Source of the DNA: a virus
IMG/VR virus record: IMGVR_UViG_3300032797_000152
Span: 1-24,484 of that record
Reading direction: 5' to 3' (one strand)
DNA length: 24,484 bases
Shown: positions 1 to 24,484 of the stretch, piece after piece
Numbering within the stretch: the first letter of the stretch is position 1
How the letters are laid out: every line of letters begins with the position of its first letter
Notes under the pieces: generated by a model
What the model was told of the DNA's origin: nothing
The model's input: only the letters and a program-made list of their open reading frames with translations
Databases searched by the model: none
Position numbers and translations under genes: made by a program

Positions 1-1
1 G

Positions 2-1510
2 GGGTCGAAAAATCCGATTGAAAGAGATTGGACAAATATTGCACATTACGAAAAAACTGATTGGATTAAATGGCTTAATAATGGACTTAATATAGGAGCA
101 CGCACAGGAGAAGTTAGTGATATTACAGTCATAGATGTAGATAATAAAGGTACTATCGATGATACTATGATTACTTGGCGACAAGAAATTATAGAATTAT
201 TATGGGCATCGAAGACATTAGTACAGATTACTCCTTCTGGAGGTTTCCATTTTATTTTTAAATATGATAAAGATATTAAACAGGCAGTAAATTTAGCAGG
301 AACTCATATTGATGTAAGAAACGATGGTGGACAAGTAGTAATTCAACCTTCTATTGTAGATAGTAAAACATATCAATTTGAAGCGATTGATTTGCCAATC
401 GTTGCAATTCCTGAAGCGATTAAAGAGAAGTTATTACATATACAAAAGCAAACTCCTAAAATAGAAGAGGCTCCTAAATTAGAACTACCTCCTATGAGAT
501 TAAAGAATAATAATCTAGATGGTTGTTGTAATGATACATTTGTGCAACTTGGAGGTATGTTAAGGAAAGAATTAAATGTTAATCAAGTAAGATATACTTT
601 ATCTCTCTTAAATAAATATCTTTTGCAAGACCCCATGGATTCTAAAGCTATAGAATCAATGCTCTCTAGTTTGGACGGTTATCATAAAGGCGAAGACGAA
701 GCAATTGAACAAGAGATTGCTAAATATTTTAAGGTTATGCAGAACGACGTTACTGCTAAAGATATTATGGATAGTCTTAGTTTAAAAAGAGGTATTGTAG
801 ATAAATATCTCTCTAAATTAGCATTAGAAAATAAAATTATTCGTTTAGGAAGAGGTCGTTATAAATACCGTGAACGTATTGAATGGTCAGATACATTTCC
901 TATAATGGGAGCAACTTATCCTCATAAAATACCGTATTTTGACCATATTGCTTATTTTGAAGAAGGAGATATTATGTTGCTCGGAGGACGTACTAATGTA
1001 GGGAAAACTACTATAGCAATTAATATGCTTAAATATATGAAAGAACAAGGAGTTAAACCTTATTATATTTATAACGAATCTGGAAGTAGATTTGTAAAAA
1101 TTATGAATACATTAGGATTAAAAGAAGGAGACTTTTTCTTTAAATTTCATACCAATCCTTTATCCATTGAAATAGAACCAAATGCTTTTACAATTATTGA
1201 TTGGCTACTTATTGAAGATAAATCTACTACCGATGTAGTATTGGGTCATTTGAATCAAGAAATGCAACGTAAAGGAGGATTATTAGCTATCTTTTCGCAG
1301 TTAAAAGACGATAGTTCCTGGTTTGCTCCTAATTTAATTCAACAATTTCCTGCATTTGCAGCGCGTTATGTTTATTTAACAGACGATGGTAGAGAAGGGC
1401 AGTGGATTTGTGATAAGATTAAAGAGCCTAAAGGGAAATATAAGTCCTATATTATAAATTGCTCATATCTTTTTGACCAAAAGATTCTCCAACTAAAGGA
1501 GCAAATCTAA
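2..1510 (+). CDS. Bifunctional primase-polymerase / RecA-fold helicase, 5'-truncated
   Basis: The open frame runs in from the left edge, so the N-terminus is missing; the first ATG at 167 is internal because coding continues upstream with a typical Prim-Pol stretch (NIGARTGEVSD then VIDVD). Counting from position 2, D45/D47 form archaeo-eukaryotic primase motif I, GGFHF (His83) is motif II and IDVRNDGG (Asp104) is motif III. A winged-helix-like segment lies at about 247-293. A C-terminal RecA/KaiC-type ATPase follows, with Walker A GGRTNVGKT at 328-336 and a Walker B aspartate near 400. By family knowledge such fusions make RNA or DNA primers and unwind DNA at the replication fork; this one probably serves phage replication with the polymerase downstream. 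The next gene starts at the base after its stop, so the two are probably co-translated. Confidence 0.88.
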   Translation, partial: GSKNPIERDWTNIAHYEKTDWIKWLNNGLNIGARTGEVSDITVIDVDNKGTIDDTMITWRQEIIELLWASKTLVQITPSGGFHFIFKYDKDIKQAVNLAGTHIDVRNDGGQVVIQPSIVDSKTYQFEAIDLPIVAIPEAIKEKLLHIQKQTPKIEEAPKLELPPMRLKNNNLDGCCNDTFVQLGGMLRKELNVNQVRYTLSLLNKYLLQDPMDSKAIESMLSSLDGYHKGEDEAIEQEIAKYFKVMQNDVTAKDIMDSLSLKRGIVDKYLSKLALENKIIRLGRGRYKYRERIEWSDTFPIMGATYPHKIPYFDHIAYFEEGDIMLLGGRTNVGKTTIAINMLKYMKEQGVKPYYIYNESGSRFVKIMNTLGLKEGDFFFKFHTNPLSIEIEPNAFTIIDWLLIEDKSTTDVVLGHLNQEMQRKGGLLAIFSQLKDDSSWFAPNLIQQFPAFAARYVYLTDDGREGQWICDKIKEPKGKYKSYIINCSYLFDQKILQLKEQI

Positions 1511-2080
1511 ATGCTAATACCATTCTTAGTTTGCTTATTCATTTTAATTATTATACACGAATTATCTCATTTTCTAGCGGCACGATTAGTTGGTTGCGAT
1601 GTAGAAATAGTAAGTATAGGATTTGGTAAGCCAGTATTATTTAGTAAAAAAATAGGCAAGACAACTTATAGAATTACTCCTTGGCTTCTTGGAGGTTACT
1701 GTAAGTTAAAGGGAGAACTCGAATATACGCAAGAAAAGAATACATTCTCTAATTTAAAATACGGACAAAAAGTAATTTTGGCAAGTGCAGGATGTGCGGC
1801 TAATATTTTAACAGGAATTTTAGGAATTCTTTTAGGAAACTATTTTCATAATTATTATATATATCTTTATGGTTATCTTGGAATACTTCTAGGAATTGGT
1901 AATATGATACCTTTTCCTGCGCTTGATGGAAGTTATTTATGGTTATTTGGACTAGAGAAAATATATGGGAAGAAAAAAGCTTATCCTATTATGCAGAAAA
2001 TAGTTCGATGGGGATTTACAGTTCTTATGATATTAAATATTGTATGTATTCCTTATTTAATTCAAGTATGGAGTAGATAA
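1511..2080 (+). CDS. Membrane-embedded metalloprotease, site-2 protease (M50) family
   Basis: A 189-residue hydrophobic protein carrying the M50 signature set. HELSH (H16, E17, H20) lies in the first membrane helix and binds the catalytic zinc. LLGGYCKLKGE resembles the RseP/S2P PxGGYVKxxGE loop. ASAGCAANIL matches the AGPxxN motif, and IPFPALDGS supplies the conserved aspartate of the NxxPxPxLDGG motif. There is no PDZ domain, so this is a minimal member, much shorter than RseP. The family cleaves transmembrane segments of substrate proteins inside the membrane, often anti-sigma factors or signal-peptide remnants; the substrate here cannot be inferred. The start directly follows the primase stop, and the last base is shared with the next ATG. 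Confidence 0.85.
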   Translation: MLIPFLVCLFILIIIHELSHFLAARLVGCDVEIVSIGFGKPVLFSKKIGKTTYRITPWLLGGYCKLKGELEYTQEKNTFSNLKYGQKVILASAGCAANILTGILGILLGNYFHNYYIYLYGYLGILLGIGNMIPFPALDGSYLWLFGLEKIYGKKKAYPIMQKIVRWGFTVLMILNIVCIPYLIQVWSR

Positions 2081-2409
2081 TGGACTACAATAATTTATTT
2101 GAATTTAAGGTCGGAGATGTTGTCCATGATGATTTAACTGGACATGAAGCTATAGTCATAGGCGTGTCTTATGAAAATGGGACAGTTAATCATAGACTCG
2201 CAGAAGCGATTCATACCGTAGGCTATTGGCTCAATAACGATTATTTAGGAGGCGGACGGCATCCGTGGGAAATTAGTAAAATAGATATTTTTTTAGTTTG
2301 CCCCTTTACACAATGTTATATTACTAAAGGAGCACGTGTAAATCAGGGCGAAAAATGCAAATGGTCAATCAGAACTGAACATGGAGAGGCGGATTGTGGT
2401 TATGGATAG
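2080..2409 (+). CDS. Hypothetical protein, 109 aa
   Basis: Unrecognised soluble protein. The N-terminal part (KVGDVVHDDLTGHEAIVIG) resembles small beta-barrel or KOW-like modules found in many phage hypotheticals. The C-terminal part has four cysteines (CPFTQC, CKW, DCGYG) that could bind a metal. Its ATG overlaps the protease stop by one base and its end overlaps the next gene by 8 nt, which supports a real translated gene in an operon. No function is proposed. Confidence 0.65.
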   Translation: MDYNNLFEFKVGDVVHDDLTGHEAIVIGVSYENGTVNHRLAEAIHTVGYWLNNDYLGGGRHPWEISKIDIFLVCPFTQCYITKGARVNQGEKCKWSIRTEHGEADCGYG

Positions 2410-2728
2410 TCGTAAGCAAGGACAAAAACTAGAAAATTATGTTGCAGCGCGCCTACGAGAAGTCTTAAAAGACGAATCTATTCATCCGACAAAGGCATCT
2501 GGAGCTTCTACTCAATTAGGAGATATTCTTTGTTCACGATTTTTGATAGAATGTAAACAACGTACAACTAGAGATATTACTATAAAAGAAGATGTTTGGA
2601 ATAAATTAGAAGCGGAACTTCCTTTAGGAAGTATAAGAATTCCTTTATATATATTAGAAAATAAAAATAAAAAACGGTGGGCGGTATTAGATGTTGAAGA
2701 TTTTTTTAATTTAATTAAGGAAAAATAA
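2402..2728 (+). CDS. PD-(D/E)XK nuclease, archaeal Hjc resolvase-like
   Basis: A 108-residue protein with the order expected of small PD-(D/E)XK nucleases: an N-terminal helix with E11 (KLENYVAARL), then GD (G40-D41), then the strand FLIECK with E50-x-K52, followed by helix and strand. The usual role is to cut branched or damaged DNA with magnesium; in this neighbourhood a Holliday junction or repair nuclease is likely. I chose the ATG at 2402 because GGAG at 2383 sits upstream of it, while the in-frame ATG at 2381 has no ribosome binding site and would give a 29-nt overlap. The 8-nt overlap with the preceding gene is a pattern seen repeatedly in this window. Confidence 0.7.
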   Translation: MDSRKQGQKLENYVAARLREVLKDESIHPTKASGASTQLGDILCSRFLIECKQRTTRDITIKEDVWNKLEAELPLGSIRIPLYILENKNKKRWAVLDVEDFFNLIKEK

Positions 2729-2895
2729 TGGATAATGAATATTTCTTCGGAACTTGTTTAGTTTGTAATAAATGGAAAGCATTAAAAGACGGAATTTGTA
2801 ATTGGTGTGCAGAAGACAGTGTTCCAGGTTCTATGCCACAATTTATGAAAGAATTTTTTAAAGACAAAAATAAGGAGCCCCATGGAGAAGATTAA
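2728..2895 (+). CDS. Small zinc-ribbon protein, 55 aa
   Basis: Short gene sharing one base with the preceding stop (TAATG). It encodes two CxxC knuckles, C10-x2-C13 and C24-x2-C27, separated by ten residues, which is the spacing of a compact zinc ribbon, followed by an acidic and basic helical tail. Nucleic-acid or protein binding is likely by analogy; no specific function is recognised. Its 3' end contains the AAGGAG that serves the next gene. Confidence 0.6.
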   Translation: MDNEYFFGTCLVCNKWKALKDGICNWCAEDSVPGSMPQFMKEFFKDKNKEPHGED

Positions 2896-3019
2896 TGAAG
2901 AAAAAATAGTAAAAGAAATAGTCAAAATACAGAAACAATTAGCAAAAGATAATTATAATTTAACAACCAAAGGATTAATTAATATAATTATTAATTTAAT
3001 AGAGGAACAGATAAAATGA
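2882..3019 (+). CDS. Hypothetical small helical protein, 45 aa
   Basis: A 45-codon frame preceded by AAGGAG four bases before its ATG, overlapping the zinc-ribbon gene by 14 nt and the following gene by ATGA. The product is lysine- and isoleucine-rich and probably helical (EKIVKEIVKIQKQL). Support comes from the strong ribosome binding site and from the overlaps rather than from recognised homology. Confidence 0.5.
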   Translation: MEKINEEKIVKEIVKIQKQLAKDNYNLTTKGLINIIINLIEEQIK

Positions 3020-3582
3020 ACTATAACGCACACTGCGGAGATATATTTCTTTGCGATTCAGATAGGACTGGAGCGAAGATTGTTAAATTTCTACAACAAA
3101 GTCCTACTATTTGGCATCAAATTTGGCGATATTTTAATCATACACTTGAACCAGTTAGATTCTATCATGCTGGAATGGTATTAATCAAAAATAGAATTAT
3201 GGAACAACAATGGAAAGTTCAAGATGGAGACCTTGATAAAATTTTAAGTAGAAGAATAATTATTTATAGGAATACAACAGTAGATTCATATTTAGAAAAT
3301 TTATTACTTTCTCGCGCTCTAGAAGATTTAGGAAAGATTTATGATATTCCTCAATTAATTGGTAAGACATTTACATGGCTAACAGGATTAAAATTCTTTG
3401 TAGATATATTGGGAGGAATGACGAAAGAAGAAGAGATTTGTGTTACTCGCATTGGTGATTGGTATCAAAATATTTGTAATTTTGGAGTAAAATATAGAAG
3501 CGAATTAACGACTAAAATAATCGACGAATATTGTGCTTCTCATCCTTATGAATGGGAAGTAGTTTATCAGAATGGAGTTTAA
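3016..3582 (+). CDS. Permuted papain-fold (YiiX/NlpC-P60-like) hydrolase, putative
   Basis: A 188-residue protein with the arrangement of circularly permuted NlpC/P60 proteins. It has an N-terminal GDIFLCDSD segment, then a histidine in a strand (FYHAGMVL, H51) with a polar residue E63 in the next strand, a GKIYDIPQ segment (106-113), and the cysteine late in EEEICVTRIG (C142). In the family the late Cys attacks an amide or ester bond with help from the early His; substrates include lipids, peptides and cell-wall links. H51, E63 and C142 form a plausible triad. The assignment rests on motif order only. A non-lytic small-molecule or lipid hydrolase is as likely as a wall enzyme. Confidence 0.5.
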   Translation: MNYNAHCGDIFLCDSDRTGAKIVKFLQQSPTIWHQIWRYFNHTLEPVRFYHAGMVLIKNRIMEQQWKVQDGDLDKILSRRIIIYRNTTVDSYLENLLLSRALEDLGKIYDIPQLIGKTFTWLTGLKFFVDILGGMTKEEEICVTRIGDWYQNICNFGVKYRSELTTKIIDEYCASHPYEWEVVYQNGV

Positions 3583-3584
3583 AA

Positions 3585-3725
3585 GTGTATTGTCCTTGCG
3601 GTAAAGAAGAAGAAAATACTTCTGGAACTTTTTATTCTTATATTCTTTATGATGATAAAGGAAATATTATCTATGCAGTTTGTATTCATGGATTCGTGAT
3701 AATTAATAAAGAAAGAGAGTTATAA
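3585..3725 (+). CDS. Small protein with GTG start, CPCG motif, 46 aa
   Basis: A 46-codon frame that starts with GTG at 3585 and has GGAG at 3574-3577, seven bases upstream. It ends exactly one base before the recombinase ATG. The product begins VYCPCGKEEE and has a further cysteine in AVCIHG, a pattern like a small zinc-binding or mini-ferredoxin-like knuckle. It fills an otherwise empty 143-nt gap in a genome with almost no gaps, which supports it being a gene. Confidence 0.5.
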   Translation: MYCPCGKEEENTSGTFYSYILYDDKGNIIYAVCIHGFVIINKEREL

Positions 3726-4844
3726 ATGGGACGCGGCAGACCTAAAGGAAGTAAGAACAAAAGAAAAATATCTAAACTACCAAAAGAAGTAATAAAAGAA
3801 CTTATTGAAACTCCTCCGATAGTACATAAATTAGTAAAAAATTCTATGGAATCTCAAGACTTAACTTCTAATCCTGAGCAAAATCGTAAAGAAGCCGAGA
3901 CTCCTATAAATTCAGAACAGCAAATTAGTTTAAAGAAAGCAGTTTCGGAACTAACTAAAAATTTTGGTCATTCTATCATTCATTTTGCCAAAGACGAACC
4001 TGCAAGAGAAAAAATTGCTTTTCCTGTGCCAGAAATTACAAAAATGACTGGTGGAGGAATTCAAATGGGTTCTTTTTCTGTATTGTGGGGCAATAAATCG
4101 TGCGGGAAGACTACGATAGTTTATTATCTTATTGGACAAGCTCAGAAACAAGGAAAGCAATGTATATATCTCGATTTAGAGAATAGTTTTGATGCCCTTT
4201 GGGCAGAAAAATGCGGAGTAGATACTAATAGATTATTGATAGGGCATTTTAATAATGCAGAAGAAGCTTTTGATACTTTAATAAAGTTATCGAAAGAGAA
4301 AGCAATTGATTTTGCAGTTTTAGATAGTATACAATCACTATCTCCAAAAGGAGAACAAGAAACTAAGACAGGCAAAGAAAAGTCCACAGAAGACGATACG
4401 ATGGCATTGCTTGCGCGTAAACTTTCCCAATTCTTTAGAATGAGCGCGGGAGGCATATATAAAGGAAATGTAGGACTCTTATTAGTAGGACAAGCTCGAA
4501 CTGATTTAGGCAGTTTTATAAAACTTGAAACTTTATCAGGAGGTCATGCTTTAGCACATTGGTCAGCATTAACAATGCGAGTTATGAGAGGACAAAAAGC
4601 AGATGCTCCGAGATATAAATTCGTAGTTGATATTAAAGGTAAAAAGAAAACTAAAGAAATCCTAATAGGTTTTTCTTTAGTAGTTCGACTTGAGAAAACT
4701 AAAGTAAGTGGAACTGCGCCGGAGGGAACGGAAATAAGAATTCCATTTTTTTATGAGACTGCATTTACAGAACCTACAGAAAAGCAGATTAAAGAAATAT
4801 TTGGAGAGTGGATTCAATTTGAAAAGGATAGCGAAGACGATTAA
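3726..4844 (+). CDS. recA: RecA/UvsX-family recombinase with AT-hook-like N-terminus
   Basis: A 372-residue RecA-fold ATPase. Walker A is GNKSCGKTT at 122-130, the glutamate after the first core strand is in YLDLEN (148-153), Walker B is FAVLDS at 196-201, and the RecA-type Q switch is in LLLVGQARTD (Q256). A disordered region near 205-225 corresponds to loop L1 or its surroundings. The family forms filaments on single-stranded DNA and performs strand exchange, here probably for phage recombination and recombination-dependent replication. Unusually, residues 2-15 (GRGRPKGSKNKRK) read as an AT-hook, followed by a linker of about 60 residues before the core, a tail absent from standard RecA. 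A second RecA-fold protein is encoded at 13179. Confidence 0.88.
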   Translation: MGRGRPKGSKNKRKISKLPKEVIKELIETPPIVHKLVKNSMESQDLTSNPEQNRKEAETPINSEQQISLKKAVSELTKNFGHSIIHFAKDEPAREKIAFPVPEITKMTGGGIQMGSFSVLWGNKSCGKTTIVYYLIGQAQKQGKQCIYLDLENSFDALWAEKCGVDTNRLLIGHFNNAEEAFDTLIKLSKEKAIDFAVLDSIQSLSPKGEQETKTGKEKSTEDDTMALLARKLSQFFRMSAGGIYKGNVGLLLVGQARTDLGSFIKLETLSGGHALAHWSALTMRVMRGQKADAPRYKFVVDIKGKKKTKEILIGFSLVVRLEKTKVSGTAPEGTEIRIPFFYETAFTEPTEKQIKEIFGEWIQFEKDSEDD

Positions 4845-4886
4845 GTTTTAGCACTAAATAACGTTAAAAGTGAAACGGAGGATAAT

Positions 4887-5075
4887 ATGGATAAAGTAGC
4901 CTTTTTAAATTCTCAGATAGCATGTGCAATGATTGAAATGGCAGCGATGCAAACCGAAAATCAAGATTGTGTAATAAATAATCGCAGTCCATTTTATAAA
5001 GAAAAAGATTTTAATTATCTTATCCAAAAATACGGATTAGGACAAAATGAAGTTATAACCTGGCTACAAGCATAA
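4887..5075 (+). CDS. Hypothetical protein, 62 aa
   Basis: Short soluble protein (MDKVAFLNSQIACAMIEM at the start, ending YGLGQNEVITWLQA), preceded by CGGAGG nine bases before the ATG. Its stop shares a base with the next start. The pattern suggests a small helical accessory protein. No domain is recognised. The 42-nt gap before it contains only the ribosome binding site that I can identify. Confidence 0.6.
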   Translation: MDKVAFLNSQIACAMIEMAAMQTENQDCVINNRSPFYKEKDFNYLIQKYGLGQNEVITWLQA

Positions 5076-5317
5076 TGAAAAAATCTATCATTAAATCAAT
5101 GTTAGATTTAACTCAGAAAAGAACTATAGAATCTTTTGATTATGCTTTAAGAACTTTTTTTAGTAATCGTCAAATTGAAATCATTCATAGAAGATTCAAT
5201 AATAAAAAGTTATCCAAAACAGAAGCAGAAATGTTTTCGAGAAGTATCAAAAAGAAATTAAGAGCAATAGCAAATAATCAACTCTATAATATTGCTACAT
5301 CTATGTTGGGAGAATAA
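5075..5317 (+). CDS. Small basic protein, possible helix-turn-helix, 80 aa
   Basis: A lysine/arginine-rich helical protein that sits directly before the polymerase with no spacing. The segment SNRQIEIIHRRFNNKKLSKT followed by EAEMFSR resembles the helix-turn-helix of sigma-region-4 or LuxR-like regulators (recognition helix after KLSKTEA), so DNA binding is plausible. It could be a polymerase-associated or regulatory protein, but I do not recognise the family. Confidence 0.6.
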   Translation: MKKSIIKSMLDLTQKRTIESFDYALRTFFSNRQIEIIHRRFNNKKLSKTEAEMFSRSIKKKLRAIANNQLYNIATSMLGE

Positions 5318-7564
5318 ATGCAAATTTTAAATATTCACAATGAAGGAAAGCAAATATACTTATTTTGTCGAAATGACGAAGGAATACAAACCGTTGTTCC
5401 GATACATAACTTCCTTCCTTATTATTATAATCTTGACCTTCAAGGAAAATTTATTACTTTTGATGGCAAGAAAGCCACGCAAGTAATCTGCCGTAGTCCT
5501 TCTGACATTCTTAAGTATAGGAAAGACGATAGTCCAGAATCAGATGTGCTCTTTACGAAACGCTATCTCATAGACCGTGTTCCCACAATCGAGAAAGTGC
5601 CAATTAAATATTTATTTATTGATATTGAGATTCAGACTAAAGACTTACCTAATTATCAACATCCAAATCAGCCTATATCATGTATTAGTGTTTATAATTC
5701 TTTATCCAAATCTGTGCAAACTTGGTATGTAGAAGATTACGAAGAACAAACTCTCGAAATACAGGAACAATGGGTAATAGAATCGTTTATAGAGTATATG
5801 CAGGAAGAAAAACCCGACCTATGGTTATCATGGAACGTAGATTTTGACTACAATTATTTATTTGCTAGATATGCTAGAATTTTTGATACAACGGAAGGAT
5901 ATAATTTTGCTCAAAGAATTAGTTCACTAACTAAAGCAAGACCTGGAAATAGTAAAGACGATATTTTCTATCCTGCAGGTATTAGCATATTAGATTATCT
6001 TAGTCTTTTTAAGAAAGTCTATCCACGAGAAGCATCTTATGCTCTCGATTATATCGCACAAAAGAAATTAGGAGAAGAAACTTGGGATAAAGTAGATTTT
6101 AGTAAATTGTCTTGGGAGATTCCTAAGAAGAATCGTAATGATGTAGAAAGAATGCAACGGTTAGAGGATAAATATAAACTTATATCCTATTATGACGAAG
6201 TTCGTAGAATGAGTAAATGTCTTTGGGAAGATTTAATTTGGAATTCACGAGTTGTTGACCAGTTAATTTTATCAGAAGCAAAATTAAGAAAAATAATTTT
6301 ACCTCGTAAACCTTTAAAAGAAGATACTCCATATACAGATGATAAAGAAGAAACTTTTGAAGGAGCTTATAGACGTGCAGATACGGGTCGTTATGATACA
6401 GTTTGGAAGGTTGATTTAGGAAGCGCATACCCGATGAGTATTATTGATTTTTGTTTAGATACTTCTAATATTGCAAGCGAAACGAATCTTAATTCTTTAT
6501 ATCCTACTACTATAGTTAATAATATAGGATTTAATCAGAATCCAGATGCTATTATGCCTTCTGTAGCCAAGAAGATGCTTATTACGAAGGCTGCCATGAA
6601 AAAGGAATTAAAAGGACTGGACCCCGAAAGCCAGGAAGCTAAAGACCTTCAAATTAAATACGACGCAATTAAAGCTGTAGTAAATTCTCTCTTCGGAGTT
6701 ACTGGTTTAAAAGTTTTTCGTCTTTTTGATATGCGAGTAGCTTCTTCTATTACCTTTTTAATTAGAGACCTTCTTCATTATGTAGAAGACAAGAGCGGAC
6801 TTAAAATTATCTATATTGATACTGATTCTTTATTTATCATAGCTAAAGACGACCCCACTATTCAACTTAATGCACTCGTAAAACAATGGGCAAAAGAAAA
6901 GTATCAGAAAAATGATATAAAAATTGAATTTGATTGTGAAGGATATTTTGATAGACTTTTAATTGTAGCAATGTGCCGATATTGCGGGTATCTTATTACA
7001 AAGACAGGAACCAAAAAAGAGATTAAAGGAATAGAAGCTAAACGTAAAGATAGTTCTAAATTCATGCAAGAATTTCAGACCGAACTAATAGAACGCATTC
7101 TTAATAAAGAAGAGAAACCGCAAATTGATAAATTTATCACTTTAGCGAAAGAAAAGATTAAGACAGTTCCTATAGAAGATATTGCTTTTCCTTGTAAAAT
7201 CCAGCCAAATAAAGAATATAAAAATGTACCTATTTTTGTGAGGGCATTAAAATATACACAAGATATGATTGATTTTAAGAAGAATTCAGGAGACCTTTTT
7301 TATTATATTTATGTAGAACCTTTCGGCAAAGAAATTAAGTTAAGTAAACGTAAGGTTACGAAGAAAGGTATTAGCGAAATTAAACAAATTGAAATTAAAA
7401 GTGATAAAAATGTTCTGGCATTTGATGAAGACCATAAAGACCATGTTAAAACAATAGATTGGAAAAAAATGATTGAAAGAAATATAGATAGTAAAGTTGA
7501 AGTAATTTATGAAGCTATGGGTTGGATAGAAAAATCGGAAGTTAAAAATAATGAAGACATTTAG
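5318..7564 (+). CDS. polB: Family B DNA polymerase with 3'-5' exonuclease
   Basis: A complete 748-residue family B replicative polymerase, close in length to E. coli Pol II and archaeal enzymes and shorter than T4 gp43. Exonuclease motif I is FIDIE (D102, E104) and motif II is SWNVDFDYNYL (around 171-181). The motif III region near ISYYDEVRRM is tentative. Polymerase motif A is DLGSAYP (366-372), motif B is KAVVNSLFG (452-460) and motif C is YIDTDS (499-504) with both catalytic aspartates. It should copy the phage genome with proofreading, working with the primase/helicase at the window start. No intein or frame break is visible. Its end lies 20 nt before the next small gene. Confidence 0.95.
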   Translation: MQILNIHNEGKQIYLFCRNDEGIQTVVPIHNFLPYYYNLDLQGKFITFDGKKATQVICRSPSDILKYRKDDSPESDVLFTKRYLIDRVPTIEKVPIKYLFIDIEIQTKDLPNYQHPNQPISCISVYNSLSKSVQTWYVEDYEEQTLEIQEQWVIESFIEYMQEEKPDLWLSWNVDFDYNYLFARYARIFDTTEGYNFAQRISSLTKARPGNSKDDIFYPAGISILDYLSLFKKVYPREASYALDYIAQKKLGEETWDKVDFSKLSWEIPKKNRNDVERMQRLEDKYKLISYYDEVRRMSKCLWEDLIWNSRVVDQLILSEAKLRKIILPRKPLKEDTPYTDDKEETFEGAYRRADTGRYDTVWKVDLGSAYPMSIIDFCLDTSNIASETNLNSLYPTTIVNNIGFNQNPDAIMPSVAKKMLITKAAMKKELKGLDPESQEAKDLQIKYDAIKAVVNSLFGVTGLKVFRLFDMRVASSITFLIRDLLHYVEDKSGLKIIYIDTDSLFIIAKDDPTIQLNALVKQWAKEKYQKNDIKIEFDCEGYFDRLLIVAMCRYCGYLITKTGTKKEIKGIEAKRKDSSKFMQEFQTELIERILNKEEKPQIDKFITLAKEKIKTVPIEDIAFPCKIQPNKEYKNVPIFVRALKYTQDMIDFKKNSGDLFYYIYVEPFGKEIKLSKRKVTKKGISEIKQIEIKSDKNVLAFDEDHKDHVKTIDWKKMIERNIDSKVEVIYEAMGWIEKSEVKNNEDI

Positions 7565-7584
7565 AAAATACTTCTGGAAATAAT

Positions 7585-7755
7585 ATGACAAAATTACTCA
7601 AAGTGATAATGGAGTTTGAAGACAAGATTCAAACTCTTGAAGGTGAAGAGGCACAAAGATGGTTAGAGTCTATCAATTCAATGTGTGTTATGGAACATGT
7701 TCACGGTAGACCATTTCCTACATACAAATGGAAAATAGAAGGAAAGAAGAAATGA
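7585..7755 (+). CDS. Hypothetical protein, 56 aa
   Basis: Short frame between polymerase and resolvase. It has a weak GGAAA ribosome site upstream and overlaps the next start by ATGA. The product is acidic and helical (EFEDKIQTLEGEEAQRWLES), then a GRPFPTYKWK tail. Its 3' end carries the purine-rich GGAAAGAAGA that fixes the resolvase start. No known domain is recognised. Confidence 0.5.
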   Translation: MTKLLKVIMEFEDKIQTLEGEEAQRWLESINSMCVMEHVHGRPFPTYKWKIEGKKK

Positions 7756-8267
7756 TAATCATAGGAATTGATAATGGAGTATCAGGAAGTATTGGTTTTA
7801 TCAATACTACCACAGGAACTAATACTTTTGAAAAAGTGCCAGTAAAAAAACAACTTAATTATACTAAAACAAAGAGATGGATAACTCGAATTGATACTGA
7901 AGAACTTATATCCAAATTTGTTTATTTTTCACCTACTACAGGAAATAAAACTCCTATTCTAGTATATATAGAAAGACCAATGGTTAATCCAGGAAGATTT
8001 CAAGCTACTGCATCTGCTCTTCGAGCCTTAGAAGCAACATTGATTGTATTAGAAAAATTAAAACTACCCTATAAATATATTGATAGTAAAGAATGGCAAA
8101 AAAAACTTTTACCTAACGGATTAAAAGGAGAAGAATTAAAAGTTGCTTCTCTTCAAATAGGACAAAGATTATTCCCTCAGATAGATTTTAAAGGATTTAA
8201 AGATGCAGACGGATTACTAATTGCAGAATATGGTAGGCAGCAAAATCTAGATGAAAGGAGGGCATAA
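7752..8267 (+). CDS. ruvC: RuvC-like Holliday junction resolvase
   Basis: A 171-residue RNase H-fold nuclease of the RuvC type. Strand one is IIIGIDNGVSGSIGF with catalytic D7, the second acid is in VYIERP (E74), and the last motif is KDADGLLIAEYGR (D151/D153), matching the RuvC pattern DAxxIAxYG. The family resolves four-way DNA junctions by paired cuts; here it would act on recombination intermediates before packaging. The in-frame ATG at 7728 lies inside the preceding gene and adds a poorly matching MENRRKEE. The ATG at 7752 forms a 4-nt ATGA overlap with a good upstream purine tract, so I prefer it. Confidence 0.85.
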   Translation: MIIIGIDNGVSGSIGFINTTTGTNTFEKVPVKKQLNYTKTKRWITRIDTEELISKFVYFSPTTGNKTPILVYIERPMVNPGRFQATASALRALEATLIVLEKLKLPYKYIDSKEWQKKLLPNGLKGEELKVASLQIGQRLFPQIDFKGFKDADGLLIAEYGRQQNLDERRA

Positions 8268-8269
8268 AG

Positions 8270-8509
8270 ATGATTACATCTGAAGGTGTCTTCTCTGATT
8301 ATGAAGCTATTTTAAAGGATGAGAAGCTCTCAGAAGTGGCAAAGTTAGTAGCGTGTATGAGGATAGTGCTTAAAGTTCTTGTTAATATTCGCTCTAATCA
8401 GACCCTTCCTGAGAAAGAAAAGGAACGGTTATTTGCTGACGCTCAGAAGAAACGTGCTGTTGCTGATGCACAGCAAAGACGCAATGTAGTTGTAACACCG
8501 AAAGAATAG
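8270..8509 (+). CDS. Hypothetical helical protein, 79 aa
   Basis: Unrecognised protein, mostly helical. The C-terminal third is a charged run (EKERLFADAQKKRAVADAQ) with a repeated A-D-A-Q pattern, suggestive of coiled coil or nucleic-acid contact. Base composition looks a little richer in G+C than its neighbours. It begins two bases after the resolvase stop, with AGGAGG upstream, and is followed by a hairpin at 8518-8547. Confidence 0.6.
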   Translation: MITSEGVFSDYEAILKDEKLSEVAKLVACMRIVLKVLVNIRSNQTLPEKEKERLFADAQKKRAVADAQQRRNVVVTPKE

Positions 8510-8517
8510 TAAGGATA

Positions 8518-8547
8518 GGGGTGGTGCTATATTGCTTTAACCGCCCC
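8518..8547 (+). promoter_or_regulatory. Stem-loop in intergenic gap, possible mRNA processing or stability element
   Basis: GGGGTGGT at 8518-8525 pairs with ACCGCCCC at 8540-8547, giving eight pairs with one G-U and a 14-nt loop. It stands out as G+C-rich in an AT-rich genome and fills most of one of the few intergenic gaps. No T-run follows on either strand, so it does not look like an intrinsic terminator. The ribosome site for the next gene (AAAAGGAG) is just outside the stem. Confidence 0.4.
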
Positions 8548-8563
8548 CCAAAAGGAGAAATAA

Positions 8564-9019
8564 ATGATTTATGATAGTACCGTAGATTCATTAAAACATA
8601 TCAAAAGAATTGGCGAAATTATAAATAGTATAATAAGAGAGTTATTATTTAGGAGCGAATGCCACGATTCTTCTAAATTACAGAATCCAGAAAAAGTTAT
8701 CTTTGATGAGTTTACTCTAAAATTAAAAAATAGTACATATGGAAGTGAGGAATATAAAAATTTTTTAAAAGAAATGCAACAAGCTCTGGACCATCATTAT
8801 AAAATGAATTTACATCATCCAGAACATTATGTCAATGGAATTAATGATATGGACTTATTAGATATATTAGAAATGGTCTGTGATTGGAAAGCTTCATCAG
8901 AACGGCATACTGATGGAAATATATATGAATCTATTAAAATAAATAAGAAGCGATTTGGAATCTCGGACCAATTAGAACAAATCTTAATTAATACAGCAAA
9001 AAGGTACTTTAATGTATGA
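8564..9019 (+). CDS. DUF5662 family protein
   Basis: A 151-residue protein matching the DUF5662 pattern common in phages and some bacteria: STVDSLKHIKRIGEII at the start, CHDSSKL (H34-D35), a histidine-rich LDHHYKMNLHHPEHY segment (77-89), and MVCDWKASSERH (D107). The ordered His and Asp residues look like an HD-type metal site, so a metal-dependent phosphohydrolase is plausible, but the biochemical function is not known to me. The start has AAAGGAGA seven bases upstream. Confidence 0.8.
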   Translation: MIYDSTVDSLKHIKRIGEIINSIIRELLFRSECHDSSKLQNPEKVIFDEFTLKLKNSTYGSEEYKNFLKEMQQALDHHYKMNLHHPEHYVNGINDMDLLDILEMVCDWKASSERHTDGNIYESIKINKKRFGISDQLEQILINTAKRYFNV

Positions 9020-9191
9020 CGAATATTTAGATTTATCTTGGATAATAATAGAAACTGATTATATATGCGGAAGCAAATTTTATATAATCAAAGAAAAACC
9101 TTGTTGGGTAGAAGTAGCCAGATTTGTGAATCCTAAAGATTGCTTTCAATATGTATTACAACGAATAGAAGATAAAGAAAGACAAAGATGA
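9012..9191 (+). CDS. Hypothetical protein, 59 aa
   Basis: Small gene overlapping the DUF5662 gene by 8 nt and the next gene by 4 nt (ATGA). The product looks like a mixed alpha/beta domain (SWIIIETDYICGSKFYIIKE, then a basic C-terminus). It occupies a gap that would otherwise be 170 nt. Overlap geometry at both ends is the main support. Confidence 0.5.
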   Translation: MYDEYLDLSWIIIETDYICGSKFYIIKEKPCWVEVARFVNPKDCFQYVLQRIEDKERQR

Positions 9192-9577
9192 TAAATTTAA
9201 AACTTCTATTAGATATAGTAGGATTTATAATGATTTATACGGGATGGTTAGACGCATATAAATATCATGTAAGTGCAAATACTATCCGAAAAGTAAAAAC
9301 TGCTCACGGACATTCTAGACGTTTTATAAACTACGCTTTAATTAACGATATTATGCGTATAATTTATTTAGGGGTCTCTGCGTTAGTTTTTGAACGAATA
9401 GATTGGTTTTTAATTATATGTTGTATTTTTGCTATTATTTTTATGATAGAACATTGGCTTACAGTTTATATTTACTATCCATATAGAAGAAGAGGATTAC
9501 AAGGATTTAAAAGACCTCATCTTGGTATATATTTTATTAATTCCATATTGCCGAATCGTATCAGGAGAAGACTCTAA
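9188..9577 (+). CDS. Hypothetical membrane protein, 129 aa, about three helices
   Basis: Predicted inner-membrane protein. Hydrophobic segments lie at about residues 4-19 (LKLLLDIVGFIMIYTG), 55-67 (IMRIIYLGVSALV) and 74-95 (WFLIICCIFAIIFMIEHWL), and a basic loop (NTIRKVKTAHGHSRR) separates the first two. The C-terminus is arginine-rich (RIRRRL). The function is unknown. It is in operon with the small gene upstream through an ATGA overlap and is followed by a clear AGGAGG for the next gene. Confidence 0.6.
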   Translation: MINLKLLLDIVGFIMIYTGWLDAYKYHVSANTIRKVKTAHGHSRRFINYALINDIMRIIYLGVSALVFERIDWFLIICCIFAIIFMIEHWLTVYIYYPYRRRGLQGFKRPHLGIYFINSILPNRIRRRL

Positions 9578-9587
9578 GGAGGAATAA

Positions 9588-9890
9588 ATGCTTATTTGCT
9601 ACTGCGATTTATGTGGATTACCAATAAAAGGAAATAAGTATATGCTAACTACAGAAAAATTCTTTGAAAATCCTCCTACTTATGAATGGGAAAAGCAATA
9701 TCCTATTACTATTAAACATAACGAAGTTTGCGAATCTTGTAAAATCATTATAGATGAAATTTTTAATTTACGGTTTAAAGAACTTAATAAATTAGCGCAA
9801 GAAATTCATCGATTATTTTCTTTGGACTCTAAATTAGATAAGGAGAAAAAACATGACGAAAAAGAAGAAGAAAATTACCCCCCTGTATAA
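9588..9890 (+). CDS. Zinc-finger-like hypothetical protein, 100 aa
   Basis: Begins MLICYCDLCGLPIKG and has a second pair in EVCESCKII, so C5-x-C7-x2-C10 and CESC could bind one zinc and pin two strands together. A helical, lysine/glutamate-rich C-terminus follows. AGGAGG precedes the start. It resembles many phage zinc-finger hypotheticals with no known function. Its last 38 nt also encode the start of the next gene in another frame. Confidence 0.6.
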   Translation: MLICYCDLCGLPIKGNKYMLTTEKFFENPPTYEWEKQYPITIKHNEVCESCKIIIDEIFNLRFKELNKLAQEIHRLFSLDSKLDKEKKHDEKEEENYPPV

Positions 9891-10023
9891 ACGAATAAGA
9901 AAGATTTGGACTATTAATCCTCGCGAAAGAATAAGAGAAGATAAGGAGCTAGTAGAGGATAATCCTTGCGAGAATTGCGGGAATGTAGACCCAGGAGTAT
10001 GTTACGGTTGTCAATTTGGTTAA
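9853..10023 (+). CDS. Small basic zinc-ribbon protein, 56 aa
   Basis: Starts inside the preceding gene with AGGAG about seven bases before the ATG. The N-terminus is strongly basic (MTKKKKKITPLYKRIRK) and the C-terminus holds CENC and CYGC (C39, C42, C50, C53), a compact zinc ribbon. A nucleic-acid-binding role is plausible. It overlaps its neighbour by 38 nt, more than usual here, but the ribosome site and cysteine pattern support it. Confidence 0.55.
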   Translation: MTKKKKKITPLYKRIRKIWTINPRERIREDKELVEDNPCENCGNVDPGVCYGCQFG

Positions 10024-10038
10024 AAATATCTTATGATG

Positions 10039-10047
10039 TGTTATACT
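10039..10047 (+). promoter_or_regulatory. Possible extended -10 promoter element before sbcD
   Basis: TGTTATACT in the short gap between 10024 and 10063 matches the TGnTATAAT extended -10 form at all but one base. There is no convincing -35 box (TTGGTT at 10017 is two bases too far). A start site near 10054 would leave a leader of only about ten bases before the ATG at 10064. Weak, but it is one of the few gaps in the region. Confidence 0.22.
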
Positions 10048-10063
10048 TTAGTTAGGAGACTAT

Positions 10064-11014
10064 ATGAAGATTTTGATAAGTTCAGATTACCATATCAAAG
10101 AATCCGATAATAAGGAGTGTAGTTTAGTTCTAACTGAATTACTCGACATTATTAAATCCGAGAATATTACATCCCATTATATTCTTGGAGACATTTTTGA
10201 TACCGTTCATCCTACCCCAAAAGACCTCGACTTATTCGCTCAATTTATCAAAGATGCTAACTTACCAACATCAATCGTAGTTGCAAGAAGCCACGAATCT
10301 ATCTCCCAAGACAATTCCGTACTTAATCATTTTGGATTATTAAAAGAATCGATACAAATCTATTTTGAGCGTGCCGAGGTCGCACCAGCCGATTATAAGG
10401 TATTGCTAGGTCATTTTATGGTCAAGGAGTCATTATGTGGCTTCAAAGAAACTATAAGTCTTTCTGACTTAAAGGGTTACAAGAAAATCTTCTTGGGACA
10501 TCAACATCGTTATCAAGAAATAGCCAAAGATTATGCGTATCATATTGGTAGTATTAGGTTTATAAACTTTGATGAGGCTCCAGACGATGCAAAGTATGTT
10601 GGGATACTTGACCTAAGTCCCGTATCCCGTGATTTCAGGCTAAAGAAGCTCGCCACGCCATTTCCCATGGAAGATATATATTATGCCACTAACCCTAAGA
10701 AAACCTCGCCAGCAGCTCGTAGCATTGAATCTGAAGGGGAACTTTTGACATATCTCAACTCTATACCCGCTCGGACCAAAGTTAGAGTAATTATAGGGGA
10801 TTTTGCTCATTTTAAGTCGTTTTTGAAGATTTCTACACCCTATCGGGCTAAATTTGAGCAGTTTAAGGAGAAAAAAGACTTCGAGATTACCGCAGACCTA
10901 AATGTAGCAGTTAAGCAAGATTTCCCCGATTTTAAGCAAGCAGTAGAGGCTTTTTTAAGTGTTCAGAAGTTAGACCCCGAAGTAAAGAAAGCTTTATTGG
11001 AGGAATTGAAATGA
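10064..11014 (+). CDS. sbcD: SbcD/Mre11/gp47-like metallophosphoesterase nuclease subunit
   Basis: A 316-residue calcineurin-like phosphoesterase. Motifs: SSDYH (D8, H10), LGDIFD (D43), VARSHES in place of GNH(D/E) (H77), LLGHF (H117) and LGHQHRY (H146, H148). The C-terminal part fits the capping domain of SbcD-like proteins. With the SbcC-like ATPase at 11753 it should form a Mre11/Rad50-type complex that trims DNA ends and clears blocked ends. The metal-bridging asparagine of motif III is replaced by Ser76, which is unusual. Base and codon use look somewhat richer in G+C than the flanking small genes. An AGGAG precedes the start. Confidence 0.85.
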   Translation: MKILISSDYHIKESDNKECSLVLTELLDIIKSENITSHYILGDIFDTVHPTPKDLDLFAQFIKDANLPTSIVVARSHESISQDNSVLNHFGLLKESIQIYFERAEVAPADYKVLLGHFMVKESLCGFKETISLSDLKGYKKIFLGHQHRYQEIAKDYAYHIGSIRFINFDEAPDDAKYVGILDLSPVSRDFRLKKLATPFPMEDIYYATNPKKTSPAARSIESEGELLTYLNSIPARTKVRVIIGDFAHFKSFLKISTPYRAKFEQFKEKKDFEITADLNVAVKQDFPDFKQAVEAFLSVQKLDPEVKKALLEELK

Positions 11015-11127
11015 TATATGAACTTTTAAAGAAATTAATATGTCTTATTTTAGGGCATACAATAAGAAGGTCAAAGAATCAATATGGCGTATTTTTAAAG
11101 TGCTTACGTTGTGGTAAAAAATATTAA
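11011..11127 (+). CDS. Tiny zinc-ribbon-like protein, 38 aa
   Basis: ATGA overlap with the SbcD gene and GGAGG just upstream inside its 3' end. The peptide has C11-x4-H16 and a C-terminal CLRCG (C31, C34), the arrangement of mini zinc ribbons found in many phages (CxxxGH then CxxCGK). No function is recognised. Confidence 0.5.
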   Translation: MIYELLKKLICLILGHTIRRSKNQYGVFLKCLRCGKKY

Positions 11128-11136
11128 GGAGTAATA

Positions 11137-11256
11137 ATGTGTAAGGCATGGGTAGAAATTAAAAATGGTAAGATAATTAAAGGAAAGGGTCATTTAATTA
11201 TTTGCAGTGATTGTCAGGTAATTGAAGTAGAGAAAACAAAGAAAAGGAGAAAGTAA
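11137..11256 (+). CDS. Hypothetical small basic protein, 39 aa
   Basis: Preceded by AAGGAG and ending with a one-base overlap to the next ATG. The peptide begins MCKAWVEIKNGKIIKGKG, contains ICSDCQVIE (CxxC) and ends KTKKRRK. It may be a beta-hairpin zinc knuckle with a basic tail. Support comes from the ribosome site and tight packing. Confidence 0.5.
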   Translation: MCKAWVEIKNGKIIKGKGHLIICSDCQVIEVEKTKKRRK

Positions 11257-11519
11257 TGTTTGGAGCATGGCAAACTGATGCAGAAATGATATTGATGGTC
11301 TTTGAACTTGCAAAAACTCGTGGAAAGACTACAGGAGAGAATTGTCAAACCGAATTTGATGAGATTAGAGAAAAATATCCTGACCGATTTAAGTTCTTAG
11401 GAGTAACAGATAAAGATGCGGATTTAATAACAGGAAATTTAAGAGAAAAAGGATTAAAAATTCTTAATATAAAGGAAGTAGACCGAAGACATGACACAAA
11501 CAAAGGTAGTTCATTGTAA
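11256..11519 (+). CDS. Hypothetical protein, 87 aa
   Basis: Unrecognised soluble alpha/beta protein with a helical N-terminal half (DAEMILMVFELAKTRGKTTG) and a second region around FKFLGVTDKDADLITG. It sits between SbcD and DUF4326, and its end overlaps the DUF4326 gene by 29 nt. The start has GGAGA upstream and a one-base stop/start overlap. Confidence 0.6.
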   Translation: MFGAWQTDAEMILMVFELAKTRGKTTGENCQTEFDEIREKYPDRFKFLGVTDKDADLITGNLREKGLKILNIKEVDRRHDTNKGSSL

Positions 11520-11778
11520 AAAAGAGAAATACGATATTTATATAGGAAGACCTTCTATTTTCGGAAATCCTTTTACTATTGGAAAAGACGGAACAAGAAA
11601 AGAAGTTATTGATAAGTATAGAATATATTTTACTAGACAGATTGATACAAATATAATTTTTAAAAGAGAGGTACAGAAGCTCAACGGCAAAATATTAGGA
11701 TGTTGGTGTAAACCTAAAAATTGCCATGGAGATATAATAGCGGAGTATTTGAATGATAATCAAAAACCTACAACTTAA
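11491..11778 (+). CDS. DUF4326 family protein
   Basis: A 95-residue protein with the DUF4326 signature: VVHCKKEKYDIYIGRP, then SIFGNPF, and near the end LGCWCKPKNCHGDIIAEYL with Cys-x-Cys and Cys-His. The cysteines and histidine probably form a metal or catalytic site. The domain is widespread in phages and bacteria and is sometimes found with DNA-processing genes; its activity is unknown to me. Here it lies between the SbcD and SbcC genes and overlaps the SbcC start by 26 nt, so translation of the two may be coupled. Confidence 0.88.
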   Translation: MTQTKVVHCKKEKYDIYIGRPSIFGNPFTIGKDGTRKEVIDKYRIYFTRQIDTNIIFKREVQKLNGKILGCWCKPKNCHGDIIAEYLNDNQKPTT

Positions 11779-13201
11779 TAATTTCCAACTTTTCGAGACT
11801 GTAGATATTACTTTCGATAAAGTAAATATTATTACAGGAATTAATCACGATAATCCTGAAGATGCCTCTAATGGTGCAGGAAAGTCCACAATCGTGAATG
11901 CTCTCCTATATGTTCTTTTTGGAGATGTAACAGGACTTACTCAAAAAGATTTATTAAGGTTCACTGCAAAAGAATGTTCACTATCTTGTGAACTATCGCT
12001 AAATGGTAATGATTATTGTATTGCTCGTACTATTCCAAATTCCTTAACTATTATTGAAAATGGTATTAAACTTCAATTTAATACTCCTTCTTTAGCGGAT
12101 AAATATCTGCAAGAGCATCTCTGCACCAAAGAATTCTTTAAGGAATTCCGCGTTATAGACATTAAGAAGGGGCTCAATATCCTTGACTATGGCAATGTGG
12201 CTCTCAAGAAAACTATGATGGGTTTCTTAGAAGATATGTTTAATGATGTCCGCAATCGTCTTCTAAGTAAGAAACTTGACCGAGAACGCTTTAACGTGGA
12301 CAAGAAGCCATATCGTTATTATCTTTCAGAAAATCGTTTGAATATTCTTGAACAAGCCTATCAGTATTATATAGAAGAAGGCAATAGAATAGCGCACGAA
12401 TATCAAGATAGTAATAATACTATCTCAGAACTTAAAGCAAAGATTACTTCTAAAGAATATATTATTCGTAAGAATGAACAATCTGCTCCTTCTCCTACAA
12501 CGAAGAAATGTCCTACCTGCGGAACAATCCTTAATATCAAAGCTGCAGAAGCTGTCCAAAAGAAGGGCGACGCAGAAATTGCAGAACTTAAAAAAGAAAT
12601 CATAGAACTTCAAGGATTCGTAGAAGTAGGAAAAGAAGATATAGAATATTTTATCGAACAAGAACGAGTAGTAGGACAAAAGAAAATTCATCTATATGAA
12701 CGCATTACCAGATTAAAGGAAGCCTTTAAATTTAAGGACTATAAATATACTGCTAAAGACGTAACTATATATGCCGAAGCTATCAAACTTTTAGACACTT
12801 TTGCGGGAGTATATATTAACGAATGGCTTAAATCTTTAGAAGTAATTATTAATCATCTTCTTGCTAAAGTTAATCTAAGTATAGAATTTAGTCCAGATAA
12901 AGACTTCTTAAAAGTAATGGATAATGGACAGGTCTTGAACTACAGTCAGTTATCCAGCGGGCAGAAGACGTTTCTCTCAGCAATATTCAAAGTAGCCATT
13001 TTACTTCAAAAGGGACTAACAGGAATCATTGTAGCAGATGAAGGGATGGGCGCGCTTGACCTTATTAATCTCAAGAATCTGATTGAGATAGTTAAAGACT
13101 TAAATTTTCAGTGGGTAATCGTGTATCAGAATATTAATAAAGATTTTGATGCAAATTTTATTAATATAGAAAGGAAAGATGGAAAATCAACAATTGTCTA
13201 A
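11753..13201 (+). CDS. sbcC: SbcC/Rad50/gp46-like ATPase with zinc hook
   Basis: A 482-residue SMC-like ATPase. The N-terminal lobe has Walker A NGAGKST (40-46), and the middle holds short coiled coils around a CPTCG zinc hook (C253, C256). The C-terminal lobe has the ABC signature LSSGQKTF (400-407) and Walker B GIIVADEG (424-431). It is the ATPase partner of the SbcD-like nuclease upstream; by homology the pair processes double-strand ends. The coiled coil is much shorter than in E. coli SbcC and a little shorter than in T4 gp46 (560 aa), giving a compact complex. It begins inside the DUF4326 gene and ends overlapping the next gene by 23 nt. Confidence 0.9.
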   Translation: MIIKNLQLNNFQLFETVDITFDKVNIITGINHDNPEDASNGAGKSTIVNALLYVLFGDVTGLTQKDLLRFTAKECSLSCELSLNGNDYCIARTIPNSLTIIENGIKLQFNTPSLADKYLQEHLCTKEFFKEFRVIDIKKGLNILDYGNVALKKTMMGFLEDMFNDVRNRLLSKKLDRERFNVDKKPYRYYLSENRLNILEQAYQYYIEEGNRIAHEYQDSNNTISELKAKITSKEYIIRKNEQSAPSPTTKKCPTCGTILNIKAAEAVQKKGDAEIAELKKEIIELQGFVEVGKEDIEYFIEQERVVGQKKIHLYERITRLKEAFKFKDYKYTAKDVTIYAEAIKLLDTFAGVYINEWLKSLEVIINHLLAKVNLSIEFSPDKDFLKVMDNGQVLNYSQLSSGQKTFLSAIFKVAILLQKGLTGIIVADEGMGALDLINLKNLIEIVKDLNFQWVIVYQNINKDFDANFINIERKDGKSTIV

Positions 13202-13829
13202 TATAGAGGACAACTTTTTAAAAATAAATCCAATAGAGTTATATAAAACTAATTCTCAGTTTGATAATCTAGAAGAAGGAGGATTTATTCCTGGAACTAT
13301 CATTGAAATTATAGGCAAAGAATCTTCTGGTAAAACTATGTTAATGCTTTCTTTTATACATGAATTACAGAAGAATTACTTTCCTATTGTTTATATAGAT
13401 ACAGAATATTGTTTTAGCGAAAACTTTGCACAAGAATTAGGAATAACTCCAGAAAATTTACCTATAATTACTGATAGTAATTTGGATGAAATTTTACAAA
13501 TTTTAAAACATCTTTATCCTTCATATCAATATAAATTTATCATTATAGATTCTTTTGCGGGACTTACTCATTTAGATAAGTTCTATGAACTAATTGAATT
13601 TATTACAAATAATAAAATTGTACTTATTTATACTAATCAACTTCGCCTAAATTTAAAAACTAGAAAGCTTACTAGCCCTACTATAAAATATCTAAGAAAG
13701 GCAGTATATAGTAGAGTTAAAATACTTCAAAAATTTATAATGAAAGATGGCACGGATATAGTATTTATGAAAAGATTAAAATCGTCATTAGATAGCGAAA
13801 CATTTAATATAAGGATATTCCATGATTGA
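13179..13829 (+). CDS. Second RecA/RadA-fold ATPase, 216 aa
   Basis: A RecA-core-only protein. Walker A is GKESSGKT (46-53) preceded by GGFIPGTIIEI, the strand YIDTEYCF carries the catalytic glutamate (E76), Walker B is FIIID (120-124), and YTNQLRLN (Q154) matches the RecA switch motif. It lacks both the N-terminal helix domain and the C-terminal DNA-gating domain of RecA, and is far shorter than the recombinase at 3726. It could be a Rad51-paralogue- or RadA/Sms-like mediator that loads or remodels the main recombinase, or that works with SbcCD at DNA ends. It overlaps the SbcC gene, supporting a joint function. Confidence 0.8.
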   Translation: MENQQLSNIEDNFLKINPIELYKTNSQFDNLEEGGFIPGTIIEIIGKESSGKTMLMLSFIHELQKNYFPIVYIDTEYCFSENFAQELGITPENLPIITDSNLDEILQILKHLYPSYQYKFIIIDSFAGLTHLDKFYELIEFITNNKIVLIYTNQLRLNLKTRKLTSPTIKYLRKAVYSRVKILQKFIMKDGTDIVFMKRLKSSLDSETFNIRIFHD

Positions 13830-14574
13830 TACTACCCCTAAATGTAGGCTAGGAAAATGTAAATCATGTAAAAAATCTAGGGATATTAGGTCAAAATCTA
13901 AATTATGTATTATTTGTTGGAGGAAATTTGCAATAGGAAAAAATGCTATTTTTTATGGTAAACATCATACTAAATTGGCAAAACAAAAAATGAGTAAATC
14001 TCAAAAAGGTAATAAAAATGGATTCAAAAATGGTAAACCAGTCTGCATTAATTGCAGAAAAGAAATTAATTATAATACCACTAGATGTTCTCTTTGTTTT
14101 CATAAATTATTAAGTAAAAAATTAAAAGGTATTAAACCAAGTCAACAATGTTTAAAAGCAGCAAAAAAAGCAAATTCTCATCCTATGTCAAAAGAACAAA
14201 AAGAAAATATAAGTAAATCATTATTAGGGAAAAATAAAGGAAAAAATAGCGCGTTATTTGGTAAAAAAGCTCCTTTTATTAAAAAAATAAAATATAAACA
14301 TATAAAAATGCGTTCTTCTTGGGAGGTTGCTTATGCTAAATATTTGGACAAGAATAATATTAAATGGCTTTATGAACCTAAAACTTTTGATTTAGGAAAT
14401 ACCACTTATACTCCCGATTTTTATCTTCCAGAAACTGATACTTATATAGAAATAAAAGGTAGATGGTTTAAAGATTCTAAAGAAAAATTTCTTTTATTTA
14501 AGAAAAAATATTATAGCGTTAATATAACTTTATTAACTAAAAAAGAATTAGCACAATTAAAAATAATAAAATGA
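13822..14574 (+). CDS. Free-standing homing endonuclease: zinc finger, NUMOD3, PD-(D/E)XK
   Basis: A 250-residue lysine-rich protein. N-terminal cysteine pairs (C13/C16, C29/C32) suggest a zinc finger, with another set at 75-92. Two NUMOD3-like modules follow, near HTKLAKQKMSKSQKG (49-63) and MSKEQKENISKSLLG (122-136), which read DNA in homing enzymes. The catalytic part is PD-(D/E)XK: SSWEVAYAKYL (E168), YTPDFYLP (D199) and TYIEIKGRW (E210, K212). It should cut an intergenic or gene target in phages lacking it and spread by repair copying. It overlaps the RecA-like gene by 8 nt and the next gene by 4, so it was inserted neatly without breaking neighbours. Very high lysine content with AAA codons differs from the replication genes. 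Confidence 0.85.
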   Translation: MIDTTPKCRLGKCKSCKKSRDIRSKSKLCIICWRKFAIGKNAIFYGKHHTKLAKQKMSKSQKGNKNGFKNGKPVCINCRKEINYNTTRCSLCFHKLLSKKLKGIKPSQQCLKAAKKANSHPMSKEQKENISKSLLGKNKGKNSALFGKKAPFIKKIKYKHIKMRSSWEVAYAKYLDKNNIKWLYEPKTFDLGNTTYTPDFYLPETDTYIEIKGRWFKDSKEKFLLFKKKYYSVNITLLTKKELAQLKIIK

Positions 14575-15017
14575 CCATTAAAATCTTTATATGGATGATT
14601 ATTTTAGCTTTATTTCATAGTCTCCAAGAAACTCAGATAGAAGGGAAGGCAGGATGGGCGCGGCATTTGCCTACATTTAGAATATCTACATTTATTACAA
14701 AACTTTTACTTAATAAAGAAATTACAGGTTATCATATTTTTATGCTATTAATGTATATTACAATTTTTCATGGAATATATTTATTTAATCCTTGGACATT
14801 AAAAACTGAATTTACAATATTTGGATTATTAAGTTGGTATTTTATTATAGAAGATTTTTTATTTTTTCTTGTAAATCCTCATTACGGTATTTCTAAATTT
14901 AAAAAAGGAAGTATTTCTTGGCATAGACGTTGGATACTTAGATATATTCCAGTAAGTTATATATGGGGTACGATTGTAGGAACTATTTTATTATTAATTG
15001 GAGATTATAATGGCTAA
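14571..15017 (+). CDS. Hypothetical four-helix membrane protein, 148 aa
   Basis: Predicted integral membrane protein with hydrophobic segments near residues 3-17, 53-73, 81-103 and 123-143. Between them are conserved-looking polar motifs: LQETQIEGKAGWARHLPTFR after helix one, IIEDFLFFLVNPHYGISKF at helix three, and SWHRRW before the last helix. The concentrated Glu/Trp/His residues facing the membrane border look like an enzyme or metal site rather than a simple channel. I do not recognise a named family. It overlaps the homing endonuclease by ATGA. Confidence 0.6.
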   Translation: MTIKIFIWMIILALFHSLQETQIEGKAGWARHLPTFRISTFITKLLLNKEITGYHIFMLLMYITIFHGIYLFNPWTLKTEFTIFGLLSWYFIIEDFLFFLVNPHYGISKFKKGSISWHRRWILRYIPVSYIWGTIVGTILLLIGDYNG

Positions 15018-15339
15018 ACGAAAAAGATGTATCTGTACTATTTTTGATAATATAGAAATAGCATGTGATATAATTCTTAAAATGAAAATTAGGCATTATG
15101 CTACTCCTGAAGAACTTAAAGATGATATAGATAGATTAATAGAAGATATTATTGCCTCTAGTCAAGAAGGTAAAGAACGCGGGCAAGCAATGGAAAATCG
15201 TTTATCTGATTATCGTAATGCTATTGAAGATTTAGGTTTTGTAAGAGATAAGAACGATACTATTAAAGATGAAATAACTGCCTTAAAAGAGAAGATATTT
15301 GAATTAACTAATGCCAAGCAGGAGGACCATAATGAATAA
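15010..15339 (+). CDS. Hypothetical protein, 109 aa, C-terminal coiled coil
   Basis: Basic N-terminus (MAKRKRCICTIF) followed by acidic helices, with a heptad-like C-terminal segment from about residue 60 (DEITALKEKIFELTNAK). The in-frame TTG at 14998 is less likely than the ATG at 15010, because TTGGAG itself supplies the GGAG ribosome site six bases before that ATG, and the resulting 8-nt overlap matches other junctions here. The function is unknown. Confidence 0.6.
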   Translation: MAKRKRCICTIFDNIEIACDIILKMKIRHYATPEELKDDIDRLIEDIIASSQEGKERGQAMENRLSDYRNAIEDLGFVRDKNDTIKDEITALKEKIFELTNAKQEDHNE

Positions 15340-15544
15340 CCGTAAGCAAAAAGGAAGAAATCAAACTACATATAATAGAAAAGTTCAAAGAATACATGTC
15401 TGGTATGAACATTTGGAAAAAGAACGCGCCAAAGGAGAAGTAGTTAATCCTAATACAAAACAACCAGTTAAACGAAAAGAATTAAAACCTATTGATTATT
15501 ATATTGAAAAAATTAAGAAGCCAAGTGCTACTAAAGGAGATTAA
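15332..15544 (+). CDS. Hypothetical basic protein, 70 aa
   Basis: Start at 15332 is fixed by GGAGG six bases upstream; the earlier in-frame ATG at 15311 precedes that site. The product is very basic and probably partly disordered (NNRKQKGRNQTTYNRKVQRI at the start, PVKRKELKPIDYYIEKIKK near the end), consistent with RNA, DNA or ribosome contact. Three bases separate it from the deformylase gene, so they likely share a transcript. Confidence 0.55.
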   Translation: MNNRKQKGRNQTTYNRKVQRIHVWYEHLEKERAKGEVVNPNTKQPVKRKELKPIDYYIEKIKKPSATKGD

Positions 15545-15547
15545 ATA

Positions 15548-16168
15548 ATGATTAAAAAGACCTTTGAAACTAAATTAGAAGTAGATATATATTTGGCAGA
15601 ACAAAAAATACGAATGGAAAGGGGCTATCTTACTCGTTCTGAAAGAGAAGAAGTAAAATCGTTGTTTGCCAATCCTGCCGCACTTATCCAACCAAAAGTA
15701 GTTTTAAAAGGAAGAAAAATAATTACTAATATTGATGAGCTAAAACAACCTTGCGAACTTGCCACAGATACAGAAGTTCCTGCAATTATTAAAGCTTTAG
15801 AAGAAACTTTAAAAGAAGTGGGAGGATATGGATTATCTGCTCCTCAAATAGGAATTAAAAAGCAAGTAGCAATTATTCGTATAGGAGAAAAAAAGAACGA
15901 GCCTGGAGTATTTCAAACTAAAGAAGACTTAATTAATCCTGTAATCGTAGATAAAGGAGAACAAGTTCAATCTTATGAACGCTGTCTAAGTCTGCCAGGA
16001 ATAGGTTTAATAGTTAATCGTTACGCATATGTGATGGTTGAAATGAATAATAAGAAAACTTATTTTATGGGTTTTGAAGGAACTGTTGTCCAGCACGAAA
16101 TAGACCACCTAAAAGGTCTTCTAATTACAGACCGTAAGTATAAAGATATTAATCGGAGAAAAAAATAA
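15548..16168 (+). CDS. def: Peptide deformylase with N-terminal extension
   Basis: A 206-residue protein with all three deformylase motifs: GYGLSAPQIG (93-102), ERCLS (144-148, consensus EGCLS) and QHEIDH (182-187). C146, H183 and H187 are the metal ligands and E184 the catalytic acid. The enzyme removes the formyl group from nascent proteins at the ribosome. Phage versions are known, especially in marine cyanophages, and are thought to keep host or phage membrane proteins maturing during infection. About 55 extra residues precede the usual start of the domain and are charged and helical. The second residue of motif II is Arg rather than Gly. The preceding 70-aa basic gene may be a partner. 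Confidence 0.92.
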   Translation: MIKKTFETKLEVDIYLAEQKIRMERGYLTRSEREEVKSLFANPAALIQPKVVLKGRKIITNIDELKQPCELATDTEVPAIIKALEETLKEVGGYGLSAPQIGIKKQVAIIRIGEKKNEPGVFQTKEDLINPVIVDKGEQVQSYERCLSLPGIGLIVNRYAYVMVEMNNKKTYFMGFEGTVVQHEIDHLKGLLITDRKYKDINRRKK

Positions 16169-16344
16169 TGAAAGAAGGTACTTTACGTTGTATTGAATGT
16201 AACCATGAACTAATTAAACATAAAGAACCGTCATTAATTTCTCCTTTATATCATTGCCCAAATTTTAAATGTACTAGAAATGGTTTAGTTACTATGATAA
16301 TGCGTTATGAAGGAACAAGAGAAGATGAAGATAGATTGGTCTGA
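16168..16344 (+). CDS. Small zinc-ribbon protein, 58 aa
   Basis: Shares one base with the deformylase stop. Encodes two cysteine pairs, C8-x2-C11 (RCIECNH) and C30-x4-C35 (HCPNFKC), the layout of a rubredoxin-like zinc ribbon. A short beta-rich middle and a charged C-terminus follow. The function is unknown. Confidence 0.55.
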   Translation: MKEGTLRCIECNHELIKHKEPSLISPLYHCPNFKCTRNGLVTMIMRYEGTREDEDRLV

Positions 16345-16468
16345 AGTTTTTAGAATATTTCTTCTTTATGCCATTATAATAAGTTTAATATGGCTTATGT
16401 ATTCTTCCTTACATAATGCGGGAGGTTCTATTGACCGAAGAAGAATTAGTTACTTTATTACTCAATAA
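16325..16468 (+). CDS. Hypothetical single-helix membrane protein, 47 aa
   Basis: Begins inside the zinc-ribbon gene in another frame (AAGAG upstream). Residues 9-27 are hydrophobic (FRIFLLYAIIISLIWLMYS), followed by a short polar, arginine-containing tail. This is typical of small phage membrane peptides such as spanin- or holin-like accessories, but no specific role is supported. It overlaps the next gene. Confidence 0.45.
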   Translation: MKIDWSEVFRIFLLYAIIISLIWLMYSSLHNAGGSIDRRRISYFITQ

Positions 16469-16640
16469 AAAGATTAAATCTAAGTGTACTAAAACTGGTT
16501 ATTATACTATAATTAATGTTGAATATAAGAATAAACAATTTATAGAATTAGAACTAAAGGACGAGGACTCTTCTTGTAATATTTCAACTTGCTTCCATAT
16601 TGATGACTTAGTAAAAATACAGGAGAGATTAATTAACTAA
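16431..16640 (+). CDS. Hypothetical protein, 69 aa
   Basis: Acidic alpha/beta protein (TEEELVTLLLNKKIKS, then INVEYKNKQFIELELKDED). Two starts are possible: ATG at 16416 with no ribosome site, or TTG at 16431 with GGGAGG six to seven bases upstream. I prefer the TTG. The function is unknown. Confidence 0.55.
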   Translation: MTEEELVTLLLNKKIKSKCTKTGYYTIINVEYKNKQFIELELKDEDSSCNISTCFHIDDLVKIQERLIN

Positions 16641-16641
16641 A

Positions 16642-17298
16642 ATGAGAATGACTCTAAAACTAAAAAATATTAAAAGTTTTACTATGGCTCGTTCTTGGAA
16701 ATTAGGTTTAATTAAACCTAGTAAACCAAAAGGAATAGAATTAATTCCTTTAAAAAAGGGAACTAAATTTAATCATTTAACAATTATAAAATTACATCAT
16801 ATTGTATGGAAATATCAAAGAAGTAATTATTATTATTTATGTCAATGCGACTGTGGAAAGAGAAAAATTATCGTTAAAGAATCTATTCGTAATGGTGAAA
16901 CCAAGTCTTGCGGATGTTATCGTAGAAAATTGTGCGGAAAATCTCATAGAAAAGAAAAATTTATGTCTTCTGCTAGAGCAATATATCGTCTATTAAAAAT
17001 ACGAGCCAAAAATAAACTACAACCCTTTAAATTATCTTTTATTGACTTCGTTCATATAGCTCGCAAAAATTGTTTCTATTGTGGAAAACGACCTAGTCAA
17101 GTTATGCAATCACATAAAAACCATTATTATGGAACTTTTTATTATAATGGTATTGATAGAATAAATTCTCAGAAAGGTTATATCAAAACTAATGTAATTA
17201 CTTGTTGTAAATACTGTAACTATGCAAAAAATGATTTAACTACTACACGATTTTTTAATCATATTAAAAAAATCTATGAACACATTAAAAATAAGTAA
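16642..17298 (+). CDS. HNH homing endonuclease with zinc-binding N-terminal domain
   Basis: A 218-residue basic protein. The first half has CQCDCGKRKIIV and ETKSCGC (C67-C71, C90, C92), the zinc-binding DNA-recognition module seen in phage AP2/HNH endonucleases. The second half is an HNH nuclease: CFYCGKRP (C144, C147), YNGIDRINSQKGY (N169, D172), then TNVITCCKYCNYAKNDL (N184, C189, C192, K196). It is expected to cut homing sites in related phages. The ATG at 16642 follows AGGAGAG by about 14 bases, a long spacing; a downstream ATG at 16648 is also possible. Its 3' end overlaps the start of the transporter by 23 nt, suggesting that insertion reshaped this junction. Confidence 0.85.
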   Translation: MRMTLKLKNIKSFTMARSWKLGLIKPSKPKGIELIPLKKGTKFNHLTIIKLHHIVWKYQRSNYYYLCQCDCGKRKIIVKESIRNGETKSCGCYRRKLCGKSHRKEKFMSSARAIYRLLKIRAKNKLQPFKLSFIDFVHIARKNCFYCGKRPSQVMQSHKNHYYGTFYYNGIDRINSQKGYIKTNVITCCKYCNYAKNDLTTTRFFNHIKKIYEHIKNK

Positions 17299-18457
17299 TA
17301 AATTATTTTGGATATATCTTTTATCGGCAACAATATATGCTTGCCAAGGACTAGAAACTTTACCGTCATTATCTTTGTTCTTTTTCCTTAAAGAAAAACT
17401 TGGTTTTTCTGCTGAAAAAATAATGTACATTGGCAGTATTACAGGATTAGCATGGCTCGTAAAGCCTTTATGGGGATATTTAGCCGATAACTATTTAACT
17501 AAAAAATCTTGGATTTTAATCTCTTTATTGGGTAGTATTTTAATATCCTTGTATTTTGGATTGTCTCCTATTCTTCCTTTGGGTATGCTAATTTTAATGT
17601 CTTCTTTAGGTGGATGGACTTCAGCAATGAGGGATACTTCTGTAGATGGTATTATGTGTGTTTCTGGTAAAGAACATAATGAATGTGGAAGAATTCAAGC
17701 TTTACAGTGGGCTTCAATTACAGTTGCTAGTATTATTGTAGGTTTAGGTGGAGGATATATAGCCGACCATTTTTCATATAAATTCGGATACTTATGTCTT
17801 ATTCCTATATATCTAGTTATTAGTATGATTGTATTAAAATATCGAACATGTGTTCAAAATAATGAACATAAGTCCAAAATTTTAGATACTATTAAATCAT
17901 ATAAAGTTCTATTTACGGATAAAAGATTCTTATGGGCGTGTTTATTTCTATTTCTTTATAAATATAGTCCTAGTTTTGGTACTCCTTTAGCCTTTATTGA
18001 ACGAGATGGATTTAAGTGGTCAGGAATGTGGATGGGAACTTTAGGAGCAATTGTATCAGGATTTGAAATCTTAGGAGCCTTAATTTATTTTAAAATAGGT
18101 AAAAAAATTAATATAAAGAAATGGTTAATTGCTTCTGTATTCTTGGGAGCTACTACTACCTTATGTTATCTTAAATTTACTCCTATTACTGCAGTAGTTT
18201 ATGGAATATTATTTGCAATCTTAGGAATGTTTGTTCATTTAATAATTATGGCGTGGATGGCACAGAATACAATCACAGGAAAAGAAGCAACTTCCTTTGC
18301 TCTTTTATGTTCCATCAGTAATTTATCTGCAACTTCTTCCTCCCTTTCGGGAGCTTTTTTATATCCTAAAATAGGATTACAATGGCTTATTATTCTTTCT
18401 GCCGTTACTAGTTTTATATGCTTACCTTTAATTCGTAAACTTGAATTAACTAAATAA
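17276..18457 (+). CDS. Major facilitator superfamily transporter, BT1/AmpG-like
   Basis: A 393-residue, very hydrophobic protein with about twelve membrane helices, the full MFS length. The segment SITGLAWLVKPLWGYLADNY (around 53-72) matches the PWxxKPLxGxxSD motif A region of BT1 (folate/biopterin) and AmpG-type transporters, and AMRDTSVDGIM (about 117-127) matches their conserved D-x-x-VD loop. It would move a small molecule across the host inner membrane; the substrate cannot be told from sequence. It is followed by a LicD transferase and a CDP-ribitol-type synthase, so a sugar or precursor is conceivable. The ATG at 17276 lacks an obvious ribosome site (only an A-rich tract precedes it), and the HNH gene runs 23 nt into it. 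Confidence 0.82.
   Translation: MNTLKISNKLFWIYLLSATIYACQGLETLPSLSLFFFLKEKLGFSAEKIMYIGSITGLAWLVKPLWGYLADNYLTKKSWILISLLGSILISLYFGLSPILPLGMLILMSSLGGWTSAMRDTSVDGIMCVSGKEHNECGRIQALQWASITVASIIVGLGGGYIADHFSYKFGYLCLIPIYLVISMIVLKYRTCVQNNEHKSKILDTIKSYKVLFTDKRFLWACLFLFLYKYSPSFGTPLAFIERDGFKWSGMWMGTLGAIVSGFEILGALIYFKIGKKINIKKWLIASVFLGATTTLCYLKFTPITAVVYGILFAILGMFVHLIIMAWMAQNTITGKEATSFALLCSISNLSATSSSLSGAFLYPKIGLQWLIILSAVTSFICLPLIRKLELTK
18340..18360 (+). terminator. Terminator-like hairpin inside the transporter gene
   Basis: CTCCC at 18340-18344 pairs with GGGAG at 18349-18353 around a TTTC loop. One C then precedes six T at 18355-18360. This is the form of a small intrinsic terminator, but the stem is only five pairs and lies within coding sequence (SLSGAFL), so it may be chance. 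If active it would reduce transcription into the LicD and CDP-ribitol genes. Confidence 0.3.
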
Positions 18458-18466
18458 GGAGAAATA

Positions 18467-19111
18467 ATGAACGATTTTTTGGAGAAATTTAAAGCGCAGA
18501 CCAAAGAAGAAATAAGTAAATTAAATTATAAAAAATATTTGTATCAATTTAATGAATTAGAAAAAAAGCAGTTTGCTAATGAGATGAAAGATATAGAAAT
18601 CTATTTTAAAAGAAATTTAAGTTTAGAGATATATCCTGTCTATGGAACTCTCTTAGGTATAATTAGGGATAACGATTTTATTGGTTGGGATACTGATATT
18701 GATTTAGCATATTTAAGCAAATATCATACTAATGAAGAAGTAATAAAAGAATTTAACGAGATTTGTAGTTTTTTAGAAGAGAAAAAATTATTATTATATA
18801 GAATAAAAACTATGAGTCATCTTCATGTATGGTCTCCTAATAAAGGATTAAGAGTGGACTTGTGGATTTCCTGGATGGATACAAATAATAATTACCATAT
18901 AGTCTGGACAGTATCAGGAGATATTGATTCTTCTATGATTTTACCTTTTAAGACTGTAGAATTTAAAGGGCAAACATTCCGCCAAATGAATGACCCTGAA
19001 AGATTTTTAAATGAGCATTATCCCAATTGGAAAATACCTTTAGATGGAACGGCAAATGATTGGGCAAAAAGAAAACCACGATTTGAACTTGAACCGTGGC
19101 ATGGAAAATAA
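18467..19111 (+). CDS. LicD-family nucleotidyl/phosphotransferase
   Basis: A 214-residue LicD/fukutin-type protein. YGTLLGIIR (59-67) and FIGWDTDIDL (71-80; D75, D77, D79) are the family's GTLLGxxR and WDxDxDI motifs. RVDLWISW supplies the later strand acid, and FRQMNDPERFLNEHYPNW is the usual C-terminal signature. Members transfer phosphocholine from CDP-choline or ribitol phosphate from CDP-ribitol to glycans. The next gene encodes an enzyme with the domain layout of CDP-ribitol synthases, so ribitol phosphate is the more likely donor group here; that is inference. No signal peptide is seen, so it acts in the cytoplasm. The start has GGAGAA upstream. Confidence 0.9.
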   Translation: MNDFLEKFKAQTKEEISKLNYKKYLYQFNELEKKQFANEMKDIEIYFKRNLSLEIYPVYGTLLGIIRDNDFIGWDTDIDLAYLSKYHTNEEVIKEFNEICSFLEEKKLLLYRIKTMSHLHVWSPNKGLRVDLWISWMDTNNNYHIVWTVSGDIDSSMILPFKTVEFKGQTFRQMNDPERFLNEHYPNWKIPLDGTANDWAKRKPRFELEPWHGK

Positions 19112-19112
19112 A

Positions 19113-20354
19113 ATGAAAAATATAGGTATAATTTTAGCAGGGGGTAACGGAAGTAGATTCGGGAGCCAAATTCCAAAACAATATATGTCTCTTAATGGTA
19201 AACTTGTCATTCAATATGTTATAGATGCTTTTGAAGAATCTAAATATTTTGACCAGATTATAATTGTAGGAGAATATTTTAATACTAAACATATGATAGT
19301 TAAACCTGGAACCACACGTAATGAATCAATACAACATGGATTAGATGCTTGCCCTAATGATACAGACAATGTATTATTCCATGATGCTGCTAGACCATTT
19401 ATTAAAGCTAAAGATTTGCCTCAATATTTTGGAGCATTAATGTATAATGATGCCGCAGTTACTAGTGTTAAAATCACAGATGCGATGTTTCCAAAATTTG
19501 AAGATAGAACGCGTCATACATTGATACAAACTCCTGAAGCTTTTAGATTTAAAAAATTAATGGAAGTTTTTAATGTAGAAAATACTGATTGTATTGCTAT
19601 TTATCAACATCTTATTTCTAGTAATAGTAATATAGGTTTAATTGAACTTTCTCATCAAAATATGAAAATAACTTATCCCCAGGACCTTTATATAGCAGAA
19701 CAATTAATGAAATATAAAGAAGTAATTAAAAGAACTTCTGACGTTAAAGGAAAGGATATTCTTATTTTTGGAGGTACAGGAGGAATCGGAATTGCTCTTA
19801 CAAAACAATTAAATGAATTAGGAGCTAATGTTATATCTTTAGGAAGTAATGATGCAGACTTATCTAAATCAGTTTCTACTTTTACTTCTGACTATACTAA
19901 TTTTGATTGTATTATCTATTCTGCAGGAAGTTATGCTACCGATTCTGAAGGATTGATTAATAGTTATGATAAAATAATGAATGTAAATTTTAAGAGTATT
20001 GTTAATATTGTAGAAAATGCAGAAACAATGCTTAAACCTGGAGGAAGTATAATTCTATTAGGTTCTACTGCCGCTTCATTTGGTAGACCTGGAATTGCTC
20101 TTTATTCTGCTTCTAAAGCGGCTTTAAATTGCTTTGTAGAAGCCATAGCTCCTACATTAGCTAAAAAAGGATTTAGAATTAATGTAATCTGTCCTGCCAA
20201 AGTAGCTACTCCTTTACAGACTCATATTAATCCTAATGCTAACCAGAAAGAGATGATTCAGCCAGAAGATTTAGCTAAAATTATAATAGGATATATAGAT
20301 ATAAATGTAACAGGACAGATTGTATATGTCAAAGTAGGTATGACAAATATTTAA
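19113..20354 (+). CDS. Fused IspD-like cytidylyltransferase and short-chain dehydrogenase (Acs1/Bcs1-like CDP-ribitol synthase)
   Basis: A 413-residue two-domain enzyme. Residues 1-205 are an IspD/TarI-type cytidylyltransferase: LAGGNGSRFGSQIPKQYM (8-25), FHDAARPF (89-96) and LIQTPEAFRF (137-146). Residues 214-413 are a short-chain dehydrogenase: FGGTGGIG (219-226) binds the dinucleotide, YSAG (269-272) is the NAG-like motif, S318 lies in LLGST and Y331-x3-K335 in YSASK. Haemophilus Acs1 and Bcs1 share this order; they reduce ribulose 5-phosphate with NADPH and join ribitol 5-phosphate to CTP to give CDP-ribitol. Length is somewhat below those enzymes. In-frame ATGs at 19044 and 19101 lie in the LicD gene; 19113, directly after its stop, fits the domain start. 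Confidence 0.85.
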   Translation: MKNIGIILAGGNGSRFGSQIPKQYMSLNGKLVIQYVIDAFEESKYFDQIIIVGEYFNTKHMIVKPGTTRNESIQHGLDACPNDTDNVLFHDAARPFIKAKDLPQYFGALMYNDAAVTSVKITDAMFPKFEDRTRHTLIQTPEAFRFKKLMEVFNVENTDCIAIYQHLISSNSNIGLIELSHQNMKITYPQDLYIAEQLMKYKEVIKRTSDVKGKDILIFGGTGGIGIALTKQLNELGANVISLGSNDADLSKSVSTFTSDYTNFDCIIYSAGSYATDSEGLINSYDKIMNVNFKSIVNIVENAETMLKPGGSIILLGSTAASFGRPGIALYSASKAALNCFVEAIAPTLAKKGFRINVICPAKVATPLQTHINPNANQKEMIQPEDLAKIIIGYIDINVTGQIVYVKVGMTNI

Positions 20355-20365
20355 AGGGAGGAATA

Positions 20366-20971
20366 ATGAAAAAAAGTAGAAATAATCAGGATTTTGAATT
20401 TCCAAATCCAAATCCGTATGAAGTATTATTAAATGAAGCACGTTATATTCTTCTTTATGATGTAATTAATAGTGAAAGCGCAAAAGAAGTAAATACTAAA
20501 TTACTTGGTATGGCACTTGAACATTGTAAAGCTCCTATTTATCTTGAAATTAATTCTGTTGGAGGGTCTGTAGCAGATGGAATTGCAATTATGAATACTA
20601 TTCAGCATATTCCTTGTCCTGTAATTACTATTATTAATGGAGAAGCATGTTCTATGGCTGGAATTATTTCAGTCATGGGGAGTATACGAATGATGACTCC
20701 TCATTCTTATTGGTTGGGTCATCCCATGTATGATGAAGTTGGAGGAAATCCTCAAACTATTCAAGATAGAGGAATTTATTTGAGTAAACTAGAAGAAGAT
20801 TTACAGTCAGTATTTAAAACAAAAACAAAATTAACTAGCGAAGAATTCCAAAAAATGATGAGAGGCGAATTATGGCTTTCAACTAATGAATGTTTAGCTA
20901 AAGGTATTGTTGATGAAATAGTAGAAACTGGAAAACGAGTTATAAAAATTATAAAAAAGAAAGGTAAATAA
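20366..20971 (+). CDS. clpP: ClpP-like serine protease
   Basis: A 201-residue ClpP/crotonase-fold protease. EINSVGGSVADGIAIMNTI (61-79) forms the oxyanion and strand region, GEACSMAGI (92-100) carries the nucleophile S96, and YWLGHPM carries H119. The third position, where E. coli ClpP has D172 (ERDRFLS), aligns with GELWLS, so E168 replaces Asp. The N-terminal residues that dock unfoldase partners are not recognisable. Phage ClpP proteins serve either as prohead proteases or as peptidases acting with host ATPases; this one is away from any recognised capsid genes in the window. AGGGAGG precedes the start. Confidence 0.88.
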   Translation: MKKSRNNQDFEFPNPNPYEVLLNEARYILLYDVINSESAKEVNTKLLGMALEHCKAPIYLEINSVGGSVADGIAIMNTIQHIPCPVITIINGEACSMAGIISVMGSIRMMTPHSYWLGHPMYDEVGGNPQTIQDRGIYLSKLEEDLQSVFKTKTKLTSEEFQKMMRGELWLSTNECLAKGIVDEIVETGKRVIKIIKKKGK

Positions 20972-20972
20972 A

Positions 20973-21497
20973 ATGGTATGGTTTTGCTCCGATACCCACC
21001 TAGGTCATGGTAGAATTATAGAATATTGTCATCGTCCGTTTAAAGATGTTACTGAAATGAATCTTACCATAATTAGAAATTGGAATGAACGTGTAGATAA
21101 AGAAGATACAGTATTCTTTTTAGGAGATTTCTGCATGAAGAAATCTGCTGAAGCTCCTGATGGAAAAGCATTTGAATATTTTAAACAACAGTTAAATGGT
21201 AATATTATTTTTATTCAAGGCAACCACGATAGTAATAATGGTACAAAAACTATTATTCAAAATATTGTTATTAAACACGGAGGCGAACAAATCTTTCTTA
21301 CTCACGACCCAAAATATATTCCTAATAAATGGAAAACTAATTTTTGCGGGCATGTTCACGATAAATGGAAGTTTATGCGCCTAAAAGAGGGCAGTATAGT
21401 AGTTAATCTTAGCGTAGACCAATGGAAGTTTGCTCCTGTTAATATTAATGAAATCATTAGTGAAATGAGTAAATGGAAGAAACAAAATGTCTCATAA
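20973..21497 (+). CDS. Small calcineurin-like metallophosphoesterase
   Basis: A 174-residue phosphoesterase with every metal-site motif intact: SDTHLGH (D7, H9), LGDF (D52), QGNHD (N84, H85), LTHDP (H111) and CGHVHD (H127, H129). The compact, cap-less form matches the YfcE-like or phage 'SDTHLGH' group, which hydrolyses phosphodiesters or phosphomonoesters of nucleotides or small metabolites. It begins one base after the ClpP gene, so it shares its transcript, but the substrate is unknown. It is not related closely to the SbcD-like protein at 10064, which carries an altered GNH motif. Confidence 0.88.
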   Translation: MVWFCSDTHLGHGRIIEYCHRPFKDVTEMNLTIIRNWNERVDKEDTVFFLGDFCMKKSAEAPDGKAFEYFKQQLNGNIIFIQGNHDSNNGTKTIIQNIVIKHGGEQIFLTHDPKYIPNKWKTNFCGHVHDKWKFMRLKEGSIVVNLSVDQWKFAPVNINEIISEMSKWKKQNVS

Positions 21498-21645
21498 AAT
21501 AAAAAAATTCCGCCAAGAACACGGAAAAGTAAAAGAAGTAGCTAATGCTATCTATAAATCTATTAAAGATGGTTATCTTACCTTAGAAGAACTTAAAATA
21601 GTAGTTAATCTTGTAGAAAAACAATTATTAAAGGAGATAAAATGA
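21487..21645 (+). CDS. Hypothetical helical protein, 52 aa
   Basis: Overlaps the phosphoesterase by 11 nt and the next small gene by ATGA. The peptide (SHKIKKFRQEHGKVKEVANA at the start, then DGYLTLEELKIVVN) is predicted to be two helices with a possible EF-hand-like or antirepressor-like shape. No family is recognised. Its end includes AAGGAG for the next start. Confidence 0.5.
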   Translation: MSHKIKKFRQEHGKVKEVANAIYKSIKDGYLTLEELKIVVNLVEKQLLKEIK

Positions 21646-21725
21646 TACCTTGGAGTATATTATTTATTTTAAGTTATTTAGGTTGTTTATTAATAATCTT
21701 TTTATTAAGGAGGAATCATGTATAA
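21642..21725 (+). CDS. Miniature membrane peptide, 27 aa
   Basis: A 27-codon frame with AAGGAG six bases before its ATG, overlapping its upstream neighbour by 4 nt and its downstream neighbour by 8. The peptide (MIPWSILFILSYLGCLLIIF then LLRRNHV) is one hydrophobic helix with a basic end. Size is at the limit of what can be claimed; the ribosome site and overlap geometry are the support. Confidence 0.4.
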   Translation: MIPWSILFILSYLGCLLIIFLLRRNHV

Positions 21726-22098
21726 AATAACTTTTGCAGATGGTGAATTCTTCTTAGGAGGACCTCCTCAAGATAGTAAATGGGCAAATATGCCAAATAA
21801 GCCTATTAGACGTATTGAATATTATATTGACCGCGTTTCTTTCTGCTTAGAAGGATATGAGAACTATAACCATATTATTGAACGAGTAGCTCTTCTTGAA
21901 CAATCAAAAGAACATATAACTAAAATTTTTATCATGGGAAGGCAAGGAAACTATGTATTTGAGGCTATATATGACCTTACCTTTGCTAAATTTTTTACTC
22001 GTACTACTAAATACGGAGAAGAATACAAAAATAAACCCACTTTAGGTTGGAAAGTGGGTATATTACATCAAACTCCTAATTATACGCGCCTTAGATAG
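21718..22098 (+). CDS. Hypothetical protein, 126 aa
   Basis: Last plus-strand gene, preceded by AAGGAGG. It has a beta-rich N-terminus (MYKITFADGEFFLGGPPQDS), then RRIEYYIDRVSFCLEGYENY. It resembles small phage proteins of unknown role. Its last eight bases overlap the stop of the convergent minus-strand gene, and the region encoding NKPTLGWKVG contains a terminator hairpin working on the opposite strand, so its 3' end has a double use. Confidence 0.65.
   Translation: MYKITFADGEFFLGGPPQDSKWANMPNKPIRRIEYYIDRVSFCLEGYENYNHIIERVALLEQSKEHITKIFIMGRQGNYVFEAIYDLTFAKFFTRTTKYGEEYKNKPTLGWKVGILHQTPNYTRLR
22027..22059 (-). terminator. Intrinsic terminator of the minus-strand structural operon
   Basis: AAAGTGGGT (22051-22059) and ACCCACTTT (22035-22043) form a perfect 9-pair stem with a 7-nt loop. 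Read on the minus strand, the stem is followed by TTATTTTTG (22034-22026), a classical U-tract. On the plus strand no T-run follows, so it is directional. It lies about 30 nt past the minus-strand stop at 22091 and inside the plus-strand gene ending at 22098. Confidence 0.7.
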
Positions 22099-22606
22099 GA
22101 CGATGGGGATTATGAATTGCCAGCGATAATTTTACTTGTATTGGAAGATAATTATCAATTTCTTTAAAATTTATTCCTGCCACTATTACTAAATTCTGCA
22201 CTATATTTACGTCATTTATATCATCAATCTGAAATAAATAACCTCTCTGAGAATTTAACAAACTAATTGAACCAGTACCCAGCATTCCTGAAGGACTTAT
22301 TAAAAAGTTTATATTAATAAATGGCATATATTCTACTGGTAAATTAGGTAATTCAATGCGCCATTCTTTGTACATATTTTTGAGAAAAGTACCTTCCTCG
22401 AACAATGGTATTTCATAAATCTCTAAATCTTCCCAATCAGTTTCATAAATAAAGAAATTTTTACTAATATTATTAGGATTATTAATATTAGCTAACATCG
22501 CCTTTAAATTAATAGCCTCTACAACTTTACCTTGTAATTCTTGATTTGTAGAAGAATTAATAAGTGATGCTTCTCTAATTTTATATTGAGAGTTTACGTA
22601 TTTCAT
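22091..22606 (-). CDS. Putative virion structural protein, 171 aa
   Basis: Minus-strand gene with AAGGAAG upstream of its ATG at 22606, overlapping the preceding gene by 26 nt. The product looks mainly beta-stranded, with a Gly/Ser/Leu-rich middle (SPSGMLGTGSISLLNSQRGY) and a WEDLEIYEIP segment. It has no membrane helix or enzyme motif. Position at the end of a convergent block with tail-like genes suggests a baseplate or tail component; this is inference. Confidence 0.55.
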   Translation of the reverse strand: MKYVNSQYKIREASLINSSTNQELQGKVVEAINLKAMLANINNPNNISKNFFIYETDWEDLEIYEIPLFEEGTFLKNMYKEWRIELPNLPVEYMPFININFLISPSGMLGTGSISLLNSQRGYLFQIDDINDVNIVQNLVIVAGINFKEIDNYLPIQVKLSLAIHNPHRPI

Positions 22607-22952
22607 AACTTCCTTTTTCGTTTAAATAATAAAAATTTGCAGTAATATCTAATGGATTCCCATATCCTGCCTTAGAATCATCTGTATGTACATAAAAACT
22701 TAAACTAATATATATTCTATAAGTTTTTATATTATTATTTGCGTTTGTAGATAAATGTTTAAATGCAATAGAATAATAATTAGAAGCAAATTCGTTGTAT
22801 TCTTCATATTCTCCATGACCTGTATTTAATCCGTAAGTTTGTAGTATATCTGTTTGTGGTCTTTTTACTAAAACTGCTACGCGAACAAAAGGAAGATATT
22901 CTTCTTTTGTAGTTATATCTAATATAGTATTATAATTTAATGGACTGTCCAT
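22581..22952 (-). CDS. Putative virion structural protein, 123 aa
   Basis: Minus-strand gene starting at 22952 with AGGAGA upstream. The sequence alternates hydrophobic and polar residues with many Tyr and Asn (FVRVAVLVKRP, IKTYRIYISLSFYVHTDD), as in beta-sandwich phage tail proteins. No named domain is recognised. It lies between the larger tail-fibre-like gene and the 171-residue gene in one transcript. Confidence 0.55.
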   Translation of the reverse strand: MDSPLNYNTILDITTKEEYLPFVRVAVLVKRPQTDILQTYGLNTGHGEYEEYNEFASNYYSIAFKHLSTNANNNIKTYRIYISLSFYVHTDDSKAGYGNPLDITANFYYLNEKGSYEIRKLSI

Positions 22953-22960
22953 TATTTCTC

Positions 22961-24265
22961 CTAATTAGTAAAAACAATGCCATCATAATCCATTTCAGTT
23001 ATTCCACTAGTTATAACTTTAATATAACTAACTGTTCCAGGACCCGTTATACTTATATTTGTCTTGCAGTCTCCTGAAGCAAATGGGTCATCTAAAAACG
23101 GTTGCCAGCCACTTTCATATGACCCGCCTCCTTCGCAGTAAAATATGGAAGACATTCCATAACGTCCTTGTTGAAAAACTTCAACTGCTACAAAACAGTC
23201 CGAACTAACCATTACTTTAAATCGTGCACTAGGTCCTATATGTAGTCCCTCAACAAAAAATCCCATACCTGCATATAATTTATCTGAAAGATAAAATCCT
23301 CCTCCCATAGAAGCGTATACCCATTCATCTACATATGGTCCTACGCTAGCATCGCAGTCTTTTTCTATTTGACCTTGAATTAAGGTAGTTTCACATTTAT
23401 TGGGGTCTGTACGAAACCAAGCACCTGGGCACGCAGAAGGAAAAGTACAATATTGTGGATGATATATATCTCCTCCCCAATGACCTGGAGGAGGTAAAGG
23501 ATACCATTTATCATGTCGATACCAAGCATGACTACCGCTCCAATTTCTAGGACCATCATAATGTACTATAGAAGCATTTCCTTGAAAATTCGCTAATAAA
23601 AATGAACTTGGTTGTGGAGGCGGAGGATATTCTGGATAGGTAGAAAAAGTAATACTTGGACCATATTTTCCCCAACGACCAGTAAAAGGTCTAGCTTTAA
23701 TTGTATAAGAACCATCATAAGTAATTAAATTACTTATTTCAGTATCCCAGGTCCAGGTAGGATTCCCATATATTGCTGAACTAGGACCGTCCCATCTTTC
23801 TTCAAATTCTATCCAAGTATAATAACCATTGTTATAAGGGTCGTCATCACTAGTTACTTCATAAATATCTCCATCATTAATTCCTTCTGTAGGTAAATCA
23901 ATAACTCTATCTACTCTACCTTCTACATGCGTAGGATATAGTAATGGAGGCGTTGCAATTACTCGTTTAATAAGTCCATTTATGTTAAATTCAATTAATT
24001 CAGAATCAAATTCAAATTTTCCTTCATAATTCCATATACAAGTCAATTGTCCATCAAAAGGATGTAATATATTAGCACCAGAAGTTTCAAGATAATAAGG
24101 AATAACTGTTTGCCAAGGTTGACTTTGAATTAATTTAGGAATAATTATATTAGAATTTCCTGGCAAAATAAAACCTCGATTCTGTTTCTGATTGAGGTCA
24201 TTTGCGTTCTTTTGAGATTGCTCCCAAATTTTTCGTATTTTATGATTTTCTTGTTCGTAACTCAT
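22961..24265 (-). CDS. Putative tail fibre or baseplate protein, 434 aa
   Basis: Largest minus-strand gene. The N-terminus is a polar helix (1-30). The segment VIDLPTEGINDGDIYEVTSD followed by GYYTWIEFEERW (121-158) matches the short 'LP..G..GDxYxV...YxWxG..W' repeat common in phage tail fibres and baseplates. A proline run (EYPPPPQP, 212-219) then separates this from a Gly/Trp/Tyr-rich C-terminal half with seven cysteines (C273 to C400), unusual for a cytoplasm-assembled virion protein. The C-terminal region may be the receptor- or glycan-binding head. No enzymatic motif is visible. It overlaps the upstream partial gene by 26 nt. Confidence 0.6.
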   Translation of the reverse strand: MSYEQENHKIRKIWEQSQKNANDLNQKQNRGFILPGNSNIIIPKLIQSQPWQTVIPYYLETSGANILHPFDGQLTCIWNYEGKFEFDSELIEFNINGLIKRVIATPPLLYPTHVEGRVDRVIDLPTEGINDGDIYEVTSDDDPYNNGYYTWIEFEERWDGPSSAIYGNPTWTWDTEISNLITYDGSYTIKARPFTGRWGKYGPSITFSTYPEYPPPPQPSSFLLANFQGNASIVHYDGPRNWSGSHAWYRHDKWYPLPPPGHWGGDIYHPQYCTFPSACPGAWFRTDPNKCETTLIQGQIEKDCDASVGPYVDEWVYASMGGGFYLSDKLYAGMGFFVEGLHIGPSARFKVMVSSDCFVAVEVFQQGRYGMSSIFYCEGGGSYESGWQPFLDDPFASGDCKTNISITGPGTVSYIKVITSGITEMDYDGIVFTN

Positions 24266-24484
24266 ATTGCTCTCGCGGATTTATAAGAATAATTTTAAAT
24301 GTACTATCCACAGAAGTAGGATAATTAGAATAATGAATAATTAAATTATAGTTATTATTACCTTTGTCTTCTAAAATATATTTAAACTGTGGTACTGTAT
24401 TTTTATAATTTGTAGTAGTTCTAATACCTTCAGAAGCAGTAATAACTAATATTACTCTTAAATTATAAATAAATTCTTGAGGAA
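24240..24484 (-). CDS. Partial structural-type gene running off the right edge
   Basis: Open minus-strand frame from 24482 to a TAA at 24240-24242, with its start beyond the window. The visible 80 C-terminal residues are beta-like and Asn/Tyr/Thr-rich (PQEFIYNLRVILVITASEG, then FKIILINPREQYELRTRKS), similar in flavour to the other three minus-strand products. It overlaps the start of the 434-residue gene by 26 nt, supporting one operon. Confidence 0.55.
   Translation of the reverse strand, partial: PQEFIYNLRVILVITASEGIRTTTNYKNTVPQFKYILEDKGNNNYNLIIHYSNYPTSVDSTFKIILINPREQYELRTRKS

Follow-up and report, generated by a model that had tools for sequence, protein, structure and literature searches.

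A predicted PDZ-less RseP-type site-2 protease maintained in a clade of phages

We find that a small open reading frame (ORF) of a 24,484-base IMG/VR virus record (IMGVR_UViG_3300032797_000152; this whole stretch is called the window in the following) almost certainly encodes an M50 protease of the RseP type. The encoded protein lacks the PDZ region of its bacterial counterparts and is conserved in 12 related viral contigs, where its gene is accompanied by a peptide deformylase (PDF) gene and by peptidase genes. We propose that the protein is an active enzyme within a phage proteolysis set that clears single-pass membrane segments; for this statement as a whole, our confidence stays somewhat short of even.

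Sequence and predicted fold of the window protein

The initial annotation had described a minimal site-2 protease without a PDZ domain, based on the motifs HELSH, GGYCKLKGE, AGCAAN and PALDG. All four are found in the ORF (AGCAAN at residues 93-98, PALDG at 136-140), and the description is borne out by the Pfam match, the catalytic residues kept in homologues and the predicted RseP fold. The ORF starts with an ATG that directly abuts the stop codon of the preceding Prim-Pol/helicase ORF, with an AAAGGAG-like ribosome site just 5' of it. Respective coordinates are provided in Table 1.

Table 1. Location of the M50 gene, its sequence elements and its genomic neighbours in the window (position ranges) and of a second protease in one related contig (last line)
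Feature	Location	Strand	Basis
Prim-Pol/helicase, directly 5' of M50 in the window only	2..1510	+	PF09250 4.8e-16
PDZ-less RseP-type site-2 protease (Peptidase_M50), 189 aa	1511..2080	+	PF02163 3.8e-32, phmmer, AF2 model, VIA-align, conservation in 12 viral contigs
HELSH zinc motif (H16, E17, H20), transmembrane helix 1	1556..1570	+	invariant in 11 homologues; model helix 2-26
Membrane-reentrant beta region, residues 31-69, with GGYCKLKGE (61-69)	1601..1717	+	model strands; G61, G62, Y63, L66, E69 invariant
Two-residue turn 113-114 in place of the bacterial RseP PDZ region	1847..1852	+	model helices 84-112, 115-130; phmmer jump
NMIPFPALDG, extended LDG motif, predicted third zinc ligand D139	1901..1930	+	N131, P134, P136, D139, G140 invariant in 11 homologues
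Conserved island gene for a small multi-pass membrane protein (cluster c9, ~145 aa)	14571..15017	+	11/13 genomes
Peptide deformylase (PDF)	15548..16168	+	PHROG 4.8e-25; PF01327; PDB peptide deformylases 1.7e-18
MFS transporter (AmpG/BT1-like) of the island	17276..18457	+	PF07690 5.8e-22, PF03092 6.3e-16; 11/13 genomes
ClpP-like serine protease of the island	20366..20971	+	PF00574 5.7e-33
Membrane-anchored trypsin/HtrA-like protease	L079:12416-13501	-	homologues L081-L091; surfaced in control scan of one relative

The match to the Pfam family PF02163 (E 3.8e-32, 111.9 bits, cut-off 27.2) is split into two segments, one on each side of the missing PDZ part. A similar split is observed when the protein is compared with solved structures by phmmer. 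Here, Aquifex RseP (aq_1964, 9j82) matches with E 2.1e-24, where residues 2-105 of the query correspond to residues 3-105 of the chain and residues 116-178 to 356-418. That is, the alignment jumps from residue 105 to 356 of aq_1964, such that the phage protein lacks a stretch of about 250 residues that comprises the PDZ region, while its PALDG aligns to the LDG motif of aq_1964. Among the NCBIfam models, RseP is the best match (equivalog TIGR00054), but the score of 107.1 bits is below the equivalog cut-off of 147.55 and the protein is thus not filed as RseP itself. A search of PHROGs gave no matching family. A chance or spurious ORF as reading of 1511-2080 is ruled out by the Pfam match, the matches to RseP structures and the invariant residues in homologues.

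We built an AlphaFold2 model of the protein from 11 homologues (mean pLDDT 86.2, pTM 0.78). The model shows helices at residues 2-26 (including HExxH), 84-112, 115-130, 139-152 (opening with the LDG aspartate) and 154-188 as well as beta strands at 31-38, 44-48, 51-55 and 58-66. Its similarity to solved enzymes was assessed by global alignment with VIA-align, for which unrelated structures start at Z 6.8. Alignment to Aquifex RseP (9j82_A) covers 187/189 residues (Z 19.2, rmsd 2.7) and alignment to E. coli RseP (7w6x) 181 residues (Z 17.9), while the group III enzymes score lower (MjS2P, 3b4r, Z 11.6; SpoIVFB, 8vjl, Z 11.2). The protein is thus predicted to have the RseP-type membrane core fold, and no fold keeping the zinc ligands apart was seen.

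RseP/YaeL from E. coli (7w6x) and Aquifex (9j82) shares with the phage protein the HExxH motif in helix 1, the reentrant beta region with GGY, the AGxxxN motif in helix 2, the NxxPxPxLDG motif in helix 3 and a C-terminal helix. In contrast, helices 2 and 3 of RseP are separated by the PDZ region (about 250 residues), where the phage protein has a two-residue turn, and the latter is phage-encoded with PDF and peptidases as neighbours. The group III enzymes MjS2P and SpoIVFB are PDZ-less as well and have the core fold in common with the phage protein. They are, however, clearly farther in sequence and fold score, with the N-terminal half of the phage protein being far closer to RseP, and their C-terminal CBS domain is absent from its 189 residues.

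Homologues in related phages

Using the window M50 protein as a single query sequence against viral contigs gave no relative. Relatives were reached via DNA polymerase B (12 contigs, 7 with M50), and a profile of the phage M50 proteins then gave 12 related M50-bearing viral contigs (IMG/VR) in all. Complete homologues have 189-220 aa and 44-50% identity to the window protein, and none of them contains a PDZ domain. Positions invariant in 11 homologues include H16, E17, H20, G61, G62, Y63, L66, E69, G94, N98, N131, P134, P136, D139 and G140; a homologue without the HExxH residues was not seen among them. In a tree of the shared core, the phage proteins cluster together (support 100/100) and are separated from the 19 longer RseP-type sequences included. 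For all M50 pairs tested, dN is lower than dS, namely four- to eight-fold in the two close pairs, which differ at few positions, and roughly two- to three-fold in divergent pairs.

We also considered that the window gene could be a bacterial RseP fragment or contamination rather than a working phage gene. Indeed, the public 'phage' records with M50 matches MT836050, MT835981, MT836562, MT835953 and OQ572403 contain full-length RseP-like genes (354-452 aa) that are bacterial in look and probably represent bacterial contamination. The window ORF, on the other hand, is complete with intact catalytic residues, is kept in 12 related viral contigs with common synteny, and belongs to a clade of phage proteins. 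A search for the terminase family phrog_2 in 11 relatives gave no match; viral nature is supported by a tail tape measure protein encoded by one of them, by replication genes and by the IMG/VR class. Given the conservation of M50 among phages, we regard the reading as a bacterial fragment or contamination as ruled out for all practical purposes.

We also looked for a cellular counterpart without PDZ region. A pattern-limited scan of 84,980 species for a ready-made PDZ-less RseP gave partial matches only, mostly to full-length RseP. In 287 genomes of the phylum of locus L051, the matches listed span little beyond residues 2-113 (a few reach to about 140) and lie in frames of at least 266 aa. 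The eight genomes behind these loci also contain short M50 frames (196-227 aa), which match only residues ~80-180, and weakly. Thus, within the sampled bacterial genomes (few phyla), a cellular PDZ-less RseP-type gene was not found as a close relative.

Intramembrane proteases had been called unusual for phages in the initial annotation. This holds insofar as M50 is rare among phages, but it is not unheard of. BFVD contains two proteins of uncultured Caudovirales with an M50 fold and matching names (A0A6J5SMS1 and A0A6J5RHB6, the latter named SpoIVFB-like), which show a TM-score of about 0.6 to the window protein at 18-21% identity. With such annotated examples, the occurrence of M50 in a phage is no novelty as such. 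We found no study of these two proteins and no paper on phage-encoded site-2 or intramembrane proteases in the open-access literature searched.

Genomic neighbourhood and a second membrane protease

The M50 gene had been assigned to a phage replication operon. This is correct for the window, where it abuts the Prim-Pol/helicase gene, but not for the 12 relatives, where it is found with PDF and peptidases. Therefore, the placement in a replication operon is a peculiarity of the window genome. In 12/12 relatives, PDF is located directly or nearly directly 5' of M50: six contigs (four independent lineages) show a 4-nt overlap of ATGA type, three further contigs a spacing of 0, 2 and 4 nt, two contigs a gap of 163 nt and one contig an intervening HNH-type gene. 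Both genes are present as single copies in 13/13 M50-bearing contigs. They are jointly missing from G012, the other long contig, which is the only real absence, since the contigs G004 and G011 (without M50 and PDF) end too near the polymerase gene. On the 3' side of M50, relatives encode an MFS transporter, one or two ClpP-like proteases and a metallophosphoesterase.

The window otherwise follows the gene order of its relatives (SbcD/SbcC-like, c9, deformylase, MFS, LicD, IspD-SDR, ClpP, metallophosphoesterase), such that M50 alone has moved, to a position after the primase. The resulting distance to PDF of 13.5 kb implies that tight linkage is not essential, and the deformylase-M50 link may be mere co-transcription. 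For the c9 protein, whose gene is kept close to deformylase in 11/13 genomes, no family was found in Pfam and PHROG searches. The window deformylase belongs to the same family as known phage peptide deformylases (PHROG 2890), which are reported among pelagiphage auxiliary genes (PMC9599517), while we found no description of a deformylase paired with a site-2 protease gene.

Several other genes of the region were recorded. At 18467-20354 of the window, a gene for a LicD-type protein precedes one for an IspD-SDR fusion (cytidylyltransferase and dehydrogenase, TarI/TarJ-like), which points to modification of a surface polymer under phage control. A small membrane protein (cluster c5; window 9188-9577) is present in 13/13 genomes compared and shows weak SWEET/MtN3 similarity (PF03083, E 0.0017 for the L041 copy). 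Relatives encode an S-adenosylmethionine synthetase (L049:4775-5716) and a Mom DNA-modification protein (L040:7641-8270), hinting at modified phage DNA. At a contig end, L080:5575-5886 is a short open frame of GMRHTRL/GMRQTRL repeat units.

Further peptidases are observed next to M50 in individual relatives, i.e., an M16 peptidase in G010 and G017, an M17 peptidase in G005 and an HslV-family peptidase in G014. The latter, an HslV/proteasome-type protein, is encoded just 3' of M50 (L078:3674-4264, minus strand; PHROG 1040, 1.7e-16). Searches over 16 contigs showed that the M16, M17 and HslV-like genes each occur once in a genome, at no more than about 3 kb from M50. If the four peptidase genes were placed randomly on their contigs (97, 86, 33 and 106 kb), the probability that none of them would be farther than 3 kb from M50 is roughly 4 in 100,000, a figure that overstates the case because families and distance were picked after the neighbours had been seen. 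The clustering is also in part a look-where-you-found-it effect, since neighbours were scanned first; a partial control scan of one relative revealed a further, trypsin-like peptidase 28 kb from M50. ClpP-like genes (15 copies in 11/16 contigs) are close to PDF/M50, and their products also resemble head maturation proteases.

The trypsin-like protease from the control scan is encoded in 12/16 related contigs and in 10/13 M50-bearing ones, the three without it being short pieces. Based on motif and alignment, a hydrophobic stretch at the N-terminus and the H, D and S positions of the catalytic triad are present in 11/12 fetched copies. By sequence, the protein matches HtrA/Deg proteases in the PDB (4e-13). 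The two copies scanned for domains show trypsin-type domains only, i.e., no C-terminal PDZ. In most relatives, the gene is about 20-29 kb from M50. In G014, where its position was checked, it is located 5' of the primase, which corresponds to a region beyond the left edge of the window. It is also found in the distant relative G012, which has neither M50 nor PDF.

It is possible that this protein is the site-1 protease partner of M50. With a DegS-like protease encoded alongside the RseP-like one, most relatives hold both halves of a DegS-RseP-type cascade, each without its gate. Similar to the sigma-E cascade of DegS, RseP and ClpXP, the relatives combine a membrane-anchored HtrA-type, an RseP-type and a ClpP-like protease. 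In contrast to it, both membrane proteases of the putative phage cascade are without PDZ, their genes are not adjacent, and no sigma/anti-sigma pair was seen.

The gene set makes it conceivable that phages run regulated intramembrane proteolysis themselves, i.e., that the DegS-like protease and M50 cut a host anti-sigma factor and free the host sigma factor without a stress signal. If true, this would serve phage transcription or envelope changes; it comes near to the sigma-factor release suggested in the initial annotation. Beside the joint presence of both protease types and the membrane anchor and triad of the PDZ-less serine protease, this reading can draw on the observation that E. coli RseP with a disrupted PDZ region cuts RseA without prior site-1 cleavage (PMC10202637). 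We nevertheless judge it unlikely, given the distance between the two protease genes, the presence of the serine protease without M50 in G012, and regions examined in which no sigma or anti-sigma gene was seen.

Proposed function and alternative roles

We propose that the window protein functions as a zinc metalloprotease within the membrane, that it belongs to the RseP type (group I site-2 proteases) and that its periplasmic PDZ gate was lost. Judging from the RseP family, it would cut the transmembrane segment of single-pass proteins, mostly of N-in/C-out topology, near the cytoplasmic face. In RseP, the PDZ region acts as a size filter (PMC4597795, PMC10202637). With this filter gone, the phage enzyme should act without prior regulated trimming and be limited by its beta loop. 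Given the genome context, PDF, M50 and the ClpP-like protease could form a phage set for membrane and peptide proteolysis, which may be extended by M16, M17 or HslV-like peptidases in some genomes and by the membrane-anchored PDZ-less HtrA/DegS-like protease in most relatives. Its likely job is the trimming and clearing of signal-peptide stubs, small membrane proteins and anchors left by the serine protease in the infected cell, where cytosolic peptidases would finish off the released fragments. A more far-reaching version, in which the PDZ-less serine protease, the PDZ-less M50 and the ClpP-like protease act together with PDF as a complete, ungated DegS-RseP-ClpP relay that rewires or clears the host single-pass membrane proteome upon infection, appears doubtful to us.

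General clearing is in line with known RseP activities, since RseP removes signal peptides (PMC8144685) and degrades small membrane proteins including HokB (PMC10470546). The same activities also support a role in counter-defence. That is, M50 could destroy host-encoded small membrane toxins or abortive-infection peptides that form pores and thereby keep the membrane intact until lysis, which a PDZ-less form should do without hindrance and which agrees with M50 being kept throughout the phage clade. However, a connection of M50 to known anti-defence genes was not found, and general proteolysis accounts equally well or better for the recurrent company of PDF and peptidases, such that we consider counter-defence unlikely.

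Another role, of which the part on a phage membrane protein was also put forward in the initial annotation, would be the dedicated processing of a single phage membrane protein or secreted peptide, e.g., the release of a signalling peptide from a signal-peptide stub, as known for the enterococcal pheromones that RseP/Eep makes from lipoprotein signal peptides (PMC10202637). Candidate substrates are encoded nearby in relatives, namely the small membrane proteins c9, c21 and c5 and, in five genomes, the short signal-peptide-bearing protein c19. But c9, c21 and c5 are multi-pass proteins, and neither the window nor most relatives contain c19. Furthermore, a hydropathy screen of the genes adjoining M50 in relatives revealed no general conserved single-pass partner. 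Such a dedicated role therefore seems quite improbable.

Research on intramembrane proteases concerns their part in cellular signalling and quality control. The conservation of M50 beside PDF and peptidases suggests that phages bring their own kit for proteolysis in or at the host membrane. For the PDZ-less RseP-type core, its pairing with PDF and the presence of a DegS-like protease in most of these phages, there seems to be no earlier description. The phage M50 family represents the catalytic core of RseP with its gate lost in evolution, fixed in a phage clade and tied to PDF. As such, it provides a natural experiment on the purpose of the PDZ region as well as a small RseP-type enzyme for structural work, and it points to membrane-protein proteolysis as a phage strategy.

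What the first reader, a model, noticed from the sequence alone, without database searches (positions are those of the whole stretch)
18467..20354. Phage-encoded CDP-ribitol synthase fusion next to a LicD transferase: a possible ribitol-phosphate glycan-modification cassette
The sequence shows a LicD protein with intact GTLLG and WDxDID motifs, followed directly by a single-chain IspD-like plus SDR enzyme. Known: Haemophilus Acs1/Bcs1 have that domain order and make CDP-ribitol from ribulose 5-phosphate; fukutin and FKRP, in the LicD superfamily, use CDP-ribitol to add ribitol phosphate to a glycan. Inference: the phage makes its own CDP-ribitol and transfers ribitol phosphate to a host envelope glycan (superinfection exclusion, receptor masking) or to its own virion. 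I do not know of a described phage system of this kind.
Basis: partly seen in the sequence, partly recalled or inferred. Interest (0 to 1): 0.85.

Follow-up and report, generated by a model that had tools for sequence, protein, structure and literature searches.

The report
Phage CDP-alditol synthase plus LicD transferase
A bacterial virus carries two neighbouring genes that probably make an activated sugar alcohol (likely CDP-ribitol) and then attach sugar-alcohol phosphate to a surface glycan; such pairs turn out to be common in viral DNA, and the activating enzyme is swapped between related viruses while the transferase stays.

Summary
LicD (18467-19111) is followed one base later by a 413-aa IspD-SDR fusion (19113-20354), inside a real phage contig. 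The LicD has FKRP's four essential aspartates and an FKRP-like predicted fold. The fusion keeps its CTP-loop and SDR catalytic residues. Its IspD half lies on the side of TarI and bacterial IspD-SDR fusions, apart from MEP-pathway IspDs (99/98 support). A CDP-alditol synthase plus LicD transferase is well supported; ribitol specifically is plausible but unproven.

The pattern goes wider. Four other IMG/VR contigs pair an IspD-SDR fusion with LicD. Of 36 viral contigs with LicD relatives, 31 carry a cytidylyltransferase (three families) within 3.2 kb of LicD. In two sister phages the orthologous LicD (69-79% identical) has an SDR-DUF2284-TagD-like trio instead. The window's fusion sits exactly between the LicD stop codon and the ClpP Shine-Dalgarno sequence: the activating module has been exchanged.

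Not wholly unprecedented: adjacent licD and ispD genes were reported in Flandersviridae and read as isoprenoid metabolism; phage YerA41 encodes an IspD-SDR fusion; bacterial capsule loci hold such pairs. The target (host envelope, virion or DNA) is unknown. Verdict: new variant of a known kind.

The parts
18467..19111 (+). LicD-family phosphotransferase, 214 aa
   Evidence: Pfam LicD 3.7e-08; 69-79% identical orthologues in two sister phages; model aligns to FKRP, Z 13.9
18644..18658 (+). GTLLG motif (aa 60-64)
   Evidence: sequence; GT.LG invariant in 20 phage LicDs
18686..18703 (+). WDTDID, Asp75/77/79 = FKRP Asp360/362/364
   Evidence: alignments; FKRP residues essential for activity, PMC6965139
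18857..18859 (+). Asp131 codon = FKRP Asp416
   Evidence: alignments; PMC6965139
19113..20354 (+). IspD-SDR fusion, 413 aa: predicted ketose-phosphate reductase plus alditol-phosphate cytidylyltransferase (CDP-alditol, probably CDP-ribitol, synthase)
   Evidence: Pfam; four phage relatives 39-42% identical; AlphaFold model pLDDT 88.8
19113..19718 (+). IspD/TarI-like cytidylyltransferase domain (aa 1-202)
   Evidence: LAGGNGSRFGSQIPKQ loop, HDAARP, NMKIT present
19728..20351 (+). SDR reductase domain (aa 206-413): GGTGGIG, Asn292, Ser318, Tyr331-x3-Lys335
17276..18457 (+). AmpG/BT1-like MFS transporter, context; conserved in the phage lineage with or without LicD
20366..20971 (+). ClpP-like head maturation protease, context; follows LicD directly in sister phages that lack the fusion

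Best explanation
The two genes form a donor-plus-transferase cassette. The SDR half of the fusion reduces a ketose phosphate (most likely ribulose 5-phosphate) to an alditol phosphate. The IspD/TarI-like half couples it to CTP to give a CDP-alditol (most likely CDP-ribitol). LicD then transfers the alditol phosphate from the CDP-alditol to a hydroxyl of a glycan. Shown here: gene structure, domains, conserved catalytic residues, predicted folds, the wider linkage of phage LicD to cytidylyltransferases, and exchange of the donor module. Inferred: the reactions, ribitol as the alditol, and a host-envelope glycan as acceptor, which would block superinfection or mask a receptor.
For: Domains and residues. 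LicD profile matches FKRP, a ribitol-phosphate transferase, at 2.8e-17, with FKRP Asp360/362/364/416 aligned to conserved Asp75/77/79/131. LicD model: FKRP Z 13.9 against 10.9 for the next fold. Top Foldseek hit of the fusion model is human ISPD/CRPPA, 4cvh, a CDP-ribitol synthase (PMC4873967). IspD halves of the phage fusions group with Staphylococcus TarI and bacterial IspD-SDR fusions and apart from MEP-type IspDs, 99/98 support, 97% of bootstrap trees. Bacterial LicD next to such fusions in Parabacteroides and close by in a Clostridia bin, and two genes further on in Proteus. Five viral contigs with fusion plus LicD. 31 of 36 LicD viral contigs have a cytidylyltransferase, all within 3.2 kb, 23 within 1.5 kb against 4.5 expected, 0 of 20,000 random placements as many. 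Nine sister contigs in which no LicD was found: 0 with PF01467.
Against: No biochemistry. The IspD domain is below the cut-off of both the TarI model (82 of 166 bits) and the IspD model (132-134 of 181), so family models do not fix the substrate. LicDs 69-79% identical occur beside an SDR-DUF2284-TagD-like set in sister phages, so the shared donor may not be CDP-ribitol. No glycosyltransferase was recognised in this window. The host is unknown, so the presence of an acceptor cannot be checked.
Confidence: 0.68

Rival explanations
1. Same cassette chemistry but a different alditol: CDP-arabinitol, CDP-glycerol or another CDP-polyol, with LicD tolerant of the head group or specific for that polyol.
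For: Orthologous LicDs (69-79%) pair with SDR plus TagD-like enzymes in G002 and G004, whose best NCBIfam hit is glycerol-3-phosphate cytidylyltransferase 2e-27. The IspD-SDR partner is scattered over the LicD tree, at least 6 changes forced by supported branches. Phage fusions are remote from TarI.
Against: The one characterised IspD-SDR architecture found in papers here (Acs1) makes CDP-ribitol, and human ISPD does too (PMC4873967).
Confidence: 0.4
2. The acceptor is the phage's own virion glycan or its DNA, not the host envelope.
For: The cassette abuts the head maturation protease gene. YerA41, with a diverged IspD-SDR fusion, has thymidine carrying about 1 kDa of oligosaccharide-like modification (PMC9023294). 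In L007 the pair lies near virion-like and lysin-like genes.
Against: No DNA-base hypermodification gene was recognised among the window's annotated genes. In three relatives LicD is fused to a GT2 glycosyltransferase and in two more to GT2 plus TPR repeats, as expected for glycan acceptors in general. Bacterial counterparts lie in capsule or O-antigen loci.
Confidence: 0.25
3. The IspD half serves isoprenoid (MEP) synthesis and LicD is unrelated, as suggested for Flandersviridae.
For: The best NCBIfam score of the IspD half is the IspD model; Benler et al. 2021 read the gene pair this way.
Against: Score below the IspD cut-off; tree puts it away from MEP IspDs with 99/98 support; fused to an SDR; linked to LicD in five contigs.
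Confidence: 0.04
4. The pair is a decaying or chance cellular acquisition without function.
For: Present in only some contigs of the lineage.
Against: Open frames with conserved active sites, one-base spacing, exact insertion between LicD and ClpP, recurrence in distant phages.
Confidence: 0.03

Closest known systems
[quoted passage not shown]
   Same: IspD-like domain followed by a reductase domain in one chain, linked to a CDP-alditol-using pathway
LicD superfamily, with FKRP and fukutin
   Same: GTLLG and WDxDxD motifs, four catalytic Asp, FKRP-like nucleotidyltransferase fold (predicted)
   Different: 214 aa, no stem domain, phage-encoded, donor and acceptor unknown
licD plus ispD insertion of Flandersviridae gut phages (Benler et al. 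2021, PMC8008677)
   Same: Adjacent licD- and ispD-family genes in a phage; envelope modification suggested for licD
   Different: There ispD was read as isoprenoid metabolism and no SDR fusion is mentioned; the window phage has a family-B-like DNA polymerase, whereas Flandersviridae were delineated with polA
Bacterial capsule/O-antigen loci with IspD-SDR fusion and LicD (Parabacteroides, Proteus, a Clostridia bin)
   Same: Fusion near LicD
   Different: Parabacteroides and Proteus loci also hold flippase-, polymerase- or glycosyltransferase-like genes; the phage version is a two-gene unit
Yersinia phages YerA41 and GN1 IspD-SDR fusion
   Same: Phage-encoded IspD-SDR fusion
   Different: About 24% identical, no LicD listed within 8 kb in YerA41, KpsC-like transferases instead, YerA41 DNA heavily modified

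Membership tests
Acs1/Bcs1-type CDP-ribitol synthase | IspD/TarI domain N-terminal and reductase domain C-terminal in one chain | tested here: met
Acs1/Bcs1-type CDP-ribitol synthase | CTP-binding loop and conserved Asp/Arg/Lys of the IspD/TarI domain; SDR cofactor and catalytic residues | tested here: met
   R15, K22, D91, R94, K185, G220, N292, S318, Y331, K335 invariant or nearly so in a 20-member alignment
Acs1/Bcs1-type CDP-ribitol synthase | Branches with known CDP-ribitol enzymes | tested here: inconclusive
   On the TarI/bacterial-fusion side (99/98), but in its own phage-Clostridia group; no Acs1/Bcs1 sequence at hand
Acs1/Bcs1-type CDP-ribitol synthase | Makes CDP-ribitol from ribulose 5-phosphate, NADPH and CTP | not testable with these tools
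   needs an enzyme assay
TarI (NF001183) | Curated model score 166 bits | tested here: not met
   79-82 bits
MEP-pathway IspD (TIGR00453) | Curated model score 181.3 bits; clade with MEP IspDs | tested here: not met
   132-134 bits; separated 99/98
LicD (PF04991) | Pfam score over cut-off, GTLLG, DxDxD and the fourth Asp | tested here: met
   34.2 against 22.6 bits
LicD (PF04991) | Transfers alditol or choline phosphate from a CDP donor | not testable with these tools
   needs an enzyme assay
FKRP/fukutin | N-terminal stem domain in front of the catalytic domain | tested here: not met
   214 aa; residues 20-200 align to FKRP 301-491 only
Flandersviridae licD-ispD phages | Adjacent licD- and ispD-family genes | tested here: met
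   PMC8008677
Flandersviridae licD-ispD phages | Membership by terminase and polA phylogeny | tested here: inconclusive
   the DNA polymerase matches family-B-like polymerases; no terminase was identified in the window

The most novel reading that the evidence does not exclude
Viral LicD transferases generally travel with their own donor-making enzyme, and phages exchange that enzyme (IspD-SDR, SDR-DUF2284-TagD-like, or LicC-LicA-like fusion) while keeping LicD. This would be a phage-borne, modular system for capping glycans with phospho-alditols or phosphocholine-like groups, in which the chemical tag is varied by swapping the donor module.
Probability: 0.5. Interest if true: 0.78.

Novelty: new variant of a known kind. 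Interest (0 to 1): 0.62.

Why it matters
It would extend ribitol-phosphate-type glycan tagging, known from teichoic acids, capsules and human dystroglycan, to viruses. It offers a testable route by which phages could alter receptors or shield virions. It also suggests that a published 'phage isoprenoid' gene is a CDP-alditol gene (that reinterpretation is inference; the Flandersviridae sequence was not examined here).

Tried and rejected
Single-sequence scans of IMG/VR with the fusion or LicD found nothing; alignment-based scans did. Apparent IspD hits in 'phage' records: the human-faecal contigs L003 and L004 and the Listeria and Staphylococcus records look like bacterial DNA, and Microcystis phage MaAM05 shows ispD beside rpsA, rplU, rpmA and ispH; all were set aside as probable contamination. 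The idea that a Thr-to-Ala change after Asp123 marks altered substrate binding was dropped, because Thermotoga IspD also has Ala there. Fold comparison cannot tell IspD from TarI (Z 26.5 and 25.3). Paper searches for phage CDP-ribitol with LicD, and for LicD with auxiliary metabolic genes, returned nothing. Host could not be assigned: relatives cannot be drawn for a virus record and no tRNA is present.

Full report
What is there. The window is an IMG/VR virus record of 24,484 bases with a DNA polymerase, a UvsX-like recombinase, SbcC/D-like proteins and a ClpP-like head maturation protease. LicD occupies 18467-19111 and the IspD-SDR fusion 19113-20354; the LicD stop and the fusion ATG are separated by one base. 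Pfam: LicD 3.7e-08, IspD 6.9e-29, adh_short 6.8e-27, all above curated cut-offs.

LicD. A profile of 20 phage LicDs finds FKRP at 2.8e-17. FKRP Asp360, 362, 364 and 416, all reported as critical for activity (PMC6965139), align to Asp75, 77, 79 and 131 of the window protein; the first three are invariant and the fourth nearly so. The AlphaFold model (mean pLDDT 82.3) matches FKRP at Z 13.9, rmsd 4.1, 168 residues; the next fold is at 10.9. The FKRP stem domain is absent.

Fusion. The model has mean pLDDT 88.8. The N-terminal half matches IspD and TarI about equally (Z 26.5 and 25.3) and the C-terminal half matches SDRs, among the best human L-xylulose reductase. Foldseek's first hit over the whole chain is human ISPD/CRPPA, 4cvh, which makes CDP-ribitol (PMC4873967). 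CTP-loop, Asp91, Arg94, Lys185, the SDR glycine motif and Asn292/Ser318/Tyr331/Lys335 are conserved. In trees of the IspD domain, the five phage fusions group with Clostridia fusions and paralogues, on the side of Staphylococcus TarI and the other bacterial fusions; MEP-type IspDs lie on the other side of a branch with 99/98 support. The label 'MEP-type' was taken from the first tree, so the second tree is a check on stability, not an independent naming. The phage domains score below the cut-offs of both the IspD and TarI models. The sequence therefore supports a CDP-alditol synthase and leaves ribitol likely but open.

Relatives in viruses. IMG/VR contig L007 has the same LicD and fusion pair (fusion about 40% identical) with glycosyltransferase-like genes upstream. 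A LicD scan returned 35 viral loci. With L007 this makes 36 records; 26 have a CTP_transf_like (TagD/RfaE-like) gene, four have IspD-SDR fusions, and two have an NTP-transferase fusion, in one of which (L117) Pfam also finds a weak kinase-like APH domain. Thirty-one of 36 have at least one of these, all within 3.2 kb of LicD; 23 lie within 1.5 kb against 4.5 expected by random placement, and none of 20,000 placements reached 23. The contigs with IspD-SDR (four plus the window) show no CTP_transf_like gene. Nine related contigs in which no LicD was found have no PF01467 gene. Contigs are fragments and partly related, so these figures describe a trend, not independent events.

Module exchange. 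Sister phages G002 and G004 share MFS, LicD (69% and 79%), ClpP and metallophosphoesterase genes with the window. They lack the fusion and instead carry SDR, DUF2284 and a TagD-like gene downstream, which the window lacks. Their LicD reads ...GGCATGGAAAATAA AGGAGG... into ClpP. In the window the fusion sits between the same LicD end and a GGGAGG in front of ClpP. On the LicD tree the window protein is nested with those two at 100/100, and the IspD-SDR partner needs at least six changes on supported branches. A second exchange is seen between L130 (TagD-like partner) and L140 (LicC-LicA-like partner), whose GT2-TPR-LicD proteins are close kin. The TagD-like partners score between glycerol-3-phosphate cytidylyltransferase and the heptose-1-phosphate adenylyltransferase domain, so not all need use CTP. 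Either the modules make the same donor or LicD accepts several head groups; this is the main reason not to claim ribitol as established.

What is known. The Acs1 architecture and its CDP-ribitol activity are established (Follens et al. 1999, as cited in PMC4873967 and PMC5560731). Bacterial loci hold the fusion next to LicD (Parabacteroides) or near it (Clostridia bin L009; Proteus). Benler et al. 2021 reported adjacent licD- and ispD-family genes in Flandersviridae and read ispD as isoprenoid metabolism. YerA41 and GN1 encode an IspD-SDR fusion beside KDO-transferase-like genes; YerA41 DNA carries about 1 kDa on thymidine (PMC9023294), which is why a DNA or virion target is kept as a rival. 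A roseophage TagD-like gene was reported without a known role (PMC6918029). No paper found here describes the LicD-cytidylyltransferase linkage or the exchange of donor modules in phages; the library holds open-access papers only.

How it most likely works. SDR reduction of a ketose phosphate, cytidylylation to a CDP-alditol, and LicD transfer of alditol phosphate to a glycan. The target is inferred to be a host envelope glycan, which would fit superinfection exclusion or receptor masking, but no acceptor evidence exists. LicD-GT2 and GT2-TPR-LicD fusions in relatives support a glycan acceptor in general.

Noticed in passing
window 17276-18457: AmpG/BT1-like MFS transporter conserved at 61-69% in six sister contigs (L115, L116, L117, L118, L130, L142) with or without LicD; its role in a phage is unclear.
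   Followed up: partly
L128-L134: SDR, DUF2284 and TagD-like genes form a recurrent trio beside LicD in seven viral contigs; the DUF2284 protein has no known role in donor synthesis.
   Followed up: partly
L117 6961-8739; L147 13173-14924: NTP-transferase fusion proteins (592 and 583 aa) near LicD, in L117 with a weak kinase-like (APH) domain: a possible LicC-LicA-like, phosphocholine-like donor route in phages.
   Followed up: partly
L130 8381-10549; L131 10597-12900; L134 10557-13304; L162 9908-11776; L144 2571-3827: LicD fused to GT2 glycosyltransferase (with TPR-like repeats in L130), or to a methyltransferase in L144; L131 also has a LAGLIDADG-like stretch.
   Followed up: partly
window 1511-2080 and 15548-16168: M50 metalloprotease and peptide deformylase genes are conserved across the phage lineage, adjacent to each other in several relatives but far apart in the window.
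   Followed up: no
window 13822-14574: ORF with a weak NUMOD3 match and an endonuclease-like C-terminus among the replication genes, possibly a mobile endonuclease.
   Followed up: no
L002 7998-9365: YerA41 IspD-SDR fusion is strongly diverged and did not match the simple HDxxRP and YxSxK patterns; it may act in DNA hypermodification.
   Followed up: partly
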